DNA of 64,000 nt, from assembly GCF_007858475.1 (NCBI RefSeq), contig NZ_VIGX01000004.1, positions 62,001-126,000 on the forward strand. Direction: 5' to 3'. The translations under genes and the position numbers were made by a program. Origin of the DNA: Tsukamurella conjunctivitidis (GTDB taxonomy: Bacteria; Actinomycetota; Actinomycetes; Mycobacteriales; Mycobacteriaceae). This document shows positions 1 to 64,000 of this stretch, in pieces; position 1 is the stretch's first letter, and the number at the start of each line of letters is the position of its first letter. The notes beneath the pieces were generated by a model. That model did not search any database. It was given only the letters and a program-made list of their open reading frames with translations, and was not told where the DNA came from.

Positions 1-220
1 GGGTCAGCCGGGCCATGAGGCCGGCCTCCTGATCGAACCTGGCCAGCGCGTCGGGCGCCGACGGGGACGCTGCGGCGCGCAGCACCTTCACCGCGTCGAG
101 CCGCGGCAGCCGGGGATGGCGGGCCAGGTAGACCTCGCCCATCCCGCCGGCTCCGAGGCGGCGGACGACGCTGTAGTCGCCGATCCGGTGGAGTGGGCTG
201 GTCGGAAGCTGGGTACGCAC
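1..220 (-). CDS. Serine/threonine protein kinase, N-terminal part (cut by window edge)
   Basis: Only the first 73 or so codons are visible, running off the left edge. Read from a GTG at 220, the protein shows a glycine-rich P-loop (GAGGMGEV, residues 23-30), the ATP-anchoring lysine in AVKVL (Lys45) and the start of helix C ([12 protein letters not shown]). These are hallmarks of PknB-like Hanks-type kinases that phosphorylate Ser/Thr on signalling proteins. The upstream SGNH gene on the same strand ends at 291, leaving 70 bp, so co-transcription is possible. The start is uncertain: the ribosome site before the GTG is weak and no other in-frame start lies near. Activation loop, membrane segment and sensor domain lie outside the window. 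Confidence 0.85.
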
Positions 221-290
221 TCGTCCGATGCTGCGGTGCCGCGATCGCGGCGGCGTCGTCGCCGTGTCGCAGGCGCGTCGCAGAGGCGCG

Positions 291-1208
291 TCAATCCCGC
301 CGCAGGACGCGCGCCAGGCGCGCCGTCAGCCGGTTCGCGTCGGCGGCCTCGGAGACCTCCGGCGGCGAGGGAAGAGGGCCGTGCCACTCGCCGAGCACGG
401 CGAGCACCTCGGGGAGCAGCAGTCGGGCCGCGAGCTCGTAGCCCGCGGCCGACGGGTGGAAGTTGTCGGGGGAGAACATGCGCTCGGGAGCTTCGAGGAA
501 TTCCGGCGTCAGGGTGTCGGCGAAGGGCACCGGGTGTCCGCCCGCTGCCAGTACGTGCGCCCGCTGTCGCGCAGCGAGTTGCAGCCCGTACCTGCGGATC
601 ACGGACCGCAACGGCTGCGGGATGGACTGCACCACGCCGATGTCCGGGCACGTGCCCACCACGACCTCAGCACCCGCGCCGCGCAGCTGTGCGACGGCCG
701 CTCCGAGGCGCCGCGCGGAGGGTTCGATCGAATTGAGCGCGGTCACGTCGTTCGCGCCGACGATGATCACCGCCACGTCCGGGATCTGCTTCGCGATGAA
801 TGCGGCCTCGATCTGCGCCGCGAGCCCCTTCGACGTCGCGCCGACGATCGCCTTCACCGCGAGCCGCACGGTCCGTCCAGTCTCGGCGACGACGCCGCGC
901 GCGAGGAGCACCCCGGGCGTGTGCTCGGCATCGTCGACCCCGAGGCCCGCGGCGGTGGAATCCCCGAAGACCATCAGGCTCACGTCCGCCGGATGCCCGG
1001 GTCCGGGGCGTTCCACCTGCGTCGTGCCGGGGGCGTAGACCCCGTCCTTCGACGGTGCCTTGTCGGTGCGGTGGGGGATGACGGTGCGCGCCGTCCTGGC
1101 CTGCTTGGTGAGCAGGGCGTAGGCACCCCAGGTGGCTCCGGCGCCGCTGACGGCGGCGGCCGAGGTGTACAGCGCGTCACGGGCGAGCCGGTTTCGGGAG
1201 TACCCCAT
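291..1208 (-). CDS. SGNH/GDSL-family hydrolase, secreted or membrane-anchored
   Basis: A 305-residue protein with the SGNH esterase blocks: GDST with nucleophile Ser84, GAND at 151-154 (block III Asn), and the C-terminal DNFHPS with Asp248 and His251 completing the triad. A hydrophobic stretch at about 15-35 after a basic N-terminus looks like a signal anchor, so it probably acts at the cell envelope. Members of this family hydrolyse ester bonds of lipids or acylated sugars; the substrate cannot be read here. It is transcribed divergently from cbs with 70 bp between starts. An equivalent gene precedes cbs in mycobacteria as I recall. Confidence 0.88.
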
Positions 1209-1278
1209 GCACCCAATCTAGACGGGTGCGCACGGACCGGCCGTGAGGCGGCGCGGGCGGTTCTGGGACGATGGACGC

Positions 1279-2661
1279 ATGCGTATCGCAGGACACGTCA
1301 GCGAGTTGATCGGCGACACCCCACTGGTGCGACTCAACTCCGTGGTGAAGCCCGGATCCGGCCTGGTCGCGGCCAAGATCGAGTACCTCAACCCCGGCGG
1401 GTCCAGCAAGGACCGGATCGCGGTGAAGATGATCGACGCCGCGGAGCAGTCGGGCGAGCTCAAGCCCGGCGGCACCATCGTCGAGCCCACCTCCGGTAAC
1501 ACGGGCGTGGGCCTGGCGATCGTCGCGCAGCAGCGCGGCTACAAGTGCGTCTTCGTCTGCCCGGACAAGGTCAGCGAGGACAAGCGCAACGTGCTCAAGG
1601 CCTACGGCGCCGAGGTCGTCGTGTGCCCGACCGCCGTCGCGCCCGAGCATCCGGACTCGTACTACAACGTCTCCGACCGCCTGACTCGCGAGATCCCGGG
1701 CGCCTGGAAGCCGAACCAGTACTCCAACCCCAACGGCCCGGCCTCGCACTACGAGACCACCGGCCCGGAGATCTGGCGCGACACCGAGGGGAAGATCACC
1801 CACTTCGTCGCGGGCGTGGGCACCGGCGGCACCATCACCGGCACCGGCCGCTACCTCAAGGAGGTCTCGGGCGGGAAGGTCAAGGTCGTCGGCGCGGACC
1901 CCGAGGGCTCCGTCTACTCGGGCGGCACCGGCCGGCCGTACCTCGTCGAGGGCGTGGGTGAGGACTTCTGGCCCACCGCCTACGACCCGGACATCCCCGA
2001 CGAGATCATCGCCGTCTCCGACGCCGACTCCTTCGAGATGACCCGCCGCCTGGCGCGCGAGGAGGGGCTGCTCGTCGGCGGCTCGTGCGGCATGGCCGTC
2101 GTCGCCGCGCTGCGCGTCGCCGAGCGCGATCCGGACGCCGTCGTCGTCGTGCTCCTGCCCGACGGTGGCCGCGGCTACCTGTCGAAGATCTTCAACGACA
2201 AGTGGATGTCGAGCTACGGCTTCCTGCGTGCGCCGCTCGACCCCAACGAGCAGGAGTCCCTCGTCGGCGACATCCTGCGCGGCAAGAAGGGCGAGCTGCC
2301 CGACCTGGTGCACACGCACCCGTCGGAGACCATTCGCGACGCCATCGAGATCCTGGCGGAGTACAACGTCTCGCAGATGCCCGTCGTGGGTGCCGAGCCG
2401 CCGATCATGGCGGGCGAGGTCGCGGGCGCCGTCACCGAGCGTGAGCTGCTCTCGGCGGTCTTCGAGGGCCGCGCCGAACTCGCCGACCCGGTGAGCAAGC
2501 ACATGGGCCCCGCGTTCCCGCTGATCGGCGCGGGCGAGCCCGTCTCGGCCGCCAACACGGCGCTGCGCGAGTCCGACGCCCTCATGGTGATCGACGACGG
2601 CAAGCCCGTCGGCGTGATCACCCGGCACGACGTGCTGAACTTCCTCTCCCACGGCAAGTAG
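1279..2661 (+). CDS. cbs: Cystathionine beta-synthase
   Basis: A 460-residue PLP enzyme that condenses homocysteine with serine to cystathionine, the first step of transsulfuration. The PLP lysine is Lys44 in PGGSSKDRIA; a TSGNTG loop and a glycine-rich phosphate loop (GTGGTITGTG) follow. Residues about 345-460 form a pair of CBS (Bateman) domains, which in this family act as regulatory nucleotide or AdoMet sensors. The ATG at 1279 was chosen because the protein begins with the family-like MRIAGHVSELIGDTPLV; an in-frame GTG at 1243 would add 12 unlikely residues. metB follows after 13 bp, so the two form a transsulfuration operon. Confidence 0.95.
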   Translation: MRIAGHVSELIGDTPLVRLNSVVKPGSGLVAAKIEYLNPGGSSKDRIAVKMIDAAEQSGELKPGGTIVEPTSGNTGVGLAIVAQQRGYKCVFVCPDKVSEDKRNVLKAYGAEVVVCPTAVAPEHPDSYYNVSDRLTREIPGAWKPNQYSNPNGPASHYETTGPEIWRDTEGKITHFVAGVGTGGTITGTGRYLKEVSGGKVKVVGADPEGSVYSGGTGRPYLVEGVGEDFWPTAYDPDIPDEIIAVSDADSFEMTRRLAREEGLLVGGSCGMAVVAALRVAERDPDAVVVVLLPDGGRGYLSKIFNDKWMSSYGFLRAPLDPNEQESLVGDILRGKKGELPDLVHTHPSETIRDAIEILAEYNVSQMPVVGAEPPIMAGEVAGAVTERELLSAVFEGRAELADPVSKHMGPAFPLIGAGEPVSAANTALRESDALMVIDDGKPVGVITRHDVLNFLSHGK

Positions 2662-2674
2662 AAAGGGCCGCACC

Positions 2675-3847
2675 ATGAGCGAGCAGAAGAGCGCCATCGA
2701 CAAGCATGCGGCGCAGGGCTTCTCGACCCGCGCTATCCACGCCGGCTACGAGCCCGACCCGCTGACGGGCGCCGTGAACGTGCCGATCTACGCGAGCTCC
2801 ACCTTCGCCCAGGACGGCGTCGGCGGCATGCGCGGCGGCTTCGAGTACGCCCGCACCGGAAACCCCACCCGTCGCGCCTACGAGGCCAACCTCGCCGCGA
2901 TCGAGGAGGGCACCTTCGGCCGGGGTTTCGCCTCCGGCATGGCGGCCACCGACTGCCTGCTCCGCGCCGCCCTGCGCCCCGGCGATCACCTGGTGATCCC
3001 CGACGACGCCTACGGCGGCACCTTCCGGCTCATCGACAAGGTCTTCTCGCAGTGGGGGATCGAGCACACCCCCGCGCCGATCACCGACGTCGACGCGGTG
3101 CGCGCCGCGATCCGCCCCACCACCAAGCTGGTGTGGATCGAGACGCCGACCAATCCGCTGCTCAACATCGGCGACATCGCCGCGCTCGCCGAGGTGGCGC
3201 ACGAGGGCGGCGCGAAGCTGGTGGTGGACAACACTTTCGCCAGCCCCTACCTGCAGACGCCGCTCACGCTCGGCGCCGATGTGGTGCTGCACTCGGTGAC
3301 CAAGTACCTCGGCGGGCACAGCGACACCGTCGGCGGCGCGCTCGTGACCAACGACGAGCAGCTCGACACCGACTTCGCCTTCCTGCAGAACGGCGCGGGC
3401 GCGGTGCCCGGCCCGTTCGACGTCTACCTCGCGCTGCGCGGCATCAAGACGCTCGGCGTGCGCATGGACCGGCACTGCGACAACGCGGAGAAGATCGTCG
3501 AGTTCCTCGCCGGTCGTCCCGAGGTCTCGACGGTGCTCTACCCGGGGCTCGAGAGCCACCCGAACCACGCCGTCGCCGCCAAGCAGATGAAGCGCTTCGG
3601 CGGCATGATCTCCGTGCGTCTGGCCGGCGGTCGCGAGGCGGCGCAGCGGTTCTGCGCGCGCACCGAGATCTTCACCCTGGCGGAGTCGCTCGGCGGCATC
3701 GAGTCGCTCATCGAGCACCCCGCCGCCATGACCCACGCCTCCACCGCCGGCTCGCAGCTCGAGGTCCCCGAGGACCTGGTGCGGTTGTCCGTCGGCATCG
3801 AGGACATCGGCGACCTCATCGCGGATCTGGAGAACGCCTTCAGCTGA
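2675..3847 (+). CDS. metB: Cystathionine gamma-synthase / gamma-lyase family enzyme
   Basis: A 390-residue Cys/Met-metabolism PLP enzyme. The PLP Schiff-base lysine is Lys210 in HSVTKYLGGH, with SGMAATDCLL near 87-96 binding the phosphate and YARTGNPTR at 58-66 from the neighbouring subunit. It uses O-acyl-homoserine plus cysteine to make cystathionine, or cleaves cystathionine; the two activities cannot be separated by motif. An AAAGGG ribosome site precedes the ATG. It lies 13 bp after cbs, which favours a role in moving sulfur between homocysteine and cysteine. Its end overlaps the convergent membrane-protein gene by 8 bp. Confidence 0.92.
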   Translation: MSEQKSAIDKHAAQGFSTRAIHAGYEPDPLTGAVNVPIYASSTFAQDGVGGMRGGFEYARTGNPTRRAYEANLAAIEEGTFGRGFASGMAATDCLLRAALRPGDHLVIPDDAYGGTFRLIDKVFSQWGIEHTPAPITDVDAVRAAIRPTTKLVWIETPTNPLLNIGDIAALAEVAHEGGAKLVVDNTFASPYLQTPLTLGADVVLHSVTKYLGGHSDTVGGALVTNDEQLDTDFAFLQNGAGAVPGPFDVYLALRGIKTLGVRMDRHCDNAEKIVEFLAGRPEVSTVLYPGLESHPNHAVAAKQMKRFGGMISVRLAGGREAAQRFCARTEIFTLAESLGGIESLIEHPAAMTHASTAGSQLEVPEDLVRLSVGIEDIGDLIADLENAFS

Positions 3848-4391
3848 CGCCGCAGTAGCGCCACATCCCGGACTCGTAGCGGAACTGCGCCACCTTCTTC
3901 GCCCGGACGGGATCCTCGTCGGGGTCCTTCGGGGCGCCCTGGGGGTAGTAGTGCACGCCGATCGTGGCGATGTCGCCGTCGATGACGACATCGCCGGTCG
4001 TTCGAGGTCCGGGCGGGAACCATCGCGTACTCTCGTCGCCGTCGACGAGCCGCTCGCACCACAGGCCGGAGACGTCCCGCCCCGAGTCGACGTCGGCGCC
4101 GTACCCGCTCAGCCGTGCCCGGACCGTGCGCTCGTCGTGCTCGTCGACGGGTACCGGGTCGGACAGGGCGTGCGCGAACAGCACGCCGAGCCCGAGGAGT
4201 AGCCCGGCTCCCACCGTGAGGATGATCAGCACGATGGCCGTCACGGTCAGGATGATGAAGACGGCCGGATGGCGCCGATGCCACGGCTCGAAGTAGTTCG
4301 GATGCACGGCACGATGGTCCGCTTCCGGCCTTGTCGGCCCCTTGTCCGCGCCTTGGGCGACCGCGGTCGGGAGTAACGACTCGGTCACCAT
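3840..4391 (-). CDS. Membrane protein of unknown function
   Basis: A 183-residue protein with a hydrophilic N-terminus, a strongly hydrophobic segment at about 42-77 (one long or two short membrane helices) and an external-type C-terminal half ending in YESGMWRYCGVS, with two Cys that could pair (WCERL and YCGVS). I do not recognise a named family. The ATG at 4391 was chosen over the longer reading from 4508 because a GAAGG ribosome site sits just upstream and the extension would run into the divergent gene's promoter. It is convergent with metB and divergent from the deacetylase-like gene. Confidence 0.7.
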   Translation of the reverse strand: MVTESLLPTAVAQGADKGPTRPEADHRAVHPNYFEPWHRRHPAVFIILTVTAIVLIILTVGAGLLLGLGVLFAHALSDPVPVDEHDERTVRARLSGYGADVDSGRDVSGLWCERLVDGDESTRWFPPGPRTTGDVVIDGDIATIGVHYYPQGAPKDPDEDPVRAKKVAQFRYESGMWRYCGVS

Positions 4392-4476
4392 CCGAACCTT
4401 CGACTTCCCCTTCAGGGTTCGTGGGACTAAAGTGGCGCTTGTTGTAGAAAGTGACACAAGTGGCTGGAGTGAGTTC

Positions 4477-5532
4477 TTGAGGCCGAAGCAGAGCCGGAAG
4501 GTCCGCAACTACGCGGTCGCGGGGAGTGCCCTCGTGATCGCGGCTGCCGTCGCGGTCGGATGCGGCGTGACCGGCGGCGATCCGAGTCGTCTCGGGTCGA
4601 GCCTCACGTTCGACCCGCTGCCGTCGGCCCCGTCGGGCGCCTCCGCGACGCCGGGCGCCGGGGTCAACCCCGGGGCGCTGCCCGCGGGGCAGACCACCGC
4701 GCCGCCGTCGCCGCAGGCGCCGGCCACGATGACCGTCGTGGTGCCGCCGCCGAGCGCGCCCGCGAAGCCGCAGACCACCGTCGCCGGTCCTACCGCGCCC
4801 GCGGTGCCGCCCGCGCCGACCACGCCCGGAGGCGGCGACGCCGCGCACCGGGACGAAGGCGCACCGTCGGGCCAGGGCGGCGGGACCGCCGCCCCGCAGG
4901 CGGCGGCGAAGCCCGTGACCAAGCCCGTGTACCTGCCGGACGGCAGCGTCGACTGCGCGAAGAGCAAGTGCGTCGCGCTGACCTTCTCCGGCGGCCCGGG
5001 GCCCGCGACCAGGCAGTTCCTGCAGATCCTCGACAGCCACGGAGCGAAGGGCACGTTCTTCGTGACCGGTGCACAGGTCAATCTCAACCCCGATGTCATG
5101 ACGGCGATCGCCGGCACCGGGAACGAGGTCGCCAACGGGACCTGGACTCAGCCCGACATGACGACGTTGTCGGAGAGCGACACCACGGCGCAGCTGCAGC
5201 AGACCAGCGACGCGATCCGCACCTCCGTGGGCAGCGCGCCCACGCTGTTCCGGCCGATGGGCGGTCACACGTCGCCGGCGGTCGTGGAGGCCGGGCAGCG
5301 GCTGGGCCTGACGCAGATCCTCTGGGACCTGGACTCGATGGATTACAACTACCAGGGCAACCCGGACGGCCTGACCCAGGTGTTGCTGAAGGTGAAGCCG
5401 GGGCAGATCGTCATGCTGCACGACACCTTCGTCTCCTCGGCCACCGCGCTGGATCGCACCATGACGCAGCTCGGCGACCAGGGGTACGCCTTCGTCACCG
5501 TCAGCCAGCTGTTGCGCAGCCGCGCCGGATGA
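4477..5532 (+). CDS. Exported NodB-fold polysaccharide deacetylase homologue with degenerate metal site
   Basis: From a TTG at 4477 (GGAG 8-9 bases upstream) the 351-residue protein starts with a basic stretch and hydrophobic helix ending near Cys29 (an imperfect lipobox), then a Pro/Ala/Thr-rich linker to about 150, then a NodB-like domain at 155-350. The domain keeps GTFFVTG, FRPMGGH (258-264) and the terminal LHD (314-316). However, motif 1 (normally TFDDGP) reads TFSGGP at 169-174, and motif 2 (normally NHTxxHP) reads NGTWTQP at 220-226. So the catalytic-base Asp, the metal Asp and both metal His are all replaced. Active family members deacetylate peptidoglycan or glycans with Zn or Co; this copy is probably non-catalytic, perhaps a binding protein. 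Earlier in-frame GTG codons at 4342 and 4429 are alternatives. Confidence 0.82.
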   Translation: MRPKQSRKVRNYAVAGSALVIAAAVAVGCGVTGGDPSRLGSSLTFDPLPSAPSGASATPGAGVNPGALPAGQTTAPPSPQAPATMTVVVPPPSAPAKPQTTVAGPTAPAVPPAPTTPGGGDAAHRDEGAPSGQGGGTAAPQAAAKPVTKPVYLPDGSVDCAKSKCVALTFSGGPGPATRQFLQILDSHGAKGTFFVTGAQVNLNPDVMTAIAGTGNEVANGTWTQPDMTTLSESDTTAQLQQTSDAIRTSVGSAPTLFRPMGGHTSPAVVEAGQRLGLTQILWDLDSMDYNYQGNPDGLTQVLLKVKPGQIVMLHDTFVSSATALDRTMTQLGDQGYAFVTVSQLLRSRAG

Positions 5533-5548
5533 CCGGGTACCGATACGA

Positions 5549-5582
5549 GAAGCGGCCCGTCCCCCAGGGGGCGGGCCGCTTC
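5549..5582. terminator. Hairpin terminator between convergent genes
   Basis: Perfect inverted repeat GAAGCGGCCCG / CGGGCCGCTTC (5549-5559 with 5572-5582) closing a loop that itself holds CCCCC and GGGGG runs. It lies 16 bp after the deacetylase-like gene and 16 bp before the convergent greA stop, so it probably serves both directions. There is no long T tract. Confidence 0.8.
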
Positions 5583-5598
5583 TTCGTCGATCGAGCGG

Positions 5599-6093
5599 TC
5601 AGGAGTGGTACGGCTCCGCGCTGACCAGCGTCACCTTGACGACCGCGCCGCTGGGGATGGTGTACTCGCGCGACTCGCCGACCTTGGCGTCGATGAGCGC
5701 GGCACCGAGCGGCGAGCTCGGCGAGTAGACCTCGAGGCCGCCGTCCTGCGCGCCCTCCTCCCGGGTGGCGATGAGGAAGGTCTCGGTGTCCTTCTCGTCT
5801 CCGTCGTAGTACACCTTCACGACCGAGCCGGGCAGCGCGACACCCGACTGGGTGGGGGCCTCACCGACCTTGGCGTTGTTGAGGAGTTCCTGCAGCTGGC
5901 GGATGCGCGCCTCCTGCTGGCCCTGCTCCTCGCGCGCAGCGTGGTAGCCGCCGTTCTCCTTGAGATCGCCCTCTTCGCGACGCTCGTTGATCTCGGCGGC
6001 GATGACGGGGCGGTTGGCGATCAAGGCGTCCAACTCGTTCTTGAGGCGCTCGTGGGACTCGGGGGTCAACCACGTCACCTGAGTGTCCGTCAT
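5599..6093 (-). CDS. greA: Transcription elongation factor GreA
   Basis: A 164-residue protein that enters the RNA polymerase secondary channel and stimulates cleavage of backtracked RNA. The N-terminal coiled coil carries the family signature around [20 protein letters not shown], with the acidic tip residues in EEGDLKEN. The C-terminal globular half has [17 protein letters not shown]. The ATG at 6093 is preceded by AAGGA; a longer ORF from 6192 would translate the 5' leader. A hairpin and likely -10 element lie upstream at 6192-6231. It is convergent with the deacetylase-like gene. Confidence 0.97.
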
Positions 6094-6191
6094 TTCGTTC
6101 GTCCTTCGTCGTAGTCGGCACGGCCCGCCGTGGATATCCCTCCCACAGCCGACCGGCCCCGGAACGGCGCCCGGGGCCCGTAAATGCAGCA

Positions 6192-6231
6192 ATACACGGC
6201 CCCAAGCGGAACCGTGTATCCGCTGATTCTA
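6192..6231 (-). promoter_or_regulatory. Likely greA promoter -10 with 5' leader hairpin
   Basis: On the minus strand TAGAAT (6231-6226) resembles a -10 element. About seven bases downstream, where transcription should begin, lies the inverted repeat ATACACGG / CCGTGTAT (6212-6219 with 6192-6199, loop 12). The hairpin would sit at the extreme 5' end of the greA mRNA, about 100 nt before the start codon. It could stabilise the RNA, attenuate greA, or alternatively terminate the upstream YhhQ transcript. Confidence 0.5.
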
Positions 6232-6259
6232 GCATGGGAAACGGAATGGGGCATTCGGT

Positions 6260-7024
6260 TCAGGCGGCCAGTAGAGCCTGCTGGTAGGTGGGCTCGCGGC
6301 GCTTGAGGAAGGCGCAGAGCGCGTAGCTCAGGGGCATTATCACGATCTCGACCAGGGTCTTCCACACGAAACCGAGGATCAGGTAGTTGAGGAACTGCCC
6401 CGGGCTGGTGAAGCCCAGTGCGGGCGCGGCGATGGAGCAGAAGACCAGGGTGTCGAAGAACTCGCCGACCACGGTGGAGCCGAGCAGGCGCGACCAGAGG
6501 TGCTTCTCGCCCGTCCAGGCCTTCATCCGCACCAGGACCCACGAGTTCATGAATTCGCCCACGAGGTAGCCGGCCAGGCCTGCGATGAGGAAGCGGGGCA
6601 CCACGCCGGCGACGGTCTTGAAGGCCTCGTCGTTGGGCCAGCCGGGCGCGGGCGGCAGCAGGGTGGTGATCCAGAAGCACAGCGCCGCGAGGGCGAGGAT
6701 CGCGAATCCGGTGAGGATCACGCGGCGCATGGCCCGGAAGCCGTAGACCTCGGAGATCACGTCGCCGAGGACGTAGGCGAGGGGGAAGAGGTAGAAGGCG
6801 CCGTCGGTGGCGATGCCGTCGACCTGGAGGCCGAGGATCTCGAAGTGCAGCGACGGGGCGAACAGCACGGCCTTGGTGCCCGTGATGTTGCTGATGATCA
6901 TGACGCCGACGAAGAGGCCGACGAGCATGGGGAAGTAGTAGCTCGAGACGGTGGCGAAGGCCGGCCGCGCGCGCACGCGGGCCGGCTGCCCAGAGACCGG
7001 GGTGGGGGAGTTGTCAGTGCTCAC
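6260..7024 (-). CDS. Queuosine precursor transporter, YhhQ/VUT family
   Basis: A 254-residue polytopic membrane protein with about six helices. It shows family features: an N-terminal helix with MLVGLFVGVMIISNI, then TDGAFYLFPLAYVLGDVISEVYG, and later LGSTVVGEFFDTLVF. Members import queuosine precursors such as preQ0/preQ1 for tRNA modification. The GTG start overlaps the TGA of the DUF4307 gene (GTGA), so the two are translationally coupled. The start is set by that overlap. Confidence 0.88.
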   Translation of the reverse strand: MSTDNSPTPVSGQPARVRARPAFATVSSYYFPMLVGLFVGVMIISNITGTKAVLFAPSLHFEILGLQVDGIATDGAFYLFPLAYVLGDVISEVYGFRAMRRVILTGFAILALAALCFWITTLLPPAPGWPNDEAFKTVAGVVPRFLIAGLAGYLVGEFMNSWVLVRMKAWTGEKHLWSRLLGSTVVGEFFDTLVFCSIAAPALGFTSPGQFLNYLILGFVWKTLVEIVIMPLSYALCAFLKRREPTYQQALLAA

Positions 7025-7449
7025 GCACGGTCAAGATACGCGGGCACGTTCGTCCCGCAACCGAAGACGTCGCCCACGGCGGGCGGTTCGGTGGTGCGCA
7101 CCTCGCTGCTGACCACGACGACGGGGTCCGGCGACGGGGCCACGTAGAACTCGCGCCGGCCGATCTCGTCGCCCGCCTTGTTCTTGGCGTACACGATGCA
7201 GCTGACCGCCTGCTGCGGATCGGTCCGGGTGACGGTGACCTGCACGTCCACCGCGGAATCGGACAGCACCTGGTAGCCCGCGGTCTCGCCGGTGACCGGC
7301 TGCCGGGAGAACTTCTGGTAGCCCAGCCACGCGAGCCCGACGCCCAGGATCACGACCACGACCAGTCCGATGATGCCGATGCGCCGGGCGCGCGCGGGAT
7401 CGCGCTCGTCGGGGTAGCGATCGGAAGGTCGGACGGGGGCGGTCGGCAT
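7021..7449 (-). CDS. DUF4307 membrane protein
   Basis: A 142-residue protein: short charged N-terminus, one membrane helix at about 24-44, and an extracytoplasmic domain with one [16 protein letters not shown] strand and a second Cys in GCGTN, consistent with a small disulfide-containing beta domain. This matches the actinobacterial DUF4307 family, which lies beside mca in mycobacteria as I recall. Function unknown. The ATG at 7449 has GGAAG just upstream; the longer ORF from 7512 overlaps the mca start. Divergent from mca with about 60 bp between starts, upstream of and overlapping the YhhQ gene. Confidence 0.78.
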
Positions 7450-7510
7450 GCTTCCATCGAAGCACACCCGGCGCGGCGTGCCGTCGGCCGATCGTGGAAC
7501 ACTGGGGGTC

Positions 7511-8377
7511 ATGACCGGATACCGCCTCCTCGCCGTTCACGCGCACCCGGACGACGAGTCGAGCAAGGGCGCCGCGACGATGGCGCGGTACGCGGCCGAG
7601 GGGAACGACGTGCTGGTCGCGACGTTCACGGGCGGCGAACGGGGTGACATCCTCAATCCCGCGATGGACGTCGCGGGCGTCCAGGACCGGCTGCCCGAGG
7701 TGCGGCGCGAGGAGATGGCCAAGGCCGCAGCGATCCTCGGTGTCGAGCACCGCTGGCTCGGTTTCGTCGACTCGGGCCTGCCCGAGGGCGACCCGCTGCC
7801 GCCGCTCCCCGAGGGATGCTTCGCGCTGGAGCCCGTCGAGGTGCCGACCGAGACGCTCGTGCGCCTGATCCGCGAGTTCCGCCCGCACGTGATGATCACG
7901 TACGACGAGAACGGCGGCTACCCGCATCCGGACCACATCATGACCCACACCGTCTCGATGGCGGCGTACGAGGCGGCGGCGGATCCCGAGCAGTTCCCCG
8001 ACGCGGGCGAGCCCTGGCAGATCTCGAAGGTCTACTACAGCCACGGCTTCCTCCGCGGCAAGTTCCAGGCCTTTGCGGACGAGTTCGAGAAGCACGGCCT
8101 CGAGAACCCCTACACCGAGTGGCTCGCCCGGTGGAAGGACGAGAAGAACGACATGATGGCCCGCGTGACCACACAGGTCGAGTGCGGCGAGTACTTCCCC
8201 GTCCGGGACGACGCCCTCCGCGCGCACGCCACCCAGATCGACCCCAACGGCCCCTTCTTCGCGGTGCCGATGGAATGGCAGCAGCGGCTGTGGCCGACCG
8301 AGGAGTACGAGTTGGCGAAGACCACGGTGAGCAGCAGGATGCCCGAGAAGGACCTGTTCAGCGGGATCGAGAAGTGA
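7511..8377 (+). CDS. mca: Mycothiol S-conjugate amidase
   Basis: A 288-residue zinc amidase of the PIG-L/MshB/Mca superfamily. It hydrolyses mycothiol S-conjugates, giving a mercapturic acid for export and GlcN-Ins for recycling, a detoxification route unique to actinobacteria. Zinc ligands appear as AHPDDE (His12, Asp15) and HPDH (His142). Length and the absence of MshB-type features favour Mca over MshB, as does the neighbour set with DUF4307. GGGGG lies just before the ATG at 7511. The downstream membrane gene overlaps its stop by one base (TGATG). Confidence 0.93.
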
Positions 8378-8709
8378 TGAGTCCCCTCCTTCAACTGGCC
8401 GGCGACATCGCGATCCTCGCGCAGGACCCGCAGAAGCCCAAGGGGCCGGAGTTCGGCAAGTCCGGGCCCCTCGGCCTCGCCGTGATCGTCGCGCTCCTCG
8501 CCGTGACCTTCCTGCTCATCCGGTCGATGAACAAGCACGTCAAGAACCTCCCCGCGTCGTTCGACGACGAGGCGCCCGGCGAGGGCGACGAGGCGGGCGG
8601 CACCGAACACGGTGCGATCGACCACGGCGTCGACGGTGCCTCCCCGGCCACGGGCGACGGCGGACCGTCGGGCGGATCCGACGGCGACGGGGCCGACCGG
8701 CCCCGCTAG
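8377..8709 (+). CDS. Small single-pass membrane protein linked to mca
   Basis: A 110-residue protein: N-terminal segment with QKPKGPEFGKSGPLGL, one strong membrane helix at about 33-50, then a Gly/Asp/Ser-rich acidic tail of low complexity. The ATG overlaps the mca TGA (TGATG), implying translational coupling. A short membrane protein lies at the same place in mycobacteria. Function unknown; coupling suggests a link to mycothiol detoxification or membrane placement of Mca. Confidence 0.75.
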   Translation: MSPLLQLAGDIAILAQDPQKPKGPEFGKSGPLGLAVIVALLAVTFLLIRSMNKHVKNLPASFDDEAPGEGDEAGGTEHGAIDHGVDGASPATGDGGPSGGSDGDGADRPR

Positions 8710-8790
8710 GCGACCCGCCACCGTAGGGCTCACAGCGACCTCCCAGGCGTAGCGGCACGACCGTCCAGTTCCGCCCGCGAGGGTGGTGCC

Positions 8791-10740
8791 GTGAAGTACA
8801 TGACTCCACGGCGCTGCGCCGTGACCGCCCTGCTCGCCGCTACGGCGCTGCTCTACTGCTGGAACCTGTCGGTCAACGGCTACGGCAACGACTTCTACGC
8901 CGCCGCGGCGCAGGCGGGCGGGCTGAGCTGGAAGGCCTGGCTGTTCGGCTCGCTCGACCCGGGCAACGTCATCACGGTCGACAAGCCGCCCGCAGCGCTG
9001 TGGGTGACGGGCCTGTTCGTCCGCGTCTTCGGTCTCTCGCCGTGGTCGGTCCTGGTGCCGCAGGCGCTGATGGGCGTCGGCACCGTCGGGCTGGTCTATC
9101 TGACGACCCGGCGGCTGCTCGCCTCGCTCCCGGAACGGATCGCGACGGGCGGGGCGCTGCTCGCGGGCGCCGCGTGCGCGCTGACCCCGGCCGCGGTCCT
9201 GATCTTCCGGTTCAACAACCCCGACGCCCTGCTGGTGCTGCTCATGACCGCAGCGGCGTACTGCACCGTTCGGGCGTGCCGGGCGGCGTCGTGGCGGTGG
9301 CTCGTGGCGTGCGGCGTGCTCCTCGGCTTCGCCTTCCTCACCAAGATGCTGCAGGGGCTGCTGGTGCTTCCCGGCTTCGGCCTGGCCTACCTGCTGTTCG
9401 CGCAGGCCTCCTGGCTGCGCAGGGCGCGGGACCTGGCGCTGGGCGTCGTGGCCGTGGTGGTCTCGTCCGGGTGGTACGTGCTGCTCACCGTGGTGTGGCC
9501 CGCGTCGTCGCGCCCGTACATCGGCGGGTCGAAGGACGGGACGTTCATGGACCTCGTGCTCGGCTACAACGGGCTGGCGCGGATCGTCGGCACCAGCGGG
9601 GGCTCCGATTCCGGCGGGTTCGGCGGGGGCGGGCCGGGCGGTGACGCCGCCACGGGCACGTCCTTCGGTGGCACCCCGAGTCTCGCGCGACTGTTCAGCA
9701 ACGAGTTCGGCAACGAGATCTCCTGGTTGCTTCCCGCGGCGCTGCTCGTGCTGGTGATCGGCGTCGTGCTGGTCGCGCGCCGGCGCCTCGAGCGGGACCT
9801 GGCGCTGGGGCTGACCGTGTTCGGGTCATGGCTGGTGGTGACCGGGGTGGTCTTCTCGTTCATGAGTGGCACGGTGCACCCGTACTACACCGTGGCGCTC
9901 GCGCCGGCGATCGCGGTGCTGGTGGGCGGCGGTGCGGCCGTCGCGTGGAGTCGAAGGTCGACGGTGCCGGGCACCCTCGCTCTCGTCGGTCTGGTCGTGA
10001 CCTCCGGTGGGTGGGGCGTGATCCGGGCGTGGCGGACGGGCTACGCCTGGCCGGCGATCGGGATCGTCGTGGGTGTGCTGGCGGTGGCGGCGGTCGTCGC
10101 GCTGCTCGTCACCCGCCGAGGTGGCCGACGGGCCGTCGCCGCCGCGCTTGTGCTCGCGCTCCTCGCGGGCGGCGCCGCGACCGCGGCCTTCGCCGTCTCG
10201 ACGGCGGGCACCGCACACAGCGGCGGCGTCCCGACGGCGGTGAGGACCGCGAAGTCCGGCAGCGGGTTCGGCGGCGGTCCCGGTGGCGGTCGCGACGATC
10301 GAGGGGGACGCGCGGGGCCCGCCACGGGGGCCGGCGCCGCGTCCAGCGGCGCACCGTCGGCCGACGGACGCCCGGAGGCGACCGCGGGCGGCGCGGGTGG
10401 GCCCGGGGGCGAGAACAGGTCCGACGCGGAACTCGTCGCTCTGCTCAAGGGGACCACCACGCAGTGGGCGGCCGCCGTGAACGGCGCGCAGAGCCAGGGC
10501 TCGCTCCAACTGAACTCCGGGCGGCCCGTGATCGCGATCGGCGGCTTCAGCGGCTCGGATCCCGCGCCCACGCTGGCCCGGTTCCAGCAGTGGGTGAAGG
10601 ACGGGAAGGTCTCGTACTACGTCTCGTCCAGCGGCTTCGGCCCCGGCCGCGGGGAGAAGTCCGAGATCCAGAGCTGGGTCGAGAAGAACTTCACCGCCAC
10701 CACGGTCGGGAGCGCGACGGTCTACGCACTCACGACCTAG
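8791..10740 (+). CDS. GT39-type membrane glycosyltransferase
   Basis: A 649-residue polytopic protein of the ArnT/PMT-like family that transfers sugars from polyprenyl-phosphate donors on the outer face of the membrane. The first external loop has GYGNDFYAAAAQAG (acidic catalytic position) followed by DPGNVITVDKPPAALW, as in actinobacterial members. About ten helices span residues 8-470; a Gly/Ser-rich insert lies near 270-295. The final 180 residues form an external domain after a Gly-rich linker, ending in a compact alpha/beta region. The GTG start has GAGGGTGG upstream. Substrate unknown; mannosylation of envelope lipids or proteins is plausible. Confidence 0.85.
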   Translation: MKYMTPRRCAVTALLAATALLYCWNLSVNGYGNDFYAAAAQAGGLSWKAWLFGSLDPGNVITVDKPPAALWVTGLFVRVFGLSPWSVLVPQALMGVGTVGLVYLTTRRLLASLPERIATGGALLAGAACALTPAAVLIFRFNNPDALLVLLMTAAAYCTVRACRAASWRWLVACGVLLGFAFLTKMLQGLLVLPGFGLAYLLFAQASWLRRARDLALGVVAVVVSSGWYVLLTVVWPASSRPYIGGSKDGTFMDLVLGYNGLARIVGTSGGSDSGGFGGGGPGGDAATGTSFGGTPSLARLFSNEFGNEISWLLPAALLVLVIGVVLVARRRLERDLALGLTVFGSWLVVTGVVFSFMSGTVHPYYTVALAPAIAVLVGGGAAVAWSRRSTVPGTLALVGLVVTSGGWGVIRAWRTGYAWPAIGIVVGVLAVAAVVALLVTRRGGRRAVAAALVLALLAGGAATAAFAVSTAGTAHSGGVPTAVRTAKSGSGFGGGPGGGRDDRGGRAGPATGAGAASSGAPSADGRPEATAGGAGGPGGENRSDAELVALLKGTTTQWAAAVNGAQSQGSLQLNSGRPVIAIGGFSGSDPAPTLARFQQWVKDGKVSYYVSSSGFGPGRGEKSEIQSWVEKNFTATTVGSATVYALTT

Positions 10741-10764
10741 CCGCCGGTGCCGCCCGCGACCGGC

Positions 10765-11256
10765 TCAGGCCGTGTCGTCGCGGACGTCCCTGCCGTCCTC
10801 GGCGAAGGCCTTGAAGTCCTCCATGTGCTGAAGCTGCTGCGTGCGGAAGGCGCCGGGCAGGAGCAGGGCCATCAGCCGCGTGAGGGGATTGCGGAACCGG
10901 TACTCGTTCTCGCTCACCCACAGCGTCCGGCCCGGACCGGCGTCGGTCAGCCGTTCGCGGGCGGCGTTCCACATGCCCGCGCCGACGATCTCCCGCTCGA
11001 ATCGCACGACGGCCCCGTGCGGGATCGCGTCCAGGTCCTGCGGTTCGCGTCGGGTGATCGTCTCCGTGACCTCCATGGTGCGCTTCCCCGACCGGAGAAC
11101 GACGCGCGAGACGGTGCCGACCTCGCCGTGCACCCCGCGCACAGGTTCGTGGACGACCATGCCGCGCAGCCAGTACGGCAGCAGGGCGGCATCGGCGAGC
11201 GACCGCGCCACCTGCTCGAGCGGCAGGTCGATCTCGATCGACGTCGTGCACTGCAT
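10765..11256 (-). CDS. SRPBCC-family (polyketide cyclase/START-like) protein
   Basis: A 163-residue protein beginning MQCTTSIEIDLPLEQVARSL, typical of the SRPBCC ligand-binding fold, with the expected alternation of beta strands (TMEVTETITRREP, GRTLWVSENEYRF) and a long C-terminal helix (QQLQHMEDFKAFAED). These proteins bind hydrophobic ligands in a deep cavity; no substrate can be inferred. Divergent from the YyaL-like gene (77 bp between starts) and convergent with the GT39 gene. Confidence 0.8.
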   Translation of the reverse strand: MQCTTSIEIDLPLEQVARSLADAALLPYWLRGMVVHEPVRGVHGEVGTVSRVVLRSGKRTMEVTETITRREPQDLDAIPHGAVVRFEREIVGAGMWNAARERLTDAGPGRTLWVSENEYRFRNPLTRLMALLLPGAFRTQQLQHMEDFKAFAEDGRDVRDDTA

Positions 11257-11333
11257 GCCTCGAACGGTAGCGGCGACGGGCGGGGCCCGTCGAGCACGGA
11301 GCCGCCGTCGCCGCTCTGAGGCAGGATGGGGAC

Positions 11334-13304
11334 ATGAACCGTCTCGGCGCGTCCACCAGCCCGTACCTGCGCCAGCACGCGGACAACCCGGTGCACTGGC
11401 AGGAGTGGTCGGAGGCGCCGCTGGCGGAGGCCGCCGAGCGCGACGTGCCGATCCTGCTGTCCATCGGCTACGCGGCGTGCCACTGGTGCCACGTGATGGC
11501 GCACGAGTCCTTCGAGAACGAGGCCATCGCGGAACAGATGAACGCGGGCTTCGTCTGCATCAAGGTCGACCGCGAGGAGCGCCCCGACCTCGACGCGATC
11601 TACATGAACGCCACCGTCGCCATGACCGGCCAGGGCGGTTGGCCCATGACCTGCTTCCTCACCCCGTCCGGCGAGCCCTTCTACTGCGGCACCTACTACC
11701 CGCCCGAGCCGCGGAACGGCCAGGCGAGCTTCCCGCAGCTCCTGGAGGCCATCACCGCCACCTGGCGCGACCGGCGCGACGAGGTCGGCCGCGTCTCCGG
11801 GCAGGTGGCCGCGCACCTGCGGCAGTCCTCGGCCGGCCTGCCCGACGGTGCCGCCCCCTCGGCCGAGGACCTGTCCGGCGCGGTGCGCGCGATCTGCGCC
11901 GACGAGGACCCGTCGGGCGGCTTCGGCCGCGCCCCGAAGTTCCCGCCGTCGGCGACGGTCGAGGCCCTGCTGCGGCACCACGAGCGCACCGGTGATCCGG
12001 CCTCCTACGGCGTGGCGCTGCGCTGCGCCGAGGCGATGGCGCGCGGCGGCATCTACGACCAGCTGGGTGGTGGCTTCGCCCGGTACGCCGTGGACGCCGA
12101 CTGGGTGGTGCCGCACTTCGAGAAGATGTTGTACGACAACGCGCTTCTGCTCCGCTTCTACGCACACCTCGGCCGGCGCACCGGATCGCCGCTGGCACTG
12201 CGCGTCGCCGACGAGACCGCCGACTTCCTGATCCGGGACCTCGGGGTCGAGGGCGGCGGGCTGGCCTCGTCGCTCGACGCGGACACCGTGGTCGACGGCC
12301 ACGGCGAGGAGGGCGCCACGTACGTGTGGACCCCGGAGCAACTCGTCGAAGCGCTCGGCGAGGCCGACGGGGCCTGGGCCGCCGAGGTCTTCGCGGTCAC
12401 CCCGGGCGGCACCTTCGAGCACGGGACATCGGTGCTGCAGCTGCACGGCGAACCCGATCCGGTGCGGCTCGCCGACGTGCGGCGGCGCCTCTTCGAAACG
12501 CGTTCGCGCCGAGCGCAACCGGGGCGCGACGACAAGGTCGTCACCGTGTGGAACGGCCTCGCGATCACCGCGCTCGCGGAGTCGGGCCGGGTCGACGAGG
12601 CCGAGGCGGTCGCGCGATACGTCCTCGGAACCCATTGGGACGGCGAGCGACTGCGCCGCAGCTCACTCGCGGGTGCGGTCGGTGAGGCCGACGGGATGCT
12701 GGAGGACTACGCCGCGCTGGTCACCGGACTGTTGGCGCTCTTGCAGCGGGTGGGTGGAACCGAGTGGGACGCAGCCGCTGCGGCGATCCTGGACGTGGCG
12801 ATCACCCGCTTCGCCGACCCGGGGGAGGCCGGTAGCTGGTACGACGCACCGTCGGACGGGGAGCGGCTGCTGACCCGTCCCCGCGATCCGGCGGACGGCG
12901 CGACCCCGGCCGGCGCGAGCCTGATGGCGGAAGCGCTCACCTACGCGGAGGCACTGCTCGGCGAGCGCTACGCGGCGCTCGCCGCGGCGACCCGTGCGCG
13001 CTCGGGCGAGCTGATCCGGCGCGTGCCGCGCGGCGCGGGGCATCACCTCGCGGTCGCGGAGCAGGCGGCGGCGGGACTGCAGATCGCCGTCGCCGACGGT
13101 GCGGGCGCGGCCGCGCTCGTCGCGGAGGCGCGGCGGCTGGCCCCGGGCGGCGCGGTAGTCATTGCCGGAGCTAAAGATTCGCATCCGCTGCTGGAGGGGC
13201 GCGGGCCGGTCGGAGACCGGGCGGCGGCGTACGTCTGCCGCGGTTCCGTGTGCTCGCTGCCGGTCGTCGACGGTGAGACGCTCGCCACAGAATTGGCGCG
13301 CTAA
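11334..13304 (+). CDS. YyaL/Spermatogenesis-associated-20-like protein with DUF255 thioredoxin domain
   Basis: A 656-residue protein. Residues 1-160 are a DUF255 thioredoxin-like domain with the signature ACHWCHVMAHESF (Cys49, Cys52) and NPVHWQEW. The remainder resembles an (alpha/alpha)6 barrel of N-acylglucosamine-2-epimerase type, with GGIYDQLGGGFARY and VPHFEKMLYDNA. The cellular role of the family is not established. It corresponds to the gene after mca in mycobacterial order. The ATG at 11334 is supported by the family-typical N-terminus NRLGASTSPYLRQHADNPV. It is followed by the aroG leader region. Confidence 0.9.
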   Translation: MNRLGASTSPYLRQHADNPVHWQEWSEAPLAEAAERDVPILLSIGYAACHWCHVMAHESFENEAIAEQMNAGFVCIKVDREERPDLDAIYMNATVAMTGQGGWPMTCFLTPSGEPFYCGTYYPPEPRNGQASFPQLLEAITATWRDRRDEVGRVSGQVAAHLRQSSAGLPDGAAPSAEDLSGAVRAICADEDPSGGFGRAPKFPPSATVEALLRHHERTGDPASYGVALRCAEAMARGGIYDQLGGGFARYAVDADWVVPHFEKMLYDNALLLRFYAHLGRRTGSPLALRVADETADFLIRDLGVEGGGLASSLDADTVVDGHGEEGATYVWTPEQLVEALGEADGAWAAEVFAVTPGGTFEHGTSVLQLHGEPDPVRLADVRRRLFETRSRRAQPGRDDKVVTVWNGLAITALAESGRVDEAEAVARYVLGTHWDGERLRRSSLAGAVGEADGMLEDYAALVTGLLALLQRVGGTEWDAAAAAILDVAITRFADPGEAGSWYDAPSDGERLLTRPRDPADGATPAGASLMAEALTYAEALLGERYAALAAATRARSGELIRRVPRGAGHHLAVAEQAAAGLQIAVADGAGAAALVAEARRLAPGGAVVIAGAKDSHPLLEGRGPVGDRAAAYVCRGSVCSLPVVDGETLATELAR

Positions 13305-13331
13305 GGATGTGCTAACGTCTGTCTCGTGGGT

Positions 13332-13400
13332 ATGAACGCGTATTGGCGCTTTACCGAGGCTCCGGGTGGAGCCTGCGGTGGTGCGCGCCTGCGCGGATAG
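13332..13400 (+). CDS. Leader peptide rich in aromatic codons (aroG attenuator)
   Basis: A 22-codon ORF whose peptide starts MNAYWRF, with consecutive Tyr, Trp, Arg and Phe codons at 13341-13352, and ends at TAG 13398-13400. It lies 100 bp upstream of DAHP synthase, the entry enzyme for Phe, Tyr and Trp, and is followed by a perfect intrinsic terminator. This is the layout of ribosome-mediated attenuation. An in-frame GTG at 13326 precedes the ATG; a possible -10 element (TAACGT, 13313-13318) would place transcription start at about that GTG, so translation may be leaderless. Expression and stalling are inferred. Confidence 0.72.
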   Translation: MNAYWRFTEAPGGACGGARLRG

Positions 13401-13428
13401 AACTACACCGCACGAACCCGGAGCCGAA
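13356..13428 (+). promoter_or_regulatory. aroG attenuator: alternative RNA pairings
   Basis: Three mutually exclusive helices can be drawn. (i) GGCTCC/GGAGCC hairpin at 13358-13373. (ii) GGCTCCGGGT (13358-13367) pairs perfectly over 10 bp with ACCCGGAGCC (13416-13425). (iii) TGCGGTG (13374-13380) pairs with CACCGCA (13406-13412). Strand 13358-13367 overlaps the leader-peptide codons and would be masked by a ribosome stalled on the Tyr-Trp-Phe codons. This supports a switch feeding into the terminator at 13429. Which form is the antiterminator cannot be settled by eye. Confidence 0.6.
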
Positions 13429-13453
13429 GGCAGCGATATCTCGCTGCCTTTTT
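13429..13453 (+). terminator. Intrinsic terminator of the aroG attenuator
   Basis: GGCAGCGA / TCGCTGCC (13429-13436 with 13441-13448), four-base loop, followed directly by TTTTT at 13449-13453. A textbook Rho-independent terminator placed between the leader peptide and aroG, 49 bp before its start codon, where it can only act on leader transcripts. Confidence 0.88.
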
Positions 13454-13501
13454 CTATAGGCACCGGACGTTCCCACTGGTGCCACCACCAGGAAGGTTGA
13501 C

Positions 13502-14560
13502 ATGACCATCGAGCTCGATACACCGGCGTCCACATCGAACCGTCGGGTCTCGGCGTTCCACGCGATCCCCTCGCCCGCGCAGCTGCGCGACGAGCTTCCG
13601 CTCGCACCCCGTCTGGCCGCGCAGGTCGAGGCCGACCGCGCCGCCGTCGCCGACGTGATCGCGGGCCGTGACCAGCGACTCCTCGTCGTCGTGGGGCCCT
13701 GCTCCGTGCACGACCCCGAGGCCGCGCTCGACTACGCCCGCCGGCTCAAGCCGATCGCCGACGAGCTGGCCGACGAGCTGCTCATCGTGATGCGGGTGTA
13801 CTTCGAGAAGCCGCGCACCACGGTCGGGTGGAAGGGCCTCATCAACGACCCCGGCATGGACGAGAGCTACGACGTCCCGCGCGGCCTGCGTGTCGCGCGG
13901 CAGCTGCTCCTCGACATCCTCGAGATCGGGTTGCCCGTGGGGTGCGAGTTCCTCGAGCCGACGAGTCCGCAGTACATCGCCGACACCGTCGCCTGGGGCG
14001 CGATCGGCGCACGCACCACGGAGTCGCAGGTGCACCGCCAGCTCGCCTCCGGGCTGTCGATGCCGATCGGCTTCAAGAACGCCACCGACGGCAACGTCTC
14101 CGTCGCGATCGACGGGGTACAGGCCGCGGCCGCGCGGCATGTCTTCTTCGGCACCGACGACGACGGCGCCGCCGCCGTGGTCGAGACCGTGGGCAACGAC
14201 AACTGTCACGTCATCCTCCGTGGGGGCCGCGGCGGGCCGAACTTCGACGTCGACTCGGTCTCCGCCGCCGTCGGCGCGTTGGAGAAGGCGGGCCTCGCAC
14301 CGTCGGTGATGGTGGACTGCTCGCACGCGAACTCCGGCAAGGACCATGTGCGCCAGGCCGAGGTCGCGCGGGAGATCGCGGGTCGCCTCGCCGACGGCTC
14401 GACGGGGATCTCCGGCGTCATGCTCGAGTCCTTCCTCGTCGCGGGCGCGCAGAAGCCCGGTCCCGGACCGCTGCTGTACGGCCAGTCCGTGACCGACAAG
14501 TGCATGGACTTCGGCACGACCGACACCGTGCTGCGCGACCTGGCTGCCGCGCTGCGCTGA
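13502..14560 (+). CDS. aroG: 3-deoxy-7-phosphoheptulonate (DAHP) synthase, class I AroF/AroG type
   Basis: A 352-residue class I DAHP synthase that condenses phosphoenolpyruvate and erythrose-4-phosphate, committing carbon to chorismate. Diagnostic motifs: GPCSVHD (metal-ligand Cys67), MRVYFEKPRTTVGWKGLIND at 97-116, the GNDNCHVILRGG segment and DCSHANSGKDH. It is unlike the class II AroG of mycobacteria, which lacks this sequence pattern, so the type of enzyme is itself notable. AAGG sits before the ATG at 13502. It stands alone in its transcription unit behind a Tyr/Trp/Phe leader-peptide attenuator. Confidence 0.95.
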   Translation: MTIELDTPASTSNRRVSAFHAIPSPAQLRDELPLAPRLAAQVEADRAAVADVIAGRDQRLLVVVGPCSVHDPEAALDYARRLKPIADELADELLIVMRVYFEKPRTTVGWKGLINDPGMDESYDVPRGLRVARQLLLDILEIGLPVGCEFLEPTSPQYIADTVAWGAIGARTTESQVHRQLASGLSMPIGFKNATDGNVSVAIDGVQAAAARHVFFGTDDDGAAAVVETVGNDNCHVILRGGRGGPNFDVDSVSAAVGALEKAGLAPSVMVDCSHANSGKDHVRQAEVAREIAGRLADGSTGISGVMLESFLVAGAQKPGPGPLLYGQSVTDKCMDFGTTDTVLRDLAAALR

Positions 14561-14567
14561 GCCGCGT

Positions 14568-14629
14568 CCCGAAACTCGGGTTCTACGGGCATCCGAGACG
14601 GGATTCGGCGGCGAGCCGCCGCAATCCCG
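14568..14629 (+). terminator. Hairpins after aroG
   Basis: Two successive hairpins: CCCGA/TCGGG at 14568-14580, and a long stem at 14599-14629 made of CGGGATT/AATCCCG enclosing GGCGGC/GCCGCC with a GA loop. No T tract, but stem strength and position just past the aroG stop indicate termination. Confidence 0.6.
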
Positions 14630-14659
14630 GAGATTCGGGACGGGAGTAGGTTGATCGTC

Positions 14660-15193
14660 GTGGCGATCACACCGGACACCAAGGACTGGACCTGGGTCAT
14701 CGAGCGGTCCTGTGCGGACTGCGGATTCGATCCGTCGACCGTGCGACGCGCCGATATCGCCGACCGCATCGCGCGGTCGGCGATCGGCTGGGACGCCGCC
14801 CTGGCGAGGCCGGACGCGACGGTGCGCCCGGACGAGCGGACGTGGTCGGTGCTCGAATACGGCTGCCACCTGCGCGACGTGCACCGCATCATGCGCGAAC
14901 GCCTGCAGCTGATGCTGGCGCGCGACGGCGCCGCCTTCGCGAACTGGGATCAGGACGCGACGGCGATCGAAGACGCCTACGCCGAGCAGGACCCGGGTGT
15001 CGTCGCCGGCGAGTTGGCACGGGAGGCGGCGGACTTCGCCGCGGCGTACCGCGCTGTCGGCGACGAGGACTGGGCGCGGACGGGCCTGCGCTCCAACGGC
15101 TCCGCGTTCACCGTGGAGTCGTTCGCGGTCTACGCGCTGCACGATCTGGAACACCATCGGGTGGACGTGGGGCTCGCCCCCCGCGTCGGCTGA
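14660..15193 (+). CDS. DinB-superfamily protein
   Basis: A 177-residue four-helix-bundle type protein. The metal-type histidines appear in EYGCHLRDVH and the C-terminal HDLEHHRVDV, as in DinB/mycothiol-dependent maleylpyruvate isomerase-like folds. Family members often act as metal-dependent thiol transferases using mycothiol or bacillithiol; that role here is inference. The GTG at 14660 was preferred over TTG at 14651 because GGGAGTAGG lies nine bases upstream. Its 3' end overlaps the convergent EamA gene by 86 bp. Confidence 0.72.
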   Translation: MAITPDTKDWTWVIERSCADCGFDPSTVRRADIADRIARSAIGWDAALARPDATVRPDERTWSVLEYGCHLRDVHRIMRERLQLMLARDGAAFANWDQDATAIEDAYAEQDPGVVAGELAREAADFAAAYRAVGDEDWARTGLRSNGSAFTVESFAVYALHDLEHHRVDVGLAPRVG

Positions 15194-16040
15194 GCACGAT
15201 CCCCGCGAGGACGACGAGGCCACCCACGGGCTGGTGCCACGCCGGTCGCTCGCCGAGCACGGCGACGCCGAGGAGCACGCCCACGACCGGCGTCAGGTAG
15301 GTCACCGACGCCGCCGCGGCGGCGCCCCACGCCGCCACGATGTTCGTGTTCCACAGGTACGCCAGTCCCGTCCCGAAGGCGCCGAGGGCCAGCATCGCCA
15401 GCGCCACCCGCGGGGTCGCCGTCGCCGCGTGCCGGTCCACGGCGAGTGCGCACACGTCGATCACGAACGCGCCGATACCCACCTGGTACAACGCCACCGA
15501 CGGTGCGGGCAGCGCGAGCGGCGTGACGAACCGCCGTAGGTGGACGAAGGCGACCCCGTAGCTCGCGGTCGCCGCCAGGCAGGCGAGCTGCCCCGCGGCC
15601 GAACCCGCTGCCCCCGATGCCCACGGGGCGAGGACGAGCAGCACGCCGGCGAACCCGACCCCGAGCCCCGCGAGCTGATTCCGTGTCGGCCGCTCGGAAC
15701 GGAGCGCCACGCAGGTGACCAGCACTGTCATCAGCGGCGTCGTCGCGTTGATGATGCTGGCGAGCCCCGAGTCGATCCGCTGCTCCGCCCACCCGAACAG
15801 CGTGAACGGGATGACGCACAGCGTCAGCGAGACGACGGCGATGTGCGCCACGGCGCGCGGGTCGCGGATCAAAGGCGCGCGCACGGCGATCGCGACCCCG
15901 GCGAGGACGACCGCGCCGATGGTCATCCGAGCGGCGGTGACCTGCACGGGGGACAGGCCGGCGAGGCCCTCCTTGATGAACAGGAAGCTGGAGCCCCACG
16001 CGAGAGCGAGGGCCGCGAACTGCAGTGAAACGGTGCGCAC
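15108..16040 (-). CDS. EamA/DMT-superfamily exporter
   Basis: A 310-residue protein with about ten membrane helices in two EamA repeats, opening with LALAWGSSFLFIKEGLAGL, the typical first-helix signature. The second repeat contains TPLMTVLVTCVALRSERPT and LAGLGVGFAGVLLV. The family exports amino acids, nucleobases or metabolites; the substrate is unknown. The GTG at 16040 is chosen since the upstream ORF extension to 16172 is Arg/Pro-rich shadow. The C-terminal 28 codons overlap the convergent DinB gene, so the true protein may depend on read-through of an unusually long shared end. Confidence 0.8.
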   Translation of the reverse strand: MRTVSLQFAALALAWGSSFLFIKEGLAGLSPVQVTAARMTIGAVVLAGVAIAVRAPLIRDPRAVAHIAVVSLTLCVIPFTLFGWAEQRIDSGLASIINATTPLMTVLVTCVALRSERPTRNQLAGLGVGFAGVLLVLAPWASGAAGSAAGQLACLAATASYGVAFVHLRRFVTPLALPAPSVALYQVGIGAFVIDVCALAVDRHAATATPRVALAMLALGAFGTGLAYLWNTNIVAAWGAAAAASVTYLTPVVGVLLGVAVLGERPAWHQPVGGLVVLAGIVLSRRGGRAPRPPDGVPDRAARRPRTTPR

Positions 16041-16174
16041 CAGATGATCCCACCGCCCGCGGCGGCGCGGCGCTGGCGGGAATCGGCCGGGTCGCTCGGC
16101 CTCGGCCCGACGGTCCGCGGTGCGCGGCGATACGGTGAGGACCCACCGTCCCGATCGAGAAACCAGGAGCAACC

Positions 16175-16930
16175 ATGGCCGAAGTCGCCGTCGTCACCGG
16201 AGCGAGCAGCGGGATCGGGGCCGCCACGGCGCGGCATCTGGTGCGCGCCGGATTCGACGTGGTCATCGGCGCCCGCCGCGTGGACCGGCTGGAGGCGCTG
16301 AAGGCCGACCTCGAGGCCCAGCACCCCGAGCGGATCGTCACTGCGCTGCCGCTCGACGTCTCCGACGCCGCCTCGGTGCGGGCCTTCGCCGACGCCATCG
16401 AGAAGGTTGACGTGCTGGTCAACAACGCCGGCGGTGCGCTGGGCGTGGACCGCATCGAGACCGCGGACGAGGCCGACTGGTCGCGGATGTACGACATCAA
16501 CGTGCTGTCTATCCTGCGCGTCACCCAGGCACTGCTGCCCAAGCTGCGGGCGTCGCCCGCAGCCAGTGTCGTGACCATCGGCTCCGTCGCCGCGATCGAG
16601 GCCTACGAGACCGGCGCGGGGTACAACGCCGCGAAGTTCGGTGCCCGCGCGGTGACGCGCGTGTTGCGCCTCGAGCTCAAGGGCGAGCCGATCCGCGTCA
16701 TCGAGATCGACCCCGGCATGGTGGAGACGGAGTTCTCGCTCGTCCGCCTCGGCGGCGATCAGGACGCGGCCGACAGGATCTACGACGGCGTCGACAACCT
16801 CACCGCCGACGACATCGCCGACGCCGTGACCTGGACCGTCACCCGGCCGCCGCACGTGAACATCGACACGATTCAGATCATGCCCCGCGATCAGGTGGCC
16901 GCTCGCAACGTGCACCGGCGGACCGTCTGA
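16175..16930 (+). CDS. Short-chain dehydrogenase/reductase, YdfG-like
   Basis: A 251-residue classical SDR. NAD(P)-binding TGASSGIG is at 8-15, NNAG at 83-86, and the catalytic Ser137-Tyr150-Lys154 (YNAAK) is intact. The C-terminal DTIQIMPRDQVAARNVHRR resembles YdfG-type 3-hydroxy acid or serine dehydrogenases, which oxidise serine or 3-hydroxy acids with NADP. The start ATG follows CCAGGAGCAACC. It stands alone between the EamA gene and the ABC operon. Confidence 0.88.
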   Translation: MAEVAVVTGASSGIGAATARHLVRAGFDVVIGARRVDRLEALKADLEAQHPERIVTALPLDVSDAASVRAFADAIEKVDVLVNNAGGALGVDRIETADEADWSRMYDINVLSILRVTQALLPKLRASPAASVVTIGSVAAIEAYETGAGYNAAKFGARAVTRVLRLELKGEPIRVIEIDPGMVETEFSLVRLGGDQDAADRIYDGVDNLTADDIADAVTWTVTRPPHVNIDTIQIMPRDQVAARNVHRRTV

Positions 16931-17073
16931 GCCACCTCGGTCGCCCCTCGGCAGGCGGCCGCCCGCAGAGTCCGCGTACCTAACGATCACCGCGATTCGA
17001 ACGGTTCCGATGCGGACCGCCGCCTGGCAAGGTTTCCTGTTCGTGTGCCCACTGGGGCGCCGGAGAGGAATTC

Positions 17074-17934
17074 ATGGCCGGAGAGCCCCCGCTTCTGAGG
17101 GTGAAGAACGCCGTCATCGAACCGCTGCCGCAGGCGGTCAGGTCGTGGCTCGTCCGCATCATCGCGCTGATCGCCTTCGTCGCCGTGTGGTGGCTGGTGA
17201 GCGGGCTGCGGCTGATCGACGAGACCTTCCTGCCCACGCCGAAGGCCGTGTGGGACGCCGCCGTGCGCGCCAGCACGTGGCACCAGGTGGCTCCGGGGGT
17301 TCCGCGCGAAGTGCTCGGCGAACAGAACTACTTCCTGTGGGAGCATCTCGTCGCCAGCCTGCAGCGGATCTTCGCGGGCGTCGGCGCGGCGATCATCGTC
17401 GGGCCGCTGCTGGGCTTCGCGATGGGCACCTCGACGACGATCAACACGATCATCGAGCCCTACCTCAACTTCCTGCGCGCGCTGCCGCCGCTGGGCTACA
17501 TCGGCCTCCTCATCGTGTGGTTCGGTATCGGTGACACCAGCAAGATCTGGCTGCTCTTCCTCGCCGCCTTCCCGGCCATCGCGATCTCCACCGTGAACGG
17601 CGTGCAGGGCGTGAGCGTCGACCAGATCAACGCCGCCCGCGCGCTCGGCGCGAACCGGCTGCAGACCATCCGCGGCGTGATCGTCCCGGCCACGCTGCCC
17701 GAGGTCATCAACGGCATCCGGATCGCCGTCGGCTTCGCCTGGACCACCGTCGTCGCGGCGGAGCTCAACAACGGCATCCCCGGCGTCGGCGGCCTCGCCT
17801 ACCTCGCCGGCCAGCAGCTCAACACCCCGCTCACCATCGCCTGCATCATCGTCATCGGTGTCACCGCGTTGCTCCTGGACTCGCTCATCAAGTGGATCGG
17901 TCTGCTGGCCGTCCCGTGGAAGGGGAAGGCATGA
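17074..17934 (+). CDS. ABC transporter permease, nitrate/sulfonate/taurine type
   Basis: A 286-residue inner-membrane permease with about six helices. The EAA-loop, which docks with the ATPase, reads INAARALGANRLQTIRGVIVPATLPEVINGIRIAVG near 187-222. Similarity is to SsuC/TauC. GGAGAGGAATTC forms a strong ribosome site. The stop overlaps the binding-protein ATG (ATGA). The three-gene order permease, binding protein, ATPase is unusual but internally coupled by overlaps. Confidence 0.9.
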   Translation: MAGEPPLLRVKNAVIEPLPQAVRSWLVRIIALIAFVAVWWLVSGLRLIDETFLPTPKAVWDAAVRASTWHQVAPGVPREVLGEQNYFLWEHLVASLQRIFAGVGAAIIVGPLLGFAMGTSTTINTIIEPYLNFLRALPPLGYIGLLIVWFGIGDTSKIWLLFLAAFPAIAISTVNGVQGVSVDQINAARALGANRLQTIRGVIVPATLPEVINGIRIAVGFAWTTVVAAELNNGIPGVGGLAYLAGQQLNTPLTIACIIVIGVTALLLDSLIKWIGLLAVPWKGKA

Positions 17935-18989
17935 ACCGCCTCACGCGCCTGGCGCGCACCGCGCTCGCCGTGGGCGCCGTCGGCCTCACGCTGTCCGGCT
18001 GCATCGTCGAATCCGGCCGGGCCGAGCAGTCCCGCTCCATCGGCGGCACGACGGCGTGCCCCGTCGACCCGGACCCGACGGTCCGCGGCACCGTCCGGAT
18101 CGGCTGGCAGGAGATCCCGAACGGCGACCTCGTCGTCAAGGACACCGGCCTGCTCCGGACCTGCCTGCCCAACGTGAACATCGTGTGGAGCAAGTTCGCC
18201 TCGGGCGGCGACGTGATCCAGGCCTTCGGCGCCAACAGCCTGGACGTGGGCCTGCTCGGCAGCGCGCCCGCCGCCAAGGCGCTGAGCGCCCCGCTCAACA
18301 TCGACATGAAGGTGATCTGGGTCCAGGACCGGATCGGCGCCGCCGAGTCGCTCGTCGCCCGCGGCGACGGGATCAAGACCGTCGCCGACCTCAGGGGCAA
18401 GCGGATCGCCGTGCCCTTCGCGTCCACCGCGCACTACAGCCTGCTCACCGCCCTGGAGAAGGCCGGCGTCACCGACGCGCAGGTCATCAACCTCGCCCCC
18501 GACGCCATCCGCGGAGCCTGGAACGGCGGGCAGATCGACGCCACCTACATCTGGGAGCCCACCCTGAGCCAGCTCAAGGGGACGGTGCTCACCGACAGCG
18601 CGAAGGTCGCCGAACAGGGTGCACCCACCTACGACCTCGAGGGCGCGCGCAGCGACTTCGTGCGCGACAACCCGGCCTTCCTCAAGGTCTGGAGCGCCGC
18701 GCAGGGGTGGGCCGCGAATCTGCTCAACACCGATCCGAACAAGGCCGCCGAGCACATCGCCGGCCAGCTCGGCGTCCCGGTGGACCAGGTGCTCACCCAG
18801 ATCAAGGGCTACGCGTACTTCGACGCGAAGACCCAGGCTGGCCCCGATCACCTCGGCGGACAGCTCGGCGCCGACATCCGCCGGACCGCCGAGTTCCTGC
18901 TCCAGCAGGGACAGGTCCAGGGCGTGGGCCCGGCGCAGCACTACACGGACGGCGTCTACGCCGCTGGAGCACAGGGAGCGGCAGGATGA
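17931..18989 (+). CDS. ABC transporter substrate-binding lipoprotein, taurine/sulfonate type
   Basis: A 352-residue lipoprotein with signal peptide and lipobox LSGC (Cys24). The mature part is a type II periplasmic fold of the SsuA/TauA family, with VRIGWQEIPNGDLVVKDTG, FASTAHYSLLTALEKAGV and WEPTLSQL. It delivers a sulfur-containing or related small anion to the permease. The substrate (taurine, alkanesulfonate or nitrate/thiamine precursor) is not resolved by motif. The ATG overlaps the permease stop, and its own stop overlaps the ATPase ATG. Confidence 0.9.
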   Translation: MNRLTRLARTALAVGAVGLTLSGCIVESGRAEQSRSIGGTTACPVDPDPTVRGTVRIGWQEIPNGDLVVKDTGLLRTCLPNVNIVWSKFASGGDVIQAFGANSLDVGLLGSAPAAKALSAPLNIDMKVIWVQDRIGAAESLVARGDGIKTVADLRGKRIAVPFASTAHYSLLTALEKAGVTDAQVINLAPDAIRGAWNGGQIDATYIWEPTLSQLKGTVLTDSAKVAEQGAPTYDLEGARSDFVRDNPAFLKVWSAAQGWAANLLNTDPNKAAEHIAGQLGVPVDQVLTQIKGYAYFDAKTQAGPDHLGGQLGADIRRTAEFLLQQGQVQGVGPAQHYTDGVYAAGAQGAAG

Positions 18990-19771
18990 GCGGCACGGAA
19001 CGCGTCGAGCTGACGGGGCTCGGCAAGACGTACGACACGGCGAGCGGGCAGACCGTCGCACTGCAGCCCACCGACCTGACGATCGAGCCGGGCGAGTTCG
19101 TCTCCATCGTCGGGCCCTCGGGGTGCGGTAAGACGACGCTGCTCCGACTCATCGCCGGCTTCGAGGAGCCGAGCGAGGGGATCGTCGAGGTGGGCGGCGC
19201 GCGGGTCACGGCACCGTCGGCCGACCGGGGCGTGGTCTTCCAGGCCCCCACCCTGTATCCCTGGTTGACGGTGCGGGGCAACGTGGAGTTCGGCCCCAAG
19301 GTGAGCGGGGTGGGCAAGAACGAACGGCGCGAGCAGGCGCAGAAGCTGCTCGACCTCGTGGGCCTCGGCGACTTCGGGGACAAGCGGCCGTACGAACTCT
19401 CCGGCGGCATGCAGCAGCGTGCGCAGATCGCCCGCGTCCTGGTGAACGACCCCGCGATCGTGCTCATGGACGAGCCCTACGGCGCGCTGGACGCCCTGAC
19501 CCGAGAGCGGTTGCAGGTCGACCTCCTCAAGATCTGGAGGGAGGCGGGCAAGACGATCGTCTTCATCACGCACTCGGTCGAGGAGGCGGTCTTCCTCTCG
19601 ACGCGGGTGCTCGTGATGAGCGCCCGGCCCGGCCGCGTAGTGATCGACCGCGAGGTGAAGCTGCCGGGGGACGGACCCGACACGGTGCGCGACCCGTCGG
19701 TGACCGGTACGCCCGAGTTCCAAGCCCTGCGTACGGAGCTCGCCGCCGCGATCTACGCAGCGCACGGGTGA
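18986..19771 (+). CDS. ABC transporter ATP-binding protein, sulfonate/taurine type
   Basis: A 261-residue ATPase with Walker A GPSGCGKT (43-50), Q-loop VFQAPTLYPWLTV, signature LSGGMQQR and Walker B VLMDEPYGALD, followed by the H-loop FITHSVEEAVFLSTRV. It is SsuB/TauB-like. The ATG at 18986 overlaps the upstream stop (ATGA). It completes the three-gene importer beginning at 17074. No sulfonate monooxygenase or regulator accompanies it, so the sulfur role is inferred from transporter family only. Confidence 0.92.
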   Translation: MSGTERVELTGLGKTYDTASGQTVALQPTDLTIEPGEFVSIVGPSGCGKTTLLRLIAGFEEPSEGIVEVGGARVTAPSADRGVVFQAPTLYPWLTVRGNVEFGPKVSGVGKNERREQAQKLLDLVGLGDFGDKRPYELSGGMQQRAQIARVLVNDPAIVLMDEPYGALDALTRERLQVDLLKIWREAGKTIVFITHSVEEAVFLSTRVLVMSARPGRVVIDREVKLPGDGPDTVRDPSVTGTPEFQALRTELAAAIYAAHG

Positions 19772-19813
19772 ACCTCAGCGGGAGCACAGGTCGCGCGGCG
19801 TAGTGTTGCTGCC

Positions 19814-20644
19814 GTGGTGAGTGCCCCCAAACTACCCGTGTCGCTGCCGACCGGGCCGGCCCGGAAGCTATTCTCGCCGGCCTACGCGCTCTACGAGCGG
19901 AGGCTGGTGGGTGAGCTCACCGCTGCCTATCGCGACGGTGCGCAGCGGCCGCGGCACGTGGCGGTGCTCTGCGACGGCAATCGACGGTGGGCCCGGGCCG
20001 CCGGGTTCAGCGACGTCAGCCACGGCTACCGCATGGGCGCGAAGAAGATCGCCGAGATGCTCGAGTGGTGCGACGAGGCCGGCATCGAGCTCGCCACCAT
20101 CTACCTGCTCTCGACGGAGAACCTGCAGCGCGACCCGGACGAGCTGGCGGCGCTCCTGGAGATCATCACCGATGTGGTCGAGGAGATCTCCGGGCCGGAC
20201 AAGAACTGGTCGGTGAAGATCGTCGGCGCGATGGACCTGCTGCCGCCCGACGCCGCGCGCCGGCTCACCGCCGCCGCCGAGGGCACCGAGGGACGCACGG
20301 GCACGCACGTCAACGTGGCCGTCGGGTACGGGGGCCGCAAGGAGATCGTCGACGCCGTGCAATCGCTGTTGCGCACCGAACTCGCCGACGGGATGTCGGG
20401 GCAGGAGCTCGTGGACGCGGTCACCGTCGAGGGGATCGACCAGCACCTGTACACCAAGGGGCAGCCCGATCCCGACCTCGTCATCCGCACGTCGGGGGAG
20501 CAGCGGCTCTCCGGCTTCCTGCTCTGGCAGAGCGCCTACAGCGAGATCTGGTTCACCGAGGCCTACTGGCCCGAGTTCCGCCGCGTCGACTTCCTGCGCG
20601 CGCTGCGCGACTACGCCGCCCGGCACCGTCGTTTCGGAGCCTGA
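19814..20644 (+). CDS. Short-chain Z-isoprenyl diphosphate synthase
   Basis: A 276-residue cis-prenyltransferase. Motifs: CDGNRRWAR with catalytic Asp54, then STENLQRD, GYGGRKEIVDAV, and RTSGEQRLSGFLLWQSAYSEIWF. The region matches the mycobacterial Rv1086-like (Z)-farnesyl diphosphate synthase position and has the variant RLSGFLLWQ segment. It elongates geranyl diphosphate toward decaprenyl phosphate used for arabinogalactan synthesis. A second, long-chain enzyme would be needed elsewhere. Starts at GTG 19814 or the next codon GTG 19817. Confidence 0.9.
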   Translation: MVSAPKLPVSLPTGPARKLFSPAYALYERRLVGELTAAYRDGAQRPRHVAVLCDGNRRWARAAGFSDVSHGYRMGAKKIAEMLEWCDEAGIELATIYLLSTENLQRDPDELAALLEIITDVVEEISGPDKNWSVKIVGAMDLLPPDAARRLTAAAEGTEGRTGTHVNVAVGYGGRKEIVDAVQSLLRTELADGMSGQELVDAVTVEGIDQHLYTKGQPDPDLVIRTSGEQRLSGFLLWQSAYSEIWFTEAYWPEFRRVDFLRALRDYAARHRRFGA

Positions 20645-20730
20645 TTCCGCCACCCACCTGCGCGCATCGACCGTGTGAGGGGCGATCGCAGAATTTCTAT
20701 CACCGAACCCTGGTGATGCGCGCCACACGT

Positions 20731-20758
20731 TGATACGATTCGACTAATAGTCGTATCA
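20731..20758. promoter_or_regulatory. Nested palindrome, likely operator of the MpaB-family gene
   Basis: An outer inverted repeat TGATACGA / TCGTATCA (20731-20738 with 20751-20758) encloses an inner perfect palindrome CGACTA-A-TAGTCG (20741-20753). It lies 12-40 bp before the start codon and contains -10-like TAATAG. The size suits a TetR-type dimer; a TetR gene lies at 22999-23610, but the pairing is unproven. Confidence 0.65.
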
Positions 20759-20769
20759 GGGAGGTTGGG

Positions 20770-21768
20770 ATGACGGAACTCGCAGAGCGCACGTCGACGG
20801 TGGCGGTACCGGAGCGGTACGGCCCCGAATCACGATTCATCGATCCACTCGGGATCGGTGGCACCGTCGCGGGACAGTGGGCCTTCCTCCCCATCAACGG
20901 CGCCGCGTTCGTCATGCAGCTCATGCATCCCGTGATCGGCGACATCGTCGGAGAGTTCAGCGTCGCCTACACCGACCCGGTGGGCCGGGCGATCCGCTCG
21001 ATGGACTCGGTGCAGCGCTGGTACTTCGGTGAGGATGCTGCGATCGAGGAGGGCTATCGGCTGCGCGCCCAGCACCAGCCGCTCCAGATGCGCAATGCGG
21101 AGGGTAAGCACATCAGCGCCCTGGACCCCGAGGCCTACGCCTGGGTGATCGGCACCGGCGTTCTGACCGGACTCGACTCGCTGCCGCGTTCGCTGGGCCG
21201 GCGCCTCACCCCGGCGGAGATCGACGAGTTGCTCGCCGAGTCCAAGAAGATCGCCGACATCGTCCAGGTGCCCGACGGGCGGATCCCGTGGGAGCTCGCC
21301 GCGTTCGAGCGGTACATCGACGACATGCTGCCGAAGCTGATCGCGCACCCCGGCGCGGTGCGATTCCTCGAGGATTTCGCGCACGGCAATCCGCCGCTGC
21401 CGCCCGAGGCGGGGCCGTTCCTGCGCGCCGTCGAGCCGCTGCTCAAGCCCGCCGGGATCACGGTCAACCGCGCCGTCTACCTGCTCACCGTCGGGGTGCT
21501 GCGGCCCGAGGTCCGCGAGATCCTCGGCGTGGGATGGAGCCGTCGCGAGGAGCTGGGCTACCGCGCGGCCACTGCGGCGATCCGCCACGCCTACAAGGTG
21601 ATCCCCGAGCGCGTGGGCTACACCCCGCTCGCCTACTACGCCCGCGGCAAGGCCCGGGCGCTGCGCGCCATGAAGCAGCGCGACCTGCCGGACTTCACGG
21701 CCTTCCAGCGCGAGCGCACGCCGGAACAGCTCGCTCAGGCGCCCGCCGCGCGGTGCCCGTTCGGCTGA
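20770..21768 (+). CDS. MpaB-family (DUF2236) oxygenase-like protein
   Basis: A 332-residue protein of the DUF2236/MpaB family, related to latex-clearing rubber oxygenases. Family features: FLPINGAAFVMQLMHPVIG near the N-terminus (heme-proximal His region), AYAWVIGTGVLTGLDSL, and a C-terminal GYRAATAAIRHAYKVIPERVGYTPL helix. Family members bind heme b and are proposed to oxidise hydrophobic substrates; biochemical roles are largely unknown. The ATG follows GGGAGGTTGGG. The palindrome just upstream implies tight transcriptional control. Convergent with the alpha/beta hydrolase gene. Confidence 0.85.
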   Translation: MTELAERTSTVAVPERYGPESRFIDPLGIGGTVAGQWAFLPINGAAFVMQLMHPVIGDIVGEFSVAYTDPVGRAIRSMDSVQRWYFGEDAAIEEGYRLRAQHQPLQMRNAEGKHISALDPEAYAWVIGTGVLTGLDSLPRSLGRRLTPAEIDELLAESKKIADIVQVPDGRIPWELAAFERYIDDMLPKLIAHPGAVRFLEDFAHGNPPLPPEAGPFLRAVEPLLKPAGITVNRAVYLLTVGVLRPEVREILGVGWSRREELGYRAATAAIRHAYKVIPERVGYTPLAYYARGKARALRAMKQRDLPDFTAFQRERTPEQLAQAPAARCPFG

Positions 21769-21774
21769 GTGCGA

Positions 21775-22560
21775 CTACGACAGCAGGAACTGCCGCGCTG
21801 CGGCGGTGAAGGCCTGCGGCGCCTCGACGTTCGACAAGTGGGTGACGGGCAATGTGATCATCTGCGCGCTCGGCACCGTGCGGGCGATGAGTTCCCCGTG
21901 CTCTGGCAGGCACACGGCGTCGTGCTCGCCGACGACGACGAGTGTCGGGGCGGCGACCAGCGAGACTGTGCGCCGCATGTCGAAGTCGCGGACGGCTGCT
22001 AGACAGCCTGCGAGGCCCGCCCGGTTCATGCGCGTGATCGTGGTGCGGAACGGTCCGACAGTCCGCTCGTCGGTGAGCAGTTGCGCGGGGAACCAGTTCC
22101 GCAGAAACCGATCGGCGGTGTCTGATAGCTCCTCGCCGGAGAGCAGGCTCGCGATGCGGGCGTCCCACTGATTCGAGGGGCCCAGGTGAGCCGCAGTGTT
22201 TGCGAGAATCAGACGGCCGACGCGGTGAGGTTCGTGCACTGCGAGCCACTGGCCGACCATGCCTCCGAGGGAAAGTCCGCAGAAGTGTGCGTGGTCGATG
22301 CTCAGCAGGTCCAGCAGCTCGACGACATCCCTGCCGAGTCGCGCCATGGAGTAGGCGCCGACCGGTGCGTCGGACCCGCCGTGCCCGCGGGTGTCGTACC
22401 GCAGCACACGGAGGTCGTCGGTCAGCATGGGCACCGTCGGGTCCCACATCGCTGATGTCGTGGCGATCGAGTTCGACAGGACCAGTACTGGGGCGCCCTC
22501 CGGTCCGTCGAGGTGGTACTGGAGGCGCGTGCCGTCGCCGAGCGTGACGGTCGAGGTCAT
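21775..22560 (-). CDS. Alpha/beta hydrolase, 3-oxoadipate enol-lactonase-like
   Basis: A 261-residue alpha/beta hydrolase with nucleophile elbow GLSLGGM, oxyanion region SNSIATTSAMWDP, acid in EHDAV and His in THLSN. The RYDTRGHGGSD segment and overall length match PcaD-type enol-lactonases of the beta-ketoadipate pathway, but no other pca gene lies nearby, so the substrate is open. The ATG at 22560 or one four codons earlier (22572) may start it. Divergent from a MerR regulator with the dyad CTCACA/TGTGAG between them, so regulation by that MerR protein is likely. Confidence 0.8.
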   Translation of the reverse strand: MTSTVTLGDGTRLQYHLDGPEGAPVLVLSNSIATTSAMWDPTVPMLTDDLRVLRYDTRGHGGSDAPVGAYSMARLGRDVVELLDLLSIDHAHFCGLSLGGMVGQWLAVHEPHRVGRLILANTAAHLGPSNQWDARIASLLSGEELSDTADRFLRNWFPAQLLTDERTVGPFRTTITRMNRAGLAGCLAAVRDFDMRRTVSLVAAPTLVVVGEHDAVCLPEHGELIARTVPSAQMITLPVTHLSNVEAPQAFTAAARQFLLS

Positions 22561-22607
22561 GAGGGATCCCATCGGTTGGTGGCGGGGTGGCCGACGTACC
22601 GTAGGAC

Positions 22608-22623
22608 CTCACAGTGGTGTGAG
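22608..22623. promoter_or_regulatory. Dyad in the MerR-hydrolase divergent promoter
   Basis: CTCACA-gtgg-TGTGAG, a 6-4-6 inverted repeat located between the divergent starts (hydrolase 22560, merR 22640). MerR-family proteins bind such dyads inside long-spacer promoters; the likely regulator is encoded immediately to the right. Confidence 0.6.
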
Positions 22624-22639
22624 ATTCAAGGAGCGCAGG

Positions 22640-23035
22640 GTGAAGATCGGTGAACTCTCCCGGCGGACAGGTGTCAGTGTCCGGTCCCTGCGGTACTACG
22701 AGGAACAGGGACTACTGGCGCCGGACCGTACGGCCGGCGGCCATCGCGACTACCCGGAGGAGGCGGTCGACCGGGTGATCCTCGTACAGCAACTGTTCGC
22801 CGCGGGGCTGCACAGCCCGAGGATCGCACGGTTGCTTCCTTGCATGCGCGCTCCGGAGGGGGACCCCAACGAACGTGCCACCGCAGAACTCGCGGAACAG
22901 CTCATCGCGGAACGCAAGCGGATCGACGGTGCCATCACCGACCTCGTCCGATCTCGGACGCTCCTGGACGACATCATCGCCGGTGCCGTCGAGCCCGATC
23001 AGGAGACGATCGAGACCAATGCCGCTCGGGCGTAG
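22640..23035 (+). CDS. MerR-family transcriptional regulator
   Basis: A 131-residue regulator. The N-terminal winged helix reads KIGELSRRTGVSVRSLRYYEEQGLL, the family signature, followed by a dimerisation coiled coil (residues about 75-120). One Cys occurs in LLPCMRAPEGD but no metal-binding Cys set is evident, so a small-molecule or stress signal is more likely than metal. The GTG start has AGGAG 7 bases upstream. Divergent from the alpha/beta hydrolase, its likely target. Its end overlaps the convergent TetR gene by 37 bp. Confidence 0.88.
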   Translation: MKIGELSRRTGVSVRSLRYYEEQGLLAPDRTAGGHRDYPEEAVDRVILVQQLFAAGLHSPRIARLLPCMRAPEGDPNERATAELAEQLIAERKRIDGAITDLVRSRTLLDDIIAGAVEPDQETIETNAARA

Positions 23036-23610
23036 GCACGGGCGGCGCCTTCGTCGGTGAGATCGAACGGCGGCGGTGAAACGGTGAAGCACGCCGTCGT
23101 CAGGCGGACGATCGCGTCGGCCCTGAATGCGGTATCGCCGGGAGCGGTGTTCCCCGCAGTCTGCTCCTGGGAGAGGATCGCGGAGACGAATCGCACGCCG
23201 TGTCCCACGGGATCGAGCCGGTCGTCGGCGAACAGTGCGGCGCGTTCTTCGGGTGAGGACGATGGGAGCATCGCGCGACCCGCGCGGCAGCACAACACGA
23301 AGACCTCCTGAACGCGCTCCGCGACGTCCTGGGTGCGCTCGATGACCTCCATGGTCTGCTCGAAGAGGTCGAGAAGTGACCAGGCCAGCGCGGCGGCAAG
23401 GATGTCGTCCTTGGAACCGAACCTGCGGAACAGGGTCATCCGGCTCATCCCCGCCTCCGCGGCGATCTTCTCCACCGTCGTGCGACGGGTGCCCCCGCGG
23501 CTGAGCACGCGCAGCGCTGCCCGGTAGACGTGCGCGTCGGCGTCGTCGACGTCCGTGCGCGCGCCGGCCTGCAGGAGGAGTTCGGGCAGCGAGGCTCCGG
23601 GGCGCGTCAT
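22999..23610 (-). CDS. TetR-family transcriptional regulator
   Basis: A 203-residue regulator with helix-turn-helix RRTTVEKIAAEAGMSRMTLFRRFGSKDDIL at about 42-71, followed by an all-helical ligand domain with two Cys in VLCCRAG. The inducer is unknown. The nearest large palindrome is at 20731-20758 in front of the MpaB gene, a possible target. The start ATG sits 46 bp past the coaA stop; both are on the minus strand, so a shared transcript is possible. Convergent overlap with merR. Confidence 0.87.
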   Translation of the reverse strand: MTRPGASLPELLLQAGARTDVDDADAHVYRAALRVLSRGGTRRTTVEKIAAEAGMSRMTLFRRFGSKDDILAAALAWSLLDLFEQTMEVIERTQDVAERVQEVFVLCCRAGRAMLPSSSPEERAALFADDRLDPVGHGVRFVSAILSQEQTAGNTAPGDTAFRADAIVRLTTACFTVSPPPFDLTDEGAARAYARAALVSIVS

Positions 23611-23655
23611 GGGAACAGATCGTAGGCCGGGCCGAGCGCGGCCGGGAGCGGACCG

Positions 23656-24591
23656 TCAGAGCTTGCGCAGCCGGACCCGGTTGATCGAGTGGTCGGAGTC
23701 CTTGCGCAGCACCAGCGTCGCGCGCGGGCGGGTGGGCAGGATGTTCTGCACCAGGTTGGGGCGGTTGATGCCGGCCCAGATGCCCTCGGCGCGATCGCGC
23801 GCCTCGACGTCGGAGAGCCCAGCGTAGTGGTGGAAGTGCGAGGCCGGGTCCGCGAACGAGGTGGTCCGCATCGACAGGAATCGGTCGACGTACCAGCGCT
23901 CGATGTCCTCGATCCGCGCATCCACGTACACCGAGAAGTCGAACAGGTCCGAGACCATGAGCCGCGGCCCGGTCTGCAGCACGTTGAGCCCCTCGACGAT
24001 GAGGATGTCGGGCCGGCGGACGTGGATGAACTCGCCCGGCACGATGTCGTAGAGCTGGTGCGAGTACATCGGCGCGGTCGCGTCCTCGGCCCCCGATTTC
24101 ACCGTGGTCACGAAGCGCAGCAGCGCGCGGCGGTCGTACGACTCGGGGAAGCCCTTGCGGTGCATGATGCCCCGTCGCTCCAGCTCGGCCGTCGGGTGCA
24201 GGAAACCGTCCGTGGTCACCAGGTCCACCCGCGGGTGCGAGTCCCACCGCGCGAGCAGCGCTTGCAGCACGCGCGCCGTCGTCGACTTTCCGACCGCCAC
24301 CGAGCCGGCCACGCCGATCACGAACGGCACCTGCGCGTCGTGGCGCTGCTCGCCGAGGAAGGTCGCGGTCGCCGCGTACAGGCGCTGCCGCGCAGCGACC
24401 TGGAGGTGGATCAGACGCGAAACGGGAAGGTAGACCTCGGCGACCTCGGCCAGGTCGATCTGCTCACCCAGGCCGCGGAGGTCGGACAGATCCTCCTCGG
24501 TCAGGGACAGGGGAGTGGACTGCCGGAGCTCGCGCCATTGAGCGCGGTCGAGCTCGATGTACGGGCTCGGTTCGCTCACCGGACGAGGCAC
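23656..24591 (-). CDS. coaA: Type I pantothenate kinase
   Basis: A 311-residue kinase catalysing the first and controlling step of coenzyme A synthesis. Walker [13 protein letters not shown] is at 93-104, with VTTDGFLHP and [11 protein letters not shown] following, and the pantothenate-binding region [10 protein letters not shown] and [10 protein letters not shown]. Length and sequence match the CoaA family regulated by CoA feedback. Divergent from the DUF885 gene (33 bp between starts). Confidence 0.96.
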
Positions 24592-24624
24592 CCCGCGTCA
24601 GACATGCCCTCTAGTCTGGCACGC

Positions 24625-25836
24625 ATGGAGGAGACGAGCGTCACCGACCGTTACCTGCGACTCGGCCTGCGGTTCGACCGCATCGAATCCGGATTCGTGG
24701 ACGCGTACTTCGGGGACCCCGCGCACCGTCGGGCCGTGGAGGCCGAGGACGCGCCGGACCCGGCCCGGCTCGCCGCCGAGGCGCGCGCCCTGCTGCGGGA
24801 CGTCGAGGCCGATACCGGGCTCACGCCGCAGCGGCGCGAGTTCCTCGCGGGGCACGTCGCGGCGCTCGAGTGCTCCGCGCGGAAGTTCGACGGTGCGCCG
24901 ATCGGTTTCGTCGACGAGGTCAAGGCCTACTTCGACGTGGACATCGCGATGGGGGAGACCGCCGACTACGAGGCGGCGCACGCCGCGCTCGACGAGCTCC
25001 TGCCCGGCTCCGGCCCGTTGCAGCCCCGCATGCAGGCGCAGCGCGAGAGGTTCCAGGTCCCCGCGGAGCGGGTGCCGGAGGTCGTCGACGCCCTCGCCGG
25101 GGCCCTGCGCGACGTCGTCCGCGGGCGGTACCCGCTGCCCGATGCGGAGACGGTGGCCTTCGAGATCGAGCACGACAAGCCCTGGTCGGGCTTCAACTAC
25201 TACCTGGGCGACTACACCTCGCGGGTCGCGGTGAACGGCGACCTGCCCCAGTACCTGTCCTCGCTGCCGTCGCTCATCGCGCATGAGGCCTATCCCGGCC
25301 ACCACACCGAGCACTGCCGCAAGGAGCAGTTGCTGGTCCGGGGCGAGCAGCAAACCGAACAGACGATCTTCCTGGTGAACACGCCGCAATGCCTCATGGC
25401 GGAGGGCCTGGCCGACCACGCGCTCGGCGCCGCGATCGGTCCCGGCTGGGGCCGCTGGGCGCAGGAGATCTACGCCGACCTCGGCCTGTCCTTCGACGGT
25501 GAGCTCGCGGAGCGGATGGCGGCGGCCTCGTCGGGCCTGCTGCACGTGCGGCAGGACGCGGCGCTGCTGCTGCACGACCGGCACGCGAGCGAGGACGATG
25601 TGGCCGCGTACCTGCAGCGCTGGGGCCTCATGGCCGAGCGCAGCGCGCGGCAGGCGCTCCGTTTCGTCGGCTCGCCGCTGTGGCGTGCGTACATCTCCAC
25701 CTACGTCGAGGGGTACGCGCTGCTCGGCGATTGGCTCGATCGGGCCGACGCGGGTCCCGCGCGACTGGACCGGTTCGGACGGCTGCTCGACGAGCCCCTC
25801 ACCCCGTCTGCGCTGCGGCGGGAGCTCGCGGCCTAG
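24625..25836 (+). CDS. DUF885 putative metallopeptidase
   Basis: A 403-residue protein with the zinc motif HEAYPGHH (His220 to His227) typical of DUF885 proteins, followed by a downstream acidic region (MAEGLADHALG) providing the likely third ligand. DUF885 proteins resemble M32/M3-like gluzincin carboxypeptidases; the substrate is unknown. The ATG at 24625 was chosen over longer in-frame upstream ORF, which overlaps coaA. glyA starts 9 bp after its stop, so they probably share a transcript. Confidence 0.78.
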   Translation: MEETSVTDRYLRLGLRFDRIESGFVDAYFGDPAHRRAVEAEDAPDPARLAAEARALLRDVEADTGLTPQRREFLAGHVAALECSARKFDGAPIGFVDEVKAYFDVDIAMGETADYEAAHAALDELLPGSGPLQPRMQAQRERFQVPAERVPEVVDALAGALRDVVRGRYPLPDAETVAFEIEHDKPWSGFNYYLGDYTSRVAVNGDLPQYLSSLPSLIAHEAYPGHHTEHCRKEQLLVRGEQQTEQTIFLVNTPQCLMAEGLADHALGAAIGPGWGRWAQEIYADLGLSFDGELAERMAAASSGLLHVRQDAALLLHDRHASEDDVAAYLQRWGLMAERSARQALRFVGSPLWRAYISTYVEGYALLGDWLDRADAGPARLDRFGRLLDEPLTPSALRRELAA

Positions 25837-25845
25837 GATGAGCGC

Positions 25846-27144
25846 ATGAGCGATTCCAGCGTGAACTCCGCGTCCCTGGCCGAACTCGATCCCGAGGTCG
25901 CGGCCGCCATGAACGGCGAGCTCGCGCGGCAGCGCGACACGCTGGAGATGATCGCCTCGGAGAACTTCGTGCCGCGCGCGGTGCTGCAGGCGCAGGGCTC
26001 CGTGCTCACCAACAAGTACGCCGAGGGCTACCCGGGGCGCCGCTACTACGGCGGCTGCGAGTACGTCGACGTGGTCGAGGACCTCGCGCGCAACCGGGCC
26101 AAGGAGCTGTTCGGCGCCGATTTCGCCAACGTCCAGCCGCACTCCGGCGCGCAGGCCAACGCCGCGGTGCTGCAGGCGCTGATGGAGCCGGGCGAGACGC
26201 TGATGGGCCTCGACCTCGCGCACGGCGGTCACCTCACGCACGGCATGCGCCTGAACTTCTCGGGCAAGCTCTACGAGAACGTCTTCTACGGCGTCTCCAA
26301 GGAGGACCACCGCGTCGACATGGACGAGGTGCGCAAGATCGCCCTCGACTCCAAGCCGAAGGTGATCGTCGCCGGCTGGTCCGCCTACCCGCGCCACCTC
26401 GACTTCGCCGCCTTCCGCTCCATCGCCGACGAGGTGGGCGCCCACCTGTGGGTCGACATGGCGCACTTCGCCGGTCTCGTCGCCGCGGGCCTGCACCCGA
26501 GCCCCGTCCCGCACGCCGACGTCGTGTCGAGCACCGTGCACAAGACCCTCGGCGGCCCCCGCTCCGGCATCATCCTGGCGAAGCAGGAATGGGCCAAGAA
26601 GCTCAACTCCGCCGTCTTCCCCGGCCAGCAGGGCGGCCCGCTCATGCACGTCATCGCCGCCAAGGCCGTCGCGCTCAAGGTCGCGGGCACGGAGGAGTTC
26701 CGCGAGAAGCAGCAGCGCACCCTCGACGGTGCGCGCATCCTCGCCGAGCGCCTGAACGGCAAGGACGTGGCCGACGCCGGCGTCACCGTGCTGACCGGCG
26801 GCACCGATGTGCACCTGGTCCTCGTCGACCTGCGCAACAGCGACCTCGACGGCCAGCAGGCCGAGGACCTCCTCCACGAGGTCGGCATCACCGTCAACCG
26901 CAACGCCGTGCCCTTCGACCCGCGCCCGCCGATGGTCACCTCCGGCCTGCGCATCGGGACCGCCGCGCTCGCCAGCCGCGGCTTCGGCGACAAGGAGTTC
27001 ACCGAGGTCGCCGACATCATCGGTACCGCGCTCGCCCAGGGCAAGGCCGCCGACACCGCCGCGCTGCGCGCCCGGGTCTCGGCGCTCGCACTCGAGGTGC
27101 CGCTGTACGAGGGCCTCGAGGACTGGGGCCTGCTCTCGCGCTGA
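25846..27144 (+). CDS. glyA: Serine hydroxymethyltransferase
   Basis: A 432-residue PLP enzyme interconverting serine and glycine with tetrahydrofolate, the main source of one-carbon units. The PLP lysine is Lys233 in [13 protein letters not shown]. Other signatures: [23 protein letters not shown] and [12 protein letters not shown]. The start lies 9 bp past the DUF885 stop, with the ATG following GGATGAGCGC. No second copy is visible in the window. Confidence 0.97.
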
Positions 27145-27209
27145 CGCCATCGCGGGGGCCTCGTCACCGTGGTTTGAAGGCCGGGCAGCGCCTGCTTTAG
27201 AGTGTCCGG

Positions 27210-28040
27210 GTGACTTCCAGCACTTCAGAGGACGACCTGACGCTCGCCATCGACAAGGCGCTGCCGGACATCCGCGCCGCGTACGTCGAGGCCGGCGACG
27301 CCTGGCAGCCGCACGACTACATCCCGTGGGACGACGGCCGCAACTACGCCTTCCTCGGCGGCGAGGACTTCGTCCCCGCCGACGTCAAGGTCGACGCCGT
27401 GGTGAGCAACGGACTCGTCCTGGGTCTGTTGACCAAGGACCACCTGCCGTCCTTCCACCGCCTGCTGGCGCAGCACCACCTCATCGATTCGGACTGGGGC
27501 AAGTTCGTCGGCCACTGGACCGCCGAGGAGAACCGCCACGGCATCGCGCTGCGCGACCACGTCGTGGTCAGCCGCACCTGCGACGTCGAGCAGCTGGAGA
27601 TGTGGCGCCTCGAGGCCGTCACCCGCGGCTACCGGCAGTACGAGGGCACCCGCGACGAGATCCACGTGGCCGAGCAGATCGCCATGGTGATCGTCCACGA
27701 GGCGCTCTCCGCGGACTACTTCGACCGCCTCGCCGACTACGCCGAGAAGGCCGAGGGCACGCCCGCCGGTCTCGTCACCACGCTGCGCAAGGTCGCGAAC
27801 GACGACCGCGTGCAGCAGCAGTACTGGACCGAGCTGCTCACCGTCGCCCTCGATGTCAACGAGGGCCATGTCAAGGACGCCCTCCTCGGGCAGGCGCGTC
27901 TCGCCTCGCCCATCGGCGCCGAGACCGCGGACGGGCTCGACGAGGCCCGCCGGATCGTCACCGAGGCCGGCATCAGCTCGCCCGAGCGTGATCGCGAGAT
28001 CCTCAACGGCCTGCTCGCGACCTGGGGTCTGGCCCTGTAA
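27210..28040 (+). CDS. Acyl-ACP desaturase homologue with altered second di-iron motif
   Basis: A 276-residue member of the soluble stearoyl-ACP desaturase family (DesA2-like by position). The first carboxylate motif is intact: TAEENRHG with Glu107 and His110, and a Glu in VIVHEALS (Glu164). The second motif, normally DExRH with Glu and His ligands, reads NDDRVQQQ at 197-204, so Glu is Asp199 or Asp198 and His is Val201. That would remove one di-iron ligand. Active relatives insert double bonds in fatty acyl-ACP, feeding mycolic acid synthesis. It could be a non-canonical or partner subunit. GTG start; it follows glyA by 65 bp. Confidence 0.82.
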   Translation: MTSSTSEDDLTLAIDKALPDIRAAYVEAGDAWQPHDYIPWDDGRNYAFLGGEDFVPADVKVDAVVSNGLVLGLLTKDHLPSFHRLLAQHHLIDSDWGKFVGHWTAEENRHGIALRDHVVVSRTCDVEQLEMWRLEAVTRGYRQYEGTRDEIHVAEQIAMVIVHEALSADYFDRLADYAEKAEGTPAGLVTTLRKVANDDRVQQQYWTELLTVALDVNEGHVKDALLGQARLASPIGAETADGLDEARRIVTEAGISSPERDREILNGLLATWGLAL

Positions 28041-28073
28041 CGACGGGTTCCCCGCCCGTAACGAAGTGTTCAC

Positions 28074-28111
28074 GAACGCGCCGCGCAGCCTCCGAGCCGC
28101 GCGGCGCGTTC
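28074..28111 (+). terminator. Terminator after the desaturase gene
   Basis: Perfect 13-bp stem GAACGCGCCGCGC / GCGCGGCGCGTTC (28074-28086 with 28099-28111) and 12-base loop, 33 bp after the stop. It lacks a T tract, as is usual for high-GC actinobacteria. Confidence 0.75.
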
Positions 28112-28170
28112 GGCGTTAGTTTGGCGGTGACGGATTGCGGGGAAGCAGTTCGTCCCGGGAGGTTCCAACC

Positions 28171-28227
28171 GTGACTAGACTCATCGTCGCGAGAGGGCCG
28201 GCCCCGGTCCTCGTCGTCGGGGCGTAG
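28171..28227 (+). CDS. Possible 18-residue ORF upstream of phoH2
   Basis: A GTG at 28171 preceded by GGGAGG (28157-28162) with an 8-base spacer opens an 18-codon frame ending TAG at 28225-28227. The peptide (MTRLIVARG... then PAPVLVVGA) is hydrophobic and lacks repeated codons typical of amino-acid attenuators. It may be a leader peptide, or the remnant of an antitoxin-like gene reported upstream of PhoH2 in mycobacteria (recalled, not checked). The strong ribosome site is the main support. Confidence 0.3.
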   Translation: MTRLIVARGPAPVLVVGA

Positions 28228-28305
28228 ACCGCGCACCGAGACGTTTGGACCGGCCGGCCGCAGCTACACGCTTGCGTGGGCGCCGCGCAGGCTAGGAGCG
28301 TCACC

Positions 28306-29613
28306 GTGTCTTTCCGTGAGACCCCCCGCACGTACGTGCTCGACACCTCCGTCCTGCTGTCCGATCCCTGGGCCATCACCCGCTTCGCCGAGCACGACGT
28401 CGTGCTCCCGCTCGTGGTGATCAGCGAACTCGAGGGCAAGCGCCACCACGCCGAACTCGGCTGGTTCGCCCGCGAGTCCCTGCGCATGCTCGACGACCTG
28501 CGACTCGAGCACGGCCGACTCGACCAGCCGATCCCCACCCCGGGCGGGGGCACGGTCCAGGTGGAGCTCAACCACATCGATCCGACGGTGCTGCCGGTCG
28601 GTTTCCGGACGGAGACCAACGACTCCCGCATCCTCGCCTGCGCGCTGAACCTGCGCGCCGAGGGCCGCGATGTGGTCCTGGTGTCGAAGGACATCCCGCT
28701 GCGGGTCAAGGCGGGTGCCGTGGGGCTCGACGCCGACGAGTACCGCGCCCAGGACGTGGTGACCTCCGGGTGGACCGGCATGGAGGAACTCGAGGTGCCC
28801 CGCGAGGTGATCGATGCGCTGTTCGCGAACGGAGTGGTCGACCACGACGCGGCGCGCGACCTGCCGTGCAACACGGGCGTGCGGCTGCTGGGCGGCACGT
28901 CGAGCGCGCTGGGCCGGGTCACCGCGGAGAAGCAGGTGCAACTCGTGCGCGGCGATCGCGAGGCCTTCGGGCTGCACGGCCGCAGCGCCGAGCAGCGCGT
29001 CGCGCTGGACCTGCTGCTCGACGAGTCGGTCGGCATCGTCTCCCTCGGTGGCAAGGCGGGTACCGGCAAGTCGGCGCTGGCCCTCTGCGCCGGGCTCGAG
29101 GCGGTGCTGGAGAAGCGGACGCAGCGCAAGGTCGTCGTCTTCCGGCCGCTGTACGCCGTCGGCGGTCAGGACCTCGGTTACCTCCCGGGCTCCGAGAACG
29201 AGAAGATGGGGCCGTGGGCGCAGGCCGTCTACGACACCCTCGACGGTCTCGCCTCGCCCGAGGTGATGGACGAGGTGATGTCGCGCGGCATGCTCGAGGT
29301 GCTTCCGCTCACCCACATCCGCGGCCGCTCCCTGCACGACTCCTTCGTCATCGTCGACGAGGCGCAGTCGCTGGAGCGCAACGTCCTGCTCACGGTGCTC
29401 TCGCGCCTCGGCTCCGGTTCGCGGGTCGTGCTCACGCACGACGTCGCGCAGCGCGACAACCTGCGCGTCGGCCGGCACGACGGCGTGGCCGCGGTCATCG
29501 AGAAGCTCAAGGGCCACCCGCTGTTCGCGCACGTGACGCTCACCCGGTCCGAGCGCTCGCCCATCGCGGCGCTGGTGACCGAGATGCTGGAGGAGTTCGC
29601 CCCCGGCGCGTAG
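28306..29613 (+). CDS. phoH2: PhoH2: PIN RNase domain fused to PhoH ATPase
   Basis: A 435-residue fusion. Residues 8-145 form a PIN domain with acidic site [11 protein letters not shown] (Asp13) and further acidic residues in [10 protein letters not shown] and [10 protein letters not shown]. Residues 205-435 form a PhoH ATPase with Walker [10 protein letters not shown] (248-256) and Walker B FVIVDEAQ (347-354). In mycobacteria PhoH2 is an ATP-dependent RNA helicase with sequence-specific RNase activity. The GTG at 28306 has AGGAG seven bases upstream, so the longer ORF from 28276 was rejected. It is preceded by a possible 18-codon ORF. Confidence 0.93.
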
Positions 29614-29676
29614 GCCTCGTAGTGTCGATGGTGCCGGGCCGCCCGGTCCGGCACCGTCGACACCCGGGAGAGGGAC

Positions 29677-30171
29677 GTGCAGCAGCTCCGGCGAGCGAGG
29701 ACCGGCGACCACGGCGCCCTGGTGCGGTGCGTGCAGCGCTGGTGGGGCGATTCGCGATCGCCCGAACAGTCGCGCGAGCTCTCGCTCCTGCTGCCCCGCC
29801 TGTTCCTGCAGCACTTCGCAGGCACGAGCCTGGTCCTCGAGGACGCGTCCGGGGTCCGGGCCTTCCTCGTGGGATTCGATTCCGCCGACCTGCCCGCGGA
29901 GTCGTACATCCATTTCGTCGGCGTGGATCCAGACCTCCGTGGTCAGGGCGTCGCGCGGCGTCTGTACACCGCCTTCTTCGAGCGCGCGGCGGGCGCCGGG
30001 CGAACCTCGGTCCGTGCGATCACGTCGCCGCAGAACCGGGGTTCGATCGCCTTCCACCGCGCCCTGGGCTTCGAGGTCGTGCCCGGCGATCACGAGATCG
30101 ACGGGGTCCCTGTGCACGCCGACTACGACGGTCCGGGGCAGGACCGGGTGGCGTTCGTACGGCGACTCTGA
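29677..30171 (+). CDS. GNAT-family N-acetyltransferase
   Basis: A 164-residue GNAT with the acetyl-CoA-binding motif A FVGVDPDLRGQGVARRLY at about 85-102 and the C-terminal NRGSIAFHRALGFE. Length is normal for the family. The substrate cannot be inferred. The GTG start is preceded by GAGAGGG. It follows phoH2 by 63 bp and faces the convergent NAGS-like gene. Confidence 0.85.
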   Translation: MQQLRRARTGDHGALVRCVQRWWGDSRSPEQSRELSLLLPRLFLQHFAGTSLVLEDASGVRAFLVGFDSADLPAESYIHFVGVDPDLRGQGVARRLYTAFFERAAGAGRTSVRAITSPQNRGSIAFHRALGFEVVPGDHEIDGVPVHADYDGPGQDRVAFVRRL

Positions 30172-30207
30172 GCCCCACCGCGACCCGGCGAGCCCCGTCG
30201 ACGCCGC

Positions 30208-31386
30208 TCAGGACGCCGGGACCTCGGGCCGGGACGTGACGGGGCGCAGGAAGCAGCGCGCGGCGTCGAGGCGCCCGGCGTCGTAGCCGTCCCACTTCGC
30301 CTCCGGGACGTCCGTGTGGCCGACTTCCCGGAATCCCCGGCGGACGAAGAAGTCGGCGGCGCTGTCGCTGACGGTCACGGCGAAGACGTGCGTCAGTCCG
30401 CGGGCGCGGGCGAGCTCGAACAATCCGTCGATCAGCAGGCTTCCGGCGCCGAGCCCGGAGAACTCGGCGACGGTGATCAGGCCCGAGACCTCGGCGTAGC
30501 CGGTGCCGGCGTACCGGTCCACCTCGAGTCCGACCACACCGGCGAGGTGGCCCGTGCGGAGCACCCGGGCGCCGAGACCGCCGGCCGCCATCCTGGCGAT
30601 CTCGGCGCGGCTGCGCGGCTTGAGGATCCCTTCCCGAACGCCCTGGGCGACCAGCGTTTCGACTCGGGCGAAGTCGTCGACTTGGAGCGGCGTCAGATGC
30701 AGGTACCGGCCGTGCGTGAGCACGGTGCCGCGCCCGTCGAAGGTGAGGAGCTCGTAATCGAGGTCCTCTGCGCGGCAGAGGTTCACGCTGTACGCGCCGC
30801 CGACGAGGGCCTCCTGCGCGGCGGGCGCGTAGTCGTCGAGTCCGCGCGCGGCCAAGTGGGCTGCGAGGCGCTCGCCGTGCAGGTCGATGTCGGCGTAACT
30901 GCGCGGCGGGGTGCCCCAACCGCCGCGCTGGTCGGTCAGCACCATCTTCGCCGCGCGGACGCTCGTCGACACGGCACCGGCGGTGTGCGCGAGGGCGGCG
31001 GGGTCCGCGCCGACGACGACGCGCTTCGCGTCGGTGACCGCGAGCCAGAGGTCGGCGACGAAGTCGTCGTTCCAGGTCGGCGGGCCGTCCACCGCTCGTC
31101 CGCCGAGGGAATCGGCGGTCACCGCGACGCGGTCGGCCGGAACGACGAAGACGAACCGGGTGTCGCCCGCGGTGAAGGCGTCGACCGTGCGACCGGCGGC
31201 CGCCAGTGTCGCGGTGTCGATCTGCGGGAGAGCGACGACGATCGTGGTCCCGCGGAACTCCTCGACGAAGAACTCGCGCTCCGGGAGCGGCACCCCTTCG
31301 CCGGTGGAGGGCTCGACAGCACTACGGCGCGCTGCGGGCAGTGTCGGCGGCGACTGCCGTGCGGCTACCTGAGGGACTTCGCTCAC
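30208..31386 (-). CDS. Two-domain acetyltransferase resembling N-acetylglutamate synthase (ArgA)
   Basis: A 392-residue protein. The C-terminal 150 residues are a GNAT domain with ITVAEFSGLGAGSLLIDGLFELARARG and FFVRRGFREVG. The preceding region resembles the amino-acid-kinase domain of ArgA: ALVGGAYSVNLC, LTFDGRGTVLTH, and VETLVAQGVREGILKPRSRAEI, the last matching the linker between kinase-like and GNAT domains. The N-terminal kinase-like part is weakly conserved. A role in arginine synthesis or amino acid acetylation is possible; no arginine genes are nearby, so the function is inferred only from architecture. Convergent with the small GNAT gene. Confidence 0.65.
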   Translation of the reverse strand: MSEVPQVAARQSPPTLPAARRSAVEPSTGEGVPLPEREFFVEEFRGTTIVVALPQIDTATLAAAGRTVDAFTAGDTRFVFVVPADRVAVTADSLGGRAVDGPPTWNDDFVADLWLAVTDAKRVVVGADPAALAHTAGAVSTSVRAAKMVLTDQRGGWGTPPRSYADIDLHGERLAAHLAARGLDDYAPAAQEALVGGAYSVNLCRAEDLDYELLTFDGRGTVLTHGRYLHLTPLQVDDFARVETLVAQGVREGILKPRSRAEIARMAAGGLGARVLRTGHLAGVVGLEVDRYAGTGYAEVSGLITVAEFSGLGAGSLLIDGLFELARARGLTHVFAVTVSDSAADFFVRRGFREVGHTDVPEAKWDGYDAGRLDAARCFLRPVTSRPEVPAS

Positions 31387-31454
31387 GTCTGCCCAGGTTA
31401 CTGGACCTGGATGCCGGTCGTCGCGGCGTCCCGGCGGTGTCGCGCACCGTTGCC

Positions 31455-31499
31455 ATACCTAGCACAGCAAGGTATACCTCTACCTAGTGGTTCTAGGTA
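31455..31499. promoter_or_regulatory. PadR operator cluster
   Basis: A perfect palindrome AGGTATACCT (31470-31479) is followed by the inverted repeat TACCTAG-tggtt-CTAGGTA (31481-31499); a further ATACCT half-site lies at 31455-31460. All share the core TACCT/AGGTA and sit directly before the padR start codon, implying autorepression of the padR-membrane protein operon. Confidence 0.75.
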
Positions 31500-31509
31500 T
31501 GGAGGTCGG

Positions 31510-31860
31510 ATGCACATCGACAAGGATCTGGTCGCCGCGTCGGCGACGCCGCTCGTGCTGAGCATCCTCAGCCGGGGCGACAGCTACGGCTACGCGATAC
31601 TCACCCGCGTCCGCGAGCTCTCCGGCGGCCGGCTCGAGTGGTCCGACGGCATGCTGTACCCGCTGCTGCACCGCCTCGAGCGGCTCGGGCAGGTGCAGTC
31701 GCGGTGGGAGGTCGCCGAGACCGGCCGCAAGCGCAAGCACTACGCCATCACGCCCGCCGGGCGGGAGGCGCTCGCGGACCGTCGGGACCAGTGGCGGGTC
31801 GTCAGCGCCGCCCTGGACGGTCTCTGGTCCGACGGTGCCGCGCAGGCGGGTCTCGCATGA
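31510..31860 (+). CDS. PadR-family transcriptional regulator
   Basis: A 116-residue winged-helix regulator. The family signature LSILSRGDSYGYAIL sits near 18-32 and the wing reads MLYPLLHRLERLGQVQSRWE, followed by a short C-terminal dimer helix, as in the short PadR-s2 class. Start ATG at 31510 is preceded by GGAGGT. The stop overlaps the ATG of the membrane protein (ATGA), and AGGTA-type palindromes lie immediately upstream, so it is probably autoregulated. Confidence 0.92.
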   Translation: MHIDKDLVAASATPLVLSILSRGDSYGYAILTRVRELSGGRLEWSDGMLYPLLHRLERLGQVQSRWEVAETGRKRKHYAITPAGREALADRRDQWRVVSAALDGLWSDGAAQAGLA

Positions 31861-33185
31861 CGGGCCCCGTCGACGCCCAGATCCGGCAGTGGCGCGGCTA
31901 TCTGGAGGGCCGGCGCCGCATGCGGATCGACGAGGTCGACGAGCTCGAATCCCACCTGCGCGACACCATCGCGGACCTTGAGGCCCGCGGCCTCGACGGC
32001 GACGAGTCCTTCCTCGTCGCGGTCAAACGCATGGGCGCCGCCGACGCGGTGGCCCGCGAGTTCGCGCGTGAGCACTCCGACCGGCTGTGGAAACAGCTGG
32101 TGCTGGGGGCCTCCGAGGACTCGACCGCGCGGCGCGGTGAGCTGCCCGTGGTGCTCGCCCTGGGGGCCGGCGCGGGGCTGGCGCTGCTGGCGGTGCTGCA
32201 CCTACTGGGCGAAGCGGCGCCGCGGTTCGTCGGCTTCGCGGTCGCGCCCTTCCTGGTCGCCTACTTCGCGTGGAAGCGGGCGATGCCGGTGCGCGCAGCG
32301 GCGGGGGTGCTGGCCGGTTTCGGGGTGATGGCGGCTCTGCTCGCGGCGTACCGGTTCGCCCCCGGCGGCGCGACCGAGGTCCTCGCCGTCGTGGCCGCGC
32401 CCGTGGCGCTCTGGTTCGGCGTCGGGGTGGCGTACACGGGAGGGGCGTGGCGTTCGGCGCCGCGCCGGATGGATTTCGTGCGGTTCACCGGCGAGTTCGT
32501 GATCTACTTCCTGCTCATCGCCCTGGGCGGCGGCGCGATCACCGGCCTGACGATCTCGGCGCTCGGCGCGGTCGGGCTGAACGCGGAGGTGCCGATCACC
32601 GAGTGGGTGCTCCCGGTCTGCATCGGCGGCGCGGTACTGGTGGCCGCGTGGCTCGTCGAGGCCAAGCAGGAGGTGATCGAGAACATCGCGCCCGTACTGA
32701 CCCGCATCTTCACGCCCATCACGCTGCTGATGCTCGTGGTGGTGCTGGGGGCCTTCGCCTCGCGACCCGGGCTGATCGGGGTGGACCGCGACCTGCTCGT
32801 GCTGATGACGGTGGTGCTCGTGCTCGTCGTCGGGCTGCTGCTGTACGCCGTCTCGGCCCGCGACCCGCGGCGGCGGCCGGACGTCTTCGACCGGTTGCAG
32901 GTGGCGCTCGTGATCGCGGCGATCGTCGTGGACCTGGTGGTGCTGATCGCGATGATCACCCGGACCGCCGAGTTCGGCACCTCGCCGAACAAGGCAGCGG
33001 TGCTCGGGCTGAATCTGATCCTGTTGGTGATCCTGGTCGGCGCCGCCCACCTCGGTTTCGGTTTCGTGCGGGGGCGCCGGGACTTCGTCGCCGTCGAGCG
33101 CTGGCAGACGAGCACGCTCCCCGCGTACGCCGCGTGGGCAACGGTCGTCGCGCTGGCCTTCCCGCCGCTCTTCGGATTCAGCTGA
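31857..33185 (+). CDS. Polytopic membrane protein with N-terminal permease-prefix-like domain
   Basis: A 442-residue protein. Residues 1-80 form a helical cytoplasmic domain with RIDEVDELESHLRDTIADLEARGLDGDESFLVAVKRMG, the pattern of permease-prefix (DUF1700-like) domains often co-encoded with PadR. About ten membrane helices follow from residue 95 onward. Start overlaps the padR stop. Such pairs usually involve the regulator sensing membrane stress or drugs. The function of the membrane part is unknown. Confidence 0.75.
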   Translation: MTGPVDAQIRQWRGYLEGRRRMRIDEVDELESHLRDTIADLEARGLDGDESFLVAVKRMGAADAVAREFAREHSDRLWKQLVLGASEDSTARRGELPVVLALGAGAGLALLAVLHLLGEAAPRFVGFAVAPFLVAYFAWKRAMPVRAAAGVLAGFGVMAALLAAYRFAPGGATEVLAVVAAPVALWFGVGVAYTGGAWRSAPRRMDFVRFTGEFVIYFLLIALGGGAITGLTISALGAVGLNAEVPITEWVLPVCIGGAVLVAAWLVEAKQEVIENIAPVLTRIFTPITLLMLVVVLGAFASRPGLIGVDRDLLVLMTVVLVLVVGLLLYAVSARDPRRRPDVFDRLQVALVIAAIVVDLVVLIAMITRTAEFGTSPNKAAVLGLNLILLVILVGAAHLGFGFVRGRRDFVAVERWQTSTLPAYAAWATVVALAFPPLFGFS

Positions 33186-34110
33186 TCGCGGCCTTCTCGC
33201 GGGCGCGGTACCGCGACGGGCTGACGCCGCGGTGCCGTGTGAAGGCCGCGCTCAGCGCGAACCCGGAGCCGTAGCCGACGCGCCGGGCGATCGCATCGAG
33301 GCCGTCGTCGGACGAGGTCAGGGCGTCGGCGGCGAGGGTCAGTCGCCACAGCGTGAGGTAGCGGCCGGGCGGCTCGCCGACCCCGTCGCGGAACCGGGCC
33401 GCGAGGCTCGCGCGGGAGACGTGCAACTCCGCGGCGAGCGCGTCGACGGTCCACGGCCGCTCGGGCGACTCGTGGATGAGGTCGAGCGCGCCGGCCACCA
33501 CCTCGTCGACGGTGCCCGACAGCCACCCCGTGTCGGCGGTGCGCGCCGCCGCCCGGATCGCGGCGCACACCACCACATCGAGCAGGCGGTCGATGACGAC
33601 GCTGTGCCCGGGCCGCGGATCCGCGAGCTCGCGGCGCAGCAGTCCCAGGAGCGCCTCGTCGACCTCGCCGGGCGGCAGCACCGTGAACTCGGGCAGCTGC
33701 TCGACGAGGTGCCGGCCCACCTGGGAGGCCGAGGCGTACGTGCCGACGAGCAGCTGGTCGGGGCCGTCGTCGTGGTTGCCCCAGGTGAGCAGGCCACGAT
33801 GCGTGGTCGAGCGCATCGACTCGGTGAGCGGGGTGCACGTTCCGCCCGGCCCGATGCGGACCGTCGGGGCGTGCTCCGGATCGTCGGCCACCCGGTAGCG
33901 CGGGCCGTGGGCGACGAGGGCGACGGCGCCCGTCTCCAGGCGGATACGCTCGGCGCCGCCGACGAGCCGGGCCGCGCCGCGGTCGACCGCGATCACGGTG
34001 AGGGGCGCGCCGTCGTCGACGTCCACCGACCACGGGGCCGCCATCGACAGGCGGAGGGAGAACAGGCCCTGCGCGCGCAGGCCGGACACCATCCGGAACA
34101 GCGGGTCCAT
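33178..34110 (-). CDS. AraC-family transcriptional regulator with cupin sensor domain
   Basis: A 310-residue regulator. The N-terminal cupin-type domain starts MDPLFRMVSGLRAQGLFSLRL and includes GAVALVAHGPRYRV and TWGNHDDGPDQLLVGTY. The C-terminal double HTH contains TVDALAAELHVSRASLAARFRDGVGEPPGRYLTLWRL and IARRVGYGSGFALSAAFTRHRGVSPSRYR. The family is common in actinobacteria next to redox or transport genes. Divergent from the DUF1772 gene (about 80 bp between starts), its probable target. Its end overlaps the PadR-linked membrane gene by 8 bp. Confidence 0.88.
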   Translation of the reverse strand: MDPLFRMVSGLRAQGLFSLRLSMAAPWSVDVDDGAPLTVIAVDRGAARLVGGAERIRLETGAVALVAHGPRYRVADDPEHAPTVRIGPGGTCTPLTESMRSTTHRGLLTWGNHDDGPDQLLVGTYASASQVGRHLVEQLPEFTVLPPGEVDEALLGLLRRELADPRPGHSVVIDRLLDVVVCAAIRAAARTADTGWLSGTVDEVVAGALDLIHESPERPWTVDALAAELHVSRASLAARFRDGVGEPPGRYLTLWRLTLAADALTSSDDGLDAIARRVGYGSGFALSAAFTRHRGVSPSRYRAREKAAIS

Positions 34111-34190
34111 GCCGTCAGATTAGACGAATGCGTATGGAATCAGGGGAATCAACCATGGATCCGACCACAGGCGGGCGTGATCCTTGAACC

Positions 34191-34634
34191 ATGACACTGA
34201 GACTCCTCCTCGGATCCGCAGCCCTGCTCAGCGGCGTCCTGGCCGGTTTCTACTTCGCCTACGGCACCGTGATCACCGCGCAGCGTGCCGTCCCCGACGG
34301 TGCCGACGCCATGCGTCGTATGAACGAGGCCGTCGAGCGGCCGCCCTTCCTGGCGATCTTCCTGCTCGCCCCGCTGCTCGCGCTCGCGGCGGCGATCTGG
34401 CTCGCCGTCGTGGGCGGAGCGGACCTTCGGACCGTCGCCGGCGTGGCGGGGGCCGTGTGCGCGATCGCCGCGCTGGTGCTGACCATCGCCGTGAACGTGC
34501 CGCTCAACCAGCGGTTGACCGCCGGCACGGTGGAGTGGGTCGAGTACGCGCGCATCTGGGGGACGTGGAATCTGGTGCGCACCTGGCTGTGCGCCGCGGG
34601 CGCCGTCGGCCTGGCCGTCCCGGCGCTGCGGTGA
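34191..34634 (+). CDS. DUF1772 small membrane protein
   Basis: A 147-residue protein with four membrane helices (about 5-25, 54-72, 81-99, 128-145), containing the DUF1772 pattern NVPLNQRL and VEWVEYARIWGTWNLVRT. Function unknown. Divergent from AraC, a typical regulator-target arrangement. The ATG at 34191 follows weak GATCCTTG. Confidence 0.78.
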   Translation: MTLRLLLGSAALLSGVLAGFYFAYGTVITAQRAVPDGADAMRRMNEAVERPPFLAIFLLAPLLALAAAIWLAVVGGADLRTVAGVAGAVCAIAALVLTIAVNVPLNQRLTAGTVEWVEYARIWGTWNLVRTWLCAAGAVGLAVPALR

Positions 34635-34711
34635 CGGCACCGTCGGCATGATCGGCGCAGGTAGGGCAGCCTAACCCGGACCGGCGATACGCCGGGGAAT
34701 ACCCTCGACGG

Positions 34712-36406
<1,695 letters not shown>

Positions 36407-36472
36407 CCCGTTCCGCTGCTGGCTGTGAATGACGCGCTCGCGTGAGCGGTCCACGCGGCTCACTCTCGCGAC

Positions 36473-36649
36473 ATGACTGCTGCAGCGCATCGTCGCGACC
36501 TCCTGTCGCTCGACGATCCGCGCGCCTCGGGGGACGGATGGGAGGTCCTCGCGCTCGTCGACGGCGGCTACGTCGGAGAGTGGGGCGACGGTGTCGTCAC
36601 GACGTCGAGTCCGTTCGCCGTGACCATCGATCTGGACGCGCTCGGCTGA
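36473..36649 (+). pseudogene. C-terminal remnant resembling Uma2-family endonuclease
   Basis: A 58-codon reading frame (ATG 36473, TGA 36647-36649) translates to a segment with VLALVDGGYVGEWGDG and SSPFAVTIDLDALG, which looks like the C-terminal strand of Uma2/DUF820 proteins. No upstream catalytic part fits in the 66 bp to the fumarase stop. It is either a decayed fragment or a chance ORF. Confidence 0.4.
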
Positions 36650-36685
36650 TTCCTGCGCTTGGTCGGGCTCGGTGCGGCGCGGCCG

Positions 36686-37267
36686 TCAGGCGGGGCGGAG
36701 GATGGTGACGGCGAAGTCGGCACCGTCGTGCCAGGGCTTGACGTCCCACGTCGCCAGGCGCAGATCGGTCCGCAGCCCGGCTTCGGCGGCGTGCGCGTCC
36801 AGCTGATCCGGGGTAAGGCCGCGGTTCGTGTGGAAGCCGACGATCGCGAATCCCTCAGGCTTCAGGTGCTTCCGGAAGTTCGCGAGCACGGTCGTCTCCG
36901 TGCCCTCGGCGACGAAGACCAGCACGTTGCCCGCGCAGACGATGGCGTCGAAGGTGCCGTCCAGATCCAGCTCGGCGAGGTCCTGCACGAGCCACCGCGG
37001 GCCCGGGTGATCCTCTTCCGCGGCCGCGATCAGAACCGGATCGACGTCCACGCCGGTCACGTCGTGGCCCACGGAATGCAGGTATCCGCCGATCCTGCCC
37101 GGCCCGCAGCCCGCGTCGAGGATCCGCGAGTTCCGGCCCACCATCGCGTCCACGAGCCGCGCCTCACCGGCGAGGTCCGCGCCCTCGCGCGCCATGGTGC
37201 GGAACCGCTCGACGTACCACTCGCTGTGGCCTTCCTTGGTGTCCGTGAACCAGCGCGGCGTGCTCAT
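36686..37267 (-). CDS. Class I SAM-dependent methyltransferase
   Basis: A 193-residue methyltransferase. Motif I DAGCGPGRIG is at 51-60, the acidic motif II VTGVDVDP follows, then the post-II strand FDAIVCAGNVLVF. The opening MSTPRWFTDTKEGHSEWYVERF is common in small actinobacterial methyltransferases. Substrate unknown. It is divergent from the small membrane protein gene, with the ACTAC/GTAGT dyad between them. Confidence 0.82.
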   Translation of the reverse strand: MSTPRWFTDTKEGHSEWYVERFRTMAREGADLAGEARLVDAMVGRNSRILDAGCGPGRIGGYLHSVGHDVTGVDVDPVLIAAAEEDHPGPRWLVQDLAELDLDGTFDAIVCAGNVLVFVAEGTETTVLANFRKHLKPEGFAIVGFHTNRGLTPDQLDAHAAEAGLRTDLRLATWDVKPWHDGADFAVTILRPA

Positions 37268-37312
37268 GTCTCCACGCTACTGGCCGCCTCCGAGCGCCGG
37301 CGGCCGAGGTCT

Positions 37313-37327
37313 ACTACGCGCGGTAGT
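37313..37327. promoter_or_regulatory. Dyad between methyltransferase and membrane protein genes
   Basis: ACTAC-gcgcg-GTAGT, a 5-5-5 inverted repeat located 46 bp upstream of one start (37267) and 15 bp before the other (37343). It may be an operator for either gene. Confidence 0.5.
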
Positions 37328-37342
37328 GGGTAGAGTCGAGGC

Positions 37343-37654
37343 ATGACGGACATCATCGAACGGATCGGCACCGCGCCGATCGCGGCAGCGGGACTCGTGG
37401 GCGGCTACTACGTGGCGCGCGAGACGGGCATCCGCCCGCTCGGCGGCGTGGTGCTCGCGGCGGCGGGCGTCGCCGCGGCGCAGGGCTGGTACGCGAAGGG
37501 CGGAGCGGGTACCGCGGCCGCGCTCACCGCGGTGTACCTGGGCGGATTCGGGGCGTCGCACCCGCTGGCGAAGAAGGTCGGGGCATGGCCGTCGGTGCTG
37601 GGCGTCGCGGCGGTGGCGGCCGGCGCCTCGTACCTCCTGGTCGACCGTCGCTGA
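37343..37654 (+). CDS. Small membrane protein
   Basis: A 103-residue protein with three or four hydrophobic segments (about 10-28, 35-53, 56-72, 83-98), rich in Gly and Ala. No family recognised. The ATG follows GTCGAGGC; a dyad sits just upstream. Followed by a lipoprotein gene after 40 bp. Confidence 0.65.
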   Translation: MTDIIERIGTAPIAAAGLVGGYYVARETGIRPLGGVVLAAAGVAAAQGWYAKGGAGTAAALTAVYLGGFGASHPLAKKVGAWPSVLGVAAVAAGASYLLVDRR

Positions 37655-37694
37655 CTCCTGCCCCGAGGCGACTGCAAAGGGTTACGCTCCTCCG

Positions 37695-38270
37695 GTGAGA
37701 TGGAGAACAAGTTTCACTTCGGTGGCCTGTGCCGTCGCGATAGCGGCCACCGGCTGTGGTGGGCAGGCGACACCGTCGAACGTGCATCCAGACCCGCACA
37801 GCCCGGAGGCCAGGGCGTCGGCGGTCGTCGAGGCGGAGCCGATCAGCGCCACACCGACGGGCACCCCGCTCTACGCCCGCCTCGCCTCGTCCAGCGCCGT
37901 CGGCGACACCGGCCAGGCCCTCACCGCGACGATCGCGGGCACGACCTACCGCAGCGCGACCGGCGTCTGGATCGGTTGCGAGGGCACCGCGTCGACGGCC
38001 ATTTATCGCCTCGGCGGCGAGTTCGCCAAGCTCACCGGCGTCCTGGGCTTGCAGCCGCACACCCCGGAGCGCCTACGGGTGCGCGTCTCCGTCATCGTCG
38101 ACGGCGCCACGAGGCTCACCGCCACACTCTCGCGCGACGGCCGGCCGCAGCACCTCGCCGTCGGGCTCGACGGTGCCCGGTCGGTCACCGTCTCCGCCCT
38201 CGCGACCGACGGCGAGTGCGCGCCCGCCCCCTCGCCCTACGGCGCCATCGGCGCCGCGAGCCTCACCTGA
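37695..38270 (+). CDS. Lipoprotein with NPCBM-like beta domain
   Basis: A 191-residue exported protein: basic N-terminus, hydrophobic helix and ATGC (Cys21, imperfect lipobox). The body reads YRLGGEFAKLTGVLGL and VRVSVIVDGATRLTATL, resembling NPCBM-type carbohydrate-binding sandwiches found in actinobacterial lipoproteins. Proposed role is glycan binding at the cell surface. GTG start. Convergent with fumC (51 bp gap). Confidence 0.65.
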   Translation: MRWRTSFTSVACAVAIAATGCGGQATPSNVHPDPHSPEARASAVVEAEPISATPTGTPLYARLASSSAVGDTGQALTATIAGTTYRSATGVWIGCEGTASTAIYRLGGEFAKLTGVLGLQPHTPERLRVRVSVIVDGATRLTATLSRDGRPQHLAVGLDGARSVTVSALATDGECAPAPSPYGAIGAASLT

Positions 38271-38321
38271 CCGGCCGCGCGTTCCGCCGGCGTCTCAGCA
38301 GCACGTGCGGCCTCCGGACCT

Positions 38322-39740
38322 TCACCGCGCCCGGTCGACGTTCGCCATCGCGAGCACGTCCAGCCGGCGATCGAGCTCCTCGAGCGTGAGCTTGTCGCCG
38401 ATCAGTCCGCGATCGATCACGGTCTGCCGGATGGTCTTGCCCTCCTTCAGCGCCTGCTTCGCGACCGCGGCGGCCTCCTCGTAGCCGATGAGGGAGTTGA
38501 GCGGCGTCACGATCGACGGCGACGACTCGGCCAGCGTCCGCAGCCGGTCCTCGTGCGCGGCCAGCCCGTCGATGCACCGGTCGGCGAACAGGCGGGAGAC
38601 GTTCGCCAGCAGTGCGATCGACTCCAGCACGTTGCGCGCCATCATCGGGATGTAGACGTTGAGCTCGAAGGCGCCGTTGCCGCCGCCCCAGGTGACCGCG
38701 GCGTCGTTGCCGATCACCTGCGCCGCCACCTGCGTCACCGCCTCGGGCAGCACCGGATTCACCTTCCCCGGCATGATCGAGCTGCCGGGCTGCAGATCCG
38801 GCAGGGCGATCTCGCCGAGCCCGGTGAGCGGGCCGGAGCCCATCCAGCGCACGTCGTTCGCGATCTTGGTGAGCGAGACGGCGACGGTGCGCAGCGCCCC
38901 CGACAGCTCGACGAGCCCGTCGCGCGCCGCCTGCGCCTCGAAGTTGTCCTTCGCCAGCCGGATCGCGTCGACCCCGGTCAGGCGGACCAGCTCCGCGACG
39001 ACGAGCGAGCCGAACCGCTCCGGCGCGTTGAGGCCGGTGCCCACGGCGGTGCCGCCGATGGGGACCTCGCCGACGCGGGGGAGCGTCGCCCCCACCCGCT
39101 CGACGCCGGCCTCGACCTGCCGGGCGTAGCCGCCGAACTCCTGCCCCAGCGTCACGGGGACCGCGTCCATGAGGTGCGTGCGGCCCGACTTCACGACGTC
39201 CCGCCACGCGAGAGCCTTCGCGGCCAGCGCGGCCTGCAGGTGCTCCAGCGCGGGGATCAGCGTGGTCACGGCGGCCTCGGTTGCGGCGACGTGCGTCGCG
39301 GTCGGGAAGGTGTCGTTCGAGGACTGCGACATGTTCACGTCGTCGTTCGGGTGCACCTGCACGCCGGCGCGGGCGGCGAGCGAGGCGATGACCTCGTTGG
39401 CGTTCATGTTGGAGCTGGTGCCCGAGCCGGTCTGGAAGACGTCGATCGGAAACTGATCGTCGTGCTTGCCGTCGGCGATCTCCTGCGCGGCCGCGATGAT
39501 CGCCGCGGCCTTCTCCGGCGCCAGCAGACCCAGGTCCTGATTCACCTGCGCGGCGGCCGCCTTCAGCAGCCCCATCGCGCGGATCTGCGCGCGCTCGAGC
39601 GGGCGGAAACTGATGGGGAAGTTCTCCACGGCGCGCTGCGTCTGCGCCCGCCAGAGCGCATCCACGGGCACTCGGACCTCGCCCATGGTGTCGTGCTCGA
39701 TGCGGAACTCGGTCTCCGGGGTGTCAGCGCTGTTAGCCAT
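38322..39740 (-). CDS. fumC: Class II fumarate hydratase
   Basis: A 472-residue tetrameric, cofactor-free fumarase. Signature [11 protein letters not shown] in the SS loop, with [14 protein letters not shown] and SSNDTFPTA binding the substrate carboxylates. This is the gene at the conserved fum-glpX position of mycobacteria, whereas the class I enzyme upstream is an extra. The ATG at 39740 lies in GCTATGGCTAACAGC. Downstream of glpX and separated from it by a hairpin. Confidence 0.96.
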
Positions 39741-39754
39741 ACCTTAGAAACCTA

Positions 39755-39786
39755 CTCGGGCCCCGGGAATGTTCCCAGGGCCCGAG
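39755..39786 (-). terminator. Hairpin between glpX and fumC
   Basis: CTCGGGCCC / GGGCCCGAG (39755-39763 with 39778-39786) extended by GGGAA-TG-TTCCC in the loop after one mismatch. It lies 12 bp after the glpX stop and 14 bp before fumC, so it may separate the two genes. Confidence 0.7.
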
Positions 39787-39798
39787 AAGAAGATCACG

Positions 39799-40806
39799 TC
39801 AGTCGAAGATCTGCGCGTAGGTCTTCAGCTTGGTCAGACGGTGCGTCGCGTCGACGGTGCGGACGGTGCCCGACTTGCTGCGCATGACGATCGACTGCGT
39901 GGTGGCGCCGTCGGCGCGGTACTTCACGCCGCGCAGCAGATCACCGTCGGTCACACCGGTCGCGGCGAAGTAGACGTGCTCACCGCGTACGAGGTCGGTG
40001 GTACCGAGGACCTCGGTCGGGTCGATGCCCAGGTCGGCGAGCCGGTGCTTCTCCTCGTCCGACGTCGGCGCCAGGGTGCCCTGCAGCTCGCCGCCCATGC
40101 AGCGCAGCGCGGCCGCGGCGATGATGCCCTCGGGGGTGCCGCCGATGCCGACCAGGATGTCGGTCTTGGCCTCGGGACGCGCGGCGGCGATGGCGCCGGC
40201 CACGTCACCGTCGGAGATGAGGCGCACGATCGCGCCGGTCGCGCGGATGTCGGCGATGAGCTGCTCGTGCCGGGGGCGGTCGAGCACCGTCAGCGTGACG
40301 TCGGTGACCTTGATGCCCTTGGCCTTCGCGACCTTGGCGATGTTGTCCGCGATCGGGGCCTGGATGTCGATGACACCGGCGGCCTCGGGGCCCACGGCGA
40401 TCTTGTTCATGTAGAAGACGGCAGAGGGGTCGTACATGGCGCCGCGCTCGGCGACCGCGAGGACCGCGATCGAGCCGGGCATGCCCTTCGCCATCAGCGT
40501 CGTACCGTCCACGGGATCCACCGCGACGTCGGTCGACGGGCCGAAGCCGTTGCCCACCTCTTCGCCGTTGTAGAGCATGGGCGCCTCGTCCTTCTCGCCC
40601 TCGCCGATCACGACCACGCCGCTCATCGACACCGTCGACACCAACTGCCGCATCGCGTCCACAGCGGCGCCGTCGCCCGACTCCTTCTGTCCGCGACCCA
40701 CCCAGCGTCCCGCGGCGAGCGCACCCGCCTCGGTCACGCGGACCAGCTCCATCGCGAGGTTCCGGTCCGGTGCGATGGGGTTCTTCTCAGCGTGGGTATC
40801 GGACAT
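39799..40806 (-). CDS. glpX: Fructose-1,6-bisphosphatase class II
   Basis: A 335-residue phosphatase of gluconeogenesis. The metal-binding signature VDPVDGTT is present, preceded by [15 protein letters not shown], and [10 protein letters not shown] follows. The ATG at 40806 is preceded by GGAGGAATCC; a much longer ORF upstream (to 41280) is antisense to the DUF4245 gene and was rejected. Divergent from DUF4245 gene. Confidence 0.96.
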
Positions 40807-40972
40807 GGATTCCTCCGGATCTCGATGCGCGCGGGTGGGCGCGGCGGGCCTCGCCCGATTCTTCCATGCCCGGGTGCTCGGCGACGGGGCCGGTCGGCCA
40901 CGGCGCCCGGACCGCGGGCCCGGAGCATGCCCGCCTCCACCGCCGGACGGCGCTCCCGGGATACTGGACGTC

Positions 40973-41581
40973 GTGGCTGAGAAACCCCGGATCCTGCAGA
41001 GTCGTCGCGACCTCGTGCTCACCATGGTGCCGCTGATCGCTCTGTGCCTGATCGTGCTGTTCGCCTCGGGCAACTTCAAGCTCGGTTTCGGCGCCGATCC
41101 GAAGGACGAGACGGTCGCGTCCATCAACCCGAAGGGCGCCTTCGAGGTATCGGGCGACACGCTGGGCTTCCCGGTGCGGATCCCGGGCGGCGCGGGCGTC
41201 GTCGACGGGGTGCCCGAGGGCTGGAAGGCGACGGCCACCCGCGACGACGACGTGGTCGGCGGCAAGGTCTTCTCCGTCAATTACGTGACACCCGAGAAGA
41301 ACTCACTGCAGCTCTCGCAGTCCGGGGCCCCGCTCGACGTGGTGGTCGAGTCGGTCTACGGCGCCAGGGCGACGCCCTCGGGTTCCGTGCCCGTCGAGGG
41401 ACGCACGTGGCAGGTCTACGGGCCGAACGACAACAACCGCAGCGCCTGGGTCCTCCAGCTCGACGGTGCCGTGCTCGTCGTCTTCGGCGGTGGCACCGTC
41501 CCCCGCTTCACGGAGCTGGCGGCCGCCGTGCAGTCGCAGGAGCCGCTGCCGCGCGGCGGAGCGCCGGCCCCGGGCAAGTAG
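40973..41581 (+). CDS. DUF4245 membrane-anchored protein
   Basis: A 202-residue protein: short cytoplasmic N-terminus, one membrane helix at about 16-36 ([20 protein letters not shown]), and an external domain of about 160 residues with [19 protein letters not shown] and [12 protein letters not shown]. It matches actinobacterial DUF4245 beside glpX. Function unknown; the external part may bind a ligand at the envelope. GTG start at 40973, chosen over an upstream antisense extension. Confidence 0.82.
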
Positions 41582-41609
41582 CGGACGCCCCGGGCCGAGC
41601 CGGTGCGAG

Positions 41610-41822
41610 TCACTCCTCGGCGGCGATCGCCTTCTCGATCCGCTCGCGCGCGCCCGCGAGGTGTTCCTCACAGCGCTTGGCGAGGGCCTCGCCGCGCTCC
41701 CAGAGGTTCAGCGACTCGTCCAAGTCGATGCCGCCCTGCTCCAGCAGCTTCACCACCACGGCGAGCTCGTCGCGGGCCTGCTCATAGCCCAGTTCGGCCA
41801 CCGGTGTCGACTCGTCGCTCAT
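41610..41822 (-). CDS. xseB: Exodeoxyribonuclease VII small subunit
   Basis: A 70-residue helical subunit with [45 protein letters not shown], the XseB signature. It binds the C-terminal region of XseA in the exonuclease VII complex that degrades single-stranded DNA. The ATG overlaps the xseA stop (ATGA), so the two are translationally coupled. Confidence 0.96.
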
Positions 41823-43114
41823 TGCTCTTCCTCGGTTCGTACGGAGATCTTCTTCACGCCCATCACCGCGGCGTTCGCGGCGCCGTCGGGCACACGGACC
41901 CGCAACTGTGAGCCGGGCGCCAGGTCCTCGATGCTGCGGACCACGGGGTTCTCGCCGTCGGGCGTGACCTTCTGCACCACGGCGTAGCCGCGGGCCATCG
42001 TCGCGGCGGGCCCGAGTGCGGTCAGGCGCGCGGCCAGGTGCCGCACTCCGTCGGACTCGCGTTCGACGGTGCGCCGCACGTCCCGCCGCACGTCGCGCAG
42101 GAGCCGCTCGACCTGCTCGGCGCGGTCGTCCACGAGCCGCAGCGGATGGGCGAAGACGGGGCGCGAGCGCAGCGCTTCCAGGGTGTGCGCCTCCCGGGCG
42201 ACCCAGCCGCGCAGGGCGCTCGCCGCCCGCTGGCGCAGTTCGGCGATGCGCTCGAGTTCGGCCACCACGTCCGGCACCACGCGCTTCGCGGCATCGGTGG
42301 GCGTCGCGGCCCGCACATCGGCCGCGAAGTCGCACAGCGGGTTGTCGGGTTCGTGGCCGATCGCGGAGACGACGGGCGTGCGGGCGGCGTGCACGGCGCG
42401 GCACAGCGTCTCGTCGGAGAAGGGGAGCAGGTCCTCCACGCTGCCACCGCCGCGGGCCATGATGATGACATCGACCTCGGGGTCGGCATCCAGCGCACGC
42501 AGGGCCGCCACCAGCTGCGGGACCGCGGTCGGGCCCTGCACGGTCGCGTACTCGGCGCGGATCCGCACGTCGGGCCAGCGGCCCTCGGCGATGGACCGCA
42601 CATCGCGCTCGGCGGCGCTGGCCCGCGCGGTCACCAGGCCGACGGTCCGCGGCAGGAAGGGCAGGGGCCGCTTGAGGCGCTCGTCGAACAGGCCTTCGGC
42701 GTGCAGCAGCTGCCGGAGTCGTTCGATGCGGGCGAGCAGCTCGCCCACGCCGACCGCGCGGATCTCGGTGATCCGCAGCGAGAGGCTGCCCCGTCCGGCC
42801 CAGTAGGTGAACTTGCCGCGCACGATGACCTGCGTGCCCTCGTTCAGCGGCACCTCGGAGCGGTCGAGCACGGCGGGCAGGCAGGTGACCTGCAGCGAGA
42901 CGTTCGCCGACGGGTCGCGCAGGGTGAGGAAGGCCGTGCCGCCGCCGCGGCGGTTGAGCTGGGTGATCTGCCCCTCGACCCACACCTCGCCGAGCCGGTC
43001 GATCCACTGCGAGATCTTCATCGAGACCACGCGCACCGGCCAGGGCTGCTCCGCGGTCGACGGGCCCCCCGCGCCGCCCGCGCCGGACGCGCTGGTCGAA
43101 GCCGGTCCCGTCAC
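41819..43114 (-). CDS. xseA: Exodeoxyribonuclease VII large subunit
   Basis: A 431-residue catalytic subunit with N-terminal OB-fold (residues about 30-130, [23 protein letters not shown]) and the exonuclease core containing [15 protein letters not shown] and [14 protein letters not shown], then a C-terminal coiled coil and short OB-like tail. The GTG at 43114 overlaps the lipid-droplet gene stop (GTGA). A shorter start at the [10 protein letters not shown] Met is possible. Confidence 0.95.
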
Positions 43115-43752
43115 CGCGTGATGCGGTTCTCGAGCATCGTGAGGAAGGGCGCCCTCGCCTTGGTGCCGCGCTCGTACTCGACGAGCGACTCCACTTCCGG
43201 GGTCGTCAGGCCGGGCAGCCGCCCGCGCAGCTGCGCGAGCGTGAGCTCGGGGTAGTCGATCCGGCGCGCGGCGGTGGGCAGGTCGTCGGGCGTGTCGACG
43301 GTGGCCGCCGGCCCCGTCGACACCGGGGCGGGCGAGCTGTACAGCGCGTACCGTCCGGCACCTGACGGGGCCTGCTCGGCGACCGCCGGGTCCGCCGGCG
43401 CCGGGGCCTCGTCCGGTGCGGTCCCGGGCGTGTGCGCAGGCGCGGCTGCGGGCCGGACCTCGCCGTAGGCGGGCTTCGGCGCGGGCAGATCCACGTCGAC
43501 GTCCTCGTCGTCGTCGAACGTCGCCCACGCGGCCTGCTCCTCCTCCTTGGCCGGGAACACGGTCTCGATCGCGCGGTCGCCGCGGACGGCCAGGTCGGCG
43601 AGGTCCTGCTGCACGTGGATGAAGGCCTGCGCGGACTTGCTGCCCAGCGTGAGCGGGGCGCTCACGGCGCCCGTGACGATCTCCTGGCCCTTCTCGGCGG
43701 CGAGGGCGACGGCCCCGACGGCGACGCGGACCACGAACGGTAAACGGCTCAT
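43111..43752 (-). CDS. Lipid droplet-associated protein
   Basis: A 213-residue protein matching the mycobacterial Rv1109c position. Residues 1-70 form an amphipathic, apolipoprotein-like region ([25 protein letters not shown]), followed by an acidic Ala/Pro-rich middle and a C-terminal helical domain ([17 protein letters not shown], resembling a SAP-like motif). Homologues in oleaginous actinobacteria coat triacylglycerol droplets. The ATG at 43752 is preferred to the longer ORF. Overlaps xseA, and is divergent from ispH. Confidence 0.8.
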
Positions 43753-43811
43753 GTGTCCAGGGTGCCTCATCGCGCCCACCGGCACACCGTCAGGTGCCGT
43801 AGCCTGGAGGC

Positions 43812-44762
43812 ATGACTTCTGGCAAGCGCGTCCTGTTGGCCGAGCCGCGCGGCTACTGTGCCGGCGTCGATCGAGCGGTGGAAACCGTCGAGAAGGCGCT
43901 CGAGAAGCACGGGGCGCCGGTGTACGTGCGCAAGGAGATCGTGCACAACCGGCACGTCGTGGAGACGCTGCAGGACAAGGGCGTGGTCTTCGTCGACGAG
44001 ACGGATGAGGTGCCCGAGGGCTCGCTCCTGGTGTTCTCCGCGCACGGCGTCTCGCCCGCGGTGCACGAGGGTGCGGCTCAGCGCAGCCTGCGCACCATCG
44101 ACGCCACCTGCCCGCTGGTCACGAAGGTGCACCAGGAGGCCAAGCGCTTCGCTCGCGACGATTTCGACATCCTGCTCATCGGTCACGAGGGGCACGAGGA
44201 GGTCGAGGGCACCGCCGGGGAGGCTCCGCAGCACGTGCAACTGGTCGACGGCCCCGAGGCGGTCGACAACGTCACCGTCCGTGACGAGGACAAGCTCGTC
44301 TGGCTCTCGCAGACCACGCTGTCGGTCGACGAGACGATGGAAACCGTCCGCCGCCTGCGGGAGAAGTTCCCCAAGCTGCAGGATCCGCCCAGCGACGACA
44401 TCTGCTACGCCACCCAGAACCGTCAGGTGGCGGTCAAGGCGATGGCCCCGGAGTGCGACCTCGTGATCGTCGTGGGTTCGCGGAACTCGTCGAACTCGGT
44501 GCGCCTGGTCGAGGTGGCGTTGCAGGCCGGCGCCCGCGCGGCGCACCTCATCGACTTCGCCCGCGAGATCGACCCCGCATGGCTCGACGGCGTGGAGACC
44601 GTCGGCATCACGTCGGGCGCCTCGGTCCCTGAGATCCTCGTCAAGGGTGTCGTCGAGTACCTCGACGGCGAGGGCTTCCACGACGTCGAGTCCGTCACCA
44701 CCGCGAACGAGACGCTGGTCTTCGCTCTGCCGCGCGAGCTGCGGCCCCGCGCCAAGGCCTGA
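43812..44762 (+). CDS. ispH: 4-hydroxy-3-methylbut-2-enyl diphosphate reductase
   Basis: A 316-residue [4Fe-4S] enzyme, the last step of the MEP pathway, giving IPP and DMAPP. Cluster Cys are Cys16 ([12 protein letters not shown]), Cys100 ([11 protein letters not shown]) and Cys198 ([11 protein letters not shown]); the catalytic Glu lies in [11 protein letters not shown]. It supplies precursors for the prenyl synthase at 19814. Divergent from the lipid-droplet gene. Confidence 0.97.
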
Positions 44763-44803
44763 ATCGCGATTCGCTCCACCACATCTGCGATACGGTGGAG
44801 CGC

Positions 44804-45064
44804 ATGAGGTATCTGACGCCCGACGACGTGCGGAACGTCGCCTTCGGTAAGCCACCCATCGGCAAGCGCGGCTACAACGAGGATCACGTCGATTCGTTCC
44901 TGGACGACGTCGAGTCCACCCTGCGGGATCTCTACGCGCGCCTGGCGCGCTACGAGGGGACGCCGCAGCCGCCCGCGGCCCAGGCCGACACCGCCGCGGA
45001 GAATCCCGCTGCGGAGGCTCCCGCTGCGGAGCGGCCCGAGGATCGCGGCTACCGCCGCTTCTGA
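44804..45064 (+). CDS. Minimal DivIVA-domain protein
   Basis: An 86-residue protein whose first 50 residues match the DivIVA membrane-binding domain ([37 protein letters not shown]-like), followed by a short Ala/Pro/Glu-rich tail. DivIVA/Wag31 proteins mark curved membrane at poles. This version lacks the coiled-coil needed to form networks, so it may recruit a partner or modulate Wag31. The ATG at 44804 has GGAG upstream; GTG 44795 is possible. Convergent with DUF6542. Confidence 0.8.
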
Positions 45065-45093
45065 TCCGCTGCACGCCGGCCGGTGGGGGTCGC

Positions 45094-46707
45094 TCAGTCC
45101 TTGTAGCGGTGGCGGCGGATCTGCCGGGGCTCGTCCGCGGGTTCCGCGAAGTCGTCGCGGAAGTTCGTCTCCACCGCCGTGTCCTCGCTCTGCGGCCGGT
45201 AGCGCGGGGGCTGGTAGTGCTCGTAGCGGCCCGGGTTCGACACCGCCTCGCTCCGGCGCGCGGGTCGGTCGTCGCCGGTGAGGCTGGGCAGGTCCGGCTG
45301 GGCGGCGCGACTGCCCGAGATGCGGGGGAGCGAGGCGAAGTCGTCGCGGGGGATCCGCGCACGCTCCCGCTCGGCGCGGGGCCCCGTGGGATCGAGGCCG
45401 CGGGCGCGGTCGATGTCGTGGGCCTCGCGACGGTAGTCGCGTGCGTCGGCCGGCGCGGCACCGCGGGCCGCGGTGGCCTCCGGGCGGCCCTCGGCAGTAC
45501 GGGGGGTGCGCCACCGGGGTTGCGGTGCGCCTATCCGCCGCCGCTCCTCATCGGGGCGTAGTTCGCGCGAATCGTGGATGCCCGGCCGGGGGCGGTCGCC
45601 CTGCGCGACCGCGGGGCGGGGACGGGCGCCGCGCGGCACGTGCCGGTCGTCGTCGACGGGGCGCCTCGGCATCGGCGGCCGCGGGACCTGTCCGGAATCG
45701 GGGCGGACCACGCGGTTGACCTGGGTAGCGGGCGCGCCGGCGTCGCGGGCGGCGATCTCCTCGCGGGTGCGGGCGAGGCGCGCCGCGGAGTCCCGGCGCT
45801 GCTCGTCGCGCTTCGCCTCGACGCGGCGGAGATCCCGCCGTGGATCCTCGCGACGCGCGGCCGAACTGCGGCCCCGGGCGAGGTCGGCCTCGGGGCGCGC
45901 CGACTCGCGACGATCGTCGCGAGTCGCGCGATCGCGGACGGCGCGGCTGGAGCGGTGCTGGGTGGCGCGGCTCTGGTGCCGTTCGGAACGGCCGTCGCCG
46001 GCGAGGGCCGCGGCGCCGACCGCGCCCACTGCCGGGGCGGGCCGCAGCCGCGCGAAGGTGGAGCGGATCCGCTCGATGATCGGCAGCCCGGCCGACTCGG
46101 CGGGCTTGGTGGCGGTCGCGGTGGCCGTGGCGGCCGCGCCCGATACGGCGGTCGCGGCGACCGCGGGCTTCGCAGCGCTCGGCTTCCCGGGCTTCGCCGC
46201 GCCGACCTTGGCGGCGGACTTGGCCGCCGACGTCTTGGCCCCGGACGAGCCGCTGCGCTGGGCGCTGCGTGCGGTCGCGGTCAGCGCGCGGTACTGCAGC
46301 AGTCGTGCGCCGCCGATGACCAGCACGATCGCAGTGGTCCAGAACATCCACGGGAACAGCGAGATCATCGGGAAGAGTACGTCGGTGAGGATCTGGCTGG
46401 TCTTGCGCGGGCTGGGCAGGGAGAACCATCGGTACAGCGGGATCGCGGTGGCGATGATGAGCGGCGGCTGCACCATCGCCGTGAACAACGCGCGGTTGCG
46501 CACGCCGAGCACGGCGACGACGGCACCCACCGCCATCGCGAGCACGCCGGCGTTCGCGCCTGCGAACTCGCCCGACGCGAGGGCGCCCGCCGCGGTGAAG
46601 ACCAGCATGGTCAGGACGGCGCCCCACCACGGCAATCCGGGGACCGTCGCGAGCACGGAACGCTCGTCGACCGGTACCTGGGAGCGGGACGGTTGGAACT
46701 TCGACAC
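45094..46707 (-). CDS. DUF6542 membrane protein with long Arg-rich tail
   Basis: A 537-residue protein. Residues 20-140 hold about four membrane helices with VPGLPWWGAVLTMLVFTAAGALA, as in DUF6542. A region of about 60-80 residues rich in Ala, Lys and Thr follows, then a very long basic-acidic low-complexity tail (RRDLRRVEAKRDEQRRDSAARL) that is likely disordered. Function unknown; a similar gene lies next to ispH in mycobacteria. The length and disorder make exact boundaries of conserved parts uncertain. Confidence 0.72.
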   Translation of the reverse strand: MSKFQPSRSQVPVDERSVLATVPGLPWWGAVLTMLVFTAAGALASGEFAGANAGVLAMAVGAVVAVLGVRNRALFTAMVQPPLIIATAIPLYRWFSLPSPRKTSQILTDVLFPMISLFPWMFWTTAIVLVIGGARLLQYRALTATARSAQRSGSSGAKTSAAKSAAKVGAAKPGKPSAAKPAVAATAVSGAAATATATATKPAESAGLPIIERIRSTFARLRPAPAVGAVGAAALAGDGRSERHQSRATQHRSSRAVRDRATRDDRRESARPEADLARGRSSAARREDPRRDLRRVEAKRDEQRRDSAARLARTREEIAARDAGAPATQVNRVVRPDSGQVPRPPMPRRPVDDDRHVPRGARPRPAVAQGDRPRPGIHDSRELRPDEERRRIGAPQPRWRTPRTAEGRPEATAARGAAPADARDYRREAHDIDRARGLDPTGPRAERERARIPRDDFASLPRISGSRAAQPDLPSLTGDDRPARRSEAVSNPGRYEHYQPPRYRPQSEDTAVETNFRDDFAEPADEPRQIRRHRYKD

Positions 46708-46723
46708 AGGTGAACCGTACCGG

Positions 46724-47809
46724 TTAACGCTGAGAGAACCGAGAATCTGCCGCCGTGGGGACGGCCCGCGGCGCGCGATCGAGCTCCAACGGATCCTCGC
46801 GGGAGCCGTCGGGCATGGAATCGAGGTCGGCCAGACGGCGCGCGGTGACGCCGACCCGCGAGTTGTACGAGGCGACGGTGGCGTTGAACGCCTCGACGGT
46901 CCGGCCCAGCGCCGTACCCAGTGAGGAGAAGTGGCTGTTCAGGACGTCGAACCGCTCGTTCAGTTCGCGACCGAGGGCCTGGATCCGCGCGGCGTCCTCC
47001 CCGAGGGCGTGCTGCCGCCAGCTCAGCGCGACCGCCCGGAGCATCGCGACGAGGGTGGTCGGTGTGGCGAGCACCACATTCCGGTCGAGGGCGAACTCGA
47101 GCAGTTCGGGATCGGCCTGCAGGGCGGCGTCGAGGAAGGCCTCGGCGGGCACGAACATCACCACCAGCTCCGGCGAACCGACCGCCTCCCAGTAGCGCTT
47201 GCCCGCCAGCTGCACGACATGGGAGCGGAACCGGCGCGCGTGGTCCGAGAGCAGCGCCGCGTGCTCCGCGGGTGGTGCTTCGAGGAGCTGCAGGTACGCG
47301 TCGAGCGGTACCTTCGCGTCGACCGCGAGGTCGCGCCCGCCCGCGAGGTGCACCACGACGTCCGGGCGGACCCGGGCGTCACCGACCGCGGCGCCCACCT
47401 GCGTCGAGAAGTCGCAGTGCCGGCTCAGTCCGGCCAGCTCCACGACCCGCTCGAGCTGCAGCTCGCCCCAGCGCCCGCGCACCGTGGAGGACTTCATCGC
47501 GGAGCGGAGGGTGGCGGTCTCGGCACGCAGTGCCTCGCTCGTGCGCGCGACGGTGCCGATCTGCTCGCGGAGCCCGGCGAAGGCGGCGACCCGGCTGCGT
47601 TCGGCGACCGCGAACTCGTGGCCGAGCGCGTCCAGCGTCTGCCGCAGGGGCGCGAGCAGAGCGTTGACCGGGCCGGCGATCGCGTCGGGGGCGGGTGCGG
47701 CACCGTCGGACCGATGCGGCGGCGCTGGTAGCGACCGGGCCAGGATGATCCCCACGGCGACGCCGACCAGCAGCGCCAGCAGCGCGACGATCAGATGCGA
47801 GAGGTCCAT
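46724..47809 (-). CDS. rmuC: DNA recombination protein RmuC
   Basis: A 361-residue protein: N-terminal membrane helix (LIVALLALLVGVAVGIILA), a coiled-coil region, and a nuclease-like domain with MKSSTVRGRWGELQLERVVELAGL, VRPDVVVHLAGGRDLAVDAKVPLDAYL and VVMFVPAEAFLDAAL. The pattern VxPDxxxxL...DxKxPL is the RmuC (PD-(D/E)xK-like) signature. It limits DNA inversions and rearrangements at replication forks. Slightly upstream of the AI-2E gene on the same strand. Confidence 0.88.
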   Translation of the reverse strand: MDLSHLIVALLALLVGVAVGIILARSLPAPPHRSDGAAPAPDAIAGPVNALLAPLRQTLDALGHEFAVAERSRVAAFAGLREQIGTVARTSEALRAETATLRSAMKSSTVRGRWGELQLERVVELAGLSRHCDFSTQVGAAVGDARVRPDVVVHLAGGRDLAVDAKVPLDAYLQLLEAPPAEHAALLSDHARRFRSHVVQLAGKRYWEAVGSPELVVMFVPAEAFLDAALQADPELLEFALDRNVVLATPTTLVAMLRAVALSWRQHALGEDAARIQALGRELNERFDVLNSHFSSLGTALGRTVEAFNATVASYNSRVGVTARRLADLDSMPDGSREDPLELDRAPRAVPTAADSRFSQR

Positions 47810-47841
47810 GCCGTCAGCATGGCCGTCCCCACTGACAAGTT

Positions 47842-49047
47842 TCAGGCGGCGTCGGCCGGGGCGTCCTTCGCGGGCTCGGGCGCCGGCGCGGGCTTACGCC
47901 GGAACCTGTCCCAGAAGCTCGGCTTCGGCGCGTCCTCCGGCGGCGGTGTCTCACCGGTCTGCTCGTCGACGAGCTCACCGAGGTACCGGAAGAGCACCGC
48001 GATCGCGGCGGCGACGGGCACGGCGAGGAAGGCGCCGATGATGCCGAACTGGGTGCCGCCGAAGGCGATGGCGAGCAGCACGATCGCGGGGTGCAACTGC
48101 ATGGAGCGCGACTGCAGGATCGGGGAGAGCACGTTGCCCTCGAGCTGCTGCACCGCGATGACCACCGCGAGTACGGCCAGGGCCGTACCGAAGCCGTTGG
48201 TCACCAGCGCGACGATCACGGCGAGCGCGCCCGCCACGAAGGCACCGACGATCGGGATGAATCCGCCGAGGAAGGTGATGACCGCGAGTGCGCCCGCGAG
48301 GGGCACCTGCAGGATCACCAGGCCGAGGCCGATGAACAGCGCGTCGATGAAGCTGACCACCGCCTGCGTGCGGATGAAGCCGCCCAGGGTGGCCCAGATG
48401 CGGCTGAGCAGCTCGGCGAAGTGCTCCGAGACCGGCGTACCGGAGTGCCGCTTGAGCCACGGCATGAACTTGTCGCCGTCCTTCAGGAAGAAGAACGTGA
48501 GCATGGCGACCATGACGATCGCCACCACGAACGAGCCCGCGGCGCTGACCCCCGTGAAGACGCCCGTCGCGATCGACTCGGCGCTCTCCTGCAGCTTCTT
48601 GGTGATCGACGTGACGAACTTGCTGATCTGCTCGTCCTGCAGGTTCAGCGGCGGACCCTGCGCCCACTTCTGCACCTTGCCCACACCCTCGATGGCGCGG
48701 TCGGCGATCTCCTTGGACTGTCCGCCGATCGACGGCGCGATGGCGCCGATGATGCCGCCGAGCACGCCCAGGGACAGCAGCAGCACGAGCGCCGTCGCGA
48801 TCGCGGGCGGCAGGCCCTTGGACCGCAGCCACCGGACCGGCGGCCACAGCACGGTGCACAGCAGGATGGCCAACAGGACGGGCAGCAGGATCGACCAGAA
48901 CTCGCCGATCAGCCAGGCGACCACGAACAGCATCGCCGCGACCGCGACGGTGCGCCAGCTCCAGGTGGCGAGCCACTTGCCGGCCTCGCCGTAGACCTCG
49001 CTGCGGGTCTTCTTGCCCGGCGGCGGGTTCGTCATCTCATCGCTCAC
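47842..49047 (-). CDS. AI-2E/YdiK-family transporter
   Basis: A 401-residue polytopic protein with about eight helices. It holds VLFRYLGELVDEQTGE at its end and LEGNVLSPILQSRSMQLHPAIVLLAIAFGGTQFGIIGAFLAVP, the family signature. Members export small molecules (AI-2, organic acids, amines) or act as Na+/H+-type antiporters. The GTG at 49047 overlaps the ogt stop (GTGA), so it is coupled to the alkyl-DNA repair pair. A cytosolic tail of about 60 residues contains Pro and Glu. An ATG four codons downstream (49035) is an alternative. Confidence 0.85.
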   Translation of the reverse strand: MSDEMTNPPPGKKTRSEVYGEAGKWLATWSWRTVAVAAMLFVVAWLIGEFWSILLPVLLAILLCTVLWPPVRWLRSKGLPPAIATALVLLLSLGVLGGIIGAIAPSIGGQSKEIADRAIEGVGKVQKWAQGPPLNLQDEQISKFVTSITKKLQESAESIATGVFTGVSAAGSFVVAIVMVAMLTFFFLKDGDKFMPWLKRHSGTPVSEHFAELLSRIWATLGGFIRTQAVVSFIDALFIGLGLVILQVPLAGALAVITFLGGFIPIVGAFVAGALAVIVALVTNGFGTALAVLAVVIAVQQLEGNVLSPILQSRSMQLHPAIVLLAIAFGGTQFGIIGAFLAVPVAAAIAVLFRYLGELVDEQTGETPPPEDAPKPSFWDRFRRKPAPAPEPAKDAPADAA

Positions 49048-49553
49048 GACGCGATCGTATGTGCCTCGTGCGCCAACAGCCACTTCTTCACGGCGAGTCC
49101 CCACCGGAACCCGCCGAGGGAGCCGTCCAGTCGCAGCACCCGGTGACAGGGGACGAACAACGCCGCCGCGTTGCGGGCGCACGCCATCGCGGCGGCGCGC
49201 ACCGCCGCGGGGCGGCCCGACAGGTCGGCGTACTCCGTGTAGGTGACGGGCCGCCCGGGTTCGACGGTGCGCAGGACGTCCCAGGCGTGCTCGACGAAGG
49301 CGCCCGATCGCTGCCGCACGACGATCCCGTCGATGGCGGAGACGTCGCCGCGGTGGAACGCCGCCGCGGCACGGGTGACGGCGCCGAGATCCGCCCGCTC
49401 CTCGACCGCGGCGGGCCGCAGCGCGGCGTGGATCACGGGCAGCAGGGCGCCGAGGTCCGTGGTCCAGCCCGAGGCGAGCACCGCTCCGTCGGCGTCGACG
49501 ACTGCGGTGAACGGCCCGATGGGGGTGTCGGTGGTGGCGTAGTGGGCGGTCAC
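49044..49553 (-). CDS. ogt: Methylated-DNA-[protein]-cysteine methyltransferase (Ogt)
   Basis: A 169-residue suicide enzyme removing O6-alkyl groups from guanine. The alkyl-acceptor Cys136 lies in FVPCHRVLRLDGSLGGFRWG; the helix-turn-helix GRPVTYTEYADLSGRPAAVRAAAMACARN precedes it. GTG start overlaps the Ada-AlkA stop (GTGA), and its own stop overlaps the AI-2E start. Together with Ada-AlkA it forms an alkylation repair operon. Confidence 0.95.
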   Translation of the reverse strand: MTAHYATTDTPIGPFTAVVDADGAVLASGWTTDLGALLPVIHAALRPAAVEERADLGAVTRAAAAFHRGDVSAIDGIVVRQRSGAFVEHAWDVLRTVEPGRPVTYTEYADLSGRPAAVRAAAMACARNAAALFVPCHRVLRLDGSLGGFRWGLAVKKWLLAHEAHTIAS

Positions 49554-51022
49554 GAGGCGATCCTCCGGTCGGTGGTGAGCGAGTGGTTCCACAGGTGCAG
49601 CGAGACGTAGCTGCCCCAGGGGCTCCAGCGGTTGGTCGTGATGTCGAGGCCGAGCTGCTCCGCGCCCTTCGCCACCACGAGGTCGGAGGCGAGCAGGGTA
49701 TCGGGGTCCGCGAGCAGGCGCATCGCCACGTAGTCGGCCGTCCACGGCCCGACGCCCTTCAGTCGCAGGAGCTCGGCGCGCGCCTCCGCGCGGGTCATGC
49801 CGGCGTGGAGGACCAGCCGTCCGTCGGCGAGTTCGGCCGCGGCGCCGAGGATCGCGGCGATCCGGTTCCTCGGCCCGGTCAGCACCTCGGCGCCGCGTTC
49901 GGCGACCGCGGCCGGGGTGGGGAAGGCCCGAGTGAGCCGGCCCGACGGGTCGTCGACGGCGGCGCCGAGCGCGTCGACGAGCCGCGCCTGGTGCGTGGCC
50001 GCCGCCGCGATGGAGATCTGCTGCCCGATCATGGTGCGCAGCAGCAGCTCCGCCGGGTCGACGCAGCCGAAGAGCCGGATCCCGGGAGTGCCGGCCACCA
50101 GCGGCGCGAGCGTGGGATCCGCCGCGAGCGCGTCGTCGACGGCGGTGGGGTCGGCGTCCAGGTCGAGGAGGTGCCGCAGTCGGGTCACGGCGGCCGACAG
50201 GTCGCTCATCGCGGCGAGCGAGAGGCCGGCACGGACGTACCCGTCCGGCGCGGAACCCAGGTCGACGGTGGCGATCCCGTTCCCGCCCGGCAGGCTCAGG
50301 ACCCGGGCGTAGCGGTCACCGTCGGCGTGCTCGAGGCCGGCCACGGCGTGCGCGGCGAGGAACCACCGCACCCAGCCGGTGGCGTACGGGCCGCGCAGGG
50401 CGAGCCGCAGGCTCAGCTCCCCGGTGGACGGGGCGGCCGGGTCCGGCCCGCGCCGCGCCCGCAGTTCCGACGGGGTCCGGGCGAAGACCTCGCGGATCGT
50501 GTCGTTGAACTGGCGGATCGACGTGAATCCTGCCGCGAAGGCGATGTCGGAGAAGGACATCGGCGTGCCGGTGATGAGGATCCGCGCGGTGGTGGCCCGG
50601 TGCGCCCGCGCCAACGCGAGCGGACCGGCGCCGAGCTCGGCCGTGAGCACCCGGGTGAGCTGGCGCGAGCTGTAGCCCAACCGCTCGGCGAGGCCCGTCA
50701 CCCCGGACCGGTCGACCACCCCGTCGGCGATCAGGCGCATGGCCCGTGCCGCGAGGTCGGATTCGAGGTTCCATCGGGGCGATCCCGGCACGGCGTCCGG
50801 CAGGCATCGTCGGCACGCCCGGTACCCGGCGGCCTGCGCCGCGGCGGCGGTGAGGTGGAAGCTCACGTTCTCCGCCTTGGGCGTGGTCGCCGGGCACGAC
50901 GGGCGGCAGTAGATCCCGGTGGTGGCGACGGCGGTGTAGAACTGGCCGTCGAACCGGGGGTCCCGGCCGGCGATGGCCCGGTAGCACCGGTCGAAGTCGA
51001 GGTGGGGCGAGCTGGTGGTCAC
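49550..51022 (-). CDS. Ada regulatory-AlkA glycosylase fusion
   Basis: A 490-residue fusion. Residues 10-90 are an Ada-type zinc domain with four Cys (Cys39, Cys43, Cys70, Cys73 in IYCRPSCPA and ACRRC), where Cys39 is the likely methyl-phosphotriester acceptor. Residues 95-200 are an AraC-type double HTH. Residues about 210-490 are an AlkA/HhH-GPD glycosylase with the hairpin LLRLKGVGPWTADYVAMRLL and catalytic Asp in SDLVVAKG. It repairs and senses alkylation. It is coupled to ogt by GTGA overlap. Confidence 0.95.
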   Translation of the reverse strand: MTTSSPHLDFDRCYRAIAGRDPRFDGQFYTAVATTGIYCRPSCPATTPKAENVSFHLTAAAAQAAGYRACRRCLPDAVPGSPRWNLESDLAARAMRLIADGVVDRSGVTGLAERLGYSSRQLTRVLTAELGAGPLALARAHRATTARILITGTPMSFSDIAFAAGFTSIRQFNDTIREVFARTPSELRARRGPDPAAPSTGELSLRLALRGPYATGWVRWFLAAHAVAGLEHADGDRYARVLSLPGGNGIATVDLGSAPDGYVRAGLSLAAMSDLSAAVTRLRHLLDLDADPTAVDDALAADPTLAPLVAGTPGIRLFGCVDPAELLLRTMIGQQISIAAAATHQARLVDALGAAVDDPSGRLTRAFPTPAAVAERGAEVLTGPRNRIAAILGAAAELADGRLVLHAGMTRAEARAELLRLKGVGPWTADYVAMRLLADPDTLLASDLVVAKGAEQLGLDITTNRWSPWGSYVSLHLWNHSLTTDRRIAS

Positions 51023-51247
51023 GCCTTCGACTCTGGCACCCGCGGCGGCCGCGCGCTAGCGGCTTTCGGACACCACCGTGCGCCGCTCAGCAGCAGCGCG
51101 CGGTCACCGTCGCGCCGTCGTGCCGGGCCCGCCAGTACTCCTTCTCGGTCATCACGGGCTCGCCCGGATGCGTCGCGCGACGGTGCTCGACGTACCGCTG
51201 GTAGTGGTTGTCGCCCATCACCGAGCCCACGTACCAGCGGATCGCCT

Positions 51248-53518
<2,271 letters not shown>

Positions 53519-53844
53519 GAGGCCTCCTGGGATGTGTACGCCACGGTGGTGGTTCGCACGGATCATCGTTTCATCCGAGTGCCGCGGGCGTCGTGGAATC
53601 GGCCGCGTCGGTCGTGATCGGGGAGGACGGGGCGGACAGTGAGCGTCACCCCGGAGAACGCCCGAACATCTGATGTGTCGGCGCGCTGTACCCCGAATTC
53701 ATCGCTTTTCCATGTCCATCGGGACCTGTTGACATGTAAACATCCGATGTCTAATGTGACTCAGCACACAGGGTGGCGGATCGTCCACCCTTCCCGCAGG
53801 ACGATGGTCGCCGCCGTGCCGGCGCCGGATCGGGTGGTCGGTGT
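53519..53844. other. Intergenic region between cstA and the CUT2 operon
   Basis: A 326-bp divergent spacer. The right part contains a strong promoter (TTGACA at 53729-53734, 17-bp spacer, TAATGT at 53752-53757) and two ACATCNGATGT palindromes, described separately. No convincing gene is seen; a short 69-codon frame over 53639-53848 overlaps these sites. A cstA promoter is expected in the left part but I found no clear elements. Confidence 0.6.
53666..53757 (+). promoter_or_regulatory. CUT2 operon promoter with duplicated operator
   Basis: TTGACA (53729-53734), 17-bp spacer and TAATGT (53752-53757) form a near-consensus housekeeping promoter. The perfect palindrome ACATC-C-GATGT (53740-53750) lies in the spacer. 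A second, ACATC-T-GATGT (53666-53676), is 74 bp upstream centre to centre, about seven helical turns, which would allow DNA looping by a repressor. Confidence 0.8.
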
Positions 53845-55395
53845 ATGAGCGTGGACACGACGTCGCAGGACGCCGATGACCGGGCGGGCGCCCGCGTCCC
53901 GCTGATCCGCATGAGCGGCGTCACCAAGCGCTTCCCCGGCGTCGTAGCGCTCGACCGCGTCGACCTCGAGGTCCACCCCGGGGAGCGGGTCGCGTTGGTC
54001 GGGGAGAACGGCGCCGGCAAGTCCACGCTCATGAAGCTGCTCAGTGGCGTCGAGTCGCCCGACGACGGGACCATCGAGATCGACGGTGTCCCGGTGGAAC
54101 TGACCTCGCCGGCGCAGGCGCAGTCGCTCGGTGTGAGCATCATCCATCAGGAGCTCGGGCTGGTCCCCGATCTCACGGTCGCGCAGAACATCACTCTGGG
54201 GCGCGAGCGCACCCGCTTCGGCATCGTCGACGGCCGCGGCGCCGTCCGCGAGACGACCGCCCTCCTCGAACGACTCGGCATGGTCATCGACCCGACCGCG
54301 CGCGTCCGGGACCTCACCGTGGGCAAGCAGCAGATGGTGGAGATCGCTCGCGCCCTGTCGGAGGACGCCCGCCTGCTCATCCTCGACGAGCCGACCGCCG
54401 CCCTCAACGACGCCGAGGTGCAGACCCTGTTCGAGCTGATCGGGCGCTTCGTCACGGACGAGACCGGTGTCGTCTACATCTCGCACCGCATGGACGAACT
54501 GCCCCGCATCTCCGACCGGATCGTGGTCCTGCGCGACGGCACCTACGTCGGGGAGCGCCCCACGGCGACGACGCCGATGCGCGAGATCATCGAGATGATG
54601 GTCGGCCGTGAGGTCGCCGACGAGCAGCGGCCGACGGTGCCGGAGCAGCCCGGCGAGGTCGTCCTCAGAGTCGAGGGGCTCAGCAGCGCGCATCCCCTGT
54701 ACGACATCTCGTTCGAGCTGCACCGCGGGGAGATCCTCGGCTTCGCCGGGCTGATGGGCGCCGGCCGCACCGAGCTCGCCCGCGCGATCGTCGGCGCGGA
54801 CCCGATCACGGCCGGCCGGATAGAGGTGAAGGGGAGCGAGCGCACGATCGACTCGCCGGCGACCGCCGCGGCCCTCGGCATCGGCTACCTCTCGGAGGAC
54901 CGCAAGCGGTTCGGTGCCGTCGTCGACCAGACGGTCCGCGACAACATCGCGCTGTCCTCCCTGGACGCGCATTCGAGGTTCGGCGTGATCCGAGACGGCG
55001 AACTGAGCACCCTCGCCACCGACATGGTGTCCCGGCTCCGGATCAAGACCCCGTCGATCCGGCAGGCCGTGCGCAACCTCTCGGGCGGAAACCAGCAGAA
55101 GGTCATCATCGGCAAATGGCTCGCCCGCGACTGCGACATCCTCATCGTCGACGAGCCCACTCGCGGCATCGACGTCGGAGCCAAGGACGAGATCTACCGG
55201 CTCCTCGAGCAACTGGCGGAGTCGGGCAAGGCGATCATGGTCATCTCCAGTGACCTGCCCGAAGTGCTGCGCCTGTCCCACCGCATCGCGGTGATGGGGG
55301 AGGGACGCCTCGCCACCGTTCTCGACAGCGACGAAGCAACCCAGGAGACGATCATGGAGAACGCCACCCGCTTCCACGAGACGGCGGTGAAGTGA
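53845..55395 (+). CDS. CUT2 sugar ABC transporter ATP-binding protein (RbsA-like)
   Basis: A 516-residue protein with two ATPase halves. The first has Walker A GENGAGKST (53-61), LTVGKQQMVEIARAL and Walker B LILDEPTAAL. The second has LMGAGRTELARAI in place of a canonical Walker A and LSGGNQQKVIIGKWL with LIVDEPTRGID, as usual for CUT2 family. It powers import of pentoses, hexoses or related compounds. The ATG at 53845 was chosen though its ribosome site is weak; an in-frame GTG at 53773 would give a longer N-terminus. The permease follows with one-base overlap. Confidence 0.92.
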   Translation: MSVDTTSQDADDRAGARVPLIRMSGVTKRFPGVVALDRVDLEVHPGERVALVGENGAGKSTLMKLLSGVESPDDGTIEIDGVPVELTSPAQAQSLGVSIIHQELGLVPDLTVAQNITLGRERTRFGIVDGRGAVRETTALLERLGMVIDPTARVRDLTVGKQQMVEIARALSEDARLLILDEPTAALNDAEVQTLFELIGRFVTDETGVVYISHRMDELPRISDRIVVLRDGTYVGERPTATTPMREIIEMMVGREVADEQRPTVPEQPGEVVLRVEGLSSAHPLYDISFELHRGEILGFAGLMGAGRTELARAIVGADPITAGRIEVKGSERTIDSPATAAALGIGYLSEDRKRFGAVVDQTVRDNIALSSLDAHSRFGVIRDGELSTLATDMVSRLRIKTPSIRQAVRNLSGGNQQKVIIGKWLARDCDILIVDEPTRGIDVGAKDEIYRLLEQLAESGKAIMVISSDLPEVLRLSHRIAVMGEGRLATVLDSDEATQETIMENATRFHETAVK

Positions 55396-56402
55396 TGACC
55401 GCGACCTTCGCGCCGCCCACGCCCGACCGCGACAGCAGCGGCGGATTCGCGCTGACGTCGTGGATCCGCGGCCAGATGCAGCAGTTCCTCGCCTTCGTCA
55501 GCCTCATCGTGATCGTGGTCTTCTTCTCGTTCGCGAGTCCGAACTTCCTGACCGCCGGCAATCTCACGGGCATTCTCGTCGCCTCGGTGACCATCGGCCT
55601 GCTGGCGCTCGGCACCACGATCGTCATCATCACCGGCGGCATCGACCTGTCGATCGGCACGGCGATGATCCTGTCGGGCATCATGACCGGCGTCTTCCTC
55701 GTGCACTGGAATCTGCCCCTGTGGGGCGGCGTGATCGGCGGCGTCCTGTTCGGCGCCTTCGTCGGCCTGATCAACGGCCTCGTCGTCGCCTACCTGGGGA
55801 TACCGCCGTTCATCGCCACGCTGGCGATGATGCTCGTGACGATCGGTGCGTCGCTGGTGATCTCGGGCACCGAGCCGATCCGGTTCACCTCGGTCGACGG
55901 GTTCAGCGCCCTCGCCAACAAGTCCCTGGTCCCGGGCGCCCGCATCCCCTTCAGTGTGGTGCTCCTGGCGCTGATGGCGGTGATCGCCGGCATCGTCCTC
56001 GCGAAGACGAAACTGGGACGCTACGCCTACGCGATCGGCAGCAACGAGGAGGCGACCCGGCTCTCCGGCGTCAACGTCAAGAACTGGAAGGTGATCGTCT
56101 ACACCTTCTCCGGTTTCTTCGTCGGCCTGGCCGGTGTCCTCGCCGCCGCTCGGCTGAACTCCGCGCAGCCCACCGGCGGTCAGGGGCTCGAGCTCGAGGC
56201 CATCGCCGCGGTGGTCATCGGGGGTACGTCGCTCGCCGGCGGCCGCGGCACCATCACCGGCACGGTGATCGGCATCCTCATCATGAGCGTGCTCACGAAC
56301 GGACTGCGGATCATGTCGATCCCGCAGGAGTGGCAGTCCATCGCGGTCGGCGTGGTGATCCTCGTCGCCGTCTACATCGACATCGTCCGCAAGCGGCCCT
56401 GA
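55395..56402 (+). CDS. CUT2 sugar ABC transporter permease (RbsC-like)
   Basis: A 335-residue permease with about ten helices. Family motifs: ITGGIDLSIGTAMILSG, LGRYAYAIGSNEEATRLSGVNV and AVVIGGTSLAGGRGTITGT. ATG overlaps the ATPase TGA (TGATG); GTG 55392 is an alternative start. It forms the pore of the importer. Confidence 0.93.
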   Translation: MTATFAPPTPDRDSSGGFALTSWIRGQMQQFLAFVSLIVIVVFFSFASPNFLTAGNLTGILVASVTIGLLALGTTIVIITGGIDLSIGTAMILSGIMTGVFLVHWNLPLWGGVIGGVLFGAFVGLINGLVVAYLGIPPFIATLAMMLVTIGASLVISGTEPIRFTSVDGFSALANKSLVPGARIPFSVVLLALMAVIAGIVLAKTKLGRYAYAIGSNEEATRLSGVNVKNWKVIVYTFSGFFVGLAGVLAAARLNSAQPTGGQGLELEAIAAVVIGGTSLAGGRGTITGTVIGILIMSVLTNGLRIMSIPQEWQSIAVGVVILVAVYIDIVRKRP

Positions 56403-56454
56403 TCGGTCGGCGGCAGCCGGCGCACTCTTTTCCACCTCATCCAAGGAGAATCCC

Positions 56455-57435
56455 GTGTTCACAAAGGCTTCGACACCCGTGCGGCGCATGCTCCGCGCGG
56501 CGACCGCGACCGTCGCCGCGGTCGCGATGGTCACCACCGCGACTGCGTGCTCGAGCGGCTCGTCGGAGGGCGACGGGCAGATCGCCATCATCTCCAAGGG
56601 CTACCAGCACCAGTTCTGGAAGGCGGTCAACAAGGGCGCGGAGGAGTCGGCCAAGGAGTTGGGGAAGAGCATCACCTTCGAGGGGCCCGACAACGAGACC
56701 CAGGTCGAGAAGCAGGTGCAGTTGCTGCAGACCGCGCTCGACCGCAATCCGTCGGCCATCGCGATCGCCGCCCTCGATTCGGCCGCCGTCGCGCCGATCC
56801 TGCAGCAGGCGAAGGACCGGGGCATTCCGGTCGTCGCCTTCGACTCCGGCGTCGACAGCGACATCCCCGTCACGACCGCGTCGACCGACAACAAGGCCGC
56901 GGCCGCCGAAGCCGCGAAACGCATGGTCGACCTGGTCGGCGGCAACGGGGAGATCGGTGTCGTCGCGCACGACCAGACGTCGAAGACCGGCGTGGACCGG
57001 CGCGACGGCTTCCTCGACTGGATCAAGGCCAATGCCCCCGGTATCAGGATCGTCGACGTCCAGTACGGCGGCGATCCGTCGAAGGCCGCGGACCTCGCGG
57101 CCACGATGCTGCAGGCGCACCCGAACATCGTCGGCCTGTACGGCACCAACGAGGGCGCGGCGACCGGCATCGTGAACGCCGTTCAGCGCAGCGGCAAGAC
57201 CAACCTCAAGATCGTCGGCTTCGACTCGGGTGCGGCGCAGATCGACGCCATCCGGTCCGGACTGATGGCCGGCGCCATCACCCAGAACCCCGTCGGTATC
57301 GGGCGCGAGACGGTCGCCGCCGCCGTGAAGGCGATCAAGGGCGAGTCGCTGCCCAAGACCATCGACACCGGCTTCTACTGGTACGACAAGTCCAACGTCG
57401 ACGATCCCAAGATCGCGGGCAGCCTCTACCGCTGA
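56455..57435 (+). CDS. CUT2 sugar ABC transporter substrate-binding lipoprotein (RbsB-like)
   Basis: A 326-residue type I periplasmic-binding-protein family lipoprotein with signal peptide and Cys32 (ATACSS). The mature protein has IAIISKGYQHQFWKAVNKG and IVGLYGTNEGAATGIVNAV, typical of RbsB-like proteins. The ligand is unknown; no kinase or isomerase lies near to reveal it. GTG start with AAGGAGAA. The order ATPase, permease, binding protein is complete. Confidence 0.92.
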   Translation: MFTKASTPVRRMLRAATATVAAVAMVTTATACSSGSSEGDGQIAIISKGYQHQFWKAVNKGAEESAKELGKSITFEGPDNETQVEKQVQLLQTALDRNPSAIAIAALDSAAVAPILQQAKDRGIPVVAFDSGVDSDIPVTTASTDNKAAAAEAAKRMVDLVGGNGEIGVVAHDQTSKTGVDRRDGFLDWIKANAPGIRIVDVQYGGDPSKAADLAATMLQAHPNIVGLYGTNEGAATGIVNAVQRSGKTNLKIVGFDSGAAQIDAIRSGLMAGAITQNPVGIGRETVAAAVKAIKGESLPKTIDTGFYWYDKSNVDDPKIAGSLYR

Positions 57436-57453
57436 CCCGACGAGCTTTCCGAC

Positions 57454-57488
57454 GGTGCGGGCCGGACCGGGTGAGGGCGGCCCGCACC
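57454..57488 (+). terminator. Terminator after the CUT2 operon
   Basis: GGTGCGGGCC / GGCCCGCACC (57454-57463 with 57479-57488) with a 15-base loop, 18 bp after the binding-protein stop and before the ychF promoter region. Confidence 0.75.
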
Positions 57489-57551
57489 GCCGGGAGGCGC
57501 ACTTCCCGCGCCGTCGGGTGGTGCGTGTGCGACCACGTAGAATGAGCGCCC

Positions 57552-58625
57552 GTGAGCCTTACCCTCGGAATCGTCGGACTGCCCAACGTCGGCAAGTCCA
57601 CCCTGTTCAACGCCCTCACCAACAGTGAGGTGGAGGCGGCGAACTACCCGTTCGCCACCATCGAGCCGAACGTCGGCGTGGTGAACCTGCCGGATCCGCG
57701 CCTGAACCGTCTGGCCGAGATCTTCGGCTCGGAGCGCATCCTGCCCGCCACGGTGTCCTTCGTCGACATCGCCGGCATCGTCAAGGGCGCCTCCGAGGGC
57801 GAGGGCATGGGCAACCAGTTCCTCTCCAACATCCGCGAGGCCGACGCGATCTGCCAGGTGGTGCGCGTCTTCTCCGACGAGGACGTCGTGCACGTGGCCG
57901 GCAAGGTCGACCCGCTCGCCGACATCGAGACCGTCGCCACCGAGCTGATCCTGGCGGACCTGCAGACCATCGAGAAGGCGCTGCCCCGGCTCGAGAAGGA
58001 CGCGCGCAAGAACAAGGAGCTGGTCGAGACCCTCGAGGCGGTCAAGGCCGCGGAGGCCATCCTGACCGACGGCAAGACCCTGTTCGGCGCGGGCTTCGAC
58101 ACCACGCCGATCCGCGAGCTGCACCTCATGACGGCGAAGCCCTTCCTGTACGTCTTCAACGCCGACGAGGGCGTGCTCACCGATGCTTCGCGGCGCGCGG
58201 AGCTGGCGGCCGCCGTCGCGCCCGCCGATTCGGTGTTCCTCGACGCCAAGATCGAGTCGGAGCTGCTCGAACTCGATCCTGAGGATCAGGCCGAGATGCT
58301 GGAGTCCATCGGCCAGGACGAGCCGGGCCTCGACTCGCTCGCCCGCGCCGGCTTCCACACGCTGGGCCTGCAGACCTACCTCACCGCCGGCCCCAAGGAG
58401 TCGCGCGCCTGGACGATCCGCAAGGGCGACACCGCCCCCAAGGCCGCGGGCGTGATCCACACCGACTTCGAGAAGGGCTTCATCAAGGCCGAGATCGTCT
58501 CCTTCGCCGACCTCGACGCCCACGGCAGCATGGCTGCCGCCAAAGCCGCCGGCAAGGTCCGCATGGAGGGCAAGGACTACGTCATGTCCGACGGTGACGT
58601 GGTCGAGTTCCGCTTCAACGTCTAG
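57552..58625 (+). CDS. ychF: Ribosome-binding ATPase YchF
   Basis: A 357-residue Obg-family P-loop ATPase with G1 GLPNVGKST (9-17) and G3 FVDIAGIVKGASEGEGMGNQFL, followed by a helical domain and C-terminal TGS domain (FHTLGLQTYLTAGPKESRAWTIRKGDTAPKAAG). YchF hydrolyses ATP rather than GTP, binds the ribosome and modulates leaderless translation and stress responses. GTG start. It is the last gene of the conserved chromosomal backbone before the phage-like element. Confidence 0.97.
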   Translation: MSLTLGIVGLPNVGKSTLFNALTNSEVEAANYPFATIEPNVGVVNLPDPRLNRLAEIFGSERILPATVSFVDIAGIVKGASEGEGMGNQFLSNIREADAICQVVRVFSDEDVVHVAGKVDPLADIETVATELILADLQTIEKALPRLEKDARKNKELVETLEAVKAAEAILTDGKTLFGAGFDTTPIRELHLMTAKPFLYVFNADEGVLTDASRRAELAAAVAPADSVFLDAKIESELLELDPEDQAEMLESIGQDEPGLDSLARAGFHTLGLQTYLTAGPKESRAWTIRKGDTAPKAAGVIHTDFEKGFIKAEIVSFADLDAHGSMAAAKAAGKVRMEGKDYVMSDGDVVEFRFNV

Positions 58626-58680
58626 GGCCATGGCGTTTGCCCAGGTGGGCGTTGCCCGTCACCGATGAACGCGCTGGTCA

Positions 58681-58773
58681 GTGAGCGCTTTGTAGCGCCC
58701 TGTGAGCGTCCCGCGCTCACCCCGCAACGCACCGAGAACGCCCCGCAATGGGGCTATTCTGGGGCTAGGGGCG
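58681..58773. repeat. Repeats in the spacer after ychF
   Basis: Inverted repeat GTGAGCGC / GCGCTCAC (58681-58688 with 58713-58720); hairpin GCCCC-gcaat-GGGGC (58740-58754); and direct repeat TGGGGCTA at 58749-58756 and 58760-58767, spaced 11 bp. This could mark the element's left end or the promoter of the 70-codon gene. No gene in the 58626-58833 spacer is supported. Confidence 0.45.
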
Positions 58774-58833
58774 TGTCCGGCCGATAGTCTCAGGCGACCC
58801 CGGCGCCGGCCGGGCTGAGCTGGAGGCCGTGAC

Positions 58834-59046
58834 ATGCCGTTGACGCCGCGCCGCGAGGTCTACCTCGACGATCTTCTGTACGAGATGAAATGCCTGCTGA
58901 TCGCAGAACGCGAGGACCGGACGAAGCCTGACGCGGTCGACCTCATGCAAGGGATCGTGAACTTGTTTCGCTCGTCCCATCCGAGAGCCGACGACGCGGT
59001 GCGCCCGGGAATTGGCTACGACCGTCCCGGACGTCCGGTGACGTAG
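58834..59046 (+). CDS. Small protein of unknown function at element left end
   Basis: A 70-residue protein beginning MPLTPRREVYLDDLLYEMKC with acidic, helical segments and one Cys. No family recognised. ATG preceded by GGAGGCCGTGAC. Its stop abuts the convergent XRE repressor stop with no gap. It may be a cargo gene or an antirepressor-type protein. Confidence 0.5.
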   Translation: MPLTPRREVYLDDLLYEMKCLLIAEREDRTKPDAVDLMQGIVNLFRSSHPRADDAVRPGIGYDRPGRPVT

Positions 59047-59304
59047 CTACTCAGCGTCGAACGGGAGTCCGTCCATCAGTGCGCCGGGCGTCGTCTCCAA
59101 GCCGTGCGCGAGGCGCATCACGGTCTCAATCCGGCTGCTGCGCTGTCCCCGCTCGGCTCTCGCGTAGTACGACGAGTGCACGCCGCAGCGGACCGCCGCT
59201 GCTTCCTGACTGAGGCCGAGTTCGGTCCGCCGTGCCCGCAAGCGCGCGCCGAACGTCGCCAGGGTGTCGTTCATGGCTTGCTTCGGTTCGTCGGCAGGGC
59301 TCAT
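59047..59304 (-). CDS. XRE-family (Cro/CI-like) repressor
   Basis: An 85-residue protein with HTH GLSQEAAAVRCGVHSSYYARAERGQRSS at about 30-57 and a short C-terminal helix. Such small XRE proteins control lysogeny or plasmid-like functions. It is divergent from the small membrane protein gene across the CCATCTGG-repeat switch. Start at 59304 or at an internal Met at 59274 (MNDTLATFGARL). Confidence 0.85.
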   Translation of the reverse strand: MSPADEPKQAMNDTLATFGARLRARRTELGLSQEAAAVRCGVHSSYYARAERGQRSSRIETVMRLAHGLETTPGALMDGLPFDAE

Positions 59305-59331
59305 AGCGCCGTCAACTACATCGCGGTAGGG

Positions 59332-59398
59332 CCATCTGGACCAGAGCCATCTGGGCGGGGCCAGATGGTTTAGGCTTCGTTGGGTCGGAATGTCCGAC
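59332..59398. promoter_or_regulatory. Operator cluster between XRE repressor and membrane protein
   Basis: CCATCTGG occurs at 59332-59339 and 59347-59354 and its inverted form CCAGATGG at 59361-59368, the latter two forming an 8-6-8 palindrome. A second palindrome, GTCGGA-atg-TCCGAC, lies at 59384-59398. The region separates the divergent starts (59304 or 59274, and 59422), the layout of a phage immunity switch. Confidence 0.78.
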
Positions 59399-59421
59399 GT
59401 TCAGGCGGAGCGGAGGGACTA

Positions 59422-59739
59422 ATGACTCAGGGAGTCAAGGCGATGTTGGCGGCGTTTGCGGCGGTGGCTGTCTTCGCCATCATCGGGGGCCTGGCGTACG
59501 ACGCGTACGAGGGCACCGAGATGTCGAAATGCGTCGATCAGAATGCTGAGTATCTGAACAAGGGGCAGTACTACCTGGTTGATCCGTGTCCCAGTTACTC
59601 AGGTGTCGGAGCAACGCTCGCGGGCTTTGGCGCTCTCGTGCTCGTTGTCGTTGTTGTCGTAGTGATCGTGATGAAGGTGACCAACAAGCGGCCTCCGGCC
59701 GCACAGCTGCCACCGACGCCCCCTGCGCAGTCGGCTTAG
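59422..59739 (+). CDS. Small two-helix membrane protein facing the XRE repressor
   Basis: A 105-residue protein with a membrane helix at about 5-22 and a second at 60-82, separated by a Cys-containing external loop (MSKCVDQNAE and DPCPSYSG), and ending in a Pro-rich cytosolic tail. No family recognised. The ATG at 59422 is preceded by GGAGGGACTA. Its location across the repeats suggests control by the XRE repressor; it might be a superinfection-exclusion or host-interaction protein, which is inference. Confidence 0.6.
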   Translation: MTQGVKAMLAAFAAVAVFAIIGGLAYDAYEGTEMSKCVDQNAEYLNKGQYYLVDPCPSYSGVGATLAGFGALVLVVVVVVVIVMKVTNKRPPAAQLPPTPPAQSA

Positions 59740-59740
59740 T

Positions 59741-60102
59741 AGCCTGAACAGACGAGAAGCCCGCCACCTCCGGTCCGTGGAGATGGCGGGCTTCCGTTGC
59801 GAGGGCGGGTGCCGAGCCTGGCCCTTTCCTCGCACCGCGCCGGACACGTCGACGGCGCGCGGCAGGAGACAAGTCGATCCCGCCGTCGGGTTGCGGCACA
59901 GGTTCCGCTTCCCGAGTCTGTGGCCGGGGCTGCCCCGGCTCGCTGTGTAGTTGTGGCGTTGGCGGCTGCCAGGTGGCAGCTCAACCGCCTATCGCTGGCC
60001 TCTGGCCGTCGCGGTGGTGGCCTGCGCGGTACTGGTGGCCCAACAGGCTGCCCGGTGCTGCGTCAACGCTGTACGTCCGATCTGGGTCGGACCGCCTGGC
60101 GA
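59741..60102. other. Region without a supported gene
   Basis: This stretch holds the terminator at 59756-59794 and a strong hairpin GCCGGGG-ctg-CCCCGGC at 59923-59939, which may terminate the minus-strand capsid cassette. Short frames such as one from 59951 contain a hydrophobic run but no supported start or family. Confidence 0.5.
59756..59794 (+). terminator. Terminator after the small membrane gene
   Basis: GAAGCCCGCCA / TGGCGGGCTTC (59756-59766 with 59784-59794), 11-bp perfect stem with a further CTCC/GGAG pairing in the loop. It lies 17 bp after the stop codon. Confidence 0.8.
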
Positions 60103-60489
60103 TCATCGCCGCACCTTCGTGCCCGCCGTGGCCTTGCGGCTCGCGGGGTTCGGCCGCGCGGTGACAGTGAGCTTCTTCTGCGCCTTGTCCAGAGAGGGCG
60201 TGACGTCCACCCGACGATCAGGCTTGCCGTGGTAGCCGACGATGCCCTTGGCGACCACTCCACGACCTGCGGGTGATCGGAACTCGGCCCCGATCTTCAC
60301 GCCCTTGTAGTCGCCGCCCTGGCCGACGGTCAGGTGCTTCTCGAAGCTCCCCTTCACGTAGGCGTTGCTCACTGCGCCGGTCGCCTTCTTGCCCGCGTTC
60401 GCGGTTGCGGCCTTCGTCGAGCTGGCGACCTTCGAGCCCGCCCCGGCGAACCGGCCGAGGCGGTCTCTGCGCTGGATGCGGCGGCTCAT
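60103..60489 (-). CDS. Basic protein in the capsid cassette
   Basis: A 128-residue, strongly basic protein with a RRIQRRDRLGRFAGAG start, a middle KGVKIGAEFRSPAGRGVVAKG and KKLTVTARPNPASRKATAG at the end. No family recognised. Its ATG overlaps the upstream stop (ATGA). Co-transcription with the capsid gene suggests a DNA- or capsid-binding role, for example a head or packaging factor, which is inference. Confidence 0.65.
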   Translation of the reverse strand: MSRRIQRRDRLGRFAGAGSKVASSTKAATANAGKKATGAVSNAYVKGSFEKHLTVGQGGDYKGVKIGAEFRSPAGRGVVAKGIVGYHGKPDRRVDVTPSLDKAQKKLTVTARPNPASRKATAGTKVRR

Positions 60490-60746
60490 CCTTGACCGCC
60501 TTGCAGGCGCTCGCGGCGCGCTCGCCGGTCGGCCAGCTCGTCGGTGAGGGCGCGCAGCCCTTCGGGTTCCTCGGCGCCGGGCGCGCGACCTCTGTACATC
60601 CCGCCCTGCGAGGGCGCGGCGTCGGCGAGTTCGGGAGGCGTGAACCCCGGCCCCCAACCGAATTCGCTCGGCTCCAGCTCGGTGAGGTCGTGCTCGTGGC
60701 TGCCAGCGAGCGGCCTACCGGACGTCCTCACTCGTGACCCTGGCAT
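60486..60746 (-). CDS. Small acidic protein in the capsid cassette
   Basis: An 86-residue protein with acidic N-terminal half (SHEHDLTELEPSEFGWGPGFTPPELADAAP) and a charged helical C-terminus (LTDELADRRARRERLQ). No family recognised. Start ATG overlaps the capsid-gene stop (TGATG), implying translational coupling. It could be a scaffold or a decoration protein, but nothing in the sequence shows this directly. Confidence 0.62.
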   Translation of the reverse strand: MPGSRVRTSGRPLAGSHEHDLTELEPSEFGWGPGFTPPELADAAPSQGGMYRGRAPGAEEPEGLRALTDELADRRARRERLQGGQG

Positions 60747-61948
60747 CAGCGCCACGACCACTCGGGCTCGGTGTACGTGCCGGACGCCTTCACCTGGACG
60801 ACGCACGCCGCGCCCCGGTATCGGACGCCGGTCCCGTACCCGCGAGCGAAGAACGAGTCCTGCAGCGGGTACCGCTGGTCGCGACCCGGAATCATCCGCA
60901 GCCCTTGATAATTCACGTTGCTATGAATCCTCATTGCGACCGGGTTGCTCGCGCTGTTCGGGCCACCGGTCGCGACGACTGCGATGTAGCCGACGGGGAG
61001 GTAGTGGCTCTCGATCAGCCACGCGGGGCCGTAGCTGCCACTCACTTCCAGGCCACCGAACTCCGCCGGGGCGATCTGGCCCACGACGTTCTCGGAGGTG
61101 AGGTAGGCCGGGGCAGACGACGAAGGGATGAAGTCATAGCGGCTCTCGATGCCGTTCGTGACCACACCCGCGCGGAAGGTCTGAATGATCTCGCCGTCCT
61201 GCGGGTTCGCCAGGATGATCAGCCGCGAGTTGCCGTCCACGCCGAAGCCCTTGGAGCGGACCTGATTGATCGCGTCCAGGAGATCGCCGGGGTCCAGGTC
61301 GGTGTTGCCGCTCACGAGGTAGTGCGAGGTCTCGGGCGGGAAGGTCTGCCCGGCGTACTCGGGCGGGATCATTCCGTCGGTGCCGTTGTAGAGGCCGTAC
61401 ACCGGAGTGCCGAACTCGTTCGCGCCCTGCTCGGGGCTGAACAGTCGCCGAAGGATCGCGCCGGTCGTCTGCCGATTGTCGGCCTCCATCACGCGGTTGA
61501 TCACGCTGCGGACCTGCTCGGCGTTTGCGTCGCGCAGGAACTTCCACGTGAAGCGGCTGGCGATGTCGTAGTCCTCGTATGTGTAGCCGAGGAGCAGCGC
61601 GTTCGGCTCCGCGCGCAGGCCGGTCGGCTCTCCGAATTCCGACGCGACCTCGAAGTGGTCGCCGCCGAGACTCTGCGGAATTGCGTCTCCGACATTCACC
61701 GTCGAGTACGAGATCAGCGAGGCCAGGGCGGAGCGCTTCTGGTTCCACAGCGCCATCGCGGCCTGCGCGTCGGACCACAGCGACGAAAGGTCGACGCCGT
61801 CCGCGGTCTGGTGAACGAGCACGTCGCCAGCGGTCGAATAGCCGGTGGCTGCGTCTCCCCCGAACGCGAACAGTTCGTCGCGGTTGGGACGCGAGCGCCA
61901 CGGGCGCGAATTCCAGGGTCGGGTGTCGGCGGGGCGGGTGGTGGTCAT
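60746..61948 (-). CDS. Phage major capsid protein
   Basis: A 400-residue protein resembling actinophage major capsid proteins. The C-terminal part reads NPVAMRIHSNVNYQGLRMIPG followed by YPLQDSFFARGYGTGVRYRGAA, a recurring pattern in these capsids; the middle has NVGDAIPQSLGG and FTWKFLRDANAEQVRSVINRV. The ATG at 61948 has GGAG six bases upstream, whereas an in-frame ATG at 62122 would add 58 residues of uncharacteristic sequence. It is the first gene of a three-gene overlapping cassette. Confidence 0.78.
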   Translation of the reverse strand: MTTTRPADTRPWNSRPWRSRPNRDELFAFGGDAATGYSTAGDVLVHQTADGVDLSSLWSDAQAAMALWNQKRSALASLISYSTVNVGDAIPQSLGGDHFEVASEFGEPTGLRAEPNALLLGYTYEDYDIASRFTWKFLRDANAEQVRSVINRVMEADNRQTTGAILRRLFSPEQGANEFGTPVYGLYNGTDGMIPPEYAGQTFPPETSHYLVSGNTDLDPGDLLDAINQVRSKGFGVDGNSRLIILANPQDGEIIQTFRAGVVTNGIESRYDFIPSSSAPAYLTSENVVGQIAPAEFGGLEVSGSYGPAWLIESHYLPVGYIAVVATGGPNSASNPVAMRIHSNVNYQGLRMIPGRDQRYPLQDSFFARGYGTGVRYRGAACVVQVKASGTYTEPEWSWR

Positions 61949-62375
61949 TGTGTCTCCGATCGGTAGGACTGGCGTGGATTCGCCGGCGAACTTCGCCTGC
62001 GACGTCCGGTCCCTGACCGAGCGGGTGCACCAGCGCGGGCGCGGCCCGAAGCGTGGTGCATAGCCAGCGTAACACCGTTGGGCGGCAGCATAATTGGGCG
62101 AGTCGTGAGCGAGGCGGCGCATCGGATGGGGGTTGCGTACGGGGCGTGCTATAAATGTTGCAGGGCCGCCTCAAGGCGGCGCGAAAACAACTACACACCG
62201 TCGTAGAAGGCCACATTGTGACGAGGCTCAGCCTGCCAGCGCAACGGACCGAGGCGACGCGCTAAACCACTGAGACTGGCGTGCGTCGAACAGGAATCCA
62301 GCAGATACCAATCTGCCTGGGGTGCTTGTTCGGCGCACTTTGCTGTTCACGTGCTCCTGGCTGCCAGGAGGAACC
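61949..62375. other. Divergent regulatory region of the element
   Basis: A 427-bp region between the capsid cassette and the HTH gene. Hairpins: GCCGCC-tcaa-GGCGGC (62165-62180), GCAGAT-acca-ATCTGC (62301-62316) and inverted repeat TGCACCA/TGGTGCA (62026-62032 with 62054-62060). On the minus strand TTGAGG and TATAGC (about 62155-62145, 15-bp gap) may be a promoter for the capsid cassette. A tRNA-like stretch near 62220-62300 was examined and not supported. Confidence 0.5.
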
Positions 62376-62657
62376 ATGTCTCGTCACTCATCGGCCACGG
62401 TCGACCCCGCTGCCGTCACCGTCACCACTACGCACGTGGCCCCGCCGGTCACCGTGCAAGGGATCGACCCACTCGATATCCCCGACCTCGACGAACGTCA
62501 AGCGTTCGCGTACCTGAACGCGATCAACCCGCACATCACGCGCCGCCGCGTCCGCGACTCGGTACTTCGCGGCGAACTGGTCGGCGTCCGGCACGGAAAC
62601 AAGAACCTCTTCTCGCGTCGGGCGTGCCTCACGTGGATGACGGGAGGTGCGGCATGA
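62376..62657 (+). CDS. Excisionase-like helix-turn-helix protein
   Basis: A 93-residue protein with an N-terminal flexible part and a C-terminal winged-helix HTH (ERQAFAYLNAINPHITRRRVRDSVLRGELVGVRHGNKNLFSRRACLTWM) resembling excisionase/AlpA-type DNA-binding proteins. It probably regulates excision or replication of the element. Strong ribosome site CCAGGAGGAACC. Its stop overlaps the next gene (ATGA). Confidence 0.82.
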   Translation: MSRHSSATVDPAAVTVTTTHVAPPVTVQGIDPLDIPDLDERQAFAYLNAINPHITRRRVRDSVLRGELVGVRHGNKNLFSRRACLTWMTGGAA

Positions 62658-63349
62658 GTCTCGACAATCCCACGCCGCAAGAACTCCAGATCGCCGACCA
62701 GCTTGAACAAGTGACGCGGGAGGTTCAGCAGTTCAGTAGTCCAGGCCTCCTCGGCAATGAATTCGTGAAGGCAAAGCTGGATGCAGTGATGGATGAGCAC
62801 CGGCGTGCCGTGTCTCGGGGGCCGGAGTACTACGGCGACGGCGAGTACTGGTCAACAGAAGCGCCCGACGCTGGAACGCGAGTGCCGGGGTTGGACGAGC
62901 CAGCTCCAACTTCGCCGGAGTTTGACACCGGGAACCCTGAGCATCTCCTCGGGCCGATCGTCATCCCGTCGTGGAGTCCCGGCGCGCCCATCGTCGTACG
63001 CAATGGCGGGAGGTTGAAGAACGTCCTCGTCGGTCCGGGGTTGATCAAGCACTCCGGCAACCGGATGTTGCACTGCACCTGGCACGACGGGCCGGGACGA
63101 CGCGGGCGGTACATGACGCGACCGATGCTGCTCACGCAGACTCGCGGGCAGTACGTCGTCGTGTGGTGGGTCTGTCCATCATGTAGTGAGCGACTGCAAG
63201 AGGCGTTCCCGAGAGAGATGCCGACCGCGGCACAGAGTTACAAGGAACTTCTTGGCGAGAGGTCGGGGTACGCGTATCCCAGTGGCGGTCGTCGCGGAAT
63301 CTGCCTATTCCCAGTCACTTCCTTTCGGACACCGGGATATCCCGCGTGA
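62654..63349 (+). CDS. Element protein with Cys/His motifs, function unknown
   Basis: A 231-residue protein with an N-terminal acidic helical part and a C-terminal part containing HCTWHDGPG and WWVCPSCSERLQE, which could bind a metal. No family recognised. GGGAGG precedes the ATG overlap. Operon position between the HTH protein and a replication-type gene suggests a replication or partition role, unproven. Confidence 0.6.
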   Translation: MSLDNPTPQELQIADQLEQVTREVQQFSSPGLLGNEFVKAKLDAVMDEHRRAVSRGPEYYGDGEYWSTEAPDAGTRVPGLDEPAPTSPEFDTGNPEHLLGPIVIPSWSPGAPIVVRNGGRLKNVLVGPGLIKHSGNRMLHCTWHDGPGRRGRYMTRPMLLTQTRGQYVVVWWVCPSCSERLQEAFPREMPTAAQSYKELLGERSGYAYPSGGRRGICLFPVTSFRTPGYPA

Positions 63350-63645
63350 TCCCCGAAGCGCTGGTGGGCGCGGCCCTGTGCGGTCTCTCCGGGTGGACGT
63401 TGGGGCAGCTTGCGGGCGCGGCGGTGGTAACCGTGCGGCGGGGTGTGCGGTGGGCCAGCTTCTCGCGCCTCGGACGTAGCAGCCCAGTTGGCGGTAGCGG
63501 GACACCGGCAGCCATCTCAACGCCTGGCGTCGGCCTGGAGGCCGCGTGCGTCTGCTCGAAACGAACAGACGGCCCCGAGAACGCTGTCCTCGAGGCCGTC
63601 CCGACCGATTTCCACACGGCGAGCAAGAGCTCTCGGGTCAGCTGA
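63346..63645 (+). CDS. Questionable small membrane protein
   Basis: A 99-codon frame from GTG 63346 that overlaps the previous stop (GTGA). The N-terminus has a hydrophobic stretch (EALVGAALCGLSGWTLGQLAGAAVVTV), the rest is polar. A strong hairpin at 63568-63600 falls inside the frame, so either the gene ends sooner or the hairpin acts in the RNA. Low support. Confidence 0.35.
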   Translation: MIPEALVGAALCGLSGWTLGQLAGAAVVTVRRGVRWASFSRLGRSSPVGGSGTPAAISTPGVGLEAACVCSKRTDGPENAVLEAVPTDFHTASKSSRVS

Positions 63646-63681
63646 GCTGACCCTCCAATATCCGTTGTAGGGCAACGGATA
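63568..63681. promoter_or_regulatory. Palindrome cluster before the replication-type gene
   Basis: Successive hairpins: GACGGCC/GGCCGTC with inner CGAG/CTCG (63568-63600), a near-perfect palindrome GGGTCAGCT-g-AGCTGACCC (63635-63653), and TATCCGTTG-taggg-CAACGGATA (63659-63681). A short AGAGCTCT palindrome lies at 63627-63634. The cluster may contain terminators, a replication origin or a recombination or packaging site. Confidence 0.6.
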
Positions 63682-63701
63682 CCACAACCCAAAGGCTGTA
63701 C

Positions 63702-64000
63702 GTGAAGCATACAAGCAACTCTGATCTGGACGGTATTGCGTTGCCGTCATACAGATGCGGCGACAACTCTGTCGGTCTCTACGAGGTTCTTCGAGCCCTC
63801 GGTCACGCCGATGAGGCGGTTGTCAGCATCTGCACCCAGGAGTCAGACGACAAGAAGAGCTTTCGTGGACGGACGATCCGCGTCGAGCACCTGGGACAAG
63901 GGTGGTCGCCGCCCGACGACGTCAACGTATGGTTCTCACCGAACCCGCTGACCATGGAACCGGGCGGCTCGCGCAAGGGTGGCGAGGCAGACGTATCGCG
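63702..64000 (+). CDS. Replication/primase-like protein, N-terminal part (cut by window edge)
   Basis: An open frame of 99 codons from GTG 63702, preceded by AAAGG, running off the right edge. The start YRCGDNSVGLYEVLRALG and the later NVWFSPNPLTMEPGGSRKGGEADVS resemble the N-terminus of phage or satellite primase-polymerase or replicase proteins, in which a WFxxNP segment and a GGxxADV segment precede the catalytic acids. Family call rests on this weak resemblance; the catalytic region is outside the window. Confidence 0.5.
   Translation, partial: MKHTSNSDLDGIALPSYRCGDNSVGLYEVLRALGHADEAVVSICTQESDDKKSFRGRTIRVEHLGQGWSPPDDVNVWFSPNPLTMEPGGSRKGGEADVS

Follow-up and report, generated by a model that had tools for sequence, protein, structure and literature searches.

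The 64,000-nucleotide stretch of Tsukamurella conjunctivitidis DNA analysed here (the window) ends inside a small phage-like element (hereafter element A) with a capsid gene, raising the question of whether the element is a capsid-encoding phage satellite or a reduced prophage, the two readings offered by the initial annotation. We consider that element A is probably a PICI-like satellite, which encodes its own major capsid protein (MCP) and small terminase (TerS) and, judging from its gene content, would take the large terminase (TerL), portal and tail of a helper phage. It would lie between the classical and the capsid-forming PICIs.

Boundaries and gene content of element A

Element A is 12.5 kb long, from position 58607 of the window to window-equivalent 71145, and is bounded by 15-bp direct repeats; the window carries its left 5.4 kb, and the remaining 7.1 kb lie past the window end. 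A repeat search placed attL, GTTCCGCTTCAACGT, at 58607‒58621 in the last codons of ychF and attR, the second copy, at L003:13131-13145 (window-equivalent 71131-71145). The left edge, initially put at 58626, is corrected to 58607, within the end of ychF. This host gene (57552..58625, + strand; YchF-GTPase_C, E = 1.6e-38) is outside the element, and its 3′ end appears to be the insertion target. The same 15-bp repeat also borders elements L050, L060 and L093 and is common to three genus groups. With a joined-flank probe of A, the ychF part matched 16 of 16 genomes of the genus (its own included), and the right flank matched only its own genome among the 16. In four relatives, the ychF end carries the 15-bp core, and the sequence shared with L003 resumes (from ~15157) after 13, 435, 544 and 2,723 bp, so some 2 kb on the right side of attR are missing in these relatives as well. 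A clean empty copy of the site was found neither with the flank probe in the 16 genomes nor in the four relatives read, and the putative insertion site is supported by the repeat common to the three genus groups.

At the left of the element, a doubtful gene from the ORF list (70 aa; 58834..59046, + strand; one locus only) lies next to an XRE/HTH repressor-like protein of 85 aa (59047..59304, − strand), whose HTH_31 match (E = 1e-13) agrees with the repressor called initially. A small membrane-protein-like ORF of 119 aa (59380..59739, + strand) occurs at three loci including that of A. To the right of the capsid genes, the product of 62376..62657 (+ strand) has no Pfam match and, from its position and look, may be an excisionase/AlpA-like small DNA-binding protein; its family occurs in 43 of 56 loci. 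It is followed on the same strand by a 231-aa protein without a Pfam match (62654..63349) and a 99-aa protein present at seven loci including that of A (63346..63645). The replication-type gene at the window end proved to be a primase-helicase gene of 770 aa in full length (63702..64000 in the window and on to window-equivalent 66014, + strand), which matches AAA_25 and PHROG 2478 (DNA polymerase/primase) and is under purifying selection (dN/dS 0.12).

Past the window, TerS is followed by a serine resolvase (window-equivalent 67196-67876, + strand), a tyrosine integrase (67867-69255, + strand), a HEPN protein (69233-69937, − strand) and an NsnA-like/GmrSD_N protein (69903-71006, − strand). The HEPN/NsnA-like pair, between the integrase and attR, may be defence cargo. 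The DNA up to the right end, where a full set of virion genes had seemed conceivable, thus holds the integrase, the att repeat and TerS, and the full virion set is absent. Element A has its own replication gene and repressor as well as att repeats and an integrase, both features of site-specific integration; integrase, repressor and primase are PICI features.

Capsid cassette and mobility of a sibling element

The MCP gene (60746..61948, − strand) encodes 400 aa from a putative start, and its product is of the HK97 type by homology. The capsid call made initially is upheld by PHROG 3990 ‘major head protein’ (E = 6.6e-105), by the solved MCP chains 8saj (E = 3.4e-82) and 8giu, and by 153 of 50,697 phage records, every match having at least 80% query coverage and less than 60% identity; the best 40 matches listed are mostly annotated as major capsid or head protein, and some as ‘hypothetical’. 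The MCP of A has no Pfam match at E ≤ 1, and a plasmid search gave no match. Of 401 genomes of the bacterial family, 48 carry related MCPs. The MCP is under purifying selection (dN/dS 0.12-0.20). In the tree, one branch with support of 100/99 parts the satellite MCPs from 13 phage MCPs sampled from the 153 records.

The overlapping three-gene capsid cassette described initially is confirmed by the gene junctions: the capsid stop and the ATG of the second gene share TGATG, and the stop of the second gene overlaps the ATG of the third as ATGA. The second ORF is open from 60806 (106 aa) and probably encodes 86 aa (p86; 60486..60746, − strand), because of the ATG that shares TGATG with the capsid stop. 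The third gene encodes a 128-aa protein (p128; 60103..60489, − strand). p86, with a conserved core around EFxWGxGxxPP...SQGGxYR, occurs in 40 of 56 loci, on the capsid's strand in all 40, and p128 occurs in 18 of 56; dN/dS values of 0.13-0.27 for p86 and 0.04-0.125 for p128 indicate purifying selection. Both had been left unrecognised and remain so among the 50,697 phage records, in which p86 has no match at E ≤ 0.01 and p128 none at E ≤ 1e-3. p128 has no match up to E = 1 among solved structures, one of 11 p128 members gave one weak match to PHROGs, and neither p86 nor p128 of A matched a protease in the Pfam and PHROG scans. With one search pattern only, p86 was found in two viral contigs; one is a satellite contig already in the dataset, and in the other p86 adjoins an MCP of the same type, with no other head profile.

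Element A, repeat-bounded and with an MCP, an integrase, a repressor, a replication gene and TerS, belongs to a conserved family. Sibling B, in the same genome, is 99.976% identical over 12,486 bp to an element in another Tsukamurella species. The left flank of B is 88-91% identical between the two species, and to its right the two genomes are without any match over the 7.6 and 8.5 kb compared. Since the element is far more similar than its left flank, B was recently transferred as a whole element, which shows mobility between species but not the vehicle. Relative to the primase gene, the capsid cassette of B is in the opposite orientation to that of A. Among 58 rows (duplicates and fragments included), the capsid and primase genes are divergent in 30, co-directed in 20 and undecided in 8, and a capsid tree of 41 rows requires at least six changes of orientation. 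A programmed inversion of the capsid block was considered, a resolvase being present, and was rejected: the likely block ends have no inverted repeats longer than 10 bp in A or 11 bp in B. We read the differences in orientation as recombination during evolution, not as a switch.

Small terminase and the proposed use of a helper

The TerS gene (window-equivalent 66224-66979, L003:8224-8979, + strand) is supported by three routes. Among 11 members of its family, 8 match PHROG 10899 and 8 match PHROG 2538, both ‘terminase small subunit’. In 29 of 38 IMG/VR loci (24 of 33 without near-duplicates), TerL follows on the same strand no more than 3 kb downstream; random positions gave a mean of 3.6, and none of 400 draws reached the observed count. 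Both matches to solved structures at E < 0.01 are small terminases, aligned over the helical part; the fold predicted from five sequences of the family is of very low confidence (mean pLDDT 45.5, pTM 0.20) and lends no support. On the other side, not all loci gave a TerS (32 of 56), and the gene is interrupted in PLM1 and has a dN/dS of 0.44 for A and B. Since TerS sits past the window, the initial statement that there is no terminase holds for the window and for TerL, but not for the whole element.

In element A, TerS was found without TerL, and likewise without any portal, scaffold or tail gene. Eleven head and tail profiles (TerL, portal, MuF/maturation protease, scaffold, minor capsid, post-MCP protein, connector, stopper, JAB, tail terminator and major tail) matched no ORF in 60 loci, in which the MCP profile gave 63 matches. 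The same 10 ORFs of the window were scanned against both Pfam and PHROGs, and, as first observed, no other virion family is in view; besides the MCP, virion-named matches were weak, the best being a tail PHROG in the excisionase-like ORF (E = 0.019). The sole TerL-family match in this genome is in a prophage-like region of contig C65, in which a profile search gave no head gene of the satellite MCP type, and no matching helper was identified.

Upon helper infection or prophage induction, element A would be excised by its integrase and the excisionase-like protein and would replicate with its own primase-helicase. TerS may then steer the helper's TerL onto satellite DNA, which would fill heads made of the satellite MCP and p86/p128 on the helper's portal, and helper tails would finish the particle. 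We tentatively propose a capsid swapping, in which a long-lived satellite lineage kept only the MCP from one phage family, with p86 replacing scaffold and protease, plus TerS, and builds a small shell of ~12-kb capacity on the helper's portal and motor. If true, it would amount to a minimal head-hijacking kit, intermediate between the SaPI-type and the capsid-forming satellites. Element A suggests that a single capsid gene and a single small terminase may suffice to make an integrative element a phage parasite.

An unlikely alternative, to which an MCP without its own scaffold, protease and portal would lend itself, is that the MCP (with p86) mainly interferes with the helper, disrupting its heads or changing their size, and that satellite DNA rides in helper-built heads, perhaps several copies per head. 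The defence-like cargo present in A, B and L009 would also suit such interference, but a full-length MCP under purifying selection exceeds what interference would seem to need.

It is highly improbable that element A is a reduced or decaying prophage, whose MCP would be left over from a Cuke-type phage that lost the remainder. The MCP is homologous to those of full phages, and some loci of the family are fragmentary or contain stops, but the same partial gene set recurs across dozens of loci, none of which has any of the 11 other profiles. The satellite MCPs lie across the 100/99 branch from the 13 phage MCPs, the genes are under purifying selection, and sibling B was transferred recently and intact. 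As marks of a defective prophage, neither further virion remnants nor an MCP nested within phage MCPs was found (60 loci; 13 of 153 phage records). The satellite half of the initial alternative is favoured by the integrase, the att repeat, TerS and the capsid call, together with the widespread family, its purifying selection and the recent move of the sibling.

A true capsid-forming PICI with a portal, protease and TerL too diverged for recognition is barely credible: element A has a few unassigned ORFs (231, 128, 119, 99, 86 and 70 aa), but these are too small for the TerL or portal of related phages (~500 aa), the Pfam and PHROG scans covered every annotated gene of A, and of 17 unassigned ORFs in three other elements, 10 yielded no family of head or packaging proteins.

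Relation to known satellites

The phiRv1 and phiRv2 elements have a prohead protease beside an MCP of the Phage_capsid Pfam type. Compared by description, p86 and p128 take this place in element A, with no protease found, and its MCP, in contrast, is without a Pfam match. The initial comparison with phiRv elements holds for gene content: they are described as 9.3 and 10.8 kb long, with an integrase and phage genes, and are termed PICI-like (PMC3986857, PMC10654092), and a prohead protease is listed for phiBN42_1, which is similar to them (PMC3986857). Since Tsukamurella offers a sibling that is intact and has moved recently, the role of phiRv-like capsid-bearing elements of mycobacteria and their relatives becomes testable.

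Candidate PICIs of Mycobacterium are defined by an integrase and an MCP, sometimes with a helicase, their induction not being shown; some are described with terminase (subunit unstated) and scaffold genes, and some with att sites at tRNA genes (PMC10654092). Like element A, they are integrated elements with an integrase and an MCP. Set against that description, the present analysis traces one MCP lineage across Tsukamurella and other genus groups, with TerS, p86/p128, a resolvase, no TerL found and the transfer of a sibling between species.

Capsid-forming PICIs encode their own MCP and TerS and take tails from the helper; protease, portal, connectors and TerL are part of their gene set too (PMC10690885). 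Element A likewise encodes MCP and TerS and may also use helper tails, but the protease, portal, connectors and TerL described for them were not found in A by the Pfam and PHROG scans, nor in the 60 loci by the profiles. Among the classical PICIs, such as SaPIs, some encode a TerS that redirects packaging, and scaffold-like proteins make the helper capsids smaller (PMC10690885); whereas these PICIs remodel the capsids of the helper, element A encodes a whole MCP. The Streptomyces satellites Mulch and Flayer carry an MCP of their own, their heads are about half as large as the helper's, and they are described as encoding TerL, portal and scaffold with no obvious replicase (PMC10690885). They resemble element A, a probable satellite, as actinomycete satellites with their own MCP; TerL, portal and scaffold, none of which was found in A, are on their side, whereas the replication gene is on the side of element A.

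Boundaries and gene order of element A

The window corresponds to G000:C289:62001-126000 of a 5.07-Mb draft genome, and a position in the contig sequence L003 is converted to a window position by adding 58000. Element A, inserted at the 3′ end of ychF, was seen only in its left part by the initial annotation; it runs 7.1 kb past the right end of the window, where both the integrase gene and the second att repeat were located in the contig sequence. The 15-bp direct repeat GTTCCGCTTCAACGT lies within the last codons of ychF (L003:607) and again at L003:13131, a spacing of 12,524 bp, of which 5.4 kb is visible in the window. The identical 15 bp also borders three relatives, L050 (genus group g6, 12,397 bp), L060 (g4, 11,694 bp), and L093 (g6, 12,355 bp), whose integrases share 60-70% identity with that of element A. 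In four relatives, the ychF site additionally lacks the roughly 2 kb that follow attR on its right side (L003:13146-15157) and carry a Mycobact_memb protein and an SDR-like ORF.

From the left, element A encodes an HTH repressor (−), a small membrane-like ORF (+), and then p128, p86, and the major capsid protein (MCP), all on the − strand. This capsid cassette is translationally tight, with overlaps of TGATG (MCP/p86) and ATGA (p86/p128). To the right of MCP, an excisionase-like protein, two unknown ORFs, and a primase-helicase are encoded on the + strand, and past the right end of the window are the small terminase (TerS), a serine resolvase, and a tyrosine integrase (all +), followed by a HEPN and then a GmrSD_N protein (both −).

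Seven cargo-type proteins from five elements were scanned with PADLOC, giving three strong matches, one weak match, and three proteins without a match, among them the HEPN protein of element A. The GmrSD_N protein matched NsnA (E=1.7e-54), the DUF4062 protein of the sibling element B matched PDC-S60 (E=9.7e-18), and one L009 protein matched mREase_IV (E=2.8e-24). The HEPN (RiboL-PSP/MAE_28990) and GmrSD_N/NsnA-like tandem by attR (L003:11233-13006) is a possible two-gene defence system.

Capsid and small terminase genes

The capsid assignment of the MCP is real, as the initial annotation had proposed. The protein matches PHROG 3990 'major head protein' (E=6.6e-105) and 153 of 50,697 phage records, with query coverage of 80% or more and identity under 60% in every case, and the solved MCP chains 8saj and 8giu align to residues 31-397 and 30-396, respectively.

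We searched for other virion genes with 11 profiles, each drawing on 4 to 11 phages that share this MCP type, covering the large terminase (TerL), portal, MuF/maturation protease, scaffold, minor capsid, post-MCP protein, connector, stopper, JAB protease, tail terminator, and major tail protein. As a control, the profiles matched 9/9 phage loci (JAB, 8/9); most of these phages had contributed to the models, although the TerL model was made without two of the nine. Across 60 loci, some of which overlap or repeat one element, and each spanning up to about 10 kb either side of the capsid gene or ending at a contig edge, none of the eleven profiles matched any ORF, while the MCP profile matched 63. 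No full set of virion genes was found to the right of the window. In three other elements, 10 of the 17 unassigned predicted ORFs were scanned and matched no head or packaging family.

The earlier statement that no terminase is visible holds within the window and for TerL, which was not found, but not for TerS, since the 251-aa gene past the window encodes a small terminase. This identity is not evident from one sequence (PHROG 10899, E=0.0049); in an 11-member set, PHROG 10899 and PHROG 2538, both 'terminase small subunit', are each matched by 8/11. Among seven phages whose TerS surroundings were inspected, the relative is directly 5′ of TerL in Mae-JY09 (overlapping) and D_HF5_3 (across the start of the circular record) and 1.7-2.3 kb ahead of it in SM23 and Montesquieu; in TripleJ it is close to the right end of a linear record that opens with TerL, and for Megan and Mimi the stretch inspected contains no annotated TerL. 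IMG/VR returned 39 loci, and after exclusion of one on a satellite contig, a same-strand TerL was found within 3 kb in 29/38. Removal of five near-duplicates left 24/33, against a random mean of 3.6 (0/400 draws as high). Against solved structures, the TerS profile has two matches below E=0.01, each to a small terminase and each via the helical region; the next are two redoxins (E=0.28 and 0.5). The predicted fold was too poor in quality to use.

Spread and mobility of the family

Relatives of the MCP were found in 48 of 401 genomes of the host's family, representing 12 of 31 genera. A phylum-wide draw gave matches in 4/396 genomes; three belong to the same family (own genome included), and the fourth is a short fragment with stops (E=5.3e-4). 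Over 56 loci, with L006, L053, and L075 excluded as repeats and truncated loci kept, p86 is present in 40, always on the capsid strand, p128 in 18, the excisionase-like protein in 43, the primase in 39, TerS in 32, and the integrase in 43; excisionase-like protein, primase, resolvase, and integrase occur together in 34. The serine resolvase, whose gene in element A (L003:9196-9876) is immediately 5′ of that of the tyrosine integrase, has a relative in 42/56.

Three identical rows and those shorter than 330 aa were excluded from the MCP tree, in which the MCPs of 46 loci and those of 13 phages (sampled from the 153 records) fall on exactly two sides (100/99; 200/200 bootstrap trees). L063, L064, L065, and L067 lie on a long branch adjoining the phage MCPs, and the analysis flagged long branches. 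Judged from these sequences, the satellite MCPs are a family of their own. Comparisons among A, B, and the element of another Tsukamurella carrier, PLM1, gave dN/dS ratios of 0.12-0.20 (MCP), 0.13-0.27 (p86), and 0.04-0.125 (p128); the A-B pair gave 0.12 (primase) and 0.44 (TerS).

Element B is located on the same contig (G000:C289:35890-48375), and its main shared parts are 79-87% identical to A. Its capsid block has the opposite orientation, and the DUF4062/PDC-S60-like cargo lies between integrase and attR. It is flanked by a 29-bp plus 13-bp repeat resembling the 3′ half of a tRNA gene, at which ARAGORN and Rfam called no tRNA. A Guanidine-III riboswitch (Rfam RF01763, 59.5 bits) is predicted at L004:5391-5454 (−), 5′ of a putative small multidrug-resistance-like membrane protein ORF.

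B and an element in G086, a genome of another species of the genus, differ by 3 mismatches over 12,486 bp (99.976% identity). Since the left flanks have diverged (87.9% and 90.6% identity in two stretches) and the right flanks (7.6 kb in the own genome, 8.5 kb in G086) do not match each other and contain no element proteins, this near-identity extends no further than the repeat at either side. The comparison points to recent transfer of the whole element B between species. Of 41 rows examined, 13 (12 distinct) contain an element of 10.2-12.9 kb bounded by repeats, and B is a further case; in L059, L071, L085, and L094 the repeats are doubtful or give other sizes, and 24/41 rows have no bounding repeat within the stretch examined.

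Possible helper and relation to known satellites

We infer that the satellite would excise, replicate, use a helper, and have a particle. The elements are about 12 kb, compared with 56-72 kb for phages with this MCP type among the matches listed (one exception of 43 kb, 22% identity); therefore, smaller heads or several copies per head would be expected. When two TerL families and a portal family were sought in the own genome, the single match was Terminase_6N on contig C65, in a prophage-like region (G000:C65:1-20000; TerL at 1772-3400). TerL, the portal-, scaffold-, and MCP-like ORFs that follow it, and a 1670-aa tape-measure-like ORF were named there by gene order, size, and look. In these 20 kb, 0/12 phage profiles and 0/8 element profiles matched, and the head genes were not recognised by any profile for this MCP type. 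At best, this region may be the source of motor and tail.

In the accessible literature, which mostly excludes subscription journals, we found no published description of satellites with MCP and TerS yet without TerL and portal. Mycobacterial regions with integrase and MCP are termed candidate phage-inducible chromosomal islands (PICIs) in PMC10654092, where their induction is not demonstrated; some carry terminase and scaffold genes, and phiRv1/2 are counted as PICI-like. Compared with the defining gene list of capsid-forming PICIs, as given in PMC10690885, element A falls short in portal, protease, and TerL, none of which was found.
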